Assembly (NCBI GenBank): GCA_023954855.1
Contig: JAGSGY010000018.1
Location: 1 to 64,000, forward strand
Direction: 5' to 3'
Source: Pseudomonadota bacterium
Lineage (GTDB): Bacteria; Myxococcota_A; UBA796; GCA-2862545
DNA length: 64,000 nt
Positions 1-64,000 of the stretch are shown here, piece after piece (positions within the stretch are counted from its first letter, which is position 1; every line of letters begins with the position of its first letter). The position numbers and the translations under genes were made by a program. The notes beneath the pieces were generated by a model that worked only from the letters and a program-made list of their open reading frames with translations, did no database searches and had not been told where the DNA came from.

Positions 1-39
1 GCCGCGACTGCCGCCGCTGCGGCTGCCTTTCTCGCCTAG
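1..39 (+). CDS. C-terminal tail of an upstream gene (partial)
   Basis: Frame 1 is open from the window edge to a TAG at 37-39 and reads AATAAAAAAFLA. This could be the alanine-rich end of a gene that starts outside the window and converges on the hydrolase gene ending at 43. With only twelve residues visible no function can be given, and a chance open frame is possible. Confidence 0.3.
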   Translation, partial: AATAAAAAAFLA

Positions 40-42
40 AGA

Positions 43-900
43 CTAGGTGATGGGCGGAAAGCGCCCCGTCTTGAGATAGCGCATCGTCCCGCGGACCACC
101 GTGGGGTGCCGCATCAGGAAGGTGTGGACGCCCTGCACGATCATCTCGTCCTCGGCCCCATCGAGGAAGGTCGAGTCAAGACTCACGGTCATGTCGTCGT
201 CCCCGGGAAGCAGCGGGTTGTAGCCCGCACCATCGCCCTTCACGCCCGAGACCGTGGCGAATGGAACATCGGGCACAGGCAAGCTCGGGATCTGCTCGGT
301 CGACAGCGACGTCCCCGCGGGTCCGGCGATGGTGCGAAAGGCCCAGAGCTGGCGGAGCAAATCGACGAGGACGGCCCCTTGATTTGGCGTGCCGATCATC
401 ACCACTCGACCCACCTCGAGACGCTTGCGCCACGCGCTGTCTCGCCCGAGCAACACGCGAACGACAAGGCCACCCATCGAGTGGGCCACGAAGGACACCT
501 TCTTGATGCCGACCGTGTTCTCGAGAATCCGTTCGAGCTGGTCCGCGTGCTGCTCTAGGGAGCGGCGCGTGCTCGGATAGTTCACGGTCTCAGCCTCGAA
601 GCCCTCCGAGTGGAGCGCGCGGATCATCGGCCAGAATGCATCTTTGCTTCGAAAGATGCCGTGCAGTGCCAGCACAAGATGATCGCTGCGCGGCGCCATG
701 TCCATCTGCGCTGCCCGGCGCTCGAGAGCCGCCTTGCACTCCTCGAATGTGCCGGAAGCAAGGGCCGTGTCTCGGGCGCCAAGCAAGCGACATCGGCCCG
801 TGTAGACGTTCTCTTGGATGCGATGACCACTTCGGATCAGCAGATCAGCCCAGAACTGCTTGCCACCGAGCGTCGGAGTTGGAATCGAGAGGTCTGCCAT
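43..900 (-). CDS. Alpha/beta hydrolase, lipase-like
   Basis: A 285-residue alpha/beta hydrolase. The core begins at about residue 74 with LVLALHGIFRSKDAF, an oxyanion-type HG strand, and the nucleophile elbow is AHSMGG with Ser141. A late Asp cluster (GDDDMTVSL) and a His in VQGVHTFLM are the probable remaining triad members. The AHSMGG elbow and the domain order resemble triacylglycerol lipase or PGAP1-like esterases. There is no signal peptide, so a cytoplasmic location is likely. The gene stands alone and is divergent from the large kinase gene at 980. The substrate cannot be told from sequence. Confidence 0.8.
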   Translation of the reverse strand: MADLSIPTPTLGGKQFWADLLIRSGHRIQENVYTGRCRLLGARDTALASGTFEECKAALERRAAQMDMAPRSDHLVLALHGIFRSKDAFWPMIRALHSEGFEAETVNYPSTRRSLEQHADQLERILENTVGIKKVSFVAHSMGGLVVRVLLGRDSAWRKRLEVGRVVMIGTPNQGAVLVDLLRQLWAFRTIAGPAGTSLSTEQIPSLPVPDVPFATVSGVKGDGAGYNPLLPGDDDMTVSLDSTFLDGAEDEMIVQGVHTFLMRHPTVVRGTMRYLKTGRFPPIT

Positions 901-979
901 GCTGCCCTACATGGTACCCGGAGTCCGCTTCGCCAAGGGGTACGCAGGCAAGAGGCGGTCCGTGCCGCTATGATGAGGC

Positions 980-3900
980 ATGCGAGAGGTCGTCCGACTG
1001 GGGCCGTTTCAGCTGCACGGGCCGTTGGCCGAAGGCGGCATGGGAGTGGTGTGGCGCGGCGTACACGAGAAAGTCCGTGTACCCGTGGCCGTCAAGGTCC
1101 TCGCCCCGCACGCTTGGCACCGAGCCGACCTGCTCGAACAATTCCGCAACGAGGTGCGCGCGGTGGCCCGCCTCGACCACCCCGGCATCGTCATGGTGCT
1201 GGACCACGGCACCGTCTCGATGGACGCAAGCACGGCATCCGAGGGGCGCCTGTCGGTCGGCAGCCCCTACCTGGTCATGGAGTATGCCTCTGGCGGGTCA
1301 CTCAGCGAGATCGGCAGGCCCCTGTCCTGGGACGAGATGCGATCGGTCTTACTAGCACTGCTCGACGCCTTGGCGCATGCCCATGCGCGAGGCGTGGTGC
1401 ACCGCGACATCAAGCCCGGCAATATCCTGCTGTGCACGGCCGGCGACCTGCGTCCGGGCATCAAGCTCACGGACTGGGGAATCGCTCACGCCCTGTCATG
1501 GGGCCGAGGACGCCAAGCCACCGAGCGGGCTGGGACTCTCCACTTTATGGCGCCCGAGCAGATCCGCGGCGACTGGCGTCACCAAGGCCCGTGGACCGAT
1601 CTCTACGCGCTTGGCTGCCTCGCCTATCGACTCGCGGTCGGACGCCTGCCGTTCGCAGGCCTTCGAGGTGATGCTCTCGCAGAGGCCCACCGGAACCAGA
1701 CACCCGCCCAAATGCGCGCGCGGGTGCCGGTCGGAGGGGGATTTGCCGCCTGGGTTGAGTGCATGATGGCCAAGTCGCCCGCCGACCGGTTTACCCGCGC
1801 CGCCGACGCCGCCCGTGCCCTCGCAGCGCTGTCTCCCCCGCCCGAGCGCCCGTCCCTCCTCTCCGGGACACCGTCACTGATGGGTTCGAGGCTCGTGGTA
1901 CCCGACGGAACCACCCTGACCTCCCACGAAGATGTGTTCAGCACGCTGTCGCGCAGCGGTCCTCTCGTGCCCTCGTACGGCACCGGCATCGCCATTCAGG
2001 GAAGTGCCGCAGGCGTTCCCAAACAGTGGCGTACCCCCAGTCCTCCAGCCCCCGTCCCGGAGTTGGTCGGAGCCGGCCTCGGCCTCTGGGGACTGCGCAC
2101 GATTCCACTAGTGGGCCGCATCGAGGAGCGCGATGCTTTGTGGGCGGCGCTGTATGAAGTCGAGAAGGAAGCTGGCGCCCGCGCCGTCATCCTCGAGGGG
2201 CCCTCAGGCCTCGGCAAGTCTGCACTGGCTCGGTGGCTCTCCGAGCGCGCGCATGAGGTCGGAGGGGCCGTGGTGGTCCGGGCGGTGCAGGGTGAGGGCG
2301 AGTCGGCGGATGCCGGTCTTCGGCGCGCTCTTGCGCGGGCACTGCGGGTGGACGGCCTCCGGGGACAGACCCTGCGCGCCCGACTCCAGGAGGAGGTCCC
2401 CGCCGCTGAGGTCGACGCCGTCTTCCGCATTCTTACCGACGAAGACGACGATCCAAGTCCCCTCGCGAGGCGCCTACGAGCACGAGAGCGCCGCTCGACC
2501 CTCACCAACATCCTGCGACGCCACGGTGCGGGCCATCCCGTCTTGCTCATCCTCGAGGACGCCCAGTGGAGCCACGAGGCCCTCGGTCTGGCGCGCGACG
2601 TGCTGCAGGCCCAGATCGACGCGCCGTTCCCGATCCTCGTGGTGGTGACGGTGCGCACTGAGAGCCTCGCGACCCGCCGAGTGGAACGCGACGACCTCGC
2701 CGAGCTGAAGCGCGACCCAAGGGTTCAGACCCTGGCCATCGAGGCCCTCGACCCCTCCTCGCACGTGCACCTGATTCGTCAGCTTCTCGACCTCGACGCC
2801 GCCCTCGTGGCCCGCGTAGAGCAACTCACTGCGGGCAGTCCCCTCTTCGTGATCCAGCTGGTGGATGAGTGGGTCCGACGAGGCCTCCTGCGTCCTGGCG
2901 AGAGCGGCCTCACGCTCCAGGCTGGCGCGCCGAAGCTCCCCGACGATCTGCATGCGACCTGGGCCCGTCAGGCCGAGGAGGTCTTGTATGGGCTTCCCTC
3001 GGTCGCGCGGTACGCCCTCGAACGCGCGAGCATTCTCGGAGTGGTCGTCGACGGACGCGAGTGGACCGACATCTGCGCGGTGGACGTTCACGAAGTCGAC
3101 ACCACCGATACGCGCGCCGCCCGCGACGTGCTGCGCCAGCGCCTGATCGAGCGACGCCTGGCCCGCGAGGACGGGAGCGGTCTGGCCTTCTCGCACCCAA
3201 TGTTCCGCCAGGCCGTGAATCGCCTTGCACGTGAACGAGGGCGCTATGCCCGCCACCATGCTGCTGCCGCGAAGATGCTCCGGGCTCGCTACCCCAAGGC
3301 TCACGGCGAGATGGCCGAACGCATCGGCTTGCACGCCCTCGAAGCCGGTGACGTCGAGCAGGCCTTCGAGCCGCTTCTCGCGGCCGTTCAGGAACGTCGC
3401 CATCGCGCCAACTACCGCGCAGCCCTAGCCCTCGTCCAAGAGCTCGAGCAAGCCGCCGACCAGGCAAACATGCCCAAGGCCGATCCTAGGCGTGGCGAGC
3501 TCGCCCTCGCCGCGTGCACGCTTCACCGCCTGCAGGGCGACTACCGTGGAGCAGCCGCCCGCGCCGAGAAACTCCGCGTGCAGGCCGTCAAGCTCGGCTG
3601 GCCCGACAAGGAACTCGCGGCGATGCTCGAGCTGGCCACGGTCCACCTCCACACCAATCGGCTCGAAGACGGAAGTGCTCTCGCGGAGGAGGTCGTTCGA
3701 CGCAGCGCGCCAGTGTCGGCACTTCGAGCTTCGGCCCTGTACACGCTGGCAGCCGCGGCAGGCGACGCGCGGGACTTCGAGAAGCAGGACGCGCTCCACC
3801 GCGCTGCCGCCAGTGCGTACCGACAGCTCGGAGACGACGTTGGACTGGCGGATTGTGAACGAGATCGCGGCAACCACGCACTGCGTCAGGGGGACGTCGA

Positions 3901-4471
3901 CCGCGCCAAGCCCCATCTCGAAGCGGCCCTGAAGCTGTACGAAGAGCGAGGGCTTCGCCTTGGGCTCGCCCACACCCTGAATGGCCTGGCCGAGATCGCT
4001 CGAAAAGCCGGAAAACTCGACGAGGCAGAAGCCGGCTACGAACGCTCGGTCAAGCTCTTCCAAGCCATCGGAGGCGGCCAAGCCACGGTCCCCATGCTCA
4101 ATCTCGGCCTGGTCCGTCTCGAGCGTGGCGACATGGTGGGCGCTCGTTCCGTGGTCGAGCAGGCTCTGGAACGGCTACTGCGCCAAGGTCGAAAGGGGTT
4201 CATCGCCGCCGCCCACTCTCTGTTGTTGCCGACCTATGCCGACGCTGGCGACTGGAGTGACTGGGACCGGGCCTTCGCCGCGGTGAAGGCACTGCTCGAA
4301 GAGAGCAAGCTGGTCGCGCACGACGTGGCGTGGGCCTTTGAGCTCGCCAGCGTCGTGGCGCATCGACAGGGCGATGTGCGGCGCTCGCGGCAGGTTCGCC
4401 GCATGGCAAGGCAGCAATACCAAGCTCTCGGCGACACCATGGCGGTCCAGCGCCTCGTCCAGCCACTTTAG
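980..4471 (+). CDS. Ser/Thr protein kinase with AAA-type ATPase and TPR domains (PknK-like)
   Basis: A 1163-residue three-part signalling protein. Residues 5-280 form a Hanks-type kinase: glycine loop LAEGGMGVVW, Lys39 in VAVKVL, HRD at 141-143 followed by IKPGN, and the metal motif as DWG (165-167) instead of DFG. From about residue 375 an ATPase follows, with Walker A GPSGLGKS near 407 and Walker B LLILEDAQW near 522. The last 400 residues are helical TPR-like repeats. This order matches PknK-type sensor kinases, in which the ATPase-TPR part is thought to sense or gate. The start ATG lies 5 bp after a TATGAT hexamer and has no clear ribosome site. First gene of a likely + strand group. Confidence 0.9.
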   Translation: MREVVRLGPFQLHGPLAEGGMGVVWRGVHEKVRVPVAVKVLAPHAWHRADLLEQFRNEVRAVARLDHPGIVMVLDHGTVSMDASTASEGRLSVGSPYLVMEYASGGSLSEIGRPLSWDEMRSVLLALLDALAHAHARGVVHRDIKPGNILLCTAGDLRPGIKLTDWGIAHALSWGRGRQATERAGTLHFMAPEQIRGDWRHQGPWTDLYALGCLAYRLAVGRLPFAGLRGDALAEAHRNQTPAQMRARVPVGGGFAAWVECMMAKSPADRFTRAADAARALAALSPPPERPSLLSGTPSLMGSRLVVPDGTTLTSHEDVFSTLSRSGPLVPSYGTGIAIQGSAAGVPKQWRTPSPPAPVPELVGAGLGLWGLRTIPLVGRIEERDALWAALYEVEKEAGARAVILEGPSGLGKSALARWLSERAHEVGGAVVVRAVQGEGESADAGLRRALARALRVDGLRGQTLRARLQEEVPAAEVDAVFRILTDEDDDPSPLARRLRARERRSTLTNILRRHGAGHPVLLILEDAQWSHEALGLARDVLQAQIDAPFPILVVVTVRTESLATRRVERDDLAELKRDPRVQTLAIEALDPSSHVHLIRQLLDLDAALVARVEQLTAGSPLFVIQLVDEWVRRGLLRPGESGLTLQAGAPKLPDDLHATWARQAEEVLYGLPSVARYALERASILGVVVDGREWTDICAVDVHEVDTTDTRAARDVLRQRLIERRLAREDGSGLAFSHPMFRQAVNRLARERGRYARHHAAAAKMLRARYPKAHGEMAERIGLHALEAGDVEQAFEPLLAAVQERRHRANYRAALALVQELEQAADQANMPKADPRRGELALAACTLHRLQGDYRGAAARAEKLRVQAVKLGWPDKELAAMLELATVHLHTNRLEDGSALAEEVVRRSAPVSALRASALYTLAAAAGDARDFEKQDALHRAAASAYRQLGDDVGLADCERDRGNHALRQGDVDRAKPHLEAALKLYEERGLRLGLAHTLNGLAEIARKAGKLDEAEAGYERSVKLFQAIGGGQATVPMLNLGLVRLERGDMVGARSVVEQALERLLRQGRKGFIAAAHSLLLPTYADAGDWSDWDRAFAAVKALLEESKLVAHDVAWAFELASVVAHRQGDVRRSRQVRRMARQQYQALGDTMAVQRLVQPL

Positions 4472-4510
4472 CCCCGTCCCTCCCGCGCTTTGCGTTAGAC
4501 TCCGCCCGCA

Positions 4511-5467
4511 ATGACCCTACTCTCGATTCTACTGTCCCTTGCGCTGGCGGAAACGCCCGCTCCCCCGGCTGAGCCGACCCCCGTCGCCGAGGCCGCCCCG
4601 GAAGCTCCGGAGTCTGCAGCACTGCCGACACCGGACGAGCTCGCGCCGTGGCAGCGTTCCTTTGAAGGACGTGTGACACCGGAGTCGCCGCACTACGACC
4701 TCGAGGTTCTCTACTTCCAAGAGAAGCACGACGAGGGTCTCGCCGAGTCCGAGAAGCGCCGGGCTGCAGATCCGAGTGACGTCGACCTCTACTGGATGAG
4801 CGCTCGCTTTCTCTTCGAGATCGGTGAGCGCTTCGAGCGCGACGACACGACCATCGACAAAGAGGCGCACTACCAGCGCATGATCGACGTTGCCGAGGCC
4901 GGACTCGAGCTCGCACCAGAGCATGCCCACCTCTATTTCGCCCGCGGGATCGGCTACGGCCGACTCGGCACCACCCGTGGCGTTCTCGCATCGCTGTTCA
5001 TGGCCAAGGATGTCGAGAAGTCCTGGGTCTTTACCGCCAAGAGCGACCTCAAGTACGCCTCGATTGGGGACAAAGAGTACCTCCCCTGCGACGCGCATCA
5101 GGCTCTGTCGATCTACTACCGCTTGGTGCCCGATTGGTGGATCGTCGGCGTCATCGCCGGCACCCGCGGCGACCTCCAGAAGGCCATGGACCATGGCAAA
5201 GAGGCCATCACCTGCGCCCCCAACCTGATCCGGGGCATGAAGGAGTACGGCGTCGCCCAGGTCTGCTACGGCCAGAAGAAGAAGAGCCCCGAAGTTCTCG
5301 AGGCAGGGCTCGACACACTGAGAGCGGCCCTCCCCCTCCCGGTGCGCAAAGAGACCGACCGCGTCGACCTTCGCCACGTGCAGATGCTCATCGACGACCC
5401 CAGCCTTGCGTGCGAGTACAGCCGCGACGGTCAGCAGGATCTCGACGAGAGCAAGCTCGAGAAGTAG
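4511..5467 (+). CDS. Secreted TPR-like protein of unknown function
   Basis: 318 residues. The N-terminus MTLLSILLSLALA is a short signal peptide with likely cleavage before ETP, followed by a Pro/Ala/Glu-rich linker to about residue 45. The rest is helical with TPR-like spacing (for example DPSDVDLYWMSARFLFEIG and LAPEHAHLYFARGIGYG). Probably periplasmic. The gene begins 39 bp after the kinase-TPR gene and ends one base before plsY, so all three are probably co-transcribed. No enzymatic motif is visible. A TAGACT hexamer sits 9 bp before the ATG. Confidence 0.75.
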   Translation: MTLLSILLSLALAETPAPPAEPTPVAEAAPEAPESAALPTPDELAPWQRSFEGRVTPESPHYDLEVLYFQEKHDEGLAESEKRRAADPSDVDLYWMSARFLFEIGERFERDDTTIDKEAHYQRMIDVAEAGLELAPEHAHLYFARGIGYGRLGTTRGVLASLFMAKDVEKSWVFTAKSDLKYASIGDKEYLPCDAHQALSIYYRLVPDWWIVGVIAGTRGDLQKAMDHGKEAITCAPNLIRGMKEYGVAQVCYGQKKKSPEVLEAGLDTLRAALPLPVRKETDRVDLRHVQMLIDDPSLACEYSRDGQQDLDESKLEK

Positions 5468-5468
5468 C

Positions 5469-6179
5469 GTGCCCGCAGTCCTCGCCTACCTATTGCTCGT
5501 CTACCTAGTCGCCGCCGTGCCCTTTGGTTTGGTGATCACCACCCTGTATGGTGGCGATGTCGACATCCGGACCGCGGGAAGCGGCAACATCGGTGCCACC
5601 AACGTGGCCCGGGTGTACTCGTGGAATCTCGCCGGGCCAGTCATGGCACTCGACATGGCAAAGGGACTCGTGCCGGTGCTTCTGCTGCCGGTGTTCTTCA
5701 ACGAACCACCCCTTGCTCTACAAGGGGCTGTGGTGCTCACCGCCTTCCTCGGGCACTGCTTTCCCGCATACCTCGAGTGGCGCGGAGGAAAGGGCGTGGC
5801 CACGGGGGCCGGCGGACTCCTCGGCGTCATTCCAGGCCCGACGCTCATTGCAGGCGGCCTGTGGGTCGTCACACTCATGACGACTGGCCGGTCAAGCGTC
5901 GCCGCCCTCATCGCCGTGCTTGGCGTGGTGGCCGCGACGGCCTGGATGAGCCCGTGGGCAATTCCTCTGGTCGTGCTGATCGGCGTGGGGGTGGCGTTGA
6001 CCCATGTCTCGAATATTCGTCGCATCGTGGCCGGCACCGAGACGACCATCGTGCGGCCCGTCACCTGGGGTCGCGAGCGCCCAGAAGATGCCGAGGCACG
6101 CGACCTGCTCGAGCAGGGACCCGCCGGCCGAAAGGCCCGCGAAGAGAGTTGGGACGACGCATCTCGCGAAGACGCGTAG
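5469..6179 (+). CDS. plsY: Glycerol-3-phosphate acyltransferase PlsY
   Basis: Integral membrane enzyme that transfers an acyl group from acyl-phosphate to glycerol-3-phosphate, the first step of phospholipid synthesis. The PlsY signatures are clear: GSGNIGATNVAR near the N-terminus, then GHCFPAYLEWRGGKGVATG with the GGKG motif. Several hydrophobic segments are spaced as expected. I take the GTG at 5469, one base after the preceding stop; it gives 236 residues starting MPAVLAYLLLVYLV. The C-terminal tail, rich in Glu/Asp/Arg, is about 30 residues longer than in many homologues. Confidence 0.92.
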   Translation: MPAVLAYLLLVYLVAAVPFGLVITTLYGGDVDIRTAGSGNIGATNVARVYSWNLAGPVMALDMAKGLVPVLLLPVFFNEPPLALQGAVVLTAFLGHCFPAYLEWRGGKGVATGAGGLLGVIPGPTLIAGGLWVVTLMTTGRSSVAALIAVLGVVAATAWMSPWAIPLVVLIGVGVALTHVSNIRRIVAGTETTIVRPVTWGRERPEDAEARDLLEQGPAGRKAREESWDDASREDA

Positions 6180-6226
6180 TGGACACCGATCGCCTGAGAA
6201 ACTAAACCGCCGCCTCTGGAGGGCCG

Positions 6227-7147
6227 ATGCCTCACATGACTGTCGACGTGGTGCTTGCTGCCGTTGATTTCAACGAAATCAGCTGGGAAAACACCGTGCG
6301 CCACGCCGCGCACCAGGCCGCCGTTCACGACGCGCGCCTGCACCTCGTCACCGTGACCGAGAAGCCCCACTGGCTGATCCGCCAGGTGATGGACGACAAG
6401 GCCCTCCAGGTCCACCTGTCCAGCGTCGAGGCGGTAGCGACCGAGCGTCTCGACGCCGCCGCTGCCCTCGCCACCGAGGGCACGTCGGTGAGCAAAGAGG
6501 TCCGCACCGGCAAGCCCGCAGTGCAGCTTCTCGCGTCGATCAAAGAGCAGAACGCGGACCTTCTCGTTGTGGGCACCCGCCCCATCACCGCGACGAGCAT
6601 GGTGATCGCTGGGACCACGGACCGCTTGCTGCGCTCGAGTCCGATTCCGGTCTTCGTCGCCGGCCCTGCAGCCCCGCGTCCCATCCGCAATGTGCTCGTC
6701 CCCACCGGCCTCGGACCGAGCGGCGCCTTCGCCCTCTCCACCGCCGTTGAGCAGCTCTCCGACACTTCCGGAGAGGTGAAAGCGCTCTACATGGTCGCCC
6801 TGCCCAGCGTCATGACCGCCTACTCCGGCGACGTGCTCAAGCTGCGCCGCGACATCGAGGCAGCCGCACGTGTGGAGTTCGACGCGCATGTGGCTGGCGT
6901 CGACCTCGCAGAGGGCTACGCGCCAATCGTGCGCAAGCTGGTCGCCAACCTCGAGATCGCGCCGGCCAACGACACCATCGTCGAAGAGGCGGGCAACTCG
7001 AACTCGGACTTGATCTGCTTTGCGCTCGGCGGACGCGGACGCGGACCCGGCCAGCTCATTGGCCGGATCTCCGAGCGCGTCATGCGGGTCACACCGTGCA
7101 GCGTGCTCGCCCTGCCCGACCACTGGATCGCGCAGAACAAAGGCTAG
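6227..7147 (+). CDS. Tandem universal stress protein (two UspA domains)
   Basis: 306 residues made of two UspA-like halves. The first (6-145) opens with VDVVLAAVDFNEISWENTV and ends with a nucleotide-loop-like segment, VVGTRPITATSMVIAGTTDR. The second starts near PIRNVLVPTGLG (about 153) and has a looser loop, GGRGRGPGQLIGRISERVMR. No signal or membrane segment, so cytoplasmic. A GGAGGGCCG sequence precedes the ATG. It may belong to the plsY transcription unit (47 bp gap). UspA proteins modulate stress survival, often with bound ATP; the target here is unknown. Confidence 0.85.
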   Translation: MPHMTVDVVLAAVDFNEISWENTVRHAAHQAAVHDARLHLVTVTEKPHWLIRQVMDDKALQVHLSSVEAVATERLDAAAALATEGTSVSKEVRTGKPAVQLLASIKEQNADLLVVGTRPITATSMVIAGTTDRLLRSSPIPVFVAGPAAPRPIRNVLVPTGLGPSGAFALSTAVEQLSDTSGEVKALYMVALPSVMTAYSGDVLKLRRDIEAAARVEFDAHVAGVDLAEGYAPIVRKLVANLEIAPANDTIVEEAGNSNSDLICFALGGRGRGPGQLIGRISERVMRVTPCSVLALPDHWIAQNKG

Positions 7148-8626
7148 CTAGCCCCGCGTCACCCCGGCGATTCCGCCGTAGCGCGACCAGAGGTACGAGA
7201 GCAGATCCTCGACGGGGTCGGTATCTCCACAGACCTGGCGCACGAGCTCCGGCGCGTCGTAGATGTGCGCCTTCTCGTGGACGTTCGTGCGCAGCCAGCC
7301 GAGGATCTCGCCGAACTCGCCCTTTGCGACCTGCTCCCACATGTCGGGAAGCTGCTGCGCCATGGTCTTGCCGAGCGACGCTGCGTAGAGGTTGCCAAGC
7401 GTGTACGACGGGAAGTAGCCAAAGGCCGCGCCACTCCAGTGTACGTCCTGAAGCACGCCGTCCGCATCGTTGGTCGGCTCGACACCAAGAAGTTCGCGGT
7501 AGCGCGCGTTCCAGGCCTCGGGCAGGTCCTTCACCTCGAGCTCACCGCTGAACAGCGCCTTCTCGAGCTCGAAGCGCACGATGATGTGCAGGTTGTAGGT
7601 CACTTCGTCCGCGTAGACCCGGATGAGGCCCGGCTTCACGTGGTTGCTGCCCAGATAGAGAGCGCGCTGGCTCGGCTTCTGCTCGGGGTAGAGATCCCCA
7701 AGAAGTCCCGCAATCCAGCCACAGAACGCGTCGGAGCGCCCAATGGTGTTCTCCCAGAACCGCGACTGCGACTCGTGGAGCCCCATCGAGGCCGCTTCGC
7801 CCGCACCCGTACCCACCAGCGAGGCGGGAATGCCCTGCTCGTACATGCCATGCCCGCACTCATGCACGGTGCCCGAAAGCCCGACCAAGAGGTCATCTGG
7901 GTAGTAGTGCGTCGTGATGCGTACATCGCCCTGGCCCACGCCCACCGTGAACGGGTGCTCGGCCTGGTCCAGACGACCGTTCTCCATCGAGTAGCCGACC
8001 GCCTTGGCCACGGTGTCGTGGAACTGCCTCTGCTTGTCGACATCCCACTGCCCGCCGAGCGGCTCACCCACCTCGTAGTCGATGGCCTCGAGCAACTCGA
8101 CGGTTCCGTCGCGGAGACGCGAAAACATGGGCTCGAGCGAGGCGGTCGTCGTGCCGGGATCGTAGTCGTCGAGCAGCACGTCGTAGGTCGCGCGCGAGCT
8201 GTCGATGGCGGCAGCGGTTTGCTTCGACAGGTCGACGAGGCGCTCGAGAGACGGCGCGAACTGCGAGAAGTCGGAGGCCTCCTTGGCCTGGACCCATGCA
8301 CCGAAGCCCTCGGCCTGTGCACGCGCCATCTCGCCGACCAGCGCGCTCGGTACGCGCACGGCCCGCTCGTGGCTCCGCTTGAGGTTTCGCAGACCGCCCT
8401 TCAGGGCGACATCCTCCGTGCCCTGAAGCTCGGCAATCCACTCGCCGAGGCGCGGGTCGCTGGCACGCTCATGCAGCAGTTGCGAAGCCAATGCCATCTG
8501 CTGACCGCGCGCTGCAGCTCCACCGGGGGGCATCTTCACCTGCTGGTCCCAGCTGAGAAGGCCGAGAATGCCCCCCAACGTCTTGATCTCTTGCACATGG
8601 CTGGACAGCGACTCACGAGCGGACAT
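7148..8626 (-). CDS. Carboxypeptidase Taq family (M32) metallopeptidase
   Basis: A 492-residue M32 zinc carboxypeptidase. The HEXXH metal site is HECGH in TVHECGHGMYEQGIP, followed by the family segment GLHESQSRFWEN, whose Glu is the expected third ligand. Family lengths are near 500, in agreement. An open frame continues upstream, but the start is fixed at 8626 by a GGAGG five bases before the ATG, giving MSARESLSSHVQEIKTL. Predicted cytoplasmic, with broad C-terminal amino acid release. Transcribed divergently from the START-like gene at 8741. Confidence 0.92.
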   Translation of the reverse strand: MSARESLSSHVQEIKTLGGILGLLSWDQQVKMPPGGAAARGQQMALASQLLHERASDPRLGEWIAELQGTEDVALKGGLRNLKRSHERAVRVPSALVGEMARAQAEGFGAWVQAKEASDFSQFAPSLERLVDLSKQTAAAIDSSRATYDVLLDDYDPGTTTASLEPMFSRLRDGTVELLEAIDYEVGEPLGGQWDVDKQRQFHDTVAKAVGYSMENGRLDQAEHPFTVGVGQGDVRITTHYYPDDLLVGLSGTVHECGHGMYEQGIPASLVGTGAGEAASMGLHESQSRFWENTIGRSDAFCGWIAGLLGDLYPEQKPSQRALYLGSNHVKPGLIRVYADEVTYNLHIIVRFELEKALFSGELEVKDLPEAWNARYRELLGVEPTNDADGVLQDVHWSGAAFGYFPSYTLGNLYAASLGKTMAQQLPDMWEQVAKGEFGEILGWLRTNVHEKAHIYDAPELVRQVCGDTDPVEDLLSYLWSRYGGIAGVTRG

Positions 8627-8740
8627 CGAACCTCCGAAACGCTGCGCATGTATCTCTGAACCGTCCGTTCGGCGCACAAAGCCTTGACTTGGCAGCGGCT
8701 GAACGCCGTGCCATTTCACATACCAATCCGTAGGTGAATC

Positions 8741-9391
8741 GTGCGCCATCTCATCACAGCCGCCCTCTTCGTCTCTGCACCCGTACTTGGCGCGGATCCA
8801 GGCACAGCTCACGACCACGAGGGCGTGCTCACCCCGTATCCCCATCCTCCACCGAAGCCGACGATCTCCGCCGAGGAACAGGCCCAGCTGCGCGAGGGCA
8901 AGCCCGTGCTCAAGCAGATCCGATCCGACGTCTCCGGAGGCGCTGGCGGCCGCGGCGTCGCCATCCAAGACATCCAGGCAACCGAAGAAGTGGTCTGGTC
9001 GCGGATCACCTCATTCGAGAAGTACCCGGAGTGGGTGGACAATGTGCGGGTGTGCGAGACCTACTCGCAGTCCGACGACCACACCCGCACGCGCTTTGTG
9101 GTCGGCGCGATGCTGCTGAGCGGCGAGTACTACATCGACCACGTCATCAACCCAGACGAGCACTGGATGACCTGGACACTCGACTACGAGCGCAACTCTG
9201 ACCTCGACGACAGCGTCGGCTACTACCGAACCGAGCCACATCCCGACAAGCCAGGCTGGACGCGGCTTTACTACTCGGTCGACTTCCAGGTGAAGCAGTG
9301 GGTGCCGCAGGCCATTCAGGACATGGTCGCCAAGCAAGGCCTCAAGAAGGCCACGGAGTGGGTAAAGCGTGAGAGCGAAGCGGCAGGCTGA
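8741..9391 (+). CDS. Exported SRPBCC/START-like lipid-binding fold protein
   Basis: 216 residues with a signal peptide (MRHLITAALFVSAPVLGA) and a GTG start. The mature part has the SRPBCC pattern: a helix with a strand reading VVWSRITSFEKYPEWVDNVRVCE, a run of beta strands, and a long C-terminal helix with QAIQDMVAKQGLKKATEWV. Such folds bind hydrophobic ligands, so a periplasmic lipid or sterol-like carrier is possible. The ligand is inference only. Divergent from the M32 peptidase gene, sharing a 114-bp intergenic region. Confidence 0.75.
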   Translation: MRHLITAALFVSAPVLGADPGTAHDHEGVLTPYPHPPPKPTISAEEQAQLREGKPVLKQIRSDVSGGAGGRGVAIQDIQATEEVVWSRITSFEKYPEWVDNVRVCETYSQSDDHTRTRFVVGAMLLSGEYYIDHVINPDEHWMTWTLDYERNSDLDDSVGYYRTEPHPDKPGWTRLYYSVDFQVKQWVPQAIQDMVAKQGLKKATEWVKRESEAAG

Positions 9392-9500
9392 TGGCGCCGC
9401 GCCCCAAGCGCTCGCATTGACGGCTTGCCATGGACGCACTGCCGGTGCGGGATCACGCCGAGCAACCTCCAGGATCCGCGAACTCGACTAGGCTGTCGTC

Positions 9501-10292
9501 ATGCAAGCGAACCGAGAACAACAGTTTGCCGAAGCCCTCGAAGCGTTGCTTCCTGGACTCGCCTCTGGAGAGGCCAAGGCGGTCCGCAGCGCTCGGCGTC
9601 TGCTCGGTGTACTGGCCGATCGAGGACCCGTGTCGGTACGCGACGATGCCACCCGCGTCGCCCACGGCCCCGACAAGACCCTGCGCGATGGCGTCGACGC
9701 CATTGCCCGAGCCCTGCAGAGCCGGAACTCCGCCTCGGCGGCAGCTCCGATTCTGATCATCGAAGACGACGACCTCGTCAGTGCGGCCATCGGCGTGCAC
9801 CTGGCACCGCTCGGTCGCGAGATCCTCGAAGCCCGAGACCTCAGCACCGCCCGCCGCATGCTCGCGCAGCGGGCGCCGGCTGCGGTCATTCTCGATCTCC
9901 AGCTACGCCAGGGCGAAGACGGCCGAGACCTGCTCGTCGATCACAGCGTCGACACGGTGTTCGTCGTGCTCTCGGCGATGGCGGACGACCCCGCAGTTCG
10001 CCGTGAGTGCCGGGCGCTTGGAGCCCGCGCCACCCTCGCAAAACCGGTCGTCGCCGCCCCGCTCCTCGAGGCCCTGCAGACTTTGCTCACGCGTGCGTCC
10101 TCCTTTCATGCTCCCGACAACGCCCACGTGCTCTCGCTCCTTCGGCACCGCACCCATCTGACCGACGAGGACATGGCTGCGTGCGCGGCAGGCATCACGG
10201 ACCTCACCTGGGAAGCGGCGGTTCGCGGTCACATGGATGCCTGCGATGAGTGCCGGGAGGCCTACCGCAGGCTCCTTCGCGAGACGGCCTAG
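9501..10292 (+). CDS. Receiver-domain protein with a possible HC2-type zinc-finger tail
   Basis: 263 residues in three parts: a helical N-terminal 75 residues of unknown role, a CheY-like receiver (about 78-190; acidic pocket IIEDDD, phosphoacceptor Asp in VILDLQLRQGEDG, and Lys in TLAKPV), and a 60-residue C-terminal segment. The tail contains VRGHMDACDECREAYRRLL, an H-x3-C-x2-C arrangement like the zinc-binding part of HC2 anti-sigma domains. No partner kinase is adjacent. A TAGGCT hexamer lies 6 bp before the ATG, so the transcript may be leaderless. Converges on the slipin gene with a 4-bp overlap. Confidence 0.75.
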   Translation: MQANREQQFAEALEALLPGLASGEAKAVRSARRLLGVLADRGPVSVRDDATRVAHGPDKTLRDGVDAIARALQSRNSASAAAPILIIEDDDLVSAAIGVHLAPLGREILEARDLSTARRMLAQRAPAAVILDLQLRQGEDGRDLLVDHSVDTVFVVLSAMADDPAVRRECRALGARATLAKPVVAAPLLEALQTLLTRASSFHAPDNAHVLSLLRHRTHLTDEDMAACAAGITDLTWEAAVRGHMDACDECREAYRRLLRETA

Positions 10293-11077
10293 CTCAGCTC
10301 GGGCTCGTCGTAGCCGCTGTCGTAGTCGGGAATCAGCGGTGCGGCCTTGGCCTCCCGCTTGGTGCGTACCTGAACCTCGGCCGCCGTCAACGCGGCGTGC
10401 GCGAGCTCCGGGGTGGGCGCGAAGACCACGGTGTTTCCGCCTTCAGCCACCTGCAAGAGCGTCTGCAAGTAGCGAAGCTGAAGTCCGGCCGGGGAACGGT
10501 CCAGTTCGGCTGCCGCAGACGCCAGCTGCTTGGCGGCCTCCTTCTCACCCTGCGCGCGAATCACCATCGCCCGCCGTTCCCGCTCAGCAGCGGCTTCCTT
10601 TGCCATCGCCGTGCGAAGGCCCCCGGGAATCTCGAGATCCTTGATCTCGGTCCGGCTCACCTTCACGCCCCAGGCATCGGTGGCCTCATCGATGATCTGC
10701 TGGAGCCGCTCGCTGATGTCGGTGCGGTCCGAGAGCACCTGGTCCAAGGTCGACTCGCCGATCACGCTGCGTAAGGTGGTCTGGGCAATCTCGATGGTGG
10801 CTTTGTGGTAGTCGCGCACCTCGATGATCGCCTTATCCGGGTGCTCGACCCGGTAGTACACGACCGCATTGACCTTGATCGGCACATTGTCCCGACTGAT
10901 GCACTCCTGGGGCGGAACATCGACAACCACGACGCGGCGGTCGACCCAGACAAAGCGCTCCATAAACGGCAGCCGATAGACCACGCCGGGCCCTCGGTAG
11001 CCGGCCATTCGGCCCATGCGAAACACGGCGACGCGCTGGTATTCAGGGACAATATCGACGAACGGTAGCAGGATCAC
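10289..11077 (-). CDS. SPFH/band 7 protein (slipin/stomatin-like)
   Basis: About 262 residues. The SPFH domain starts almost at once (IVPEYQRVAVFRMGRMAGYRGPGVVY) and continues through PQECISRDNVPIKVNAVVYY and TLRSVIGESTLDQVLSDR, followed by the Ala/Glu-rich coiled coil AMAKEAAAERERRAMVIRAQ. Stomatins scaffold membrane microdomains and often pair with NfeD, which is not seen here. The longest open frame starts with GTG at 11089, but GGAGG is correctly spaced only for the GTG at 11077. Either way the usual N-terminal membrane anchor is reduced to about eight hydrophobic residues. Confidence 0.85.
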   Translation of the reverse strand: MILLPFVDIVPEYQRVAVFRMGRMAGYRGPGVVYRLPFMERFVWVDRRVVVVDVPPQECISRDNVPIKVNAVVYYRVEHPDKAIIEVRDYHKATIEIAQTTLRSVIGESTLDQVLSDRTDISERLQQIIDEATDAWGVKVSRTEIKDLEIPGGLRTAMAKEAAAERERRAMVIRAQGEKEAAKQLASAAAELDRSPAGLQLRYLQTLLQVAEGGNTVVFAPTPELAHAALTAAEVQVRTKREAKAAPLIPDYDSGYDEPELS

Positions 11078-11130
11078 GAAAGCCTCCACACAGGTGTGCG
11101 GAGGCTACCCCAGCGATGAGGTGATTCGCG

Positions 11131-12990
11131 TCAGCGCGAGACGAAGCTGCCCTCGCCGGTGAGGTCTGCGGCGCGGTCAATCAGCTCGATGAGTTCCTTG
11201 TCCTCGGGGAACTCGGCGCGAGCCGCACCGCGGGCGATGGCCTCGACGTCGCGGTAGCCCACCTCCTGCATGTGCGGGCTCTGGCGCAACAGCTCGGCAA
11301 AGCCTGCGGACGCCGTGGCGATGCGGAACTGGCGCGAAGTCGCGGCGAAGGTGCCTGCAATCTCTTCAGAGGAGAGCTCGAAGGAGCGCTCAACGGCCGG
11401 TGCATCTGGGCCCGGAGCCTTGTTGCGAACACGAACCGTGGCGATGGAGCCCTCGACGTGGTCGCGCAGAGCCACTTCGTACAGAGCGGTGACCTGGTGC
11501 CCGGCCCCGATCTCGCCCGCGTCGACCTTGTCGTTGCGGAAGTCACGGTCTGCGACCTCGCGGTTCTCGTAGCCAATCAGACGGTACGCCAGCACATCCT
11601 CCGGGTCCCAGTCGACCTGAATCTTCACGTCCTTGGCGATGACTTCCAGGGTTCCAGTAAGCTTCTCGACGAACACCCGGCGCGCTTCACGCTCGCTGTC
11701 GATGTAGTAGTAGTTGCCGTCGCCGTCGTTGGCGAGACGCTCCATCATGGTGTCCTGGTAGTTGCCGGTTCCAAAGCCGACGGTGGTGAGCGTGACGCCC
11801 TTCTCGGCGTAGCCGCGGATGGTCGCGGACAGGGCCTCGTGGCTGGTCTGGCCGACGTTGGCATCGCCATCGGAGCAGACGATGACGCGGTTCACGGCCC
11901 CCTCGACCAGGCTCTTGTCCGCCAAGCCGTAGGCGAGGTCGATGCCCGCGCCCATGGCCGTTGAACCTCCCGCAGTGAGGCGATCGAGCGCCCGCATGAT
12001 CTCGCCAGACTGCGACATCGGGGTGGGTGCAAGCACGACGTCGGTGCGGCCGGCGTAGGTCGCGATGGCGACGGTATCGCCGTCCTCGAGTTCTTCGGTG
12101 AGCATCTTGAGCGTCTTCTTCAGCAGGCCAATCTTGTCGGACGACTGCATCGAGCCCGAGACGTCGACCAGGAAGGTGAGGTGGACCGACTTGCGCTGGT
12201 CAAACGCCACCTTCTTGCCCTGCACGCCGATGCGAACGATGTGGTTGAGCGCGTTGTACGGGGAGGGGCTGGCCTCGAAGTCGACGGCGAACGGCGTCCC
12301 GGCCGCGGGGCGCTGGTACTCGTAGGGGAAGTAGTTCACGAACTCTTCGACGCGAGCCGACGACGGCGGCGGCAGGTAGCCCTCGCGCAGCTTGCGACGT
12401 ACCATCGTGTACGACGCGGTGTCGACGTCGACCGCGAAGGTCGACAGGTTGTCGGAGCCCGTGTCGGTGAAGCCGTTGATGCCGTAGTCGGTGTAGTGCT
12501 CGGTCGACGAGGTGACTGGCGTGGGAACCGGCGGCGGTGGCGGCGGCGCGTAGGCAATCGAAGGCCCGGCCATGCCTCCAGCAGCCATGTCGGCCGCAGG
12601 CGCCATCTTGCGCTTCGCCGGAGCAGGACGCGGGCGCGACATCGGTCGAGGAGACGAAGCGCGGGTCTCGCGAACCATCATCTCCATCGGCGCCTCCTCC
12701 ATCTCGGGCTCGGCCTCCGGCATCGGGTCAAAGCTCAAGTCCGCATCGTCCTCGGCGCCGCGGGTGGCGACACTCTCGGCGTCCTTCTTGGACTCGCTCT
12801 TCTCGACGACTTGGGCCTCGACCCGGGTGTCGCCGACCGCGACTCCGGTGGTGGTCTGCCCGACCGGAGCGCTCTCAGTCGCGTCGGTCACCGAGACGCG
12901 ATCAGGGAGCACATTCTCGGACGGCTCATGGACACAAGCGGAGAGTGCGAGAAACGAGACGAGCGACACAAAGACGGTGCGAGCAGCCAT
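11131..12990 (-). CDS. YfbK-type von Willebrand factor A lipoprotein
   Basis: 619 residues. The signal peptide ends in a lipobox (FLALSAC), so the protein is probably lipid-anchored. A long acidic, low-complexity linker follows to about residue 155. The family-specific region TFAVDVDTASYTMVRRKLR then leads to a VWA domain with MIDAS motif DVSGSMQSSDK, and VIVCSDGDANVG supplies further metal-site residues. The C-terminal part resembles the conserved tail of YfbK-like proteins. The start is supported by AGGAGG upstream. The role is probably metal-dependent protein binding in the envelope; the partner is unknown. Confidence 0.88.
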   Translation of the reverse strand: MAARTVFVSLVSFLALSACVHEPSENVLPDRVSVTDATESAPVGQTTTGVAVGDTRVEAQVVEKSESKKDAESVATRGAEDDADLSFDPMPEAEPEMEEAPMEMMVRETRASSPRPMSRPRPAPAKRKMAPAADMAAGGMAGPSIAYAPPPPPPVPTPVTSSTEHYTDYGINGFTDTGSDNLSTFAVDVDTASYTMVRRKLREGYLPPPSSARVEEFVNYFPYEYQRPAAGTPFAVDFEASPSPYNALNHIVRIGVQGKKVAFDQRKSVHLTFLVDVSGSMQSSDKIGLLKKTLKMLTEELEDGDTVAIATYAGRTDVVLAPTPMSQSGEIMRALDRLTAGGSTAMGAGIDLAYGLADKSLVEGAVNRVIVCSDGDANVGQTSHEALSATIRGYAEKGVTLTTVGFGTGNYQDTMMERLANDGDGNYYYIDSEREARRVFVEKLTGTLEVIAKDVKIQVDWDPEDVLAYRLIGYENREVADRDFRNDKVDAGEIGAGHQVTALYEVALRDHVEGSIATVRVRNKAPGPDAPAVERSFELSSEEIAGTFAATSRQFRIATASAGFAELLRQSPHMQEVGYRDVEAIARGAARAEFPEDKELIELIDRAADLTGEGSFVSR

Positions 12991-13101
12991 GGGGGCCTCC
13001 TGGTTCGGGGGGTGAACGAGGAGGCGGGCAGCGCCTTACAGCAAAACCGAAGTTTCTTTCATTTCACGCGTCGAAACAGGGTTGATGATGTGCTGCGGCC
13101 T

Positions 13102-13120
13102 CGAAAGGCCCGTGCTTTCG
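13102..13120 (-). terminator. Hairpin just downstream of the 121-residue gene
   Basis: CGAAAG at 13102-13107 and CTTTCG at 13115-13120 can pair across a 7-nt loop directly after the stop of the minus-strand gene at 13122. There is no U-run, so this may be a Rho-type 3' end or chance. Confidence 0.3.
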
Positions 13121-13121
13121 G

Positions 13122-13487
13122 TCATCCGTCCACCGCGTCCTCGTCGCGAGGTGTCGCGTAGATGCAGTAGTGGACCGTGTGATCGATGGTGTTGCCGAAC
13201 TTGAAGGTACGGAAGTGAAGCCAGAGCACCCGATCACCACGCTCGGTCAGCCGGACGGGCTCAGCCGATCCTCGGCCATCGGCCGCGTCAAAGTTGTAGA
13301 GCGTGAGCTCGAAACGATCTTCGACCCAGGCTGGATCGACCCGGAGTTCGCCTTCGTCCGTCACAAAGCGAAGCCCCACGGCGAACTGCAACTCATCGAG
13401 AAAGATCAAGATGGGATGCCCTCTAAAGGCGGTCACCTGGCCGCCCGCGATCACCTCTGCGCGGCCACTTCGAATCCTTGCCGACAT
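13122..13487 (-). CDS. Small conserved-looking protein, function unknown
   Basis: 121 residues, start MSARIRSGRAEVIAGGQVTAF, with GGGGAGGGC in front of the ATG. It reads as one beta-rich domain: PILIFLDELQFAVGLRFV, FELTLYNFDAADGRGSAEP and VLWLHFRTFKFGNTIDHTVHY. No signal peptide or catalytic motif is recognised. It lies upstream of, and divergent from, the orphan spike gene with about 100 bp between. Coding character is supported by the clean ribosome site and balanced composition. Confidence 0.65.
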   Translation of the reverse strand: MSARIRSGRAEVIAGGQVTAFRGHPILIFLDELQFAVGLRFVTDEGELRVDPAWVEDRFELTLYNFDAADGRGSAEPVRLTERGDRVLWLHFRTFKFGNTIDHTVHYCIYATPRDEDAVDG

Positions 13488-13590
13488 TCACGCCCTCCCC
13501 GAAGCCCATGAGTTGCCTTGACGATAGCCCTTGAGCGGCCCTAGGATAGACAAAGCTCCTCATCAAAAAAATTGTGTCTGGAGGGCAGCC

Positions 13591-14553
13591 ATGCCCAAGC
13601 TGACCGATCTCCTCGGACGTCCACACTCCGGGATCGTGCCCACCGCTGTCATCGGCATCGTCAAAGACAACGACGATCCGGACGAACTCGGTCGCGTGCA
13701 AGTGACCTTCCCCACCCTCGTCGTCTCTGGCGGCTCTGACAATGCGGTCAGCTTCTGGCTGCGCGTACTGAGCCCAGACGCAGGATCGGCGTCGGGCTCG
13801 CTCGACGGAAAGGGCCAACAGGCCGTCGGCGCTGGAAACACAAAGGGGAGCGGCCGCGGCTTCTATGCCGTACCGGAGATCGATGACGAGGTCCTCGTCC
13901 TGTTTACCCAGGGCAGCCAAGACGTCGGCGTGGTCATCGGCCAGCTGTACAACGGTGCCGATGGGCCCCCAGACGAAGCCATCGGAGCCATGCCCGCCCA
14001 AGAAAAGCTCTGGGATGGCGGCGTAAAGTCGACAGCCGGCCACTCCGGCGGAAGCACCGACGACCGACGCAACGACCGCCGGATTTGGAAGTCGCGTAGC
14101 GGCGCCATGCTTGTGTTCGACGACACCACGGACAACGAGTCGGTCCAGATCTGGAACAACAAGCAGACGCTTGCCCTGGTCTTCGACAGCGCAACCGACT
14201 GCATCATCCTCTCGAACAGCGTCGGCGACATCCACATTCGCACGGCCACGGATCTCTACCTCGAGGCCGGCAACGACATCTTCTGGGAAGCCGGCCGCAA
14301 CCTCGAAGGCCACGCCGCAACCGACATCATCGAAGAGGCCGGGGCGAACTACGAGTTCAAGGCCGGCAGCTCGGGCAAGATGGAGTTCGGCACAAGCTTC
14401 GACGCGAAAGCGGGCACCGCAGCCACCGTCGAGGCCGGAACCGACCTCCTCGCCAAGGGCGGAGTGGGCGCGACCCTCAAGGGTGGCGCAACCGCAGAGG
14501 TCAACGGTGCTGCCCAGACGACGATCAAGGGCGGAATGGTGATGATCAACTAG
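13591..14553 (+). CDS. Phage baseplate V / VgrG-like spike protein, orphan
   Basis: 320 residues from the ATG at 13591, chosen because TCTGGAGGGCAGCC precedes it. Residues 15-125 form a gpV/gp5-type OB domain (AVIGIVKDNDDPDELGRVQV, then GFYAVPEIDDEVLVLF and VGVVIGQLYNG). The rest is a repetitive, Gly/Ala/Thr-rich beta segment (DIHIRTATDLYLEAGNDIFW and following), as in the needle of VgrG or Pvc8/Afp8 spikes. The gp27-like N-terminal domain of a full VgrG is absent. In phages, T6SS and extracellular contractile systems this protein sits at the tube tip. No sheath, tube or baseplate gene is nearby. Confidence 0.8.
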   Translation: MPKLTDLLGRPHSGIVPTAVIGIVKDNDDPDELGRVQVTFPTLVVSGGSDNAVSFWLRVLSPDAGSASGSLDGKGQQAVGAGNTKGSGRGFYAVPEIDDEVLVLFTQGSQDVGVVIGQLYNGADGPPDEAIGAMPAQEKLWDGGVKSTAGHSGGSTDDRRNDRRIWKSRSGAMLVFDDTTDNESVQIWNNKQTLALVFDSATDCIILSNSVGDIHIRTATDLYLEAGNDIFWEAGRNLEGHAATDIIEEAGANYEFKAGSSGKMEFGTSFDAKAGTAATVEAGTDLLAKGGVGATLKGGATAEVNGAAQTTIKGGMVMIN

Positions 14554-15028
14554 CCGGCTTCGCCTCGAAAGAGGTGAACCGCTGGCCGCCCTCTGCCGAG
14601 ACGAACTCGCGGAGGTCGGCGGCCCAGCCTTGGGCATCATCGAGCACCATCTCAAGCCGGAACATGCCATCGGCGCGGCCCACAGAACCCTCGAGGACGA
14701 GCCGCCCCGGACCCGTGCATCGCGCGGACTGCAGCGGCGAAGTCTCGGCGGTCGCATCGAGTAGCACGCCCCGATCGCTGATCACCAGAAAGCGCTCGTC
14801 GGTGAGCACGAGGTCTGCGCGCACGCCCGTCCGGCGGCGGGCATCGAGGCCACGCCAAGACTTCACGCCTGTGACCAAGACGCGGACGGTCACCGACCGC
14901 GTCGATCGGAGGAGCGCGTCGGTGTCGAGGCTGCGCATCACACGTTCACGGCGCCACCAGCCGAACCCCTGACGGGCCATACCCAGCAGCGTCATGGCGA
15001 CGATGACGACGACGACGGCCTTGAACAT
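14546..15028 (-). CDS. Membrane-anchored protein of unknown function
   Basis: 160 residues from the ATG at 15028, preceded by AGGGAGAGGCA; the frame is open further upstream but without a ribosome site. A single N-terminal hydrophobic segment (FKAVVVVIVAMTLLGMA) anchors a basic-then-beta-rich domain containing VRADLVLTDERFLVISDRGV. No family recognised. It converges with the spike gene, overlapping its last 8 bp. Confidence 0.65.
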   Translation of the reverse strand: MFKAVVVVIVAMTLLGMARQGFGWWRRERVMRSLDTDALLRSTRSVTVRVLVTGVKSWRGLDARRRTGVRADLVLTDERFLVISDRGVLLDATAETSPLQSARCTGPGRLVLEGSVGRADGMFRLEMVLDDAQGWAADLREFVSAEGGQRFTSFEAKPAS

Positions 15029-15150
15029 TGCCTCTCCCTGTCCGCACGTGTGGAGCCTAATCCACTTCACGCCAAAACGCGGCGCGACGCCTAGTGGACC
15101 CCGGGATAGGCGTGCGGTTCCACGAGCCGGGTCGGACCCGAGGAGAGAGC

Positions 15151-15798
15151 ATGTCAAGGAGCGCCGCACTGCTGGAGTGGCTTCGCAAGACCGTCGCAGA
15201 TCGCGGATTTGCGGTGGGCTCTCTGGCCAAGAAGAGTGGCGTCGACCGCCGCCGCCTTCGCCGGATCCTCGGCGGCAGCGAGGAGATGACCGTCGACGAG
15301 CTGCTCGCCTTGACCGAGGCCCTCGAGCTCACTCCCGCAGAGCTCGGCCTCGCCGAAGGCACCATGGTCGATGCTCCCGCAGCCCTCGACATCGAGCCGA
15401 AGCAGCGTGAAGGCGTCGAGGTCGACCCATGGGGCAACCACGTGCAGCAGCTCTTCGAGGTCGCCTTCGGCCTGGGCTGCGACTTCTTCTTTCTTGCGCG
15501 CACCGCCGAGCTCACGGACAGCGGACTGCCGGCCGCGGTGCTCGCCCAGTACGAAGGCCGAGACCTTCCGATCCGCCTCGACGCCGGCTACCACAAGTAC
15601 AACAAGCCGCGGTACGAGGCCCACACCGTCACCTTGACCCTGTCCTTTGATGCGCTCTACGAGGTGACCATTCCCTGGTCCGCCATCCACCAGGTGAGCT
15701 TCTTTCCCGCCGAGCAGGAACCTCGCGACGACGACAGCGAGGAGACGCCCGAGCCGCCGACCCCCGGCACGCGTCCGACGCTGCGCCTGGTGACCTAA
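15151..15798 (+). CDS. HTH protein with SspB-like C-terminal domain
   Basis: 215 residues from ATG 15151 (AGGAGAGAGC upstream). Residues 1-65 resemble an XRE-type helix-turn-helix (SLAKKSGVDRRRLRRILGG, then MTVDELLALTEALELTPAEL). The C-terminal half contains VTLTLSFDALYEVTIPWSAI followed by VSFFPAEQEP and an acidic tail ending TLRLVT. That pattern recalls SspB, the ClpXP adaptor, whose C-terminal tail docks ClpX. The HTH call is fair; the SspB link is my pattern reading and needs a profile search. No membrane segment. Confidence 0.65.
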   Translation: MSRSAALLEWLRKTVADRGFAVGSLAKKSGVDRRRLRRILGGSEEMTVDELLALTEALELTPAELGLAEGTMVDAPAALDIEPKQREGVEVDPWGNHVQQLFEVAFGLGCDFFFLARTAELTDSGLPAAVLAQYEGRDLPIRLDAGYHKYNKPRYEAHTVTLTLSFDALYEVTIPWSAIHQVSFFPAEQEPRDDDSEETPEPPTPGTRPTLRLVT

Positions 15799-15860
15799 GC
15801 GCAGCCAATTGACCCGTTCCGTTTGAGGCGGATCCGGGCTAGAACAACGGCGGAGGACGC

Positions 15861-16778
15861 ATGGCTGGAATCCCCGTCGTTGATTTCCGAGACTTCAGCA
15901 ACCCGGAGCGGCGCGCCTCCTTCGTCGCCACCCTGGGCAAGGGACTCGAAGAGTTCGGCTTTGTCGCCGTCACCGGACACGGCGTCTCCCCCGAGCTTCT
16001 GGCTCAGGCCTATGCGGTCGCCGAACAGACCTTCGCCCTGCCTCATGCCTCCAAGGCCAGCTGTGAGGACTCTGCAGGGGGGCGCCAGCGCGGCTACACC
16101 TCGTTTGGCGTCGAGCACGCCAAAGACCAAGCCGTGCCCGACCTGAAAGAGTTCTGGCACATCGGCCGCCAGCTTCCCGACGACCATCCGCTCACGCTCA
16201 GCGGCGACATCCCGGCGAACCGATTCCCAGACGACCAGCCGGACTTCGGGCCCACCTTCCTCGCGCTATTCGACGCGCTGGAGGGCTTCGCAAATGGTCT
16301 TCTCGAGGCGGTCGGCGAGCACCTCGACCTTCCCGAGGACTTCTTCCGCAACTTCGTCCGTGACGGAAACAGCGTGCTGCGCGTGATCCACTACCCAGAC
16401 ATGGGCCCCGATGCGCCTCCCGAAGCCGTGCGGGCCGCACAGCACGAGGACATCAACCTCATGACGGTGCTACCCGCGTCGACGCGGCCCGGCCTCGAGT
16501 TGCTCACCCGCGATGGCGAGTGGATGGCCGTACAGACGCCCCCAGATGTGATGGTCTGCGATACCGGCGACATGATGCAGCTGCTCACCGGCGGCCGCTT
16601 GCCCGCGACGACCCACCGAGTGGTCAACCCGCCAGACTCGGACGGTGGACGCTACTCCATGCCCTTCTTCCTGCATCCGCATCCGGACCAGATCTTGAAG
16701 CCCATGCAAGGCGACGAGCCTGGCATCACGACACGTGAATACCTACACGAGCGCCTCGTCGCCATTGGTGTGGCGTAG
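15861..16778 (+). CDS. 2-oxoglutarate/Fe(II) oxygenase, isopenicillin N synthase-like
   Basis: 305 residues. The N-terminal DIOX_N region starts IPVVDFRDFSNPERRASFV. The Fe(II) triad is visible as H195-x-D197 (HEDINLMTVL) and H252 (TTHRVVNPP), and the 2-oxoglutarate-binding R-x-S is R264-S266 (RYSMPFFLHP). It is therefore expected to be an active dioxygenase of the IPNS/GA-oxidase fold, hydroxylating or desaturating a small molecule. The substrate is not evident. GGCGGAGG precedes the ATG. It follows the HTH gene by 62 bp on the same strand. Confidence 0.9.
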   Translation: MAGIPVVDFRDFSNPERRASFVATLGKGLEEFGFVAVTGHGVSPELLAQAYAVAEQTFALPHASKASCEDSAGGRQRGYTSFGVEHAKDQAVPDLKEFWHIGRQLPDDHPLTLSGDIPANRFPDDQPDFGPTFLALFDALEGFANGLLEAVGEHLDLPEDFFRNFVRDGNSVLRVIHYPDMGPDAPPEAVRAAQHEDINLMTVLPASTRPGLELLTRDGEWMAVQTPPDVMVCDTGDMMQLLTGGRLPATTHRVVNPPDSDGGRYSMPFFLHPHPDQILKPMQGDEPGITTREYLHERLVAIGVA

Positions 16779-16802
16779 CTGCGGAAGGATCGTCACCCGA
16801 GC

Positions 16803-16964
16803 CTAGCTCGGCAGCGCGCCGCCGATGGTATCGGTGTACATCACGTTCATGCGCGTGCCGACGAGACGTAGAGCACTAATGACGACGATGGCCAGAAGTG
16901 CGGCCACTAGCGCGTATTCGACGGCCGTAGACCCGTCCTCGTCAGCGATGAACTGGGTGAACAT
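16803..16964 (-). CDS. Flp/Fap-type pilin, orphan
   Basis: 53 residues from the ATG at 16964 (GGGAGGGTGC upstream). It has the Flp prepilin pattern: a short charged leader, the cleavage context DEDGSTAVEYALV with Glu5 after the Gly, and one hydrophobic helix (ALVAALLAIVVISALRLVG). Flp pilins are processed by TadV-type peptidases and assembled by Tad machinery. No tad genes occur in this window. Confidence 0.85.
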   Translation of the reverse strand: MFTQFIADEDGSTAVEYALVAALLAIVVISALRLVGTRMNVMYTDTIGGALPS

Positions 16965-17042
16965 GCACCCTCCCAATCCCAGAGTACCGGTTCTTCGTCC
17001 AATTTCCAAGGACGCCAAGAAAAACTTTCGGCGCCGTGCCGT

Positions 17043-17633
17043 CTAGGCCTTTGTCCAGCGCATCCAGCCTAGAACTGCGGCGATCGCCAAAGCGAGCACG
17101 AGCAGGCCCGTTGTTCGCAAGTGACCGAGGAGCCAGAAGCTGCCGTCAATCAGCGGCGTCCCGAAGACGTAGCCCAACGCAGCCGCGGCGGGCACGGCCA
17201 CGAGCAGTCCCAGAAAGTCCCAGCCCGCAAAGCGCATGAACGGCACCCGAGCCGCCCCGCACGCCATGAACACGGGTGCGCGGAAGCCGACGAGAAAGCG
17301 GCCCACAAGCACTGCGCGCGCACCACGCTCGTCCACCAGCCCACGGGCGCGATCCAGACGGTCTGCTCCCACAAAGCGCCGAACCAGGTCGTGGTCGAGC
17401 ACCCAATCGCCAAGCAGGCGCCCGAGCCCGTACGCGATGGCATCTCGTACGAACACACCCGAGAGCGCCGCAAGGCCCGTCGGCAGCCACGCGGCCTCTC
17501 CGGCCTGCACCCGCATCCCGGCGTACATCAAGGCCACATCCTCGGGGACGGGAAAGACAATCCCGCTCACCGCGCAGAAGAAGAAGAGACCGGAGTAGCC
17601 TCCAATGCCCTCGAGCAGTTCGCGTGCGATCAC
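17043..17633 (-). CDS. DedA-family membrane protein
   Basis: About 196 residues with several hydrophobic helices. The DedA/VTT core is clear: SGIVFPVPEDVALMYAG, AYGLGRLLGDWVLDH, and VGRFLVGFRAPVFMACGAARV with the conserved GRF..G.R segment. DedA proteins are linked to undecaprenyl-phosphate or phospholipid flipping. The GTG at 17633 overlaps the stop of the glutaredoxin gene as GTGA, which indicates translational coupling. An ATG 24 bp earlier is possible but lies deeper in the neighbour. Confidence 0.85.
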   Translation of the reverse strand: MIARELLEGIGGYSGLFFFCAVSGIVFPVPEDVALMYAGMRVQAGEAAWLPTGLAALSGVFVRDAIAYGLGRLLGDWVLDHDLVRRFVGADRLDRARGLVDERGARAVLVGRFLVGFRAPVFMACGAARVPFMRFAGWDFLGLLVAVPAAAALGYVFGTPLIDGSFWLLGHLRTTGLLVLALAIAAVLGWMRWTKA

Positions 17634-17941
17634 CGCTGAAACTGCCCTTCCAACCAACGCATGATGTCGGCAGATTCGAACATCGGCTCACCGTCGATGT
17701 AGAGACAGGGCACCGTCGCTCGTCCAGTCTTGGCGAGCAGCGCCTGTCGATGGGTGAAGTCGGACCGAATGTCGCGGTACTCGACGTTCACGCCAAGCTG
17801 GTCGATGGTGCGGTAGACCCGGCGACAGAACGGACAGCTGTCGTACTTGTAGAGAACGAGGTCAACGGACGACCCATCGGCCTTCACGTTCGCTCCGCTC
17901 CCACCCTGCCGGACCTTTCCGGACCCGAAAAGCCCAAACAT
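17630..17941 (-). CDS. Glutaredoxin-like protein
   Basis: 103 residues from the ATG at 17941, set by GCAGGAGGTCCG in front. A thioredoxin-fold glutaredoxin with redox motif CPFC (YDSCPFCRRVYRTID), the cis-Pro segment ATVPCLYIDGEPM and the final helix SADIMRWLEGQF, as in GST N-terminal domains. The first 25 residues are a Gly/Lys-rich lead. Probably a thiol-disulfide or GSH-linked reductant. Coupled to the following DedA gene by a GTGA overlap. Confidence 0.85.
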   Translation of the reverse strand: MFGLFGSGKVRQGGSGANVKADGSSVDLVLYKYDSCPFCRRVYRTIDQLGVNVEYRDIRSDFTHRQALLAKTGRATVPCLYIDGEPMFESADIMRWLEGQFQR

Positions 17942-18039
17942 CGGACCTCCTGCCGCATCTGTAGCCATGCGACGTACAGACGTCGACGAGCGACGCGAGA
18001 GGCGAGCCGAGTTGTAGCGGGGACCGTGACGTCCGAACG

Positions 18040-18411
18040 CTAGGCGATGATCTCTTCGATGTCCCGCAAGAGCTGGGCAGCGGGGCCGTTGCGGCGGCCA
18101 CGAATGCACTTCTTGTAGGAGCGCCAGAGGTCGGCGAGGAACGTGTCCTCAACCTCGCGGTGCTCATCGGTGAAGGGGTCCTGCACGGGGAGGTCGACAT
18201 TGGCGACGCTACGACGCGTGTGGAGATGCCGAAGGGCAGTCACCAACAGCGGGCCAGCAGAGTCTTCACCGCGGCGATTCAGCTCGAGGTAGAGGTGCCA
18301 GGCGACACTCTCGGGCATGATTCCGTCGGTGTTCTCTCGAATGCCCGTTCGAAGGCTTCGCACGAGCTGGCGAGAAGGGGCAGTAATGTCGAGAGGCAGC
18401 GTGGCTTGCAT
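18040..18411 (-). CDS. Hypothetical helical protein
   Basis: 123 residues from the ATG at 18411 with CCCGGAGGACGG upstream. It reads as a soluble, charged, mostly helical protein (SVAWHLYLELNRRGEDSAG, EDTFLADLWRSYKKCIRGRR). No signal, membrane segment or motif is recognised. It is divergent from the M16 protease pair and about 100 bp from the glutaredoxin gene, so it could lead that transcription unit. Confidence 0.6.
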   Translation of the reverse strand: MQATLPLDITAPSRQLVRSLRTGIRENTDGIMPESVAWHLYLELNRRGEDSAGPLLVTALRHLHTRRSVANVDLPVQDPFTDEHREVEDTFLADLWRSYKKCIRGRRNGPAAQLLRDIEEIIA

Positions 18412-18622
18412 CCGTCCTCCGGGCGTAGTGGGGCAACGCGAAAGGGCGGATGAACCCGCACCTTCACGTCTGCAGCAACCCGGGGAGACTAGCATGACCG
18501 ACACCCATCCGTCGCAGGAACCGTGCGACAAGCCCGGTCTGGCCGCGACGTTTGGCAGTCCAGCAGGTCGCACCTACGCGCCACGGGGGCATGCACCCTC
18601 AGTACACCGACCCGTCATTTCC

Positions 18623-19951
18623 ATGTCAAGGGCTGCACTCGTCGCACTCTGCCTAGGCGCCTCGACCATGGTCCAGGCCGCGGACCCGCTCCCCTACGAG
18701 GTACACGAGCGCACCCTAGAGAACGGCATGCGCGTTGTCGCCGTACAGACCCCAAGTCCCGGTGTCGTCGCCTATCGAACCTGGATGTCGGTCGGCTCTC
18801 GCGACGAGACATCCAAAGGCCAGACCGGCTTTGCTCACTTCTTCGAGCACTTGATGTTCCACGGCACTGAGACCCGACCTCGCGGCACTCGTGAACAGGC
18901 CCTCGTGCAGATCGGTGCCGAGGACAACGCGTGGACTTGGTTTGACGAGACCGTCTACAACACGCTGCTACCCAGCGCCGAGCTCGACCCGTTCCTCGCC
19001 ATCGAGGCGGACCGCTTCAAGGCGCTCGCGCTGACGGCGGATGGCGTGCAGCGCGAGGCAGGTGCGGTGTACGGCGAGTTCCGAAAGGGGCAAAGCGACC
19101 CCGGTGAACGGCTGACGGACACCCTGTACGCCACGGCATTCACGACGCACACCTACACCCACAGCACCATTGGGTACGAGGCCGACGTGGCGGCCATGCC
19201 ATCGGGTTTTGACGCCGCGCAACAGTTCTTCGCAGCGCACTACCGCCCCGAGAATGCGGTGCTGCTGCTGGTGGGAGACGTCGAAGCGGACGCCGCCTTC
19301 ACCCTGGCCCAGACCCACTTCGGGGACTGGGAGGGCGCAGAAGCCGAAGAGGGACCGCCCATCGAGCAAGAGCCACCACAGGAAGAGACGCGGCGCGTGC
19401 ATGTGCCGTGGAGCGGCCCGACCACGCCCCGTCTCGCCATGGCCTGGAAGGTGCCCGCACACGAGCCTGCGAGCGCCGACTTGGCGCTACTTGAGCTGAT
19501 CGCAAGCCACTTGGGCGCCACTTCGGGACCGCTTCACGCGCGCTTGGTCCGAGAGGAGGGGCTGGCCCTTCGGGTGCGGGTCCATCGCGACGACTTCGTG
19601 GACACCGGCCTGTTTCGCATCGAGGTTACCGTGCACGAAGCGACAGATCTCGACGCCGTCGAGGCCATCGTGCTCGAGGAACTCGAAGCGCTCTCCGCAC
19701 TACCCGCCGCGACACTGGAGGAAGTCCGCAAGCACGTGGTCTACAGCCAGCGACTCACCCTCGAACACCCCGCCAAGCTCGCCAATGCACTCGGCTGGCA
19801 GATGCGGCGTGGCGACGATGCCCAGTCGCTCTCCACGTGGATGCACACGCTGCAGACCACAGACGCCTCGAGAGCCGCCGCAGTCGTGGAGGCCATCTTC
19901 TCCCCCGAGACCCTCACGGTCGTCACCCTGGCCACCGAGGAGGCCAAGTGA
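18623..19951 (+). CDS. M16 zinc protease, catalytic subunit
   Basis: 442 residues. A signal peptide (SRAALVALCLGASTMVQA) precedes an M16 fold with inverted zinc motif HFFEH (H72, E75, H76) in FAHFFEHLMFHGT, and the distal Glu in VQREAGAVYGEFRKG. Probably periplasmic, degrading peptides together with the next gene. The start is uncertain: ATG 18623 gives a normal signal peptide but lacks a ribosome site, while ATG 18494 has GGGGAG at good spacing and would add 43 residues. GTGA overlap with the following gene. Confidence 0.88.
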   Translation: MSRAALVALCLGASTMVQAADPLPYEVHERTLENGMRVVAVQTPSPGVVAYRTWMSVGSRDETSKGQTGFAHFFEHLMFHGTETRPRGTREQALVQIGAEDNAWTWFDETVYNTLLPSAELDPFLAIEADRFKALALTADGVQREAGAVYGEFRKGQSDPGERLTDTLYATAFTTHTYTHSTIGYEADVAAMPSGFDAAQQFFAAHYRPENAVLLLVGDVEADAAFTLAQTHFGDWEGAEAEEGPPIEQEPPQEETRRVHVPWSGPTTPRLAMAWKVPAHEPASADLALLELIASHLGATSGPLHARLVREEGLALRVRVHRDDFVDTGLFRIEVTVHEATDLDAVEAIVLEELEALSALPAATLEEVRKHVVYSQRLTLEHPAKLANALGWQMRRGDDAQSLSTWMHTLQTTDASRAAAVVEAIFSPETLTVVTLATEEAK

Positions 19952-21474
19952 AGCGCATGATTCCACTGCTGTTGCTGGCCTGTGCGCCCAAGATCGACGT
20001 GGGCCCCACCCTCGCCGAGGTTGTCGAGGCCCCCGCGACGGTCGTCGAGATGCCGGACGAGAGCGCGATGGGTGTGTACCTGCAGGCGGCCATCGCCTCT
20101 GGGTCCGCGTGGGACCCCGTCGGCAAGGAGGGGCTCGCCGCGCTCACCGCTCGCAGCCTCGTCTCGGGAGGAGCGGGCTCGCACACGGGTCCCGAGCTTG
20201 AAGCGCTGCTGTACGAGAACGGCGCCGATCTCGATCTGGTGGTCGACAAGGAGTGGGTGACATTGCGCTTAGGCTGCCATCCCGACGCCGTCGATACGTG
20301 CATCGAGGTGTTTGGTGATCTGCTCATGCGACCGACCTTCGAACCCGAAGCCGTCGAGCGCAAGCGCGAAGAGGCGCGGCAAGCCCTCGACGAAGGCATG
20401 CTCGAGAATATCGAGCGGCTCGGCGGGGTCCTGCTCGACACCTGGCTCTATGAGGCCCACCCCTACGGCCACCCCGTCACCGGACGCACGGGGGCCCTAC
20501 CCGTCATCACCGTCGATGACGTTCGCGACTTCCACCGCGCTCACTACGTGCGAACCGCCATCACAGCGGGCATCGCGGGTGCCGCAAGCGAGGCCCAGCT
20601 CACCCGCTTTCGCGAGCTCACGGGCGCCCTACCCGCATCCACGAACCGCCTCGGAGCCCCGGTCGCCGCACCTGAGCTTCCACTCCAGAAGCCACTGCCC
20701 GTTGCGGGAAGAGAGCTGCTCGCGGTCCAGGTCGATGGCGATGCCACAGGCTTTCACCTGGGCCACCCCACCACCCTCGAGCGGAGCCACGAGGACTGGC
20801 CAGCCGTGCATCTCGCGCTCACGCACTTCGGGGCCCATCGCCAGAGCTTTGGACGGCTGTTTCAGGCACTGCGAGCCGCACGTGGCCTGAACTACGGGGA
20901 CTACGCCTACGTCGAGCCCTACACCCAGCGACCGGGCGCCGCCATGCCCGAGCAGGGGACCGTGCGCAGGCAGCCGTACTTCTCGATCTGGCTCCGGCCC
21001 ACGACTCTCGAGAACGGTCCGTTCGCCCTCAAGCTCGCCATCGACCAACTCGAGACGCTGGTCGCCGAGGGCCTCAGCGAAGAAGAAGTCGCCGCTACAC
21101 GCGCCTACCTCTCGCGCCGGGGTCCTCTTGAGGCCGCCACCGCGGACCGCCGGCTCGCGTATGCGATCGAGGCCGCCGCCACGGGTCAGCCAGACCCACA
21201 GCAGACGCTCGCCACTCGACTGGAAGGCCTGACCGCGATCGACGTCAACGAGGCGATCAAGCGTCACCTTCGCCCCGACGATCTGCGCATCGTCGCGGTC
21301 TCCGGCGATGCCGAGGGACTGATTGCAAAACTGATCGAAGAAACCGAGACATCCATCGTCTACGCTGGAGTGACTCCCACTGAGGCTCAGGCAGCACACG
21401 ACGCCCGAGTCGCCAAATCGCAGCTCGAGCTGACCCAGGCCACCGCCGTCTCCGCAACAGGGATCTTCCGATGA
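19948..21474 (+). CDS. M16-like protein lacking the zinc motif, probable lipoprotein partner
   Basis: 508 residues from a GTG that overlaps the previous stop (GTGA), with GAGGAGG upstream. The N-terminus MKRMIPLLLLAC is a short lipoprotein signal. The fold is M16 (ALTARSLVSGG, RPTFEPEAVERKREEARQAL, HPYGHPVTGRTGALPVITVD), but no HXXEH is present in the first domain. It is probably the non-catalytic subunit. Paired active/inactive M16 proteins are common in Gram-negative envelopes. Overlaps the next gene by 4 bp (ATGA). Confidence 0.85.
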   Translation: MKRMIPLLLLACAPKIDVGPTLAEVVEAPATVVEMPDESAMGVYLQAAIASGSAWDPVGKEGLAALTARSLVSGGAGSHTGPELEALLYENGADLDLVVDKEWVTLRLGCHPDAVDTCIEVFGDLLMRPTFEPEAVERKREEARQALDEGMLENIERLGGVLLDTWLYEAHPYGHPVTGRTGALPVITVDDVRDFHRAHYVRTAITAGIAGAASEAQLTRFRELTGALPASTNRLGAPVAAPELPLQKPLPVAGRELLAVQVDGDATGFHLGHPTTLERSHEDWPAVHLALTHFGAHRQSFGRLFQALRAARGLNYGDYAYVEPYTQRPGAAMPEQGTVRRQPYFSIWLRPTTLENGPFALKLAIDQLETLVAEGLSEEEVAATRAYLSRRGPLEAATADRRLAYAIEAAATGQPDPQQTLATRLEGLTAIDVNEAIKRHLRPDDLRIVAVSGDAEGLIAKLIEETETSIVYAGVTPTEAQAAHDARVAKSQLELTQATAVSATGIFR

Positions 21475-22322
21475 CCACCGCCCAACGCCTTCTGAGTGTC
21501 TCTCTGTTGCTCGCCGTGAGCGTCGGCTGCGACGAGATCGAGCAGTTCACGCCGGACGTGCGTTTTGACCGCTTCGACGTCGAAGACATCAACTTCCAGG
21601 GTGCTTCGGTCGACTTCGTCTTTCAGGTCGACAACCCGAACCCCGTCGAGCTCGGTCTCAAGTCCTTCTCGTACAACTTCGGCATGGAACAGGTCCCCCT
21701 GTTCGGCGGCGACAACGAAGACGGCTTTCAGCTGCTCGCGCTCGAGTCCTCGCCCCTCGTCCTTCCCGTTTCGCTGAACTGGGTCGACACCTGGGATGCG
21801 GTCAGCGCCACCCGAGGTCTCGACACCATCGGCTTCGGCCTCGACGGTCACATGGGCTTCGGCATTCCCCTCGAGCGCTTCGAAGGCGAAGAGATCCGCG
21901 TTCCCTACGACGAGGGCGGCGAGTTCCCGGCGCTGCGCACCCCCAAGTTCCAGCTCGGCAAGATCAAGGTCAAGCGCTTGGACCTCCTCTCGCAGAGCGC
22001 AGACCTCGAGCTCGAGTTCGACATCGACAACGATCACGCGTCGACGCTGTTCTTCGACCGGTTCGACTACAAGGTAAACCTCGCCGGCAACCAGGTAGGC
22101 ACCGGGCTCATCGGCTCGCTCGGCCAGGTGGATGGCGCCAAAGTGGACACCTTCATCCTGCCCCTCGACGTGGACCTGTTCGCGCTCGGCGACGCCGGCT
22201 GGCAGGCGATCGTGAACCGTCGCCCGCTCAACGCGAACCTGTCGGCGGACATGGACGTCGACACGCCTTTTGGCCTCGTTCCGCTTCAGATCAACGAGCG
22301 CGCCGACCTCGCGGTCGAGTAG
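21471..22322 (+). CDS. LEA14-like (LEA type 2) lipoprotein
   Basis: 283 residues. The lipobox-type signal ends LAVSVGC, followed by a beta-sandwich of the LEA2/water-stress type: NFQGASVDFVFQVDNPNPVELGLKSFSYNF and a second copy, KRLDLLSQSADLELEFDIDN..HASTLFFDRFDYKV. The paired NxNP-like strands suggest two LEA2 domains. Coupled to the M16 pair by an ATGA overlap, so it probably acts with them at the membrane; how is unknown. Confidence 0.78.
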   Translation: MTTAQRLLSVSLLLAVSVGCDEIEQFTPDVRFDRFDVEDINFQGASVDFVFQVDNPNPVELGLKSFSYNFGMEQVPLFGGDNEDGFQLLALESSPLVLPVSLNWVDTWDAVSATRGLDTIGFGLDGHMGFGIPLERFEGEEIRVPYDEGGEFPALRTPKFQLGKIKVKRLDLLSQSADLELEFDIDNDHASTLFFDRFDYKVNLAGNQVGTGLIGSLGQVDGAKVDTFILPLDVDLFALGDAGWQAIVNRRPLNANLSADMDVDTPFGLVPLQINERADLAVE

Positions 22323-22326
22323 GCCC

Positions 22327-23643
22327 TCAGTCCGCGACCACCAGCTCAAGTCCGTCGAGCAGGATGCCGGGCGCGTCGACATGGCGCCATCGATCGGTGT
22401 CGCCTGCGATGTCCACGACCTTGCCGAGGGCGGCGATCAGGTTGCCCCGTAGGCGAAGTCCGCGGACCGGCGAAGCCTTGCCCTTCGCTGTGCGCATGGA
22501 GCCGATGATCGGCAGGTCCAGCTCGGCAGTGCCGAGGTCGACGCCAGACCAGTCGAAGACATGCTCGATCTCGAAGGCGTCGCCACCGATCTCGGAGAGA
22601 ATCGCCGCGATCGACCGCGTTCCAGCGCGAACGAGAAGGTTCCGCGGCCCGACCGCATCGCGAGTCTGATGACCGCTCGGGCGCGTGGCTTGGGCGCGGG
22701 CTTCGGCGATGGTGAGGAACGACCGGTCGACTGCACCGTCCTTGATCAAGGTCAGCGGCACCGGAGGAACGCCTCGGTCATCGAAGCCCCAAGTGTTCCA
22801 CGCGCCAGAGAGCGCACCATCGTCAAGCACGTGTACTCGAGGGTCCATGGCCCTCTCCGACCCGAGCTTGCCCCACACGCTCGTGCCGGTCGAGAGCGCT
22901 TCGTGGGTGAAGCCGGGAGCGAGAAGGGCGATCAGCCGAGCCGTGATCTGCGGCGGAAGAAGCACCCGGCCTTGCACCGCCTGCCCCTGCCCCGCCGAGG
23001 CGAAGCGCTTGGCAGCACGTGCCATGCGCGCACCGAGCGGTAGCGAACACACCCCGGCATAGGCGCGGCTGGCGAACTCGTCCTTAAGCTCGATGTCAGA
23101 GCCGGCGTAGGCCACGTCCCCAGTGAGTCGGAATCGGGTGCTGAGCTCCTCGTGGATGACTCCGCCGGTGTTGATCAGGCCGCGAAGCGTTCGTCCATCA
23201 CGGTAGACGAACGGCCCCGTCTGCACCCTGCGGTCGGCTGCACGGGCAGCACGCTCATCATCGAGGGCCACGTCGATGCGGTCCTGATCCTCGATCTGGG
23301 CGTAGCGCCGGTCGTCGATGCCGAGACCTCGGGTGTGTGCGGGCAGCCGCCCAATCGGCCCCCCCTCCGCATCGGGCAAGGCGGTGATCGCAGAGGACTG
23401 AGCCACTTCGAGTAGGTGGTCGGCCATGGCCATCGGGCCTGTCGCTTCACCCTCACGCCCCTCTTCGTCCCAGATGCGCACGGTGAGGATCTCGGAACGG
23501 TGCGGCCCCTGATCCTCGATTTTGCCCCGGCGAACGGTGACTTCGAACCCCTGCTCTTCCTCGTACAGCACCTCCGCAGACTTCGCCCCTCTGGCGGTCG
23601 CGGACTCGAGGATCTGGTTCAGCTGCGTGCGAGGAAGGTTCAT
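22327..23643 (-). CDS. TldD/PmbA-family protein (PmbA-like)
   Basis: 438 residues, start MNLPRTQLNQILES (ATG 23643; ATG 23652 is also possible). Family features are AEVLYEEEQGFEVTVRRGKIED at the N-terminus, and FASRAYAGVCSLPLG and GRNLLV-like (VGPRNLLVRAG) segments later. PmbA usually pairs with TldD in a protease that matures modified peptides. TldD carries the HExxxH motif; none is seen here, as expected for the PmbA half. No tldD gene lies in the window. It converges on the LEA2 gene and is divergent from the phosphatase gene. Confidence 0.82.
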   Translation of the reverse strand: MNLPRTQLNQILESATARGAKSAEVLYEEEQGFEVTVRRGKIEDQGPHRSEILTVRIWDEEGREGEATGPMAMADHLLEVAQSSAITALPDAEGGPIGRLPAHTRGLGIDDRRYAQIEDQDRIDVALDDERAARAADRRVQTGPFVYRDGRTLRGLINTGGVIHEELSTRFRLTGDVAYAGSDIELKDEFASRAYAGVCSLPLGARMARAAKRFASAGQGQAVQGRVLLPPQITARLIALLAPGFTHEALSTGTSVWGKLGSERAMDPRVHVLDDGALSGAWNTWGFDDRGVPPVPLTLIKDGAVDRSFLTIAEARAQATRPSGHQTRDAVGPRNLLVRAGTRSIAAILSEIGGDAFEIEHVFDWSGVDLGTAELDLPIIGSMRTAKGKASPVRGLRLRGNLIAALGKVVDIAGDTDRWRHVDAPGILLDGLELVVAD

Positions 23644-23730
23644 GCCTGTCATCCTAGGGTGCGAATCGAAAACGGTGGCACCATTGCTGTTCATCGTTGT
23701 CCGAAACCCAGCCAACGTCGAGTCCCCCGA

Positions 23731-24624
23731 ATGACCGGATGCCGTGCTCTCGTGATTCTCACCCTCTCCACCGCACTATCCGCATGCGCATTGGCCACCG
23801 CCGACGCGCCCGAAGCGGAGGTACCCACGCGCGTAGTGGCTCTCGGTGACCTTCACGCGGACGCGCCACAAGCCCTCGCCGCGCTGCGCCTAGCTGGAAT
23901 CATCGACGACGAAGGGCACTGGGCGGCTGGCAAGGACATCTTCGTTCAGACCGGCGACATCACCGATCGCGGCCCCGACTCGAAGAAGCTCATGGACCTC
24001 ATGGATCAGCTCGCCGTCGAGGCGAAGGCTGCCGGTGGCGAGGTACGCGCGCTGAACGGCAACCACGAGTCGATGAACCTGCTGGGAGACTGGCGCTACG
24101 TGCATCCTCTCGACGTCGAGCAGTTCGGCGGCCTCGAGGCCCGCAAGGCCGCATTCTCGGACGGAGGCCACTACGCGGCGTGGGTGCAGAACCGCCCGGT
24201 GGTGACCCAGGTCGAAGAGACGATCTTCGTGCACGGCGGAGTCACCCCCTTCTTCGCGGCGAAGGGCGTGGACGGCATCAACACCGAGGCGAAGACCGCA
24301 TTCTCGAGGCGCGACCACCGAGCGCCTGTCCTCGGATCCGAAGGTCCGATGTGGTACCGCGGCTACATCAACGATGACGAGAGCGCAGCCTGTAAGGACC
24401 TCAGCGTCGCGCTCGCGTCCCTTGGCGCCACCCGGATGGTGGTCGGCCACACCACCCGACGCGACGGCCGGGTTCAGTCGCGCTGCAACGGACGCGTCAC
24501 CGTCATCGACGTCGGGATCGCCTCGCACTACGGCGGCCACCTCGCGGCCTGGGAGTCGATCGATGGCGACGCCCGCGCGATCTACCCCTCGGGTCCGGTC
24601 GACATCGAGGACCCGCCCAGATGA
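23731..24624 (+). CDS. Calcineurin-like (PPP-type) metallophosphoesterase lipoprotein
   Basis: 297 residues. The signal with lipobox LSTALSAC suggests lipid anchoring. All metal-site motifs are present: GDLHAD, GDITDRGPDS, GNHES, the VHGG His, and a late GHTTR. The order and the GDxxDRG wording match PPP phosphatases of the Shewanella-like kind. Likely a periplasmic phospho-ester hydrolase; the substrate is unknown. Its stop overlaps the start of the metzincin gene (ATGA at 24621-24624), so the two are coupled. Confidence 0.85.
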   Translation: MTGCRALVILTLSTALSACALATADAPEAEVPTRVVALGDLHADAPQALAALRLAGIIDDEGHWAAGKDIFVQTGDITDRGPDSKKLMDLMDQLAVEAKAAGGEVRALNGNHESMNLLGDWRYVHPLDVEQFGGLEARKAAFSDGGHYAAWVQNRPVVTQVEETIFVHGGVTPFFAAKGVDGINTEAKTAFSRRDHRAPVLGSEGPMWYRGYINDDESAACKDLSVALASLGATRMVVGHTTRRDGRVQSRCNGRVTVIDVGIASHYGGHLAAWESIDGDARAIYPSGPVDIEDPPR

Positions 24625-26021
24625 TCGCCCTGCTCGCCATGACCAGCTTCGCTAGCGCCGCCACGGTGCAGGTGGAGCTGTCTGTCGAGCAGGCCTCGGC
24701 CCTCACGCGTGCACAGGTCGAGAGCGTCGTCTGGCACGCCCTCGCACGAGATCTGGGGCAGGATGCGGTGTTTGTCGAGCCCGGCCAGAACTCCGACACC
24801 CCCATCGACCGCTGGCGAATGGAGGTCACCTGGGATCCACAGGTCCTCCACATCGACGGCCACCTGTTCGCAACGCTGGCCCCGCGAGTGCGTGTCGACA
24901 CCGGATCCGGCGAGCGACAGTGGCTGGGAACCGCCCTGGTCCTCGATCACGCGCAGCACGGCTGGGTCTCTCTCCCAGACGCGGCGCTGATGCGAACGCT
25001 CGACCGCGCTGCCCCGGCACTCGAGCGACCGGCGTGGCATGAGATCGCCACCGTCGAGCCACTAAACCTCGTGGTCGCCGTCGACGAGGAGTTGCGCGAG
25101 AAGTGGGGAGCCGAGTGGATGCTCAGGGCCGCAGAACGCGTCGAGCATGCCAACCTCCTGCTTCAGCGTGCGCACGTGGAGCTCCACGTCGTGGGCTTCG
25201 AGGCGATGCGCTCCCGCGATGACAGCGGCCTACACGACATGCTTCGCGCCCTGGACCGCATGCCTCGACCCGAGGGCGCCGCATTGCGCATCGGTCTGAC
25301 GGGCCAGATTGTCGCCGACACCGCCTCGGACGTGGAGGACGTCGCGGTCGCCTACGTCCCAGGGTCCACCATTCTGCTTGCCGACCAAGTCCCCGCGCTC
25401 GCCAGCCTTCATCGCTGGGACGCTGCCGAAGAGGGCACCGCCCTGGCCCACGAGGTGCTCCACGCCCTGGGTATTCCGCACCTTGAGGCCCCTGGCCAGC
25501 TGATGTCCGAGTTCAAGGCCGGGATGCTCTACGACCTCTCCCCCACCGCCGTCGAGCTCGCCGAGACCGCCATGTTCGCGCGGGGCACCCATGACTCACT
25601 GCGCGCAGTGCTCGCTCTCGGGCAGGCGGCGGACCAGATCACCGACCCCGCCGAGGCGATGGCGTACATCACCCACAACCTCGCTGCCGGGATTGGCGTG
25701 CCCGACCCGGGCCTGGTCGACCCCGACCGGCTGACGCCGCTGACCAACGTCGCGCTAGGCCGATACTACCTTCGGCAAGCCGCGACCTCTCCCGACCAGG
25801 CCGACCGCTTCCGTCGCACCGCCGCCCTTCACTCCCGCGCCGCCATCGCCTCCATCCACCCGCAGGACGACTGGACCCCTCTGCTGCGCGAGTTCGCGTC
25901 CGCCTTGTGTGACGAGAGCCCCTGGCGCGACACGAGCGGCGGTGCCGTGTGCAGTGAGGTGGCACTTCCTCCCCTCGAAAGCAGAGGGCTAACGCCTCGT
26001 ATCATCGAAGTTTCGGACTGA
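24621..26021 (+). CDS. Exported metzincin-type metalloprotease candidate
   Basis: 466 residues. A short signal (MIALLAMTSFASA) is followed by about 240 residues with no recognised domain. Then a complete metzincin zinc site appears: H277-E-x2-H281-x2-G284-x2-H287 (HEVLHALGIPH), with a possible Met-turn at M295 (GQLM). The C-terminal 160 residues are helical, TPR-like. The zinc motif is direct evidence; protease activity is inferred. I do not recognise the overall family. It is coupled to the phosphatase gene, and a 16-bp palindrome lies 5 bp after its stop. Confidence 0.72.
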   Translation: MIALLAMTSFASAATVQVELSVEQASALTRAQVESVVWHALARDLGQDAVFVEPGQNSDTPIDRWRMEVTWDPQVLHIDGHLFATLAPRVRVDTGSGERQWLGTALVLDHAQHGWVSLPDAALMRTLDRAAPALERPAWHEIATVEPLNLVVAVDEELREKWGAEWMLRAAERVEHANLLLQRAHVELHVVGFEAMRSRDDSGLHDMLRALDRMPRPEGAALRIGLTGQIVADTASDVEDVAVAYVPGSTILLADQVPALASLHRWDAAEEGTALAHEVLHALGIPHLEAPGQLMSEFKAGMLYDLSPTAVELAETAMFARGTHDSLRAVLALGQAADQITDPAEAMAYITHNLAAGIGVPDPGLVDPDRLTPLTNVALGRYYLRQAATSPDQADRFRRTAALHSRAAIASIHPQDDWTPLLREFASALCDESPWRDTSGGAVCSEVALPPLESRGLTPRIIEVSD

Positions 26022-26025
26022 AGCG

Positions 26026-26041
26026 CGCCTCAGCTGAGGCG
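26026..26041. terminator. 16-bp perfect palindrome after the metzincin gene
   Basis: CGCCTCAGCTGAGGCG is a perfect palindrome (6-bp stem with AGCT loop) five bases after a stop codon and five bases before a TAGACT hexamer. It may end the upstream transcript or act as an operator for the glutamate dehydrogenase gene. There is no U-run. Confidence 0.35.
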
Positions 26042-26076
26042 GCGTTAGACTGCGCCCTTCCCCGAGGGGGTCAGCC

Positions 26077-29000
26077 ATGTCCGTCGCAACCGCTGCATCT
26101 GCCACTCGCACCCAGATCCGCTCGTCTTTGAGTGGCTGGACCGGAGAGCTCTCCGGAGACGAGAGAGACCTCTTTCGAGCCTTCGTAGACGAGACCATCT
26201 CCGGTCTACGTGGTCCGTTCTTGGCCCATCACCCCGCTGACGAGGTGCTCGCACACCTCGAGTCGGCCTTCCGCTTTACGCTTCAGCGGGACCTCTCCGG
26301 CCCCAAGGTCGCGATTCGGCCGGCCGGAAAGGGCGCCGTGACCCTGGCGTGCATGGTGGACCAGCCGTTCATCGTCGACACCATTCGCTTGTTCCTGCGC
26401 AACAACGCCGCTGAGTACTGGGGAGGCTTCAACCTCACCTTCCAGGCGACCCGCGACGAGAGCGGCAAGCTCATCGCCGTCGGCGCCGACGATGGCCTGG
26501 CCGAGTCCATTGTCTTGCTCGAGGCCGATGCAGGCTCGCTGCTCGACGACGGCGAAAGCAAGGTGAAGTCCCTCACCGGCCACCTGACGCTGGCCCGCGC
26601 GCTGGTCTCGGACTTCCGACCGATGACCCGCATCGTCGAGCGGTGGAGTCAGAAGTACGAGAGCCTCGCCGACCGTCATCCCGTCAAGGGCGACCCACTC
26701 CGCGAGACCGCTCAGTTCCTGCAGTGGCTTCTGGCCGACAACTTCGTGTTCATGGGCCTCGACGTCGGCGAGGACCGCTTCGGTATCCAGGGCGTGAAGT
26801 CCGCTTTCCTCGGCGACTCCGACGGCGAGTGGCCGACCCCGCACGAAGGCACCACCATCCAGGTGCGCAAGTCGCGACACGAGTCCCCCGTCCACCGCGC
26901 CGGCCGCATCGACGAGATCCTGATCTCTCCGCCCGACGACTCGGGCGTCGAGCCGCTGTTCATTCGCGGCATGTTCACGTACCGCGCCGTCACCCAGCCC
27001 TGCCGCCACGTGCCGATCTTGCGCCGCGTGCTCGCCGGCATCCTCGACGAGACCAAGGCCAAGGCCGGTTCGTACCGCTACAAGGGCATCGCGAATGTCT
27101 TTGACTCGCTGCCCACAGAGTTCCTGCTCACCGCGACCCGCGAGGCCATCGCCGAGACCGTCGATCTGGTCTTCGAGGCCGAGCACCAGCAGGACGTCGG
27201 CGTCTCCTTCCTGAAGACGGGCCCGTTTACGGCCTTCTGCCTCGTGGCCATGCCCAAGTCGCAGTACACCGATGAGCTTCGTCGCGACGTCGAGACCGAC
27301 ATCACTGCGAGCCTCGACGCGACCTACTGCGACCACGGCCTGTTCGTCGGACGCTACGACACCGTGCTGCTGCACTACTTCCTGACCGGCGTGAGCTTCC
27401 CGAGCGACGACGACCTGCAGGAGCTCACCGAGCGCATTCGCGGACAGGCCACCCCGTGGAGCGCACGCCTGTGGAGCACCCTCGCCAAGCGCTTTGACGA
27501 CGCGACCGCCGACCGCCTGGCCGAGACCTATGGCCGCGCCTTCCCCGACGAGTGGGTTCGCACCACCTCCGCAGACCGCGCAGTTCGCGACATCGAGATG
27601 CTCGAGCGCCTGTCCAGCGACGCCCGCCTCGTCGCCGACGTCTACGAGGACCGCAACCGCACGATCACGCTCAACCTCTACGAGCAGCAGGATGTCTACC
27701 TCACCGATCTGCTCCCTGTGCTCGACAACTTCGGCCTGGTCGTCATCGAGTCGAACGCCACCCGCGTCGAGTCTCGCGGTGGCCGCCTGTACATCGACAC
27801 CTTCAAGATCATGGGCGCCAAGGGCGTGCCGCGCACCGAGTTCCGCGAGCGGGGCCCGTTGCTCGTCGACGCCATCGAGGCGGTGTTTGCAAAGCAGGTC
27901 GAGAACGACGGCCTGAACCAGCTCGTCCTCGCCTCGGGCCTCACCTGGAAGGAAGTCGACGTTCTGCGAGGCTTCGCGAACTACTCCCGCCAGCTGCAGG
28001 ACAAGGTCTCACCGACCCGCGCTCGCGAGATCATGCTCACGCATCCGATCATGTGCATCACACTGGTCGAGCTGTTCCGCGCCCGCTTCGACCCCGACTT
28101 CGAGGGTAGCCGCGAGCAAGCCGTCAACAAGTGCCGTCAGGCCGTGGTCGACGAGCTTCGCCTGATCCGTGCGCACGACGAAGACCTGCTGTTCTCGACG
28201 CTCGCCTCGCTGATCCACGGCACAGTTCGCACCAACGCCTACCGCACCGACCTGCCGTTCCACTACTTGTCCTTCAAGTACGACAGCAGCGCGATCGACG
28301 AGATGGGCGACAAGCGCGCCATGTTCGAGATCTACGTGCACCAGAAGGACGTCGAGGGCGTGCACCTGCGCTTCGGCAAGATCGCCCGCGGCGGCCTGCG
28401 CTGGTCCGACCGTCACGACTACCGCACCGAGGTGTTCGGCCTCGCCGCGACCCAGGTCGTCAAGAACGTCGTCATCGTGCCGATCGGCGCCAAGGGCGGC
28501 TTCTTGTTGAAGAACGCGAGCGCCGACTACGGCATTCGTCGCCAAGAGGCCGACCACCACTACAAGACCTTCATCCGCGGCCTGCTCGACGTCACCGACA
28601 ACGTCGTCAACGACAAGATCGTGCCGCCCCCGCGCGTGGTGCGCCACGACCCCGACGACCCCTACCTGGTCGTCGCCGCCGACAAGGGCACGGCTCACCT
28701 CTCCGACACCGCCAATGCCCTCGCCGTCGAGCGCGGCTTCTGGCTCGGCGACGCCTTCGCCAGCGGCGGCTCGAATGGCTACGACCACAAGGGCATGGGC
28801 ATCACCGCGCGCGGCGCTTGGGTCCTGGTCAACCGCCACTTCGCCGAGCTCGGCGTCGACCCCTACTCCCAGGAGTTCACGGTCGCGGGCATCGGTGACA
28901 TGTCGGGCGATGTGTTTGGCAACGGCTTGATCGAGACCCCGCACGCTCGCCTGATCGCCGCGTTCAACCACATGCACATCTTCCTGGACCCCGACCCCGA

Positions 29001-30762
29001 CACCGCGGCTGCCGCGGCCGAGCGCAATCGCCTGTTCGAGGCGGGTCGCGCTGGGGGTGGCTGGGCTGGCTACAACGAGGAGCTGATCAGCGAGGGTGGC
29101 GGTGTCTTCGACATTCGCGCCAAGTCGGTTCCGCTCTCGCCCCAAGCCCAGAAGCTGCTTGGACTCTCGCTCGACGAAGCCCCTCCCGAAGTGGTCGTCA
29201 ACGCCATCCTCAAGATGGACGTGGACCTGCTCTGGAACGGCGGCATCGGCACCTACATGAAGGCGAGCACCGAGACCCACGGCGACGCCGACGACCGCAG
29301 CAACGACGCCGTGCGCATCGACGGAAACCAGATCCGCGCCAAGATCCTCGGCGAGGGCGGCAACCTCGGCGTCACCCAGCGGGGCCGCATCGAGGCCGCA
29401 CAGCACGGCCTGCGGCTGAACACGGACTTCATCGACAACTCCGCTGGCGTCGACCTCTCGGACCACGAAGTCAACCTGAAGATCTTGCTCGATCGGGTCG
29501 TCGCTCGCGGCGAGCTCGACGTCGACGGGCGCAACGCCATGCTTCGCAAGGTCGCCGACAAGGTCGCCGATCTCGTGCTCGCGAACAACGATGCGCAGGG
29601 CCGTCAGATCACGCGCGACATCGAGCGCAGCAAGCGCAACATCTTCGCGTTCGGACGGGCCATCAGCTTCGTGGAGCGCCACCTCGGCGTGCGCCGCAAG
29701 GTGCTTCGCCTGCCCTCCGAGAACGAGATCAACCGCCGCGCCGAGACGGGGGCGGGGCTCACCCGTCCCGAGCTGGCCGTGCTCTCCTCCTGGGTCAAGC
29801 AGTACGTGTTCCGCGAGCTGTGCGCCGGCGAGCCCAAGGCCCTGCCCGGCTACGACGAGCTGCTCCTCGGCTACTTCCCCGACAAGTTGGTCGAGACCTA
29901 CGAAGCCGACGTGCGCAGCCACCAGCTCGCCGACGAAATCGCCATGACCCAGGCCACCACCCGCATCGTCAGTGATGGCGGTGTGACGCTGATCCCGATG
30001 ATGATCGAGACCACGGGACGCGGTGTTCAGGCCGTGGCATCGGCCTACCTCAAGGCCCAGGTCCTCTCGCGCACCGAAGAGGTCCGCAGCAGCCTGCAGG
30101 AGCTCCGGTCCACCATCAACCTGGTCGAGCTCTCGAACGCCTGGGTGCAGGTCGACGACGGCACGCGTCAGGTCGCCGCCTACTGGCTCTCCGCCGGCCA
30201 GCGCATTCCGACCGACGACGAGATGACTTCAATGGCCCCGGCCGCCGAGAGCGTCTACGAGCTCCAGGCCCGCGAGGTCACCCGCCGAAACAAGCAGGTG
30301 CTCAAGCGCCTGTCGGCCAGTGGCATCCCCCCCGAGGTCGGTGCCCGCGTGCTCCAGTCTCGCTACCTGAACACCGCATTGATGGTGTGGGCCGAGGCCA
30401 AGCGCAATGACATGGAACTACCCGATATGGCGGTTCGCAACCTCGCGGTGGGTCGTGCATCTGGACTACAGGCCATCCTCGATGACCTGGCCGAGCGCCC
30501 CGCGAGCGGCCGGTGGGACCCGATTGCGCTGCGTATTCTCTTCCACCGCTTCAGCGTGCTTCTCCGCGATGCCGTCAACGTGTCCGGCAACGGCGTTTCG
30601 GCCAAGACCGTCGACGCTCTCGAGGCGAAGCTGAAGCGCGGAGCCCTCAAGGACGTGCGCCGGCAGGTGGACGAGCTGATGGCGGGCCAGACCGAGCCCT
30701 CGGTGGCGACCCTTCTGGTTGCCGAAGAGCGGGTGCGCGGCCTCCTCGCGCGGATGACCTGA
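26077..30762 (+). CDS. NAD-specific glutamate dehydrogenase, large (180-kDa) type
   Basis: A 1561-residue enzyme of the GdhB/GDH-180 family, converting glutamate to 2-oxoglutarate and ammonia with NAD. The length matches the family (about 1600). Long N-terminal regulatory ACT-like regions (1-650) precede the catalytic core, with the family signature IARGGLRWSDRHDYRTEVFGL, VVKNVVIVPIGAKGGF, and the NAD region DKGTAHLSDTANALA..GFWLGDAFASGGSNGYDHKGMGITARG. The C-terminal tail is helical. GAGGGGG precedes the ATG. Cytoplasmic. It probably supports growth on amino acids. The next gene starts on the last base of its stop. Confidence 0.95.
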   Translation: MSVATAASATRTQIRSSLSGWTGELSGDERDLFRAFVDETISGLRGPFLAHHPADEVLAHLESAFRFTLQRDLSGPKVAIRPAGKGAVTLACMVDQPFIVDTIRLFLRNNAAEYWGGFNLTFQATRDESGKLIAVGADDGLAESIVLLEADAGSLLDDGESKVKSLTGHLTLARALVSDFRPMTRIVERWSQKYESLADRHPVKGDPLRETAQFLQWLLADNFVFMGLDVGEDRFGIQGVKSAFLGDSDGEWPTPHEGTTIQVRKSRHESPVHRAGRIDEILISPPDDSGVEPLFIRGMFTYRAVTQPCRHVPILRRVLAGILDETKAKAGSYRYKGIANVFDSLPTEFLLTATREAIAETVDLVFEAEHQQDVGVSFLKTGPFTAFCLVAMPKSQYTDELRRDVETDITASLDATYCDHGLFVGRYDTVLLHYFLTGVSFPSDDDLQELTERIRGQATPWSARLWSTLAKRFDDATADRLAETYGRAFPDEWVRTTSADRAVRDIEMLERLSSDARLVADVYEDRNRTITLNLYEQQDVYLTDLLPVLDNFGLVVIESNATRVESRGGRLYIDTFKIMGAKGVPRTEFRERGPLLVDAIEAVFAKQVENDGLNQLVLASGLTWKEVDVLRGFANYSRQLQDKVSPTRAREIMLTHPIMCITLVELFRARFDPDFEGSREQAVNKCRQAVVDELRLIRAHDEDLLFSTLASLIHGTVRTNAYRTDLPFHYLSFKYDSSAIDEMGDKRAMFEIYVHQKDVEGVHLRFGKIARGGLRWSDRHDYRTEVFGLAATQVVKNVVIVPIGAKGGFLLKNASADYGIRRQEADHHYKTFIRGLLDVTDNVVNDKIVPPPRVVRHDPDDPYLVVAADKGTAHLSDTANALAVERGFWLGDAFASGGSNGYDHKGMGITARGAWVLVNRHFAELGVDPYSQEFTVAGIGDMSGDVFGNGLIETPHARLIAAFNHMHIFLDPDPDTAAAAAERNRLFEAGRAGGGWAGYNEELISEGGGVFDIRAKSVPLSPQAQKLLGLSLDEAPPEVVVNAILKMDVDLLWNGGIGTYMKASTETHGDADDRSNDAVRIDGNQIRAKILGEGGNLGVTQRGRIEAAQHGLRLNTDFIDNSAGVDLSDHEVNLKILLDRVVARGELDVDGRNAMLRKVADKVADLVLANNDAQGRQITRDIERSKRNIFAFGRAISFVERHLGVRRKVLRLPSENEINRRAETGAGLTRPELAVLSSWVKQYVFRELCAGEPKALPGYDELLLGYFPDKLVETYEADVRSHQLADEIAMTQATTRIVSDGGVTLIPMMIETTGRGVQAVASAYLKAQVLSRTEEVRSSLQELRSTINLVELSNAWVQVDDGTRQVAAYWLSAGQRIPTDDEMTSMAPAAESVYELQAREVTRRNKQVLKRLSASGIPPEVGARVLQSRYLNTALMVWAEAKRNDMELPDMAVRNLAVGRASGLQAILDDLAERPASGRWDPIALRILFHRFSVLLRDAVNVSGNGVSAKTVDALEAKLKRGALKDVRRQVDELMAGQTEPSVATLLVAEERVRGLLARMT

Positions 30763-31325
30763 TGCCGACCTGGGGCTTTGTGCGGCACGGTGAATCCGTC
30801 GCCAACGCGGCGGGATGGCTCGCGGGCCACACCGACACACCGCTCACGCCCCTCGGACAGCAGCAGGCACGCGGCGTTGAGGTGAATGCCGACGACTGGT
30901 CCCGCATCGTCAGCTCCGACCTTCAGCGCGCGGCAGACACCGCCCGGCTCGCACTCCCCGGCGTGCACATTCCCGCGTTCTCGGCACTCCGCGAGCGCAC
31001 GATCGGCGGCTGGGATGGCCTCGCCATCGATGCGCTCAAGGCCGACGGCTCATGGCCGGTTCTGCTGACCTGGGACGGCCCACCGCCCGGCGGAGAGTCG
31101 AACAAGATGCTCGCGGTCCGCGTGCTGACCTGGCTCGCCGCGCAGCCCGATGAAGACACGCTGGTCTTTGCACACGGCGGCGTCATTCGAACCCTGAGCG
31201 GACTGATCGACGGCCTTCCGATCGACGAGATCCCGCTGCGTAAGGTGAAGAACGGCTCGGTGCTGACCCGTACCATGAGCCAGGACGACTGGACCCAGCT
31301 GTTGACGCGGGTGCACACGACGTAG
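30762..31325 (+). CDS. Histidine phosphatase (phosphoglycerate mutase family)
   Basis: 187 residues. The RHG catalytic motif is at the N-terminus (FVRHGESVANAAGW) and the second catalytic His is in VFAHGGVIRTLSG; the DLQRAADTA segment is the usual substrate-pocket helix. Probably a soluble phosphatase of the PhoE/CobC kind rather than a true mutase. The ATG begins on the last base of the GDH stop codon, so translation is coupled. The substrate is unknown. Confidence 0.88.
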   Translation: MPTWGFVRHGESVANAAGWLAGHTDTPLTPLGQQQARGVEVNADDWSRIVSSDLQRAADTARLALPGVHIPAFSALRERTIGGWDGLAIDALKADGSWPVLLTWDGPPPGGESNKMLAVRVLTWLAAQPDEDTLVFAHGGVIRTLSGLIDGLPIDEIPLRKVKNGSVLTRTMSQDDWTQLLTRVHTT

Positions 31326-31367
31326 CGCTGGCCCCCTTCGTGCGACCGTGAGGAACTTGGAGGATCG

Positions 31368-32576
31368 ATGTCCGAGCGCGTCACATTCACGGGCCACGAC
31401 GGTTCACAGCTCGTCGGCCGGCTGCATCGACCGATTCACGCCCGCGGCTGGGCGGTGTTCGCACACTGCTTCACATGCGGCAAAGATCTGCACGCCGCCC
31501 GACGCATTGCCGAGGCCCTGGCCGACGCCGGAATCGGCGTGCTGCGCTTCGACTTCACGGGTCTCGGCCAGTCCGAGGGCGACTTCGCGGACACCACCTT
31601 CACCTCGAACGTGACCGACATCGTGGCTGCCACCGACTGGCTGGATGCGAACGAGGGGCCCGTGACCTTGCTCGTTGGCCACTCGCTGGGTGGAGCCGCC
31701 GTCCTCCTGGCCGCCGCTGAACGTCCAGCCATTCGCGCGGTGGCCACCCTAGGCGCCCCCAGCGACCCCGCACACGCCAGCCACCTGCTCGACCCCGTAC
31801 GCGCGACGCTCGAGACCGAAGGAGAGGCCACCGCGGTGCTCGCCGGTCGGCCGTTTCGCGTGCGCCGGGACCTGGTCGAAGACCTCGAAGCGCAGCGACT
31901 CGAGGCCACCCTGCCGGAGCTCCGCGGCCGATCCCTGCTCTTCCTGCACTCACCTCACGACACGGTGGTGGGCGTCGAGCACGCCGGCCGGCTGTTCCGC
32001 GCCGCCCGCCACCCCAAGAGCTTCGTCAGCCTCGACGGGGCGGACCACCTGCTCACGAGCGAGGCCGATGCACGCTACGCCGGCCAGGTCATTGCCGCCT
32101 GGGCCGAGCGATACGCCACACAGGCGGAGCCCGCCCACGATGACAGCGAGCGCGGCACGGTCGAGGTGCAGCTCGGGACCGAGCACTACACGACGCACAT
32201 CATGGCTGGACCGCACCACCTGCTCGCGGACGAGCCCAAGAGCGTGCGGGGAGCCGACCTCGGTCCAAGCCCCTACGACCTGCTCCTGGCGTCGCTGGGG
32301 GCCTGCACGGCCATGACCCTGCGCATGTACGCCGACCGGAAGGCCTGGCCGCTTGAGAGCGTGCATGTGGCACTCACCCATCGCCGCACCCACGCCGAGG
32401 ACTGCCGGGCCTGTGAAACACCCGATGGAAAGGTGCAAGTCATCGACCGCGTCGTCACGATCCAAGGCGACGAACTCGACGCCAAACAGGTCGAACGCCT
32501 GCTTCAAATCGCCGACCGCTGCCCGGTGCACCGCACACTCCACGAGCCTCTGGAGGTGCACACACGCCTGGCCTAG
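31368..32576 (+). CDS. Fused alpha/beta hydrolase - OsmC protein
   Basis: 402 residues in two domains. 1-250 is an alpha/beta hydrolase with nucleophile Ser106 in GHSLGG and HG-type strand AVFAHCFTCGKDL. 260-402 is an OsmC-like peroxiredoxin with its two reactive cysteines at C313 (SLGACTAMTL) and C385 (DRCPVHRTL). OsmC proteins reduce organic hydroperoxides, and this fusion is known from other bacteria. The hydrolase might release or detoxify oxidised acyl esters (inference). The start is supported by TTGGAGG. Confidence 0.9.
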   Translation: MSERVTFTGHDGSQLVGRLHRPIHARGWAVFAHCFTCGKDLHAARRIAEALADAGIGVLRFDFTGLGQSEGDFADTTFTSNVTDIVAATDWLDANEGPVTLLVGHSLGGAAVLLAAAERPAIRAVATLGAPSDPAHASHLLDPVRATLETEGEATAVLAGRPFRVRRDLVEDLEAQRLEATLPELRGRSLLFLHSPHDTVVGVEHAGRLFRAARHPKSFVSLDGADHLLTSEADARYAGQVIAAWAERYATQAEPAHDDSERGTVEVQLGTEHYTTHIMAGPHHLLADEPKSVRGADLGPSPYDLLLASLGACTAMTLRMYADRKAWPLESVHVALTHRRTHAEDCRACETPDGKVQVIDRVVTIQGDELDAKQVERLLQIADRCPVHRTLHEPLEVHTRLA

Positions 32577-32662
32577 CCAGTGTCCGAAGGCCCAGTGACA
32601 GGCGGGTTTAGTGGCCGAGACCGCGCAGAACGCCTATGTGCGGCGGATTCCCAGGTGACCCG

Positions 32663-34384
32663 ATGACCACGACCTTCAATGACTTCAAGCTCGACGCACG
32701 GATTCTCTCCGCCGTCGCCAAGCTCGGATTCACAGAGCCCACGCCGATTCAGGCCGAAGCCATCCCCGTTCTGCTCGAAGGCAACGACGTCATTGGTGGA
32801 GCCCGCACCGGTAGCGGCAAGACGGCAGCCTTTGGTCTGCCGATGCTCGAGATGGCCAAGGACGGCCTGGGCATCCCGAAGGCCCTGATCCTGGCCCCGA
32901 CCCGCGAGCTTGCTCGCCAGGTCACCGAGGCCTTGCAGTCGTTCGCGGTCGACATGCGCCTTCACATCGTGACGCTGTACGGCGGCGTCGCCTACCAGGG
33001 CCAGCTCTCCGCGCTGCGCCGCGGCGTCGACATCGTCGTCGGCACGCCGGGTCGTACCCTCGACCACATCAAGCGCAACAACTTCGACGTCTCCGCGATC
33101 GAGATGCTGGTCCTCGACGAGGCCGACGAGATGCTGCGCATGGGCTTCATCGAAGAAGTCACCGCGATCCTCGAGCACCTGCCAACCGAGCGTCAGACTG
33201 CGCTGTTCTCGGCCACCATGCCGAAGGCGATCCGCAAGGTTGCAAAGCGCCACCTCAAGGACCCCGTCTCGGTGCAGGTCGAGAGTGGTGGCCTGACGAC
33301 CGACCACATTCAGCAGCGCTTCATGCGCGTGCCGAACGTGCACAAGATCGACGCCCTCGAGCGCCTGCTTCGCGCCGAAGGCAACGGCACCGCCCTGGTG
33401 TTCGCCCGAACCCGCCGCGGATGTGCCGAAGTCGCCGAGGCCCTCGCGAAGCGCGGTATGCCGGTGGACGCTCTGCACGGCGAGATGAACCAGGCCGCCC
33501 GCGAGCGCGTGCTGCATCGCCTGCGCTCCCGCCAGCTCGACGTGGTCATCGCCACCGACGTCGCAGCGCGCGGCATCGACGTCGAGCACATCACGCACGT
33601 CATCAACCTCGAGCTCCCCAGCGACCGCGAGACCTACGCCCACCGCATCGGTCGCACCGGCCGCGCCGGACGCGATGGCCTCGCCATCACCTTCGTCAGC
33701 GTGCGTGAGCGCAAGAAGCTGCAGAACATGGCCGTCAGCGAGGGCATCGATCTTCAAGAGATCCGCATTCCCACCGATGCCGACATCGCCAATGCTCAGC
33801 GCAGCCGCATCAGCAAGATGATCACCACGGCACTGACCGACACCGATCGCCCGCGCCGCCTCGAGTGGGTCGCCGAGATTCTCAACGAGACCGAAGCCGA
33901 GCCCGCCGACCTCGTCGAAGCCGCGCTTCACCTGCTCGCCGGCCGCGAGCTCGAGGGCCTCGGCGACAGCCCGAGTGACGAGCCCCCGCAGTGGGCCAAG
34001 GCACGGATTCATTCCCGCATCGAGCCCCGCGCCGACGAGGTTGAGCTGTTCTTCCCCATCGGCCGTAACCGCGGACTGCGTCCCGGAGACATCGTCGGTG
34101 CGCTCGCCAACGAGCTGCGCATTCCGACCGATGCCATCGGCCGCGTGACCCTTCTCGACCGCAAGAGCTTCGTCGGACTGCCCCGCGAGATCGCCATGCA
34201 GGTCGCCCAGGAAGTCAGCGAGCTCGAGCTACGCGGTGTGCGCGTGCCGGTGCAGCTGGCCCGCCAGAACGACGACCGCGGTGGACGCCCCCACTTCAAG
34301 CGCTTCCAGCACCGCGACCGCAACGACGGCGGCGGCTTCAGCCCCAAGGGCCAGAAGCGCTTCGGAAAGGGCAAGCGCCGCTAA
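32663..34384 (+). CDS. DEAD-box RNA helicase, DeaD/CsdA-like
   Basis: 573 residues. Helicase motifs in order: GFTEPTPIQAEAIP (Q motif), GARTGSGKT (I), PTRELARQ (Ia), VLDEADEML (II), FSATM (III), ATDVAARGIDVEHI (V) and HRIGRTGRAGR (VI). After about residue 450 a DbpA-type RNA-binding domain follows (ELFFPIGRNRGLRPGDIVGA), then a basic Gly/Lys/Arg tail. This order matches DeaD/CsdA, which acts in ribosome assembly and cold adaptation. AGGTGA precedes the ATG. It converges on the P450 gene with a 4-bp overlap. Confidence 0.93.
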   Translation: MTTTFNDFKLDARILSAVAKLGFTEPTPIQAEAIPVLLEGNDVIGGARTGSGKTAAFGLPMLEMAKDGLGIPKALILAPTRELARQVTEALQSFAVDMRLHIVTLYGGVAYQGQLSALRRGVDIVVGTPGRTLDHIKRNNFDVSAIEMLVLDEADEMLRMGFIEEVTAILEHLPTERQTALFSATMPKAIRKVAKRHLKDPVSVQVESGGLTTDHIQQRFMRVPNVHKIDALERLLRAEGNGTALVFARTRRGCAEVAEALAKRGMPVDALHGEMNQAARERVLHRLRSRQLDVVIATDVAARGIDVEHITHVINLELPSDRETYAHRIGRTGRAGRDGLAITFVSVRERKKLQNMAVSEGIDLQEIRIPTDADIANAQRSRISKMITTALTDTDRPRRLEWVAEILNETEAEPADLVEAALHLLAGRELEGLGDSPSDEPPQWAKARIHSRIEPRADEVELFFPIGRNRGLRPGDIVGALANELRIPTDAIGRVTLLDRKSFVGLPREIAMQVAQEVSELELRGVRVPVQLARQNDDRGGRPHFKRFQHRDRNDGGGFSPKGQKRFGKGKRR

Positions 34385-35718
34385 GCGCGCAGCGCCACAT
34401 CCACCGGAAGACCACCCTCGGGGTGGTTGGACAGCTCGGCCTTCATCGCGATCTTGTAGTCAGGGGCGAGCTGCGGCTTCACGCGTTGAAGCAGACTGCC
34501 CACGACCAGCTGCGCCTCCATCATCGCGAAAGCCTTGCCGATGCAGATCCGCTGGCCCCCCGAGAACGGCACATACGCGCCGTTCGGAATCGCCTTCGCC
34601 CGCACCTTGCTAAACCGCTCGGGGTCGAAGGTCTCAGGTGACGGAAACCACCGCGCGTCGTGCTGGGTGACGTAGGGGCTGATGATCACCGGCGAGCCCT
34701 TCGGGATCTTGAAGCCGCCCACAACTGCATCCTCAGTCGGCTGCTTCATGAACACCCACACGCTCGGCAGAATGCGGATGCTCTCCTTCACGCACATCTC
34801 GAGGTACGGCAGCTCCTTGAGATGAGCCACAGTGAGGCGCTCCCCGCCCGTGACGCGATCGATGTCGGCGACCAAGCGCTCGGTCACGTCGGGATTGCGG
34901 GCGAGCAGGTACCACATCCACGTCATCGCGTGCGCCGTGGTCTCGTGGCCGGCGAAGAACAGCGTCATGGACTGGTCGCGGACCTCCTTGTCGGACAGGC
35001 CGTTGCCGTCTTCGTCCTTGGACATCAGCAGCATCGAGAGCAGATCGCCGCGATCGGCGGTGTTGCCACGCCGCGAGTCAATCACGCCACGGACCACGCT
35101 CTCCATGTCGTCGATGGCCTTGAGCTTGCGCTTGTTCCGCTTCGACGGCCACCACTTCGGCACCGGAACCGGCATGTGAATGTGCTCGACCATCTCCTTC
35201 TGGATGACGTGCATGGCCTCGCCGACCTTCTCGGCGCCTTCTCGGACATCGGCATCGAAGAGCGTCTTCGCCACGATCTCGAGGGTCAGCTGCACCATGT
35301 CGTCGTCGAAGTCTCGCCGCTCATCGGACTGCCACTCATCGACCATGCGGTGCGTGTAGGCCACCATCGTGTCGCCGTAGGCCATGATCCGCTTGCGGTG
35401 AAACGCGGGCAGCACAAGCTTGTGCTGTCGCTTCCACGTCGCGCCTTCGGTGGTGAGCAGGCCATCTCCGAGAAACTTCTCCCAGAGACGCTTCGCGATC
35501 TGCGGCTTGAGGAACACATCGGCGCGGCGCGTCATGATGTCCCAGATGTCGTCCGGGTGGGTGACCAGGTACCAGTACGAGGGGCCAACGCGAAAACGAA
35601 CGACGTCGCCGTAAGCCTCGTGCAGGTACTTGATGTAGTGCAGCGGCTGCTCCTTGAAGTCGAGCGTGCTGCCTAGGAAGAAGTCCCCGCGCGGTCCGGG
35701 CGGAAGTGGAGCGTCCAT
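34381..35718 (-). CDS. Cytochrome P450, E-class-like
   Basis: 445 residues. P450 landmarks: I-helix AGHETTAHAMTW, K-helix ExxR in KESIRILPSVW, PERF, and the heme-thiolate loop FSGGQRICIGKAF with Cys392. The N-terminal PPGPRGDFFLGSTLDF proline region and WKRQHKLVLPAFH in helix C resemble the eukaryote-like CYP4/CYP110 clan, often fatty-acid or terpene hydroxylases. No reductase is fused and none is nearby. Divergent from the second P450 gene across 127 bp. Confidence 0.92.
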   Translation of the reverse strand: MDAPLPPGPRGDFFLGSTLDFKEQPLHYIKYLHEAYGDVVRFRVGPSYWYLVTHPDDIWDIMTRRADVFLKPQIAKRLWEKFLGDGLLTTEGATWKRQHKLVLPAFHRKRIMAYGDTMVAYTHRMVDEWQSDERRDFDDDMVQLTLEIVAKTLFDADVREGAEKVGEAMHVIQKEMVEHIHMPVPVPKWWPSKRNKRKLKAIDDMESVVRGVIDSRRGNTADRGDLLSMLLMSKDEDGNGLSDKEVRDQSMTLFFAGHETTAHAMTWMWYLLARNPDVTERLVADIDRVTGGERLTVAHLKELPYLEMCVKESIRILPSVWVFMKQPTEDAVVGGFKIPKGSPVIISPYVTQHDARWFPSPETFDPERFSKVRAKAIPNGAYVPFSGGQRICIGKAFAMMEAQLVVGSLLQRVKPQLAPDYKIAMKAELSNHPEGGLPVDVALRA

Positions 35719-35809
35719 CGAGAGTCCCGTGAAACTGTGTGATCACGCCGCTGACGAGCCGCTGCGCAGGCTGAGCATCCAATTTACGCTGACGCCTGTC
35801 AACGGGAAC

Positions 35810-35823
35810 TGAAACATGTTCTA
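35810..35823. promoter_or_regulatory. KstR-like operator upstream of the P450-SDR operon
   Basis: TGAAACATGTTCTA fits T-N2-AAC-N2-GTT-N2-A. It ends 22 bp before the ATG at 35846 and overlaps a possible -10 (TCTATT, 35820-35825; TGTCAA lies 17 bp upstream), so a bound repressor would block polymerase. It is identical to the site at 47666-47679. Confidence 0.7.
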
Positions 35824-35845
35824 TTACTCGTCACGAGAGGACAAC

Positions 35846-37045
35846 ATGGCCGACTACAGCACCCTCGATCTGATGGATCCGAAAACCTTCGATGGCGACA
35901 CGAGCGGCCTGATGGACTGGCTGTGCGAGAAGGAGGTTTACTGGGATCCCCAGTCGGAGCTCTGGGCAGCCGCCTCCTACGACGCGGTCGTGGCAGTGGC
36001 GCGTGATCCCAAGACCTTCCACTCCGAGGAGGGCAACGTCCCGAAGCTGCCGAATGATCCGTCGTTCATCAACTTGGACGGAAAGGCGCACAAGAAGCGT
36101 CGCGGGCTGATCAAGCACCTGTTCACCCGCCCGGCGATCGCCAGACTCGAAGAACACATTCGCGACGCCGTCGACAACCTCATTGACGAGGTGATCGAGG
36201 ACGGAGAGTGTGACTTCGTCGCCAGCATCGGCTCGATGATCCCCCTGCAGATCATCTGTGAGATGACCGGCATCGACGAAGAGTGGCGGCCAATGGTGCA
36301 CGAAGCCATCGATGGCTTCATCCTCGGCGGCTCGGGGCCGGACCACGTCACCGAGGCCGTCAACGAGGCGTTCATCACCTTCGGCGGCCTGCACATGCAC
36401 CTGGTCGACCAGCGCCGCGCCGAGCCCAAGGATGACCTGCTCTCGCTCTGGATTCACGCCGAGATCGACGGGCAGCCGATGACCGAAGATGAGCTGCTCT
36501 TCGAGCACACGATGATGATCATCGGCGGCAGCGAGACCACCCGCAATGTCATGTCGGGCGCGATCAAGGTGCTCTCGGACCAACCCGAGATTCGCGACCG
36601 CTTGTTGGCAGACCCCAGTCTGCTCGAGGCGGCCAGTGAGGAGGCGATTCGCTACGTGACGCCGTTCATTCGCATGTCGCGTACCGCCACCCGCGACGTC
36701 GAGTTCTACGGCCACCAGATCAAGAAGGGCGACGAGATCTTGATGGTCTACCCCTCCGCCAACTTCGACAAGCGGAAGTTCGACGACCCTTACACGTTCA
36801 ACATCGACCGCGACCTCAAGAAGACCAAGGTGCTCTCGTTCGGCTTTGGGCAGCATTTCTGCATCGGCGCCTACCTCGCTCGTCTCGAGGTCAAGGTCTG
36901 CCTGGAGCAGATGCTCAAGCGCATGCCCGACTGGGAGGTCACCGGCGAGGGGACCCGCCTGCACAGCTCGTTCGCGCGCGGCTACACCAGCCTGCCGATC
37001 AAGTTCACCCCCGGCAAGCGCCTGAACGCCATGGCGGCCAAGTAG
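35846..37045 (+). CDS. Cytochrome P450, bacterial class I, sterol/lipid type
   Basis: 399 residues from ATG 35846 (GAGAGGACAAC upstream). I-helix IIGGSETTRNVM, K-helix EEAIR, heme loop FGFGQHFCIGAYLARLE with Cys339. The GGSETT I-helix and the RMSRTATRDVEFYGHQIKKGDEI segment resemble the CYP124/125/142 group, which oxidises sterol or methyl-branched chain ends. The assignment to that group is by resemblance only. It needs separate ferredoxin and reductase, not seen here. It lies under a KstR-like operator and is immediately followed by a DECR-like gene with no gap. Confidence 0.9.
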   Translation: MADYSTLDLMDPKTFDGDTSGLMDWLCEKEVYWDPQSELWAAASYDAVVAVARDPKTFHSEEGNVPKLPNDPSFINLDGKAHKKRRGLIKHLFTRPAIARLEEHIRDAVDNLIDEVIEDGECDFVASIGSMIPLQIICEMTGIDEEWRPMVHEAIDGFILGGSGPDHVTEAVNEAFITFGGLHMHLVDQRRAEPKDDLLSLWIHAEIDGQPMTEDELLFEHTMMIIGGSETTRNVMSGAIKVLSDQPEIRDRLLADPSLLEAASEEAIRYVTPFIRMSRTATRDVEFYGHQIKKGDEILMVYPSANFDKRKFDDPYTFNIDRDLKKTKVLSFGFGQHFCIGAYLARLEVKVCLEQMLKRMPDWEVTGEGTRLHSSFARGYTSLPIKFTPGKRLNAMAAK

Positions 37046-37906
37046 ATGGGCGACGTATTTGCAGACGGCCTGCTCACCGGCAAGGTCGCGTTCGTGATGG
37101 GTGGAACCCGCGGCATGAACCTGGCGATCGCGACGCGCTACGCCGCGTATGGGGCGAGTGTGGCGGTGCTGAGCCGCAACCCAGAGCGCTGTGAGGCCGC
37201 CGCGGCGGGCATTCGCGAGGCCACCGGGGCGAAGGCCATCGGCATCGCTTGCGACGCTCGGGACTACGACCAAGTCGCCGCAGCAGCCGCCACGACGGCC
37301 GAGACCCTGGGCAAGCTCGACCTGGTGGTCGCGGGCCAGGCCGGCAACTTCTACGCACCGGTCACCGGCATGAGTGCGAAGGGCTTTCGGACTGTGGTCG
37401 ACATCGACCTCACCGGAACCTTCAACACCTTCAAGGCGGGCTTCGAGCACCTGAACCGGCGCGGTGCCTCGATGGTGGCGATCACGGCGCCCGAGGCCGT
37501 CCAGGCGCTCCACTTTCAAGCCCACGTCTGTGCCGCGAAGGCCGGTGTGAACCAGCTGATTCGCGTCTGTGCCCAGGAGTGGGGCCCCGAGGGCGTGCGC
37601 GTCAACGGCATCTCGCCAGGACCCATCGAGGGCTCGTGGGGCATGAGCAACGTGGCCTCGCCAAACGCACAGATTGTCGAGATGATTCGCCGAGCGATCC
37701 CGCTGAAGCGGTGGGGTGTCGAGGCCGACATCGCCGATGCCGCCCTGTTCCTCGCTTCGCCCGCGGCAAGCTACGTCAACGGCACGATCCTGACCGTCGA
37801 CGGCGGCGTGACCATCGCTTCGCCCGAGATGAGCCGCTTCAACAGCCTCGAAGATGTCGAGAACGACCCTCGCGTGCGTCGCCTCTCGAAAGAAGAGACG
37901 CGCTAG
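37046..37906 (+). CDS. 2,4-dienoyl-CoA reductase-like SDR (DECR2 type)
   Basis: 286 residues. Rossmann start GKVAFVMGGTRGMNLAIATR. The segment QEWGPEGVRVNGISPGPIEGSWGM and SPAASYVNGTILTVDGG match the peroxisomal DECR2 form of short-chain reductase. The usual catalytic Tyr of YxxxK is His160 (HVCAAK, Lys164), as in DECR2-type enzymes, which supports the call. Expected reaction: NADPH-dependent reduction of 2,4-dienoyl-CoA during oxidation of unsaturated chains. Starts directly after the P450 stop. Converges with the kinase-SUMF1 gene (4-bp overlap). Confidence 0.85.
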   Translation: MGDVFADGLLTGKVAFVMGGTRGMNLAIATRYAAYGASVAVLSRNPERCEAAAAGIREATGAKAIGIACDARDYDQVAAAAATTAETLGKLDLVVAGQAGNFYAPVTGMSAKGFRTVVDIDLTGTFNTFKAGFEHLNRRGASMVAITAPEAVQALHFQAHVCAAKAGVNQLIRVCAQEWGPEGVRVNGISPGPIEGSWGMSNVASPNAQIVEMIRRAIPLKRWGVEADIADAALFLASPAASYVNGTILTVDGGVTIASPEMSRFNSLEDVENDPRVRRLSKEETR

Positions 37907-40500
37907 TCCGAGCCGATCGGCCGGACGAGACGGAAGCCCACGTCGGCATGGCCCTGCTCGCCGCTCACGCCCGAGCGCGCGCAGGAGCGAGCCATGTCCT
38001 CGGGCTGGCGCCACGATCCGCCGCGCACCGTCCGCACGCCGACATCACCGCTGAACTCGACGCGTCGATTCACGCGGTCGCCGAGACTCGTTGGGCCTTC
38101 GGCGTCGAAGGGATCTTCGCACCAATCGCGCACGTTGCCACCCAGCCCCAGAACGCCGTACGCCGACATGTCCGCGCCTCCGAACTCGGTGGCACCGGGC
38201 CGGAGCGGCAGATGTTCGCCTGCCCGAATGCGCGCGAAGGACGTGTCGAAGGCATCGCCCCACGGATACCAGCGCGCATCGGGACCGCGAGCCGCCTTCT
38301 CCCACTCGACCTCGGTGGGCAACCGATAGACCTTCCCGGTGTTGGCAGATCGCCAGATCGCGTACGCCCTCGCTGCCCGCCACGAGACACCGGTCGCGGG
38401 CCAGTCAGGACGGAACAAGCGCACGCGTGACTTGAACAAATCAGAACGCGCTCGCGTACCCTCGGCATCGGGGTCTTTCAGAAAGGCGAAGAACTCCGAA
38501 GTGGTCACCGGAGTCGTCCCGACGGCGAAAGACTCGACCCAGACGCGCTGTGCGCGACCTGCCCCCCTCGCCTCCGCATCGCCGCCAATCGTCACCCAGC
38601 CCTCGGGCACGAACACCTCGCCGGCGTCGAGCTCACCGGTTGCGGGAAGGTAGAGCGGCTTCACCCCGCTGGCGCCAGGCGCTCGCGGAACCCAGGGTCG
38701 GGTGCGCCCGAGCACGAAGGGGTAGCCCACCGGCGGACGCCCCTCTGCCTCGAGCAGCAGCAGGTAGCTTCCAACCGGAAGCTCCACATCGATCAACGGC
38801 GTCATTCCCAGCGGCCGAACCCGCTCGACGGCGAGCCGACGGTCTTGGTTCACATAGCGAAACAGCGTCGCTGTGGCCGGCACCTGGGTGAGCAGCGTCA
38901 GCGAGCTGGTTCCCGCCAGGTAGGCGGCGTAGTCACCGATGTCATGAGCGCGCAGCAACACTTCCTGCCGCGCCGCCTCGACGCGGTCACGGGCCAGCTC
39001 AGCGGCCTGGTGGTGCTCGAAGTGGATCTTCGCCAACACCGCATGCGCATCATCAAGATCGGGATCGAGCGCAAGCGCTCCGTTGAGCTGCTGTGTGATC
39101 TCGGCCAGCGTACGGTCGGCCTGCCGCGCCACCTTGCTCGCCTCGTCCTGAAGCTTCCAGGTGGGGGCCTTGGCTTCGGCCGTGGAATGGGCCCCGAGAC
39201 TGGCCAACCGCTCCTCGGCCAGCGCTGACAGATGAGCGGATCGGCGGCGCAGAGGCTCGAGATCGGCGAGGCCTTTGCGAGCGAGTCGCACTTCTTCGAG
39301 CGCGCGCTCCCGTCGGATACTGCCCTCGAGCCAGCGTGCGATCTCTTCGGCGAGAAGGCCGGCATCTGTGAAGCGCTCCTCTGGCTCTGGGCGCATCGCC
39401 CGGCTCACGATCGAGGCGAGGCCGTCAGCGACCGGTCCCCGCGCAAGCGAGCTCATCGGCGGAAGCTTTCCTTCCGCAGACTGCACCAACAGCTGCACAT
39501 GCGTGCCTGTGTACGGCCGCTCGCCGGTCAGCAACTCGAAGAGCATGACTCCGAGCGCGTACACATCGGCGGCTGGAGCCATCTTCTCGGCCTGACCCAT
39601 CGCCTGCTCTGGCGGCATGTAGGCCGGGGTTCCGGCGACCGCTCCTGGCGCGGCGGTGTGCGCCGAAGCCCCCAGACTCACCGGCCCCTCGCTGTGCGCC
39701 TCGGCCTGAGAGGCATCGATCAACCGCGCCACACCCCAGTCCATGACGAGCACTTCGCCAAAGCCGCCGACCATGATGTTCGAGGGCTTCAGGTCACCGT
39801 GGAGCACACCGCGGGCATGCGCATAGGCCACGGCCTCGCACACCTTCTGATACACCGCCAGCAAGCGGGTCTCGGTCCACTGCGCGCCGTCATCGCCGTC
39901 GCCCCGGTACACCTGGCTCAAGATGGCGGACAGAGTCTGTCCGTGCACCTCCTTCATGGTGAAGAAGGGCAGGCCCTGCTCGATCTCACCGACCGCGTGC
40001 ACCGGGGGAATCGAAGGGTGCGCGAGCTGGGCGGTGATCTGGGCCTCGGCGAGAAAGCGCGCCCGCATGCTTCGATCGCCGGTGTAGCGACCGTCGAGCA
40101 CCTTCATCGCGAGGACGCGCTGGAGCACGTCGTCCCGCGACCGGTGCACCTCGGCCATGCCACCGCGTCCGAGCAGCCCGAGCGAGTGAAACGCCACCCT
40201 GGGGAGCACCGTGTCTTCGACGGCATCGGCCTCTTCGGTGCCGAACAAAGCCGGAAGCGTTGGGGGAGCCGGCTCGGAGGAAACCTCGTCGCGGGCCGGC
40301 AGAAGCAGTGTCTCCACACTGCTAATGTCGGACGGCCTCGCAGTCTCCCCCACGCGAATCATCGTGGGTGTGCCCGCCGTCGACGTACGCATGAGGCGCA
40401 GCAGCACAGGCTCGAGCCCTGGATCGATCGCGTGTTCGGCGATGAACCGCGCGACCAGCTGCTCGTGAAAGCCCTTTTGTACCGGCTCCTTAGAGCTCAA
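37903..40500 (-). CDS. Ser/Thr protein kinase with C-terminal SUMF1/FGE-like domain
   Basis: 865 residues, TTG start at 40500 with GGAGG ten bases before. Kinase at about 100-375: LGRGGMAEV loop, Lys133, catalytic loop HGDLKPSN (234-241; Gly replaces Arg of HRD) and DWG at 254-256. A helical linker follows. From about 630 comes a formylglycine-generating-enzyme-like domain (PVTTSEFFAFL, LPTEVEWEKAARG, LGGNVRDWCEDPF, VRGGSW, GFRLVRP). Kinase-SUMF1 proteins are typical of Myxococcota and Planctomycetes; the second domain usually acts as a binding module. Last gene of the signalling operon. Confidence 0.9.
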   Translation of the reverse strand: MSSKEPVQKGFHEQLVARFIAEHAIDPGLEPVLLRLMRTSTAGTPTMIRVGETARPSDISSVETLLLPARDEVSSEPAPPTLPALFGTEEADAVEDTVLPRVAFHSLGLLGRGGMAEVHRSRDDVLQRVLAMKVLDGRYTGDRSMRARFLAEAQITAQLAHPSIPPVHAVGEIEQGLPFFTMKEVHGQTLSAILSQVYRGDGDDGAQWTETRLLAVYQKVCEAVAYAHARGVLHGDLKPSNIMVGGFGEVLVMDWGVARLIDASQAEAHSEGPVSLGASAHTAAPGAVAGTPAYMPPEQAMGQAEKMAPAADVYALGVMLFELLTGERPYTGTHVQLLVQSAEGKLPPMSSLARGPVADGLASIVSRAMRPEPEERFTDAGLLAEEIARWLEGSIRRERALEEVRLARKGLADLEPLRRRSAHLSALAEERLASLGAHSTAEAKAPTWKLQDEASKVARQADRTLAEITQQLNGALALDPDLDDAHAVLAKIHFEHHQAAELARDRVEAARQEVLLRAHDIGDYAAYLAGTSSLTLLTQVPATATLFRYVNQDRRLAVERVRPLGMTPLIDVELPVGSYLLLLEAEGRPPVGYPFVLGRTRPWVPRAPGASGVKPLYLPATGELDAGEVFVPEGWVTIGGDAEARGAGRAQRVWVESFAVGTTPVTTSEFFAFLKDPDAEGTRARSDLFKSRVRLFRPDWPATGVSWRAARAYAIWRSANTGKVYRLPTEVEWEKAARGPDARWYPWGDAFDTSFARIRAGEHLPLRPGATEFGGADMSAYGVLGLGGNVRDWCEDPFDAEGPTSLGDRVNRRVEFSGDVGVRTVRGGSWRQPEDMARSCARSGVSGEQGHADVGFRLVRPIGSD

Positions 40501-40873
40501 TGCCGAGCACCTCCGCGGAACGCGACAACACGTCGTCGGGGTCGAAGGGCTTGGTCACGTACAGGTCCACACCCACATCGGTGCCGGTAGCTCGGTCGAA
40601 CTCTTGCCCCTTTGCGGTGAGCATCATGATGTAGATGCCCTTGAGTTCCGGATCTGCGCGAATCGTTCGACAGACGTCGAAGCCGTTGACGTGCGGCATC
40701 ATGACGTCGAGCAAGATCAGATCGGGACGCTCTTCCGAGACCATCTCGAGGGCCTCGCGTCCGTCCGCGGCCATCAAGATCTCGACGCCGACCTCCTCGA
40801 GTTCATCGAGGGTCTGCTCGAGCAGAAGCCGAATGTGCGGCTCGTCATCGACAATCAGGACCTTCTTGTTCAC
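40490..40873 (-). CDS. Single-domain response regulator
   Basis: 127 residues, GTG start overlapping the previous stop (GTGA). A CheY-like receiver only: acidic pair in LIVDDEP, phosphoacceptor Asp56 (LILLDVMMP), Thr in MLTAKG and Lys108 (VTKPF). With no output domain it probably passes the signal by protein contact, plausibly from the hybrid kinase two genes upstream to the Ser/Thr kinase next to it. That wiring is inferred from gene order. Overlaps the kinase gene by 11 bp. Confidence 0.92.
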   Translation of the reverse strand: MNKKVLIVDDEPHIRLLLEQTLDELEEVGVEILMAADGREALEMVSEERPDLILLDVMMPHVNGFDVCRTIRADPELKGIYIMMLTAKGQEFDRATGTDVGVDLYVTKPFDPDDVLSRSAEVLGIEL

Positions 40874-42195
40874 CGCTGCACCTCGAAGACTTCGGACGGC
40901 CCGCCCGGGAGTTCCCGCACGCCGACCCCAGCGTACTCCACACCCTCCGCGAGAGCACGAGCCACTTGCTGATCGACAAGAAGCTGGCCATCGGACTCGG
41001 ACTGGAGCACCGCTGCGTTGTTGATTCCAGTGTACAGGCCACCTGGATCGCCGCCTCGAACGGTCGCGCAGGCCACGCCGACGCCAGGCACACCCGCGCC
41101 CATCGCCATGGGGCTGGCCGCGATCACCGCATCGATCACACGACGCCCCGCAGCTACGGCATCATCCACGGCCGAGTCGCCGCGAAACACGCCCAGAACG
41201 AGCATGCCCTGCGGGGTGTCCACGACCGCATCGCCCTCGAGAAACGCGTCGATGACCGACGCTACGCCTTGCTCGAGGGCCTGCACGAGGTGATCCACCT
41301 GTCCGAAGCCTTTGGCCGTGGCCAGCCGGCGAAGGTCGCAGCACGCCACGACCAACGCTTCTTCCTCGGGTACGCCGTGCTCGAAGACCGCGCCGAGCAA
41401 GTCGGGCGACACGTGCCGCTCGAGCTGGTGCAAAAGCGAGAGTTCCCGTAGGCGCTCCCCCTGGAGCTGGGCCGCAGCGAGGGCCGACGACGCGTTCGCC
41501 GCGAGGGCCGCCACGAGCTTGAGGTGGCCGGAGCCCCAGCCCCCCTGCCCGTCCTGCCAGAGCCTAAGCATGCCGAAGACCCGCTCGCCAACGCGCATCG
41601 GCGCGCAGATGACCTCGCGAGGACCCTCGTCTCCACTCGCGGTGACCTCGTCCACGAACTCGGCCCGACCCGTGCGCAACACCCGCCCTGCAGTGCCCGT
41701 GGAAGCCGAGAGAACCCGTCGCTCGTCGAGTTCCTCGCCGACTCCGGCCACCGCCTCGAGCACATCGCGCCGAGGGTCGTGCAAGAACAAGGCGGTACCG
41801 GTCGCGCCGAGATGGCGCTGCGCGTGCTCAACGACCGTCCGAGCGACGCCCTCAACGTCGAGCTGCCGCGACAGCTGCTCGCCGAGCTCGTAGAGAAGAG
41901 ACAGCTCCTTGTACCGCTCGAGCGTCTCGCCAGCGAGGGCCCGCTTCTCGGTTTCGCGCGTGAAGATCCAGGCTGCCAAGCTCGCGATCGCCTCGGTTCC
42001 AGGACCGCCGATCGCGCTGCCTAGCTCTTCGTCATCCACCACGATCGGACAGGGCTCACCCGCGTTGGCCTCACCGACGAGCACCTTTCCACTCGCATCG
42101 GCAATGCACACCCCACCCGGGACCAGTGCGATCGCGTCGGTCAGCACCCGCTTCTGAGCACCACGAAGGGCCTTCTTGAGCGTGAGCGGCCTCAA
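40870..42195 (-). CDS. GAF protein with degenerate class III cyclase-like domain
   Basis: 441 residues; a TTG start overlaps the kinase stop (TTGA). A short PAS-like or unknown N-terminus, a helical segment (KRALAGETLERYKELSLLYELGEQ), a GAF domain (about 115-260, ending SGHLKLVAALAANASSALA), then a region aligning by eye to adenylyl/guanylyl cyclases: VVACCDLRRLA retains the first metal Asp, but the second (GDxxxxxFG) is TPQGMLVLGVF. The cyclase is therefore probably inactive and perhaps regulatory. Between the hybrid kinase and the response regulator. Confidence 0.75.
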   Translation of the reverse strand: MRPLTLKKALRGAQKRVLTDAIALVPGGVCIADASGKVLVGEANAGEPCPIVVDDEELGSAIGGPGTEAIASLAAWIFTRETEKRALAGETLERYKELSLLYELGEQLSRQLDVEGVARTVVEHAQRHLGATGTALFLHDPRRDVLEAVAGVGEELDERRVLSASTGTAGRVLRTGRAEFVDEVTASGDEGPREVICAPMRVGERVFGMLRLWQDGQGGWGSGHLKLVAALAANASSALAAAQLQGERLRELSLLHQLERHVSPDLLGAVFEHGVPEEEALVVACCDLRRLATAKGFGQVDHLVQALEQGVASVIDAFLEGDAVVDTPQGMLVLGVFRGDSAVDDAVAAGRRVIDAVIAASPMAMGAGVPGVGVACATVRGGDPGGLYTGINNAAVLQSESDGQLLVDQQVARALAEGVEYAGVGVRELPGGPSEVFEVQR

Positions 42196-44690
42196 TCGGC
42201 CCCCTCGACCAGCTGCACGATGTACACGTGCTCGAGGCCCCGCTCGAAGCGAATCGTGCGCAGAAGCTCCTCTTGAGAGTCCACCAACGACTCGAGGATG
42301 ATCAGGTCGGGCTTGGTCCGCTTGGCCTCATCGAGGCACTCCGCACCCGTGCACGTCCCCACGACCTGGTAGCCACGCAGCTCAAGCAAGCGAGACACAT
42401 CGACACTCATCGACGCGGTTTCATCCACCACCAGCACCCGCCGCGGCGAGGACACCTGCTCGAGGAGCTCGCGAACCGCACCCACCAGCTCATCGGTCTG
42501 GGCGGGCTTGGTCAGGTAGCGGTCCACCCCCAGGCGGAACCCACGCTCGGTGTCCTCGAGAATCGACAGCATCAGGATCGGAATCGACTCCGTCTTCGGG
42601 TCGCCCTTGAGCATCGCGGCGACGTCAAAGCCCGAGAGGTCGGGCATCATCACGTCGAGGATGACGAGGTCTGGACGGTCGGCTCGAATCGCGGCGATGC
42701 CTTCGTAGCCGTTCGACGCCTGACGGACGATGAAGCCCCGATCGGTCAGTTCCTGGCGAAGCAGCTCGCGAATACTCGGGTCGTCGTCGACGACGAGAAT
42801 CGTCCGCTCAGAGGAGGCGGCTGTGCGCGGAACCTTGCGCTCGATGCGGCGCACGATGGCATCGACGTGCGGCACGCGACTGGCCTCGGCGGTGACCGAG
42901 GCGAGGACGACCGCGAAACGAGCCCCCTCGCCAACCTGACTCTCGATCGTGATCTCGGTGTCGTGGGCGCGAGCGATCTGCTGGCAGATCGGCAGGCCAA
43001 GCCCCGTGCCCTGCGGCTTGTCCGTGAGGGTGTCACCCACCTGCTTGAAGCGCTCGAACACTGCATCGTGCAGCCCCGGTGCAATCCCTTCGCCGTGGTC
43101 GCGCACCGACAGCTCCACGCCGTCGCCCTCGGCACTTGCCGTGAGTTCGACGGCGCGGCCGGCCGAGAACTTCGCAGCGTTCGACAGCAGGTTGATCAGC
43201 ACCTGAATGAGCCGACTTCGGTCGCCATTCACTGCCGGCAGATCCGGGTCGATCCGCACCACAAGCTGGTCGGCTTCAAACAGCGCCGAGGCCGCATCGG
43301 CAGCCTGAGCGACGAGGCTCGAGACCTCGATCGGCGCGAAGCTCCACTCCATGCGGCCGGCTTCCATCTTCGAGATGTCGAGCACATCGTTGATCAGTGC
43401 GGTGAGCCGCTCACCCTCGCTCGAGATGATGTCGATGTTGTTGCGCACGCGCTTCATGGCGCGAGCCAACTTCGGGTCCTCGCCGTCGAGGTGTGGGAAG
43501 AGCTTTGACTCGAGCTGGTTCCGCGTGATCTTCGCGAAGCCGAGCACCGACGTCAGCGGCGTGCGGAGCTCGTGGGACACCGTGGCGATGAAGTCGGTCT
43601 TCATGCGATCGACTTCGCGCTCCAGCGTGACATCCTGGACGCGAGCCACTGCACCGCTGACCTCTCCCTCGTGCACAATCGGAGAGGCCTGGGTCTGCAC
43701 CACACGATCACCGGGAAGCCGCGCCTCACCCGTCGCGGGACGGCCTGTGTCGAGGGCGTCGCGGATCACGCTCGCGATGGCCGGAGGCAGCGTCGTCCCC
43801 ACCGATAGGCCCACTTCGACAGGCATGCCGAGCATCTTGGACAGCGCCGGGTTCACCATGCGCAAGCCGCCGTCGGCGCCGGTCGCGACGATGCCGTCTG
43901 CGAGGCTGTCGAGCATTGCTTGGCGCTCGACCAGGGCAATCGCGATCGACCGCGTGCGACGGGCGACCTTGTCCTCGAGCTCGACGTTGAGCTGCTGAAG
44001 CTCAGTCTCGGCCTTCTTGAGCTTGGTGATGTCGCGGCAGATCGCCAGCATCAGCAGCTCGTCCTCGGCCTCGAACAGCCCGAGGCGTACCGAGACCGGG
44101 AAGGTGCTGCCGTCCTTGCGCCGCTGCAGCCCCTCGACGCTCATCGGTGTGCCGACCTCCATTCGGTTCCAGATGCCATCCAGACGGCCGGGTTGGATCG
44201 TCGTCTCGAAGTCGGCGACATGCAGGGCGAGCATCTCTTCGCGCGTGTAACCCAGCACCTTGCATGCCCACGGATTCGCGTCGCGAATGCGCCCCTCGAG
44301 GTCGTGCACGAACCAGGCATCGGTCGCGTAGTCGACCAGTTCCTGAAGATTCGACTGGCTGGTGAAGACCGTGGCGCGCTCGCCCACGTCCTCGACCACC
44401 ATCAAGAAGCCACCGTCCGCGGCAGAGAGCCGGCAGACCAAGCTGCGCTCACCATCTGGACGCGCAAACCGCGCCCTGACGACGGCCATCGGGGCCCCCT
44501 GCAGCACGTTCTCGAACGCGCGCTCGAAGCGCTCGTGGTGTTCGGGAACCGCAAGCGAGGCCCAGTTTAGACCCAGAGCCTGCGTTTCGGGCCAGCCGAG
44601 GATCGACTCAAAACCCGCCCCCGCCCGGAGCACCAGGCCCTGCGTATCCAGCAGCAAGGCGGCACAGAGTTCAAGCTCGAGCAGTTGCAT
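42192..44690 (-). CDS. Hybrid sensor histidine kinase, PAS-rich with two receivers
   Basis: 832 residues, no membrane segment, so a cytosolic sensor. Three PAS-like regions fill 1-360. HisKA has His373 (VSHELRTPLTS); the ATPase has N box NLLSNAAKFS, VRDHGEGIAPG and GTGLGLPIC. The first receiver has Asp679 (LVILDVMMPDLSGFD). A shorter second receiver at the C-terminus (about 750-832) has Glu800 where the phosphoacceptor Asp should be (LIILESLVDS). That domain cannot be phosphorylated normally. First gene of a four-gene operon with stop/start overlaps; GAGGACTG precedes the ATG. Confidence 0.92.
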   Translation of the reverse strand: MQLLELELCAALLLDTQGLVLRAGAGFESILGWPETQALGLNWASLAVPEHHERFERAFENVLQGAPMAVVRARFARPDGERSLVCRLSAADGGFLMVVEDVGERATVFTSQSNLQELVDYATDAWFVHDLEGRIRDANPWACKVLGYTREEMLALHVADFETTIQPGRLDGIWNRMEVGTPMSVEGLQRRKDGSTFPVSVRLGLFEAEDELLMLAICRDITKLKKAETELQQLNVELEDKVARRTRSIAIALVERQAMLDSLADGIVATGADGGLRMVNPALSKMLGMPVEVGLSVGTTLPPAIASVIRDALDTGRPATGEARLPGDRVVQTQASPIVHEGEVSGAVARVQDVTLEREVDRMKTDFIATVSHELRTPLTSVLGFAKITRNQLESKLFPHLDGEDPKLARAMKRVRNNIDIISSEGERLTALINDVLDISKMEAGRMEWSFAPIEVSSLVAQAADAASALFEADQLVVRIDPDLPAVNGDRSRLIQVLINLLSNAAKFSAGRAVELTASAEGDGVELSVRDHGEGIAPGLHDAVFERFKQVGDTLTDKPQGTGLGLPICQQIARAHDTEITIESQVGEGARFAVVLASVTAEASRVPHVDAIVRRIERKVPRTAASSERTILVVDDDPSIRELLRQELTDRGFIVRQASNGYEGIAAIRADRPDLVILDVMMPDLSGFDVAAMLKGDPKTESIPILMLSILEDTERGFRLGVDRYLTKPAQTDELVGAVRELLEQVSSPRRVLVVDETASMSVDVSRLLELRGYQVVGTCTGAECLDEAKRTKPDLIILESLVDSQEELLRTIRFERGLEHVYIVQLVEGAD

Positions 44691-44768
44691 CAGTCCTCGC
44701 GCAGACCAGGGTACCGCAAGCTGCCGAAGCGGGCCCAGCCGACCCCGACGAGGCCGCGCGCAGCTCGC

Positions 44769-45866
44769 TCACGCATCGCCGCCGACCAACTCAAAACTCG
44801 CATCGCCTACGAGCACTCCATTTACCTGTACTGCGACTCGATGGAGCCCCGGTCGGGTCTTGCGCGTCGTCACCGGTCGCATCGGAAAGGCCTTGCGAAT
44901 CGACCAGGTCTCGCCGGGCGACAGGGTGCGTTCGGGGCCGCGAAACACCTTGCGTCCGCGGGGATACGTGAACACCCACTCCACCCGAAGCGCCGCCGGC
45001 TCCGCACCGAGATGCGTCAGGCCGACATCAAGCGTGACAGCGTCGCCGAACAGAACCGTCGGCGGCGTGAGGCTCGGTCCCGCGACTTCGACCTCGGGCG
45101 GACCGAAGCCAAACAGCGCCAGCGTCGCCGCATCGCCCTTGCGGAACAGCGTGCGAAGGCCGTGGCGCGCCGCACGTTCACGCTCCTTACTCGGCCGCTC
45201 CATCCACTGACCGGCCCGCGCGACCGCCAGGCTAGGGTGGTCCTTCGCGACGTCATTCAGGTGATTCGAGACCGACAGCCGCACGTAGCGCTCCGGGTCA
45301 TCGACAAGCCTCGAGATCAGCTCGAGGCCTCTCCGCGGGTCATCCACGGATGGCCGCAACACCCGTCCCCAAGGAAGGCGAGGCCGCGTGCCTTCGGAAG
45401 CCAGCCGCCGCACATGCACATCAGCGTCCTCCACCCAGCCCTCGATGGTGGCCCACGCCAGCTCGGGATGCGCCTCGATGAGCGGACGCACCGCAAACTC
45501 CGCCGAGAAGCGGCGCGTCATCTCGCGAAGGGCCGCCAGTGAGGCCTCGGGCGTCTGCACGCCGTGTTCCTCGACCACCTGCAGCACCGGCCAGTAGTGA
45601 AAGGCCTCGACGAGGTTCTCGGTCGTAGTGTTCGGCGGGCGCAGCGCAGCGACCAGGACGTCGAGCGCATCCTCGAAGTCGTCGGGCAGCTGCCGGCGCA
45701 GCGCGAGTGCGATGTGTCGAACTCTCGCCTTGAGCTCGAGATCCGCGAGCCCATCGGTGGCTTGATGCACGAAGTGGGCGGCAGCGAACGTCGACGACAC
45801 GGCCGCGACCTCATCTGCGAGGGTGCGCACCGCTTCCGCGTTCAGCTTCTCTTTGAATGGCTCCAC
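44769..45866 (-). CDS. alkC: AlkC-type DNA alkylation repair glycosylase with Ig-like domain
   Basis: 365 residues. HEAT-like repeats carry the AlkC wording: HVRRLASEGTRPRLPWGRVL, RYVRLSVSNHLNDVAKDHP and HGLRTLFRKGDAATLALFGF. A C-terminal Ig-like beta domain follows (about 270-365; VLFGDAVTLDVGLTHLG onward). AlkC proteins excise N3-alkylated purines, and this Ig-like extension is known from active family members. Three in-frame GTG codons compete; GGAGG fits the one at 45866. The gene stands alone between the signalling operon and the AMACR operon. Confidence 0.88.
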   Translation of the reverse strand: MEPFKEKLNAEAVRTLADEVAAVSSTFAAAHFVHQATDGLADLELKARVRHIALALRRQLPDDFEDALDVLVAALRPPNTTTENLVEAFHYWPVLQVVEEHGVQTPEASLAALREMTRRFSAEFAVRPLIEAHPELAWATIEGWVEDADVHVRRLASEGTRPRLPWGRVLRPSVDDPRRGLELISRLVDDPERYVRLSVSNHLNDVAKDHPSLAVARAGQWMERPSKERERAARHGLRTLFRKGDAATLALFGFGPPEVEVAGPSLTPPTVLFGDAVTLDVGLTHLGAEPAALRVEWVFTYPRGRKVFRGPERTLSPGETWSIRKAFPMRPVTTRKTRPGLHRVAVQVNGVLVGDASFELVGGDA

Positions 45867-45942
45867 ACCCACCTCCACGCCCGTCCTAGCTGCTGATGGC
45901 CAACGGGTCGCTTGGCCTACCGTCAGGGCCTGGCAGTGGCCT

Positions 45943-46464
45943 CTAGGTGTGCTTGCGGACGTAGCGCTTCAGCCACCACATGTAGGTGCCGAGATTGAAC
46001 TTCATGATGGGACGAATCATGGGGTGAACCCGACCAAATCCGCCGGTCGGGTTGTAGCCCACGGTCCAGGTCAACCGACAGCCATCCGGCGTCTCCTCGA
46101 CCTTGTAGTGCTCGCCGAAGCTGGTCCAGATCTCTTGGCTGGTGCCCGTGAAGGTGAACGCCATCTCGCGGCCCTCATCCCATTTCACGAACTCCTCGTA
46201 GACCTCGGTCCCGCCCCAGAACACGACGGTACGCGTGGTGCCGATGCCATACGGCTTCGGGCTCGTCCAGATCACCTTGCCGATGCCCGGCGCCCACTTC
46301 GGCCAGGAGGCAGGGTCCTCGAAGATCGCGAAGAGCTGCGCGGGCGTGCAGGGCAGCTCCTTCTCGTAGCGAAACATCACCGGCTGTTCGGCGATCTGCT
46401 CCGCGGTGAGGGTCTCGCAGTGAAAACCCATGCTCTCGAGCGCGGGTGCAGGTGCGTGGCTCAT
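45943..46464 (-). CDS. SRPBCC-fold protein, coupled to the CoA racemase gene
   Basis: 173 residues from ATG 46464, which overlaps the racemase stop (ATGA). The SRPBCC/polyketide-cyclase pattern is visible: MFRYEKELPCTPAQLFAIFEDPASWPKWAPGIG, then strands to GCRLTWTVGYNP and a C-terminal helix. A soluble hydrophobic-ligand binder is likely; a role with acyl-CoA or sterol intermediates is inferred from the operon. There is no signal peptide. Confidence 0.78.
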   Translation of the reverse strand: MSHAPAPALESMGFHCETLTAEQIAEQPVMFRYEKELPCTPAQLFAIFEDPASWPKWAPGIGKVIWTSPKPYGIGTTRTVVFWGGTEVYEEFVKWDEGREMAFTFTGTSQEIWTSFGEHYKVEETPDGCRLTWTVGYNPTGGFGRVHPMIRPIMKFNLGTYMWWLKRYVRKHT

Positions 46465-47636
46465 GAGGACTCCTCGGGCAAGACCAGAGCGCCAGCGGCG
46501 GCGGCCTGGTCGCGTGTGGCATCCGAGACACCCCACGATGAAGTGACGGCGCGCGCATCTGCGCCCAACGGCGAGGGCGGCGTCGAGGTGAGAGGCCGCG
46601 CGTCCCCGCGGTCCACCGACAGGGTGTGAAAGCCACCGACATCGGCATGCACCGCCGCAAACTCGGGGTCGGCGAGCGCCTCTTCAGGGGTTCGGACGGC
46701 GGTGAGGCAGACGTCTTGACCCTCGAAGTGCGCAAGCCACTCCGCCTGGGTGCGCTGCGAGAACAGCGCCTGTAGAGCCTCGATCGCCTCGACGGCCTGA
46801 GTCCCCGTGGCGTAGCCATGGCGAGCGAGCTCGGGAGCGCCGAGGCCGGCGCAGAGGTTCGCGAAGAAGTGCGGCTCGAGGGCGCCTACCGCGACGTAGC
46901 GGTCATCTTGGGTGGCGTAGCAGCGGTAACAGGGCGCTCCACCGGTGAGCATGCCCCCGCCGCGCGGCTCTTTCATGCCGCCGACCGCGGTCGGAAAGGC
47001 CACGGCCGCGAAAGCGAGTGAGCCGCGGGTGAGGCTGATGTCGAGGTGCCGCCCGACGCCAGTCGACGATCGTTCGAGCAGCGCCGCGAGCACCGCGATC
47101 GTGCCGGGAAGCGATCCGCCACCCACGTCGGCAATCTGCACACCGGGAACCGCCGGTGGGCCATCCGTCGGACCGAACAGCGACAACAGGCCGGCGTGCG
47201 CGAGGTAGTTGAGGTCATGGCCAGCCGCCGCCGACAGGGAGCCGTGCTGGCCGTAGCCCGTGAGCGAGGCGATGATCAGCCGCGGATTGCGCTCCATCAA
47301 CGACTCTGGGGCCAGCCCGAGGCGAGCGAGCACCCCAGGGCGGAGGCTCTCGACGACGATGTCGGCCGCGTCGACCAGCTCGAGAAACAGCGCCGTACCG
47401 GTCGGATCCTTGAGGTTGAGCGCTACCGACGCCTTGCCCGCGTTGAGTGCTCCAAACGCCGCACCCACGCCATCGACATGCGGCGGCAGGTAGCGCATGC
47501 CCTCTCCGCGCGGTGCTTCGATCTTGACGACCTCAGCGCCAAGGTCCGCCAGCGCGCGCGTGAGCAGCGGGCCCGGCAGGTAGCGGGACAGGTCGAGAAC
47601 CCTGATTCCCTCGAGGGGTCTGAGGGGCTTTGTCAC
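46461..47636 (-). CDS. Alpha-methylacyl-CoA racemase (class III CoA-transferase fold)
   Basis: 391 residues from GTG 47636 (TGGAGATGCA upstream). CaiB/BaiF fold: LEGIRVLDLSRYLPGP, AEVVKIEAPRGEG, LNLKDPTG. The AMACR/MCR features are present: TGYGQ.GSLSAAAGHDLNYLAHAG with the catalytic Asp of GHD, and VGALEPHFF with the catalytic Glu. It should epimerise (2R)- to (2S)-methylacyl-CoA, needed before oxidation of methyl-branched or sterol side chains. Divergent from the thiolase gene, with two KstR-like sites between. Confidence 0.88.
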   Translation of the reverse strand: MTKPLRPLEGIRVLDLSRYLPGPLLTRALADLGAEVVKIEAPRGEGMRYLPPHVDGVGAAFGALNAGKASVALNLKDPTGTALFLELVDAADIVVESLRPGVLARLGLAPESLMERNPRLIIASLTGYGQHGSLSAAAGHDLNYLAHAGLLSLFGPTDGPPAVPGVQIADVGGGSLPGTIAVLAALLERSSTGVGRHLDISLTRGSLAFAAVAFPTAVGGMKEPRGGGMLTGGAPCYRCYATQDDRYVAVGALEPHFFANLCAGLGAPELARHGYATGTQAVEAIEALQALFSQRTQAEWLAHFEGQDVCLTAVRTPEEALADPEFAAVHADVGGFHTLSVDRGDARPLTSTPPSPLGADARAVTSSWGVSDATRDQAAAAGALVLPEESS

Positions 47637-47665
47637 TGCATCTCCAGAGTGGTAGCGCGGCAAAG

Positions 47666-47679
47666 TGAAACATGTTCTA
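47666..47679. promoter_or_regulatory. KstR-like operator 1 between racemase and thiolase genes
   Basis: TGAAACATGTTCTA, identical to the site at 35810. It lies in the 81-bp divergent region, 29 bp from the racemase GTG, so it could control both directions. It is exactly 23 bp from the second site. Confidence 0.7.
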
Positions 47680-47688
47680 CTGCCCAAC

Positions 47689-47702
47689 TGCAACATGTTC
47701 TA
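47689..47702. promoter_or_regulatory. KstR-like operator 2 between racemase and thiolase genes
   Basis: TGCAACATGTTCTA fits T-N2-AAC-N2-GTT-N2-A and ends 15 bp before the thiolase ATG. The 23-bp step to operator 1 recurs at 63622/63645. Confidence 0.7.
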
Positions 47703-47717
47703 CCTCGGGAGGGACCC

Positions 47718-48931
<1,214 letters not shown>

Positions 48932-48932
<1 letters not shown>

Positions 48933-51061
48933 TGATCAACTACGAGCAAGACGACAACGGCCTGGTCACGCTGACCATCGACATGCCCGACCGCAGCGCG
49001 AACGTCTGGAACCAGGCGTCAATGGATGCCTTTTCGGAAGCCCTCGAGCGCGCGGCTGCCGACGAGAGCTGCACGGGCATCATCATCGCGTCGGCAAAGA
49101 AGGTGTTCCTCGCAGGAGCGGACCTCGACGCCCTGAAGGCCATGGCCTTCGGCGACAAGGACCCCGTCGCCCTGAACGCCACCGTGGGCGCCCTCTCGGT
49201 ACTGCTCCGCCGCCTCGAGACCTGCGGAAAGACCGTTGTCGCGGCAATCGAAGGCGCTGCGCTAGGCGGTGGATTCGAGCTCGCGCTGGCCTGCCATCAC
49301 CGCGTCGTCGCCGACAGCCCCCGCCTTCAGCTCGGACTGCCCGAGTCGCAGCTCGGGCTTCTGCCCGGCGCCGGCGGAACCCAGCGTCTGCCGCGTCTGA
49401 TCGGCATTCAGGCGAGCATGCCCCTTCTTCTCGAGGGCAAGCAGCTCACGCCCGACAAGGCGCTCAAGGCCGGCATCATCGATCAGGTCGTGCCGCGCGG
49501 CGAAGTCGTCGCAGCCGCAAAGGCCTGGGCACTGGCAAACCCCGAGGCCACCCAGCCTTGGGACGACAAGCGCTTCAAGGTTCCCGGCGGCGGTCTGGAC
49601 GACCCGAAGACGCTGTCGACCTTCATGGTTGCCACGGCTTTGCTCAACGCAAAGACCCATGGCAACTACCCCGCGGGCAAGGCCATTCTCTCGTGCATGT
49701 TCGAGGGGCTGCGCACAACGCTCGACGCCGGACTGCTCATCGAGAAGCGCTACTTCCTGAAGCTGCTGCTCGACCCCACTGCGGGTGCGATGATCCGCAC
49801 CATGTTCCTGTCGCTGCAAGACGCCAACAAGCTGGTTCGCCGGCCCGCCGGCATTGAGCGCCGGGCCCCGAAGAAGCTCGGCGTGCTCGGCTCGGGCCTG
49901 ATGGGCTCCGGAATCGCGTTCGTCGCCGCGAAGAAGGGCATGGAGGTCGTCGTACTCGACGTCGACGCCGAGAAGGCCGCCGGTGCCATTGCCTACGCAT
50001 CGAAGCGCCTGGACAAGGCGATCAGCCGCGGACGCTCCACCGAAGAGAAGAAGGCCGCCACCCTCGCCCGCATCACCGCCACCGCCGACTACGCGGCACT
50101 CGACGGCTGCGACCTGGTCATCGAAGCGGTCTTTGAGGACCGCGACGTCAAGGCCAAGGTGACGGCTGCAGCCGACGCCGTGCTCGGCGACAGCGCGGTG
50201 TTTGGCTCAAACACCTCGACGCTGCCAATCACCGGGCTCGCGAAGGCTTCGTCGCGTCCCGAGAACTTCATCGGCCTGCACTTCTTCTCGCCCGTCGAGA
50301 AGATGCCGCTGGTCGAGGTGATCCGCGCCGAGAAGACCTCGGACCAGACGCTCGCCTGGGCACTCGACGCCGTCCAGGCGCTCGGCAAGACGCCGATCGT
50401 CGTCAACGATGCCCGCGGCTTCTACACCTCGCGCGTCTTCGGCACCTACATCACCGAGGGCATGGCCATGCTGCAGGAGGGCATCGCGCCCGCCCTGATC
50501 GAGAATGCCGGCAAGATGAGCGGCATGCCGATGCCGCCCCTGGGTCTGGCAGACGAGGTCGGCCTGGGCCTGATGTACCAGGTGGGCATCCAGACCAAGA
50601 AGGACCTCGGCGACGCCGCCCCGGTGAACCCGTCTACGCCGGTCCTCGAGAAGCTGGTCACCGAGTTCGACCGCTCCGGAAAGCGCAGCGGACGAGGGTT
50701 CTACGCCTATGACGATGCCGGACGCCAGCTCTGGGACGGCCTCGCCGAAAGCTTCCCCGCCAAGGCGGACCAGCCCACGGCCGACGACCTCATCGAGCGC
50801 TTCTTGTACACGCAGGCCCTCGAGGCCGCGCGCTGCATGGACCAAGGCGTGGTGCAGGCCAAGGAAGACGCCGACGTGGGCGCGATCCTCGGCTGGGGCT
50901 TCGCCCCCTACACTGGTGGACCGCTCTCGTACATCGACCGCATTGGCGCCAAGGCCTTCGTCGAGCGTGCCGACGCCCTCGCAGAGGCACACGGCAAGCG
51001 CTTCGAGCCCCCTGCCCTGCTTCGCACCATGGCCGCGGACGGCACCGCCTTCTACGGCTAG
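48932..51061 (+). CDS. FadB/FadJ-like enoyl-CoA hydratase / 3-hydroxyacyl-CoA dehydrogenase
   Basis: 709 residues. N-terminal crotonase domain (1-290): FLAGADLDAL and AALGGGFELALACHHRV form the oxyanion hole, and ESQLGLLPGAGGTQRL holds the catalytic Glu. The dehydrogenase half starts KLGVLGSGLMGSGIAF (NAD loop GSGLMG), with GLHFFSPVEKMPLVEVI containing the catalytic His. The length matches FadB/FadJ (about 715). It carries out hydration and NAD-dependent oxidation of acyl-CoA, then hands over to the coupled thiolase. GGAGG precedes its ATG. Confidence 0.93.
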
Positions 51062-51375
51062 CCTTGGGACCGCATGCGCATCCCGAAGGTCGGCGTCACA
51101 CCTGGTGAGACGCTGACCTCGTAGCCCTGCTCGCGAAAGCGTCCGGCAAACTCGGAATAGCGCTCGCGTGCCCACTCGGGGGCGATGCGGCGCCACGTCT
51201 CCTGCAGCGGCATGCGAACCGCCGGAGAGCGCTGACCGATGCCGATGGGAAGGGTAAAGCCCCACTCCACGACATCGCGCCACTCGTGGTACGCGCAGAG
51301 GCCACCCGAAGCACCCTCCACACGCCACAGCACGCCCTTTCGAGCACGCGAATTCGAACGAGGCAATCCAGACAC
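51058..51375 (-). CDS. Small hypothetical protein
   Basis: 105 residues from GTG 51375, chosen because CAGGAGGTCCC directly precedes it. Basic N-terminus (SGLPRSNSRARKG), then WRDVVEWGFTLPIGIGQRSP and a helix, WRRIAPEWARERYSEFAGRF. No family recognised. It converges with the FadB gene (4-bp overlap) and has a long, hairpin-rich upstream region. Coding status rests on the strong ribosome site. Confidence 0.6.
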   Translation of the reverse strand: MSGLPRSNSRARKGVLWRVEGASGGLCAYHEWRDVVEWGFTLPIGIGQRSPAVRMPLQETWRRIAPEWARERYSEFAGRFREQGYEVSVSPGVTPTFGMRMRSQG

Positions 51376-51395
51376 GGGACCTCCTGAGTCAAGAA

Positions 51396-51617
51396 GGCGG
51401 CTGCCAAGGGACCCACCCGAGACAGCCGCCCTGTAGGTTTCCCTACGCAGCAAATGATCGGTATTGCTACCGTCAAGCAGACAATGGCCCACCACCCTGG
51501 AGCCGGACTGTCACCTGCCCGACAGTTCAGCGAGATTTCTCGGAGGGTCTCGGACGCTGTGTCGAAGAAACACCGGCTCCTCCAAGCTGATCGTGAAAAG
51601 ATGGATCTTCGGATCCA
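51396..51617. other. Intergenic region with six short inverted repeats
   Basis: This is the core of the largest gene-free stretch after the nor promoter (51376-51644). Arms: GGCGGCTG/CAGCCGCC (51396-51403, 51423-51430), GTAGG/CCTAC (51433-51446), CGGTA/TACCG (51459-51472), ACTGTC/GACAGT (51507-51526), CGAG/CTCG (51531-51542), and TGGATC-TTCG-GATCCA (51602-51617), the last a 6-bp stem with an ultra-stable UUCG loop. It could be a structured leader for the small minus-strand gene, the leader of the + strand lipoprotein gene, or a small RNA. Which strand is transcribed is unknown. Confidence 0.4.
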
Positions 51618-51644
51618 ATCTCGATTTGTTTCCATTCCCGGAGC

Positions 51645-52478
51645 GTGCCCATCTGGCATAGGACCCCAGCCCTCGCGATCTGGCTGATCGCATGCACGCC
51701 GCTGCCCCATGAGACGGCCCGTTGCGTTCAGACCGCGCGCCAGCTCGTGTGTACCCACGAGACCTTGGTGCTCCCGGCCGGAAGTGGCGAGCGCGAGGTG
51801 CATTATCAAGTGCCTTCAGGGGATCCCCTCTCCAGTGGGTTTCCTGCCGTGTTGCTCTTTCAGGGTGCGCTGTTCTCTGGCGAGGGCATGTGGCAAGGCA
51901 CCCAAGGCGCGGCCGTCGGGGCGTACCACCAGACGCGCACCGTCGAACAGCTGCTCGAGCACGGATTCGCAGTGGTCACGCCAGAGGCCGCCGGAGACGG
52001 GCTGACCGCCTGGAACACGAATGTGCCCCCTCATGCCGGCAACTGGGAGGCTTCCCCAGATGCTGAGCTCCTCGACGGCATCTTCGCGTCGATCGACGCC
52101 GGTGACTTTGGCCCCGTCGACGCCGATGCGCTCTACGCCGCGGGGATCAGCAGCGGCGGGTACATGACGAGCCGCATGGCCCAGGCCTACCCGGGCCGCT
52201 TTGACGGGCTGGCCATCCACTCCGCCTCTTGGGCGACCTGCGCGGGCGCGGTCTGCGCCATCCCAGATCCCCTCCCCGAGGACCACCCTCCGACGCTGTT
52301 TCTTCACGGCGGCCTCGACGGCATTGTGCCCCCGGGCTCCAGCCGCCGCTATGCCCGCCGCCTGGAAGAGATGGGCGTCGACACCGACCGACAAGCGCAG
52401 CCTCTTCGCACGCATCGATGGCTCGACATCGCGCCCGACGCCATCGTGACGTGGTTCGAGTCCTACCCGCCTACTTGA
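51645..52478 (+). CDS. Lipoprotein alpha/beta hydrolase (PHB-depolymerase-like esterase)
   Basis: 277 residues from GTG 51645. Signal and lipobox: PALAIWLIAC. The alpha/beta core has the nucleophile motif GISSGGYMTSRMAQAYP (GxSxG) and a late DG/H region (FLHGGLDGIVPPGSS, RTHRW), as in PHB-depolymerase or feruloyl-esterase-like secreted hydrolases. Several Cys in the exported part may form disulfides. Probably an outer-surface esterase; the substrate is unknown. It converges with norR (8-bp overlap). Confidence 0.8.
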   Translation: MPIWHRTPALAIWLIACTPLPHETARCVQTARQLVCTHETLVLPAGSGEREVHYQVPSGDPLSSGFPAVLLFQGALFSGEGMWQGTQGAAVGAYHQTRTVEQLLEHGFAVVTPEAAGDGLTAWNTNVPPHAGNWEASPDAELLDGIFASIDAGDFGPVDADALYAAGISSGGYMTSRMAQAYPGRFDGLAIHSASWATCAGAVCAIPDPLPEDHPPTLFLHGGLDGIVPPGSSRRYARRLEEMGVDTDRQAQPLRTHRWLDIAPDAIVTWFESYPPT

Positions 52479-54000
52479 GGCCCAGGCGCTTCGCGGTGCG
52501 GTAGAGGTTGCCGCGATCGAGCCCGAGGTCCCGCGCAGCCGCCGCCCAGTTGCCTCCCCTCGCCTGCACCGCCGCTTGGATGTGGTCGCGCTGAAACGCA
52601 TCTGTGGCCATACGAAGGGCAACGGTCGGCGTTCGCCGCACGGCGACCGGATCGGCCTCTGAGCCCTCGACGAGGTCGATGTCGGCGTCTGTGATCGTGT
52701 CTCGTCCCGCCGCACCTGCACGCAGCGCCGCCCGAGACAGCTCGTGCTCGAGCTCACGCACGTTTCCGGGCCAGCTGTACTGCTCCAGACTCTGGACAGC
52801 CGGCGGCGACAACACGAGCTGCGGCAGGCCGAGCCTGATGCGCACGCGGTCGAGGAGGTAGCTCCCGAGCACGGGCATGTCATCGAGGTGATCCCGAAGC
52901 GGCGGCACATGAATCGGAAAGACACTGATGCGGTGGAACAGGTCGGCCCGAAAGCGCCCTTCCTTGACGGCGCGCGTGAGGTTGCGGTTGGTTGCCGCGA
53001 GCACCCGCACGTCGACCTGGCGGTGCTCATCGGAGCCGAGCCGCTGGATCTCCCCAAACTGAAGCGCACGCAGGAGCTTTGCTTGGAGCGACAGAGGAAG
53101 CTCACCGATCTCGTCGAGGAACAGGGTTCCACCGTTGGCGAGCTCGAACTTTCCGGCGCGGGTACCGATGGCTCCGGTAAACGCCCCGCGTACGTGCCCA
53201 AACAGCTCGCTCTCGGCCAAAGACTCGGGCAGTGCGGCACAGTTGATGTAGATGAGCGGCTCGTCCGACCGACCCGAATGCGCGTGCAGGGTGCGAGCGA
53301 CCACCTCTTTGCCGGTGCCCGTCTCGCCGGTGATCAACACGGTCAGGTCCGAAGGGGCAACGAGCTGTATTTCCCGCCGAACCCGCTCGATGGACTCGGA
53401 GTTGCCGACAAGGCCTTGGCCATGCCGCCGAAGCGCCTCGGCCACGAGGTCCTGGGCACTCGCATGCGTGACCCGGTTCGACTGCTCGAGCAGCTCGATC
53501 AACTCGGCCACCTGCATCGAGGCTGCGGTCATCGCCGCGAAGCCCTCGAAAAGCCCCATGTCGACGTCTTCGAACTGATCGGGCTCCAGCGCATCGAGGG
53601 TCAGCGCGCCGATGAGCTTCTGTCCGACGTACAGGCCACAGCCCATGCAGGAGTGCACGTGCAGCAGGTCGGTGTCGAGGGATAGCACCAGGCCGTCATA
53701 GGGGTCCGGCCGACTGTCATCGGCAGCGAAGAGCACCGGCTTTCGCGCGTCGGTGATGGCCTTCAGACGTGGGTGCTCTGTGATGGGAAACGGGCGGCCC
53801 ACGACCGAAGGATCGATGCCACGGACGGCAATCGGTCGAAGCGCTTCACCATCGCAGCGCAGCAGCACCGCGGCGTCGCAGGGGATGGCATCGACAATCG
53901 CGGACAGCAGCTGCGCATAGCGCGCCTCGGACGACAGACTTGCGGTCAAGTCGAGTGCGGTCCGCACCAGGGCATCGGCGACTGTGAGGCGCTGAGTCAT
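52471..54000 (-). CDS. norR: NorR, sigma54-dependent nitric oxide-responsive activator
   Basis: 509 residues with full NorR order: N-terminal GAF domain ([46 protein letters not shown]), AAA+ domain with Walker A GETGTGKE and the sigma54-contact loop GAFTGA, and a C-terminal Fis-type helix-turn-helix ending [16 protein letters not shown]. NorR senses NO by a mononuclear iron in the GAF domain and then activates sigma54 promoters. It is the last gene of the nor run, 61 bp after norD, and its likely targets are the GT-N7-AC sites upstream of norC. Confidence 0.93.
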
Positions 54001-54061
54001 GGCGCCACCGATAGCACAGAAGCCGCGCCAATAGGGGCAATACTGGGTAGATGCACGTGGC

Positions 54062-55906
54062 TCATCGCATGGCCATCCTGGCAGTGAGTGTGGTCAAAAC
54101 GGGCGGCAGCAAGTCGGCCGAAGGCAGCAGGTCCCACGAGCCTCTTCCGAGCATGACCGGAAGCACGTCTTGCGCTTGGCTATCGATGGCGAGCGCGTGC
54201 ACGCGAATGCCTTCGCTGCGGGCATCGAGCACGGCTCTGCGCACATCAGCCACGCCGTAGCGCCCTTCGTACTTGTCGTAGTCGGTGGGCTTGCCGTCCG
54301 AGAGCAAGATCAGCAGCTTGCGCCGCGACACCCGACTGCGAAGGTCCGCGGTCGCATGTCGAATGGCGGGGCCAATACGCGTGTAGCCCTGGGGGTGGAG
54401 CAGGCCGATTCGTCCGCGGGCCACGGCCCAGGGCTCATCCCAGTGCAGCACGTCCCAGGCACGCACCTGGTTTCGGGTCTGCGAGGCAAACGCGATGATC
54501 CGAAGGTCGAGGTCGAACTCCTGCATGACCTCGCCGAGCACGAGCAGCGACTCGCGAGCCACATCGAGCACCCGCCGTCCGTCGACCCAGCCATCCGAGG
54601 ATAGCGACAGATCGAGCAACACCGTCGTCGCCATGTCCCAGTCACGGCGATGCAGGCGCCGGTACAGGCGCGCGTCCCCACCGTGCTTGGCCTTGCGGGC
54701 GGAGAGTTCGTCGACCACCGCGTCGATGTCGATTTCCTCGCCCTCGGTCTGCCGAGGACGCGGCCGCAGCGAGTCTTTGAGTACCCGCAGCTTGAGGCGA
54801 AGGTCGTCAATCTCCTTCCGCCACTTCTCGGTCGCCCGGGCCGCCCAGTCATCGCCTCCGCGAGGAACCACGGTCGGGTAGACCATCGTCCAGTCTTCGC
54901 GGTAGGCGGCCTTCTTGTAGTTCCACTCGGGGTAGGGAATGCCGCGCTCGCTGGGCGCAATCGTGCCCACATCGGGAATCTCGAGGTCGAGCACCACGTC
55001 GGCCTTGATCACCGACCGGGCCTGCTCACCGCCGCGAATGAGGTCGCGAAGATCGACTTCATCGAGGGCTTCGAGGTGGTCGTCGAGGTCATCGGACCCA
55101 TCCATGGGCCGCGCACCGCCCGACCACTCATCAAGGGTCTCGACCTTCTCGAAGACGTGGACCGGCAGCTCGACCACGTCTTCTTCGCCGACATCGAGCA
55201 GGCGGATGTCCTCGACATCGAGCACCTCGGACTCACTGCTGTCTTGGGCCGGTGGCGCATCGCCGCCGTGGCTGCCGTCCGAGGCCTCGAAGCCGACCTC
55301 GATGGCACGTCCCCAGATCGTGACCTCGGTCGTCGCGAGGGCCTTGTCGAAGCAGCTCGCCATCGTGTCGAGATCCCAGGGTCGCTGCCCCTGAAGAGCG
55401 GCGTGAATCGCCCGTTCTTGCACCCTGGCAACGCCCTTCAGACCGTCGAGATCTGGGCGAGCAGCGAGCTCGGCGCGACAGCAACTCTCGTGCATCTCGG
55501 CGAGATGGGGCAGCGCCTCGGCCGCGGACTCCACGACCTCGATGCAGCGCCGGTAGTGGTCCATCCACGTTCCCTCGCAAGGACCTTGCTCCACGAGCAA
55601 CGCGCCGATCACCGTGCGGTAGGTGAACACCTCGGCGTTCACGGCGGGGTTGTCAGAGAGGTCGACCCGAATGGGAAGCAGCAGGTCTGCACCCCGAACG
55701 CCGCCGGTCCCCGCGGACTGCAGCACTCGAACCCGCTCTCCACCGAGGACGCGCCCAAGTACCCGTAAGGAGGCCTGGCGATCAGAAAGCGCGACCGCAG
55801 CCTCCGAGATCACCTCTTCGCTCACCGGGAACGCAATCCGCCACAGCGAACGCGCGGCGCGGTACAGCGCCTGCTCCCAGTCGAGGTCGAGCGAAGAGGC
55901 ATCCAT
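54062..55906 (-). CDS. norD: NorD, VWA protein for nitric oxide reductase activation
   Basis: 614 residues. The C-terminal VWA domain has its MIDAS in LLDLSLSSDGW (DxSxS), with a second metal-site Asp in LLSDGKPTDYDKYEGRYGV, the NorD-specific wording. The middle is strongly acidic. NorD acts with the MoxR-type ATPase NorQ to insert metal (probably the non-heme iron) into NorB. The start overlaps the norQ stop by one base. Confidence 0.9.
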   Translation of the reverse strand: MDASSLDLDWEQALYRAARSLWRIAFPVSEEVISEAAVALSDRQASLRVLGRVLGGERVRVLQSAGTGGVRGADLLLPIRVDLSDNPAVNAEVFTYRTVIGALLVEQGPCEGTWMDHYRRCIEVVESAAEALPHLAEMHESCCRAELAARPDLDGLKGVARVQERAIHAALQGQRPWDLDTMASCFDKALATTEVTIWGRAIEVGFEASDGSHGGDAPPAQDSSESEVLDVEDIRLLDVGEEDVVELPVHVFEKVETLDEWSGGARPMDGSDDLDDHLEALDEVDLRDLIRGGEQARSVIKADVVLDLEIPDVGTIAPSERGIPYPEWNYKKAAYREDWTMVYPTVVPRGGDDWAARATEKWRKEIDDLRLKLRVLKDSLRPRPRQTEGEEIDIDAVVDELSARKAKHGGDARLYRRLHRRDWDMATTVLLDLSLSSDGWVDGRRVLDVARESLLVLGEVMQEFDLDLRIIAFASQTRNQVRAWDVLHWDEPWAVARGRIGLLHPQGYTRIGPAIRHATADLRSRVSRRKLLILLSDGKPTDYDKYEGRYGVADVRRAVLDARSEGIRVHALAIDSQAQDVLPVMLGRGSWDLLPSADLLPPVLTTLTARMAMR

Positions 55907-56682
55907 CAGAGCACCAGCTTCACAGCTTGCATGAGCCCGTCGATGACTTCGGCATCATCGGTGAGCGGCTCGACCATGGCGGCCTGAGCCGCCTCACGGG
56001 CGGGGTAGCCCGACGCAATCAGCTTGCCGGTCTCAACGAGAAGCCGCGTCGACGGCACCTCGGCGAGCCCGAGTCGATCGAGCGTCCGAAGCTTGTGTCC
56101 AAGTGCGACGAGACGCTTGGCCATCGCCGCGGGCACCCCCGACTCGGCCTCGACAATCTCTTGCTCGACCGAGGCGGACGGGTAGTCGAATCGAACCCCC
56201 AAGAAGCGCTGCCGGGTCGATGGCTTGAGCTCCTTGAGACGGTTCTGGTATCCGGGGTTGTAGCTGGCCACGAGCATGAAGCCCTCGGCGGCCGTCAGCG
56301 AGGTATCGAGACGGTCGACGAAGATCTGATGCCGGTGGTCCGACAGTGGGTGAAGCGCGACAATGACGTCGGGTCGCGCCTCAGCGAGTTCATCCAAGTA
56401 GAGAATCGCCCCCTGCCGCACCGCTCGCGTCACCGGCCCGTCCTGCCAGACCGTGTCGCCCCCCTGAATCAGGAAGCGGCCCAGCAGGTCGGTCGCCGAC
56501 GTGTCCTCGTGGCAGGCCACCGTCACCAGGGGGCGTCCCAGGCGATGGGCCATGTGCTCGACGAAGCGTGACTTCCCACAGCCTGTCGGGCCCCGGAGAA
56601 GGAGCGGCTGCCGCAGGCGAAAGGCATGCTCGAAGAGCGCGACCTCTCGACCTACAGCTCGGTAGTAAGGGGCGTCAGACAT
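55906..56682 (-). CDS. norQ: NorQ, MoxR-type AAA+ ATPase
   Basis: 258 residues of the NorQ/CbbQ family: Walker A RGPTGCGKS, Walker B AILYLDELAEARPD, sensor-like ASYNPGYQNRLKELKPSTRQRF. It partners NorD to mature the nitric oxide reductase. It starts immediately after norB and overlaps norD by one base, so the three are co-translated. Confidence 0.93.
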   Translation of the reverse strand: MSDAPYYRAVGREVALFEHAFRLRQPLLLRGPTGCGKSRFVEHMAHRLGRPLVTVACHEDTSATDLLGRFLIQGGDTVWQDGPVTRAVRQGAILYLDELAEARPDVIVALHPLSDHRHQIFVDRLDTSLTAAEGFMLVASYNPGYQNRLKELKPSTRQRFLGVRFDYPSASVEQEIVEAESGVPAAMAKRLVALGHKLRTLDRLGLAEVPSTRLLVETGKLIASGYPAREAAQAAMVEPLTDDAEVIDGLMQAVKLVL

Positions 56683-58050
56683 CTACTTTCCGGGAACCGG
56701 CTCACCAGGAGCGGGCAGCACGGACTCGGACTCGACGGGCAGGCCGTACGAGATGAAGTCCCAGATGAAGAGAAGGATGCCGAGCGTGAACAGGCAGGCG
56801 GCCATCACGAGCATGAAGAAGTGCACGTGCAGTTCCTCCTGGACGAGCATGAAGTCCATGCCGCCAAGGCGCTCGAGGTAGACCTGGGCCACGCCGGCCA
56901 CCGCGAAGGCACCGGTCATGAAGACCATGCCGATGTTCGCGAGCCAGAAGGCCCACTCACTGCGCCAGTGATCGAAGAACTTGCGTCCCGTCATCTCTGG
57001 CAGCGTGTAGCTGATCATCGCGAGAACGAGCATCGCGTAGGCACCCCAGAACGCGAGGTGGCCGTGCATGGCCGTCACGAGCGTTCCGTGCGTCCAGATG
57101 TTCACGCCGGGCAGCGTGTGGGCAAAGCCAAGAAGACCGGCGCCGACAAAGGACATGATGCCTGTGCCCACACTCCACTTGAGTGCGGTCTTGTTCGGGT
57201 GCTGCCGCTGTCCCTTGCGCGAGATGGTCACGGTGTACAGCGCCATTCCGAGGAACGCGAGCGGCTCGAGCGCCGAGAAGATGCCACCGACCATCAGCCA
57301 GTACTCGGGTGCGCCCATCCAGTAGTAGTGGTGGCCGGTTCCGAGGATGCCCGAGAGGAAGGTGAGGCCAACGATGACGTACAGCCACTTCTCGATGACT
57401 TCGCGGTCGACGCCGGTGAGCTTGATGAGCAGGAACGCCAGGATGGCGCCCATGATCAGCTCCCAGACCCCTTCGACCCACAGGTGGACCACCCACCAAC
57501 GGAAGTACGAGTCCATCGCCAGGTTCTCGAAGTAGATCATGCCGGGCAAGTACAGAAGCGCGGCGGCGGTCAATCCCACCATCAAGGTGACGGCCGTGGT
57601 GGTGAAGCGCTTGCCGTTCCACAGCGTCATGCCGATGATCAGCAGGAAGGTCAGCACGTTGACGACCACCAGGTAGTCAAGCGGACGCGGGATCTCGAGG
57701 AACTTACGTCCCTCCCACCAGTTCATGTGGAAGCCGAGGATGGCGATGACCCCGACCAGCAGCAGAGAACCCCACTGCACCCAAGCGAGCTTCGGCATCC
57801 AGATGTCGCGGCCCGACTCCTCGGGAATGATGTAGTAGGCCGAGCCCATGAAGCCCGCGAGAAGCCAGACCACAAGCAGGTTGGTGTGGGTCGCTCGGGC
57901 GGCGTTGAACGGAATGAAGTCGTGCAGAACGTCGTAGCCCATGTGCGCAAAGCCCATGATGAAGCCGTAGCAGATCTGCAAGAAGAACAGGCCCATGCAG
58001 GCGGCAAAGAACGCCCATGCGAGCTGACGTGAGTGCTTGAGACTCGTCAT
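56683..58050 (-). CDS. norB: NorB, nitric oxide reductase catalytic subunit (cNOR type)
   Basis: 455 residues, about twelve membrane helices. The heme-copper oxidase relative has its metal ligands visible: ARATHTNLLVVWLLAGF, HLWVEGVWELIMGAI (FeB His plus the two Glu of NorB), GTGHHYYW and HGHLAFWGAY. There is no N-terminal quinol-oxidase extension, so this is the cytochrome c-dependent type that needs NorC. It reduces 2 NO to N2O. AGGAGG precedes the ATG, nine bases after norC. Confidence 0.96.
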   Translation of the reverse strand: MTSLKHSRQLAWAFFAACMGLFFLQICYGFIMGFAHMGYDVLHDFIPFNAARATHTNLLVVWLLAGFMGSAYYIIPEESGRDIWMPKLAWVQWGSLLLVGVIAILGFHMNWWEGRKFLEIPRPLDYLVVVNVLTFLLIIGMTLWNGKRFTTTAVTLMVGLTAAALLYLPGMIYFENLAMDSYFRWWVVHLWVEGVWELIMGAILAFLLIKLTGVDREVIEKWLYVIVGLTFLSGILGTGHHYYWMGAPEYWLMVGGIFSALEPLAFLGMALYTVTISRKGQRQHPNKTALKWSVGTGIMSFVGAGLLGFAHTLPGVNIWTHGTLVTAMHGHLAFWGAYAMLVLAMISYTLPEMTGRKFFDHWRSEWAFWLANIGMVFMTGAFAVAGVAQVYLERLGGMDFMLVQEELHVHFFMLVMAACLFTLGILLFIWDFISYGLPVESESVLPAPGEPVPGK

Positions 58051-58059
58051 GATTGCCTC

Positions 58060-58761
58060 CTACTTGAGCGATGAGAGCCACGTGACCAGGGCAGCCCGGT
58101 CAGCGTCGGTGAGGTTGAGATTCGGCATGGTGGTGCCGGGCTTCACGGACTGGGGGTCCTTGAGCCAGATGTCGAGGTCGGCCGACGTGATGCGGGTTCC
58201 GACTCCGTCGAGGGCAGGTCCGACGTTTCCGCCCGAGCCGCCGACCGCGTGACACGCAGCGCAGATCGTGCCGTACACCGGCGGTGCTGCAGCGAGTGCT
58301 GCGACACCCGCCTCGGTCGGCAGTGCCTCTGAAGCCCCGAGCCCCTGAAGCCGTGGCTTCGCGGGGAACCCGTTCGTGTCGATCTTTCCAACCCAATCGA
58401 GGAAATCGATGACGTCCTCGATCTCTTCTTCAGTGAAGTTGTACTGCACCATCTTGCGACGGCCCGGGTACATCGCCTGCGGGTCCTTGAGGAAGGTGCG
58501 GAGCCAGGGCTTGCCGCGACGTTCGACTGCCAACGTCAGCTCTGGCGCGTAATACGCACCCTCACCGAGAAGGGTGTGGCAGCCCATACAGTTGTTTTCG
58601 TCCCAGATGAGGCGCCCTCTCAAGGCGCTCTCTGAGAGGTCGTTTTCATGGGTTCGCTCGGGCAGCTGACGGATGGTATCGACGGTCAAGAAGAGAAAGA
58701 CCGCTGAGAACCCACCCGTGGCCACCAGGAAGAACCACTTCGCTTGTGATTTTGAGAGCAT
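58060..58761 (-). CDS. norC: NorC with an extra C-terminal cytochrome c domain
   Basis: 233 residues, start ATG 58761 (TGGAGTG upstream). An N-terminal membrane anchor (KWFFLVATGGFSAVFLFLTV), then the NorC cytochrome with CMGCH (58-62) and axial-Met region RRKMVQYNF. Ordinary NorC proteins end near residue 150. Here a second cytochrome c domain follows, with CAACH (167-171) and likely Met212 (TTMPNLNL). The extra heme probably takes electrons from periplasmic carriers and passes them to the first. Expressed from a sigma54 promoter. Confidence 0.93.
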   Translation of the reverse strand: MLSKSQAKWFFLVATGGFSAVFLFLTVDTIRQLPERTHENDLSESALRGRLIWDENNCMGCHTLLGEGAYYAPELTLAVERRGKPWLRTFLKDPQAMYPGRRKMVQYNFTEEEIEDVIDFLDWVGKIDTNGFPAKPRLQGLGASEALPTEAGVAALAAAPPVYGTICAACHAVGGSGGNVGPALDGVGTRITSADLDIWLKDPQSVKPGTTMPNLNLTDADRAALVTWLSSLK

Positions 58762-58795
58762 GCATGCACTCCATGGCTGTGGGAGGCACATCCAA

Positions 58796-58811
58796 AGCAA
58801 GACGCGTGCCA
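58796..58811 (-). promoter_or_regulatory. Sigma54 (-24/-12) promoter of the nor operon
   Basis: Read on the minus strand: TGGCACGCGTCTTGCT, a full match to TGGCACG-N4-TTGCW. The transcript should start about 12 bases later, near 58785, leaving a leader of roughly 24 nt with the norC ribosome site. NorR is encoded in the same run. Confidence 0.88.
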
Positions 58812-58862
58812 GATTCACACGGCCTACGATGCCGTAATGATGCACAACACAGGATGCTGCAG

Positions 58863-58916
58863 GTCAATACAACAACACTCGAGGATGTCATTTAATCAAC
58901 ACGTTGTTGATTCAAC
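58863..58916 (-). promoter_or_regulatory. Three NorR-like enhancer sites upstream of norC
   Basis: Two exact GT-N7-AC sites (58863-58873 GTCAATACAAC; 58906-58916 GTTGATTCAAC) flank a near match (58887-58897 GTCATTTAATC). They lie about 80-130 bp upstream of the predicted start, a normal enhancer distance. A 19-bp inverted repeat, AATCAACA-cgt-TGTTGATT (58894-58912), overlaps the distal site. NorR of E. coli and Ralstonia binds three such sites. Confidence 0.7.
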
Positions 58917-59059
58917 ATCGCACGCCAAGAACGACAACAGGGCGTCGATGCTCTGGCTCCAAGCCAGGCGCGGTGTGACCCAGGTCACAGTTCCCTTCCC
59001 TGGGCCCGACTGTGGAACCTGGGCGGCTAGCTCACGTCTCACCGACCCAAGGGACGCCC

Positions 59060-59986
59060 ATGCTCTTCACGCTGCTGCTCACTTCCGCGTTCGCCGACTG
59101 CCTCTCCCCGTCGCCGGCTCGCATCGAGTACGCCTTGGAGGCGGGCGGTGCAAAGATCGAGGTCCTCGCCGCCGGTCGCTGCGAGGGGGAGGACGTGCGG
59201 ATCTCGACGGAGGTCACCGTGCGTGCAGCAGAGCAGCCGATCACGGTCACGCGATGGACACCAGGCACGTCGCATCGCAACGACGACGAGGGCGCTGGTG
59301 GGCTCTCGGGCAACTCGAGCAGGCGTTCCGAGAGGATTGCCGCTCACGACTCGACGGTTGTGCAGGCCGAGCACAAAGCCCGGCCTGAAGGCCTGACCGA
59401 AATGCACCAGCGAACATCGATCTTAAACGGCTCACTGCCCGAAACTCACGTCAGCGTGCACTCGGTCGTCAACGCAGAAACCGACCCGCCTACGCTGACG
59501 GCCCACGTCTTCGTGAGCAGACCGCCACGGTCCCAGGCCGCCGCCGCCCGGGCGTGCGCTGGCAACGACATCCTCATCGGCGCCACGCCGCAGTCCCATG
59601 TCGTGACCTGTCTCGACGTACCCAACGACTACGCCATCAGCGGCGAGGTCGATGTGGCCAGCGAAGGGGGCGTGATCGCGTGCCCCGAGGACACCTACCT
59701 CCAGCAGATCGGCCAGCAAAGCGGGCGTTGCATCGGCCTGACCCGAAGACCCGGCATCTGGCAGGATCTCTGGGGACACAGCACCTGGGAGGCGGTGCGC
59801 TGGAAGAACAGTCACTCGGGTCAGGGCGGCGACTTCGCAGAGGCTCCGGTGTGCCACAACCGCTACGCAGCAATCCGCTGGGATCCGGACGATACCGACG
59901 ACCCCGTGCGATGCGCCGCGGCGGACATGGAGCTTCGCCGCGAGATGTACCCAGTCCGCGCCAGCGAATGGGCCGAAAAACCCTAG
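59060..59986 (+). CDS. Exported protein of unknown function
   Basis: 308 residues from ATG 59060 (AAGGGACGCCC upstream). A short signal peptide (MLFTLLLTSAFA) is followed by a first half with strands and a charged, Ser-rich middle (HRNDDEGAGGLSGNSSRRSE). The second half contains several spaced cysteines (RACAGND, VVTCLDVPN, VIACPED, GRCIGL, PVCHN, VRCAAAD), so disulfides are likely. No domain recognised. It is divergent from norC and shares its upstream region; a functional link is unproven. Confidence 0.65.
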   Translation: MLFTLLLTSAFADCLSPSPARIEYALEAGGAKIEVLAAGRCEGEDVRISTEVTVRAAEQPITVTRWTPGTSHRNDDEGAGGLSGNSSRRSERIAAHDSTVVQAEHKARPEGLTEMHQRTSILNGSLPETHVSVHSVVNAETDPPTLTAHVFVSRPPRSQAAAARACAGNDILIGATPQSHVVTCLDVPNDYAISGEVDVASEGGVIACPEDTYLQQIGQQSGRCIGLTRRPGIWQDLWGHSTWEAVRWKNSHSGQGGDFAEAPVCHNRYAAIRWDPDDTDDPVRCAAADMELRREMYPVRASEWAEKP

Positions 59987-61593
59987 CGCCCGCGAATCAG
60001 ATCCGCGGCCTTCTCACCGATCATGATGCACGGTGCATTCGTGTTCCCGCCCGTCACACTCGGCATGATCGACGCATCGGCGACACGTAGGCCCTCGATT
60101 CCCCTCACCCGCAGTTCGGGGTCGACCACCGCCCGCTCATCGCTGCCCATGCGACAGGTTCCGACGGGGTGGTACACGGTGGCCACGCGGTTCGGAAGCT
60201 CCTTGCGCAAGGCCTCACCGCTGATGTTCGGCTCGAGCTCGGAGCTGACCTCCCCGGCAATGGCGGCGTGCCCCATGATCTCTCGGGTCATGCGGATGCC
60301 GTCGAGCAGCACCTTCGTGTCGGCCTCACGCTCGAGATAGTGCGGGTCGATGTGCAGCTTGTCTGCGGGATCGAGCGACAACAGACGCAGCTCACCGCGG
60401 CTCTCTGGGTAGATGAGCGTCGGCTGAATCGTGAACGCCGCTCGCGTATCGACGGTCGGCCGCTTGGTGGTGTCGTCCTGGTTCGGATGCGGGTACGCCC
60501 ACGGCAAGCTGTGCAGCTGTAGGTTCGGGATGGGCTCAGATGCGTCGGTCTTCAGAAAGGCGACGACCTCGAACACGCTGCGACCGAACCACGTACCGCC
60601 GAACAGCTTCTCGCGAATCATGCCGCTGAAGAAGTGGGTGGCGGTGCCCTTGTGTCCGCCGTTTGGCGTGATGAACGTCAGCGGAAAGAACAGGTGGTCG
60701 TGCAGGTTCTTGCCCACAGGGAGGTCCGCCACCACATCGATGCCGAGCTTGGCAAGGTCCTCGGCGGGACCGATGCCGCTGCGCAGCAAGATGGCCGGCG
60801 AACCCACGGCACCCGCAGAGAGAATGACCTCGGAAGACGCGCGCGCGACGGTGTCCTCGCCCTTGACCGCGTACTTCACGCCGACGGCCCGGCCGTTCTC
60901 GATGATGACCTTGTCGACCAGAGCGCCGAGCACGATCTCGAGGTTCGCACGGCCCTTATTGGGATGCAGGTAGCCCTCGGCCGTCGAGGAACGAACGCCG
61001 TCGCGGTGGGTGAGCTGAAACAGCGACACCCCTTCCTGGGAGGCGCCGTTGTAGTCGTCGAGAATCGGCACGCCGATGGCGTCGGAGACCGCGGGCATGA
61101 ACGCTTCTGAGACGCGTGAGATGTCGGTCGGACGGCTGATCTTGATCGGCCCGCCGGCACCGCGGAGTTCGCTCTCGCCACCCTCGAAGTCTTCGAAGCG
61201 CTTGAAGTAGGGCACCACGCTGTCGTAGTCCCAACCCGGGCAACCCTCGGAGGCCCAGCTGTCGAAGTTGGCCCGGTTTCCGCGCACGAAGACCATGCCG
61301 TTGATCGCCGACGATCCGCCGAGCACCTTGCCGCGCACATAGGGAATCTTGCGGTCGAGCGTCGGGGCTCGCGGCGTGGTCTTGTAGCCCCAGTCGTACT
61401 TCTTCTTGATCTGCGGCACGGTGTGGATGATCGAGACCATGCCGGGAACCGTGCAGATCGCACTGCGGTCGGTGATGCCACCCTCGAGCAGGAGCACCCG
61501 GCACTCGGGATCCTCGGAGAGTCGCGCGGCGATGACGGCCCCAGCGGACCCCGCACCGACGACGATGTAGTCCCAGCTTCCAGCTTCACCCAT
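59983..61593 (-). CDS. GMC-family FAD oxidoreductase (choline dehydrogenase-like)
   Basis: 536 residues from ATG 61593, overlapping the previous stop by one base. FAD-binding VVGAGSAGAVIAARLSED at the N-terminus, GMC signature GGSSAINGMVFVRGNRANFD, second signature SAGAVGSPAILLRSGIGP, and the C-terminal catalytic region with VYHPVGTCRMG and TNAPCIMIGEKAADLI. GMC enzymes oxidise alcohols, including sterols. An alcohol intermediate from lipid or sterol breakdown is likely given the operon. Last of three coupled genes under KstR-like control. Confidence 0.9.
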   Translation of the reverse strand: MGEAGSWDYIVVGAGSAGAVIAARLSEDPECRVLLLEGGITDRSAICTVPGMVSIIHTVPQIKKKYDWGYKTTPRAPTLDRKIPYVRGKVLGGSSAINGMVFVRGNRANFDSWASEGCPGWDYDSVVPYFKRFEDFEGGESELRGAGGPIKISRPTDISRVSEAFMPAVSDAIGVPILDDYNGASQEGVSLFQLTHRDGVRSSTAEGYLHPNKGRANLEIVLGALVDKVIIENGRAVGVKYAVKGEDTVARASSEVILSAGAVGSPAILLRSGIGPAEDLAKLGIDVVADLPVGKNLHDHLFFPLTFITPNGGHKGTATHFFSGMIREKLFGGTWFGRSVFEVVAFLKTDASEPIPNLQLHSLPWAYPHPNQDDTTKRPTVDTRAAFTIQPTLIYPESRGELRLLSLDPADKLHIDPHYLEREADTKVLLDGIRMTREIMGHAAIAGEVSSELEPNISGEALRKELPNRVATVYHPVGTCRMGSDERAVVDPELRVRGIEGLRVADASIMPSVTGGNTNAPCIMIGEKAADLIRGR

Positions 61594-62705
61594 CACATGC
61601 CTCCAAGGGCGCCCATGCGCTTCAGCGTGGCCTTGCACTCGGAGATGATGTCGGACATCACCTTGGCCGTCGGCACAATCTCGTTCATGCGCCCGACGAT
61701 CTGGCCGACAGGGCTACCCGCGAGCGGCTTGTTGCCGTGGTGGTAGATGCGCTCGGCCGCCTCGGCCTGCACCATCCACATCATGGGAATTGGCAGGTAG
61801 CCGGGGCTCTCCTTCGAGGCCCAGGCCTCGGTCCACGCCGTCTTGAGCTGGCGAGCCGGCTTGCCCGAGATGGCGCGGCTGCGCACGGTGTCGGTGCTCT
61901 TGGCCTCGAGCAGCTTCTCGATGACGATCGGCGCGTGGTACTCGACGTGCTCGGTGGTGGTGAGCCAGACCGAGCCCATCCACACGCCGTCTGCACCCAG
62001 CGCCAGTGCGGCCGCCATCTGTCGCCCGCTGCCGATGCCGCCCGCCGTGAGCACGTAGGTGTCGCCGGCCGCGTCCACGACCTCGGGGGTGAGCACCATG
62101 CCGGCAACTTCACCGGTGTGACCGCCCGCCTCGGTGCCCTGGGCGATGATCACGTCGACGCCGGCCGCCTTGTGCGCCATCGCCTGCTTCTTCTTTCCGC
62201 ACAGCGCACCGACCAACACACCCTTGGCGTGTGCGGCCTCGATGCAGTCCGGTGGAGGGGTGCCGAGTGCGTTCGCGATCAGCGCAATCGGATGCCTCAG
62301 CGCGACCTCGAGGTGGGCCCGACCTCGCTCGTCACTCCACCCGAGTAGGTCCTCGCCCTTGCGCTCGTAGTCGTCGGGAAGCTCGTCCACGCCGTACTTC
62401 TCGAGCAGGTGGGCGACGAAGGCATGATGCGCCGGCGAGATCATCGCGCGGAGCTTCTCTTCGGTCCATTCCTCGCCCTTGCCGGCGTAGGACATCGGCA
62501 TGACGGTGTCGACGCCGTACGGCTTTCCGCCCAGGCGTTCATCGAGCCAGGTACACGCCTCATCCAGCTCCTCGGGGCTCATCGCGATGGCGCCGAGCAC
62601 ACCGAGACCACCAGCGAGGCTCACCTCAAGCACGACCTCCTTGGCACGGGTAAAAGCGAAAATCGGGGCTTCGAGGCCCAGCTTCTTGGCGAGTCGGGTC
62701 TGCAT
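61593..62705 (-). CDS. Nitronate monooxygenase-like flavoprotein
   Basis: 370 residues. NMO/2-nitropropane dioxygenase TIM barrel with APIFAF, AGGLGVLGA, DVIIAQGTEAGGHTGEV and VLTAGGIGSGRQMAAALALGADGVWMGS. Members of this fold in steroid degraders (IpdC-like) act on ring-derived CoA thioesters rather than nitronates; the operon favours such a role, but this is inference. It starts on the last base of the SDR stop (TAATG) and runs into the GMC gene with a one-base overlap. Confidence 0.85.
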   Translation of the reverse strand: MQTRLAKKLGLEAPIFAFTRAKEVVLEVSLAGGLGVLGAIAMSPEELDEACTWLDERLGGKPYGVDTVMPMSYAGKGEEWTEEKLRAMISPAHHAFVAHLLEKYGVDELPDDYERKGEDLLGWSDERGRAHLEVALRHPIALIANALGTPPPDCIEAAHAKGVLVGALCGKKKQAMAHKAAGVDVIIAQGTEAGGHTGEVAGMVLTPEVVDAAGDTYVLTAGGIGSGRQMAAALALGADGVWMGSVWLTTTEHVEYHAPIVIEKLLEAKSTDTVRSRAISGKPARQLKTAWTEAWASKESPGYLPIPMMWMVQAEAAERIYHHGNKPLAGSPVGQIVGRMNEIVPTAKVMSDIISECKATLKRMGALGGM

Positions 62706-63610
62706 TAGCGGGCTCCGTAGGCGTAGAGGGGTTCGGGTGCCTCGCTGATGAGGCGGGCGACGGCGTCGGTGAGCTCTTCGGGCTGCCAGCGCGCGCCCTT
62801 GTCGACGGAGGCTCCGGGGCGGTAGCCGTCCTGCACATTGAGCTTTCCGCCTTGAATCTCGAAGACACGGCCGGTCACATCCTTGGACTCGGCCGACGCC
62901 AACCACACCACGAGCGGCGAGACGTTCTCGGGAGCCCAAGCATCAAAGCCGGTCTCGGGTGCCTTCATCATCTCGGCGAAGGGGCCCTCGGTCATCCGCG
63001 TGCGCGCCGCGGGGGCAATCGCATTTGCGGTGATGCCGTAGCGACCCATCTCAGCGGCCTGGACAAGCGTGAGGGATGCGATGCCGCCCTTTGCCGCGGC
63101 GTAGGCGGCCTGGCCCACCGATCCGAGCAGGCCGGCACCCGACGAGGTGTTGATGATGCGGGCGTCGGGCATGCGACCGGCCTTGGCCTCGCCCCGCCAG
63201 TAGGCACACGCGTGCCGCGTGATGCAGTAGTGACCGCGCAGGTGCACGTGCATGACGGCGTCCCACTCGTCGACGGTGGACGACACGAACATGCGGTCGC
63301 GAAGAATACCGGCGTTGTTCACCACCGCATCCAAGCCGCCGAAGTGGTCAATCGCCAACTTCACCGCCTCGCCAGCCGCCTCGAAGTCGGCGATGTCGTG
63401 AAAGCTCGCCACGGCTTCACCGCCAGCCGCACGAATCGCCTCGACCACCTCTTCGGCCGGGCGCTGATCACTGCCCTCGCCGCTTCCGGAGGCTCCGATG
63501 TCGTTGACCACGACCTTTGCGCCCGCCGCACCAAACGCGAGCGCATGCGCCCGTCCAATGCCGCGTCCCGCGCCAGTGATGATCACGACCCGCCCGTCAC
63601 AGATACCCAT
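62705..63610 (-). CDS. SDR dehydrogenase, 17beta-HSD4/MFE-2-like
   Basis: 301 residues from ATG 63610 (GAGGGGCGC upstream). NAD loop TGAGRGIGR, NNAG, catalytic Ser in INTSSGAGLLG and Tyr170-x3-Lys174 (YAAAK). The VVVNDIGASGSGEGSDQRPAEEVVEAI wording is that of the dehydrogenase half of peroxisomal MFE-2 and the actinobacterial steroid enzymes Hsd4A/ChsB1-like. The expected substrate is a 3-hydroxyacyl-CoA with a sterol or branched chain. First gene of the operon behind the paired operators. Confidence 0.88.
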   Translation of the reverse strand: MGICDGRVVIITGAGRGIGRAHALAFGAAGAKVVVNDIGASGSGEGSDQRPAEEVVEAIRAAGGEAVASFHDIADFEAAGEAVKLAIDHFGGLDAVVNNAGILRDRMFVSSTVDEWDAVMHVHLRGHYCITRHACAYWRGEAKAGRMPDARIINTSSGAGLLGSVGQAAYAAAKGGIASLTLVQAAEMGRYGITANAIAPAARTRMTEGPFAEMMKAPETGFDAWAPENVSPLVVWLASAESKDVTGRVFEIQGGKLNVQDGYRPGASVDKGARWQPEELTDAVARLISEAPEPLYAYGAR

Positions 63611-63621
63611 GCGCCCCTCAG

Positions 63622-63635
63622 TAGAACGTGTTCTA
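63622..63635. promoter_or_regulatory. KstR-like operator, SDR-proximal
   Basis: TAGAACGTGTTCTA, a palindrome apart from its central two bases, fitting T-N2-AAC-N2-GTT-N2-A. It begins 11 bp upstream of the SDR ATG (63610). Confidence 0.72.
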
Positions 63636-63644
63636 GCGACGAAG

Positions 63645-63658
63645 TAGAACATGTTCTA
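63645..63658. promoter_or_regulatory. KstR-like operator, SDR-distal (perfect palindrome)
   Basis: TAGAACATGTTCTA is a perfect 14-bp palindrome, 23 bp from the proximal site. On the minus strand TTGCGC lies 18 bp before its TAGAAC, so it may overlap the -10 of the SDR promoter. Confidence 0.75.
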
Positions 63659-63702
63659 TTGGCGCGTGCCAGCGAAGCGCAAAACCCTCCGCTGAGGTGG
63701 CG

Positions 63703-63728
63703 TAGAGCGGCGTCTCAGCGACGCTCTA
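63703..63728 (-). terminator. Hairpin at the end of the right-edge gene
   Basis: TAGAGCG (63703-63709) pairs with CGCTCTA (63722-63728), and an alternative inner stem GCGTC/GACGC (63710-63714, 63720-63724) overlaps it. It includes the stop codon of the minus-strand gene at 63726 and lacks a U-run. Possible 3' end. Confidence 0.3.
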
Positions 63729-64000
63729 GAAGAACTTGCAGTCCGATGCTGTCACGTAGGTGAGGCGCGTCGAGCTGTACAAGCCCGTCCCCAAGTGGGT
63801 GCCCGAGGTGAAGCGGAAACTCGAGACGCCGCCGCCCGAGTCGGTGGCAATGTAGGTGACCGAGTACGGATCGTCGTGCACGTCCTCAAGGCTCTGCGGG
63901 CAGTTCGAGTCCGCACCGTGGAAGACCATGTCGAGGTTGAGGGTGAGGCCCGTCGAGCCCTGCGAGCTCGTTCCCGTCACGTCCCAGGCCATGGTGCAGG
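63726..64000 (-). CDS. C-terminal part of a probable secreted beta-rich protein (partial)
   Basis: The frame is open to the window edge and stops at 63726. The visible part (CTMAWDVTGTSSQGSTGLTL, ..VTYIATDSGGGVSSFRF.., ends ASDCKFF) is rich in Thr, Ser and Gly with two Cys, like an exported beta domain. The ATG at 63992 has no ribosome site, so the gene probably starts outside the window. Family unknown. Confidence 0.5.
   Translation of the reverse strand, partial: CTMAWDVTGTSSQGSTGLTLNLDMVFHGADSNCPQSLEDVHDDPYSVTYIATDSGGGVSSFRFTSGTHLGTGLYSSTRLTYVTASDCKFF

Follow-up and report, generated by a model that had tools for sequence, protein, structure and literature searches.

A nitric oxide reductase NorC subunit with a second cytochrome c domain, and its spread in the phylum

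Does a nitric oxide reductase whose NorC subunit carries two heme c motifs bring its own electron donor with it? The cNOR enzymes are normally described as having two subunits, one heme c and a mobile donor. The norC gene described here (58060..58761) lies on the minus strand, as do all features given below for this locus, in the first 64,000 nucleotides of contig JAGSGY010000018.1, referred to as the window. Its product of 233 residues has two heme c domains by translation, by Pfam and by its match to the NorC of P. aeruginosa. A sequence-only reading had counted two CXXCH motifs, at residues 58-62 and 167-171, against one in an ordinary NorC of about 150 residues, and had taken the added domain for a fused electron donor that would lessen the need for a soluble cytochrome. 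The count is borne out by the translation and by the two cytochrome c stretches that Pfam places in the protein (48-123 and 157-229), and the usual length by 12 complete one-motif NorCs collected here, which have 144-151 residues.

The protein begins with a membrane helix (residues 4-31; 58669..58752) predicted in the AlphaFold2 model and aligned with the N-terminus of P. aeruginosa NorC. Domain 1 (residues 44-134; 58360..58632) is an ordinary NorC cytochrome c (3o0r_C, phmmer E 8e-34; VIA-align Z 10.5). It contains the first heme motif, CMGCH (58-62; 58576..58590), and Met104 (58450..58452), the presumed axial ligand of heme 1 from its alignment to the axial ligand in P. aeruginosa NorC. A linker (residues 135-156; 58294..58359), modelled with pLDDT below 50 at 135-147, leads to domain 2 (residues 157-233; 58063..58293), a class I cytochrome c according to Pfam and to VIA-align rows over the same residues. 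The CAACH and TTMP segments claimed for the added domain are both present, the first as heme motif 2 (167-171; 58249..58263) and the second around Met212 (58126..58128), the presumed axial ligand of heme 2. All four cysteines of the protein sit inside the two CXXCH motifs, and none of 200,000 shuffles of the sequence produced two such motifs by chance. Residues 4-134 match P. aeruginosa NorC (146 residues; E 8e-34, 120.4 bits) and the match stops before domain 2; residues 2-133 match R. denitrificans NorC (150 residues; E 1.8e-12).

The gene heads a norCBQD-norR cluster. The catalytic subunit gene norB (56683..58050) follows norC after a gap of 9 bases and is followed on the same strand by norQ, norD and norR. 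NorB has 455 residues, matches PF00115 (E 7.9e-60) and finds its closest PDB match in P. aeruginosa NorB (3o0r_B; E 1.8e-118, 399.8 bits, over 7-432). The two align across the HLWVEGVWEL and TGHHY blocks, presumably those of the active site. On these sequence features NorB is an ordinary cNOR NorB lacking the N-terminal extension of qNOR. A qNOR, a single long chain with an N-terminal domain fused to NorB, was rejected as an identity on the length of NorB and the absence of PF22085 from its families. A caa3-type oxygen reductase was likewise rejected: NorC shows no cupredoxin family up to E 0.1, and the likeness to caa3 is one of layout only. The genes adjoining norCB, as tested for cNOR membership, encode a MoxR-type AAA+ protein with a CbbQ/NirQ/NorQ C-terminal domain (norQ, 55906..56682) and a VWA protein (54062..55906; PF00092), named norD by its position. 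The NO-responsive sigma-54 activator norR (52471..54000) scores 675.4 bits with NF003451 against a cut-off of 476. A cNOR is expected to have a one-heme NorC, and the two CXXCH motifs found here, each with a conserved Met, are treated as a variant and not as grounds for exclusion.

Such a protein could also appear if a sequencing error or a chimera had fused separate genes, but no sign of this was found. No stop codon separates domains 1 and 2, which lie in a single open frame, and the frameshift between separate genes that the sequence-only reading had named as a possible refutation is not borne out. The full-span layout, without stops, recurs in 48 genomes (this one included) and in the Sulfidibacter corallicola chromosome, whose record is titled a complete genome. 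This recurrence rules out an artefact for practical purposes, and we assign that explanation a negligible probability.

The spread of the fusion was followed in a sample of 377 genomes of the phylum, presumably Myxococcota (genomes, contigs and loci are numbered with G, C and L), in which the whole NorC as query matched 68 genomes at E 1e-15. Fused NorCs fall into two types. Type A, to which the NorC of the window belongs, occurs in 51 genomes, 48 with the full span and three with partial sequences covering both heme motifs; all 51 were read and have both CXXCH motifs in one frame. Type B occurs in eight (L055-L062), with two CXXCH motifs each and a longer, different second domain. One genome, G053, has an unfused NorC. 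Two more NorCs (G040, G016) are clipped by a contig end with one domain visible and were left out of this count, and six matches to other proteins (G314, G322, G159, G061, G170, G229) were set aside. The fused form accounts for 59 of the 60 NorC genes with visible architecture; the second heme domain is the usual form of NorC in the phylum and no peculiarity of a single genome. The search from the NorB side found 67 genomes, or 62 with cNOR after removal of five matches resembling qNOR (G032, G058, G065, G150, G206), which are 30-33% identical and lie in open frames 770-961 residues long. All 62 are among the 62 NorC genomes except G301, where a contig end cuts the locus, and G040 has NorC only. 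This agreement indicates that the NorC query hid no unfused forms in the phylum sample.

Among named records, 19 loci were matched by NorC, of which nine are fused (L019-L026, and L035 with its start cut off), eight unfused and two other cytochromes. The labels on the fused loci, which may be wrong where the record is a MAG, are Myxococcota, Deltaproteobacteria or 'proteobacterium' MAGs (six), a Bacteroidota MAG, the S. corallicola chromosome (Acidobacteriota) and a Verrucomicrobiales MAG; the last three records hold type A. The unfused loci are the record of G053 (L027) and seven from Bacteroidota (L028-L034). NorC also matched 281 plasmid records. Two of them, from the Burkholderiales Eleftheria terrae and Aquabacterium olei (L142, L143), reach at least 80% query coverage and both encode a type B NorC, which in A. 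olei lies near norR and ytfE. The genes are annotated as 'cytochrome c' and 'c-type cytochrome', respectively, and because both records give only such generic names the architecture is easy to overlook. The other plasmid records, among 60 matches listed, match domain 1 only or residues 166-233 only, and several of them are annotated as oxidase subunit II; a second domain unlike that of type A would escape a match of the domain-1-only kind.

In 45 type A proteins, residues C58, C61, H62, M104, C167, C170, H171, M212 and P213 are each conserved in at least 95%. Mean conservation is 0.76 for domain 1, 0.65 for domain 2 and 0.43 for the linker. The dipeptide MP follows the second motif in all 46 type A and all 10 type B proteins, and the two CXXCH motifs of 46 proteins are spaced by 101-153 residues (median 106). 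A narrow regular expression finds the domain 1 Met in 34 of 46 type A proteins; the alignment, with M104 in at least 95% of 45, is preferred. Fused and unfused NorCs cannot be told apart by the net charge of domain 1 (medians -4, -4.5 and -5). Because the heme motif and Met are conserved in type A, and MP in all, the heme-bearing second domain appears to be under selection.

The AlphaFold2 model of NorC, built for NorC alone without NorB or heme from 13 sequences (eight with domain 2 and five without), is of middling confidence (pLDDT 74.1, pTM 0.49). It comprises the helix at 4-31, domain 1, a linker of low certainty at 135-147 and domain 2, which is helical; stretches 67-70 and 98-104 of domain 1 also have pLDDT below 50. 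When Foldseek matches were realigned with VIA-align, residues 2-137 superposed on 3o0r_C (Z 10.5, rmsd 3.7, 127 aligned). Domain 2 (157-233) superposed on the mutant Kuenenia diheme cytochrome Kustd1711 (7zs1; Z 9.4, rmsd 1.9, 75 aligned) and on SoxX of SoxAX (1h32_B; Z 9.3, rmsd 2.0, 77 aligned). The placement of the two domains relative to each other in the model is tentative.

The second domain could have arisen by duplication of the first or by acquisition of a carrier. The scores given here for a type A domain 2 profile are those among the matches listed. At 121-125 bits, free cytochromes from G314 and G322 fall within NorC's own range; a cytochrome of G159 with a long C-terminal extension reaches 98 and a 134-residue cytochrome of G330 reaches 74. 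The caa3 CoxB-like tails of G043, G054, G056 and G282 score 70-74 bits and multiheme proteins 49-57, while no one-heme NorC exceeds 45.5. In the PDB, domain 2 has weak sequence matches that include cytochrome cy, subunit II of caa3 and c552 of P. denitrificans. In these comparisons it thus stands nearest to free cytochromes and to the tail of caa3 subunit II. Since these outscore the one-heme NorCs, domain 2 seems to have been acquired as a carrier, and its origin by duplication of domain 1 is not favoured.

Several of these relatives have contexts of their own. G314 and G322 belong to the same order as the genome of the window and gave no cNOR match; their free cytochromes (L063:3332-3637 and L064:664-1008) are 65-66% identical to NorC domain 2. 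They lie directly upstream of a molybdopterin gene (L141:1037-5626 in G322; L063 from 3666 in G314), which in G322 is followed by a gene for a 4Fe-4S protein. The G322 molybdopterin protein has nitrite oxidoreductase subunit A (7b04) as its best PDB match, with 874 bits over its length, and bacteria of this group may oxidise nitrite or reduce nitrate in the periplasm. In G159 (L075:2272-3906, minus strand) a cytochrome c of the domain 2 family is fused to about 400 further residues, barrel-like by eye.

A single origin of types A and B finds no support. The type B domain 2 profile gives type A proteins at most 17.4 bits among the matches listed, and on a NorB tree type B forms one side of a branch with support 94. 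This tree of 63 rows (45 type A, nine type B, nine unfused) came from a quick search with long branches flagged, and the base of its part with type A and unfused Bacteroidota has no firm branching. The three NorC states need three changes on it, of which type A needs two. The simplest reading is that a carrier domain was gained on two separate occasions. The unfused NorC of G053 lies within a starred clade (support 99) with the fused G035 and G054. Given this nesting, loss is the simplest reading and G053 appears to have lost domain 2; its norC (L065/L027) ends after 147 codons and norB starts directly after. G053 is thereby a natural deletion experiment for domain 2.

What could feed the second heme was sought in the genome of the window, which is 97% complete. 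No match to PF00033, the sole cytochrome b model used for cytochrome bc1, was found in it, and none to NirS. It has one ActD match and an ACIII-like locus encoding a pentaheme protein, a Mo/FeS protein, NrfD and a monoheme cytochrome, as well as two further COX1 loci, cbb3-like and aa3-like by eye. A NirK above the family cut-off (L156:1680-3170, minus strand, contig C142) shares its contig with the gene for a NapA-like protein, which at 889.7 bits falls just below the cut-off of 904. The NirK matches the three-domain NirK of R. pickettii over 38-495 (770.8 bits) and has a C-terminal cytochrome c domain, so two successive denitrification enzymes of this genome, NirK and NorC, carry a tethered cytochrome c.

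The preferred reading, to which we give a probability of about 70% from sequence and by analogy with caa3 oxidases and three-domain NirK, is that domain 2 is a relay, covalently tied to NorC, through which electrons enter for the reduction of NO. The domain 2 heme would be reduced by electrons from the periplasmic side and would pass them across the short linker to the heme of domain 1. NorB would then take them over heme b to its heme b3/FeB site and reduce NO to N2O there. With ACIII genes present and cytochrome bc1 undetected in this genome, electrons of the quinone pool would most likely leave through ACIII, directly or by way of a small cytochrome. The parts that we infer are that the hemes are loaded, which way the electrons flow and what reduces domain 2.

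Precedents can be drawn from NirK and from cNOR itself. In P. denitrificans, according to the available text of PMC6872814, soluble cytochrome c or pseudoazurin feeds NorC. A 2026 study of three-domain NirK (PMC13324648) supports, in the portions available, the tethered cytochrome as a redox donor; it also links tethering to gating, to lower activity than in the two-domain enzyme and to protection from reductive inactivation. Since tethered NirKs are slower than two-domain ones, a fused domain is not necessarily a better donor. The sequence-only reading holds in that the second cytochrome c domain is real and conserved, and its homology to tethered and free carriers speaks for a fused donor; on a lesser need for soluble cytochrome, which is conjecture, the NirK activities advise caution.

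The same portions of PMC13324648 describe tethered NirKs as still servable by soluble cytochrome (PhNiR uses c549). Domain 2 may accordingly do no more than raise the local concentration of donor heme, with soluble cytochromes still needed to carry electrons from the quinol-oxidising complex and the dependence on them unchanged. To this we give a little under even odds; it is compatible with the relay and contests only the reduced dependence on soluble cytochrome. A further possibility, which we consider unlikely, is that domain 2 serves mainly in docking or gating, recruiting ACIII or NirK or restraining electron entry when NO is absent, while soluble donors reduce domain 1 directly. The gating, protection and lower activity tied to the NirK cytochrome in what is available of PMC13324648 would fit, as would G053, which keeps norCB without domain 2, so that the domain is dispensable at least there. 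However, the heme motif and Met of domain 2, conserved in at least 95%, would be needless for docking alone.

The tethered relay can be set against the distribution of quinol-oxidising complexes in the phylum sample. ActD occurs in 60 of 62 cNOR genomes and 259 of 315 others (Fisher p 0.002, ignoring relatedness), and a PF00033 match in 17 of 62 against 144 of 315 (Fisher p 0.008, likewise ignoring relatedness), which leaves 45 of 62 cNOR genomes without a cytochrome b match against 171 of 315 in the rest. Since most genomes of the phylum have ActD in any case (319 of 377), the association fits a route from ACIII to NorC and does not prove it; it may reflect ancestry only. Strong PF00033 matches (E up to 1e-30) in 13 of the 62 cNOR genomes, and the lack of an ActD match in two, indicate that ACIII is not the sole possible electron source. 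It is a speculative and rather improbable extension that in bc1-less Myxococcota ACIII feeds the cytochrome-bearing NirK and NorC directly, giving a membrane-associated chain from nitrite to N2O that would need no soluble cytochrome pool. Near PF00033 matches, on the same contigs (G229:C1, G061:C36), lie proteins with eight CXXCH motifs (L073, L074), which may be parts of unusual bc-type complexes.

Of the wide and known occurrence that the sequence-only reading had named as counting against it, the width is found (59 of 60 visible NorC genes), but no paper describing the fusion was. Among the matches listed in the open-access literature, whose coverage is incomplete and includes few subscription papers, no description of a NorC with a second cytochrome domain was found. 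The available text of PMC8498564, PMC8756737, PMC3084760, PMC10732223, PMC6688271, PMC7694296, PMC10734462, PMC12569097 and PMC6872814 describes no two-heme or cytochrome-fused NorC. In PMC8756737, as far as its available text goes, norC-like genes annotated as NOR in Nitrospirae and one Geobacteraceae hold a homologue of that study's C1 cytochrome domain and may touch the same fusion; an earlier description elsewhere is possible. That nearly all visible cNORs of a phylum hold a second heme c of their own, in one or other of two versions, suggests that bacteria running on ACIII wire the formation of N2O differently. The fused NorCs and the apparent loss in G053 offer natural variants for testing the effect of tethering a donor.

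Compared with the cNOR of P. aeruginosa (3o0r), the enzyme shares the length of NorB, the anchor and domain 1 of NorC and the neighbouring norQ- and norD-like genes. The P. aeruginosa NorC has 146 residues and its match ends at residue 134, whereas about 100 more residues with a second heme domain follow here. In caa3 oxidases the partner of the cytochrome is a CuA domain and the substrate is O2. Their subunit II (2yev, and the CoxB-like proteins of G043, G054, G056 and G282) likewise has a class I cytochrome c fused after the domain at which electrons enter a heme-copper enzyme; here the partner is a heme domain of NorC and the substrate is NO. The class I cytochromes cy (6xkx) and c552 of P. 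denitrificans (1c7m) are membrane-anchored, match domain 2 weakly (E 1.5e-5 and 1.5e-4) and have no NorC fusion. The three-domain NirK of Ralstonia pickettii (RpNiR, 3ziy), of which the genome of the window has a counterpart, is likewise an enzyme of denitrification whose C-terminus bears a tethered cytochrome c. It is a copper enzyme with no membrane anchor and its acceptor is type 1 copper, whereas the acceptor in NorC is a heme. Set beside these systems, the fused NorC is a widespread variant in architecture, apparently not yet described, of an enzyme that is itself well known, rather than a new type of system.
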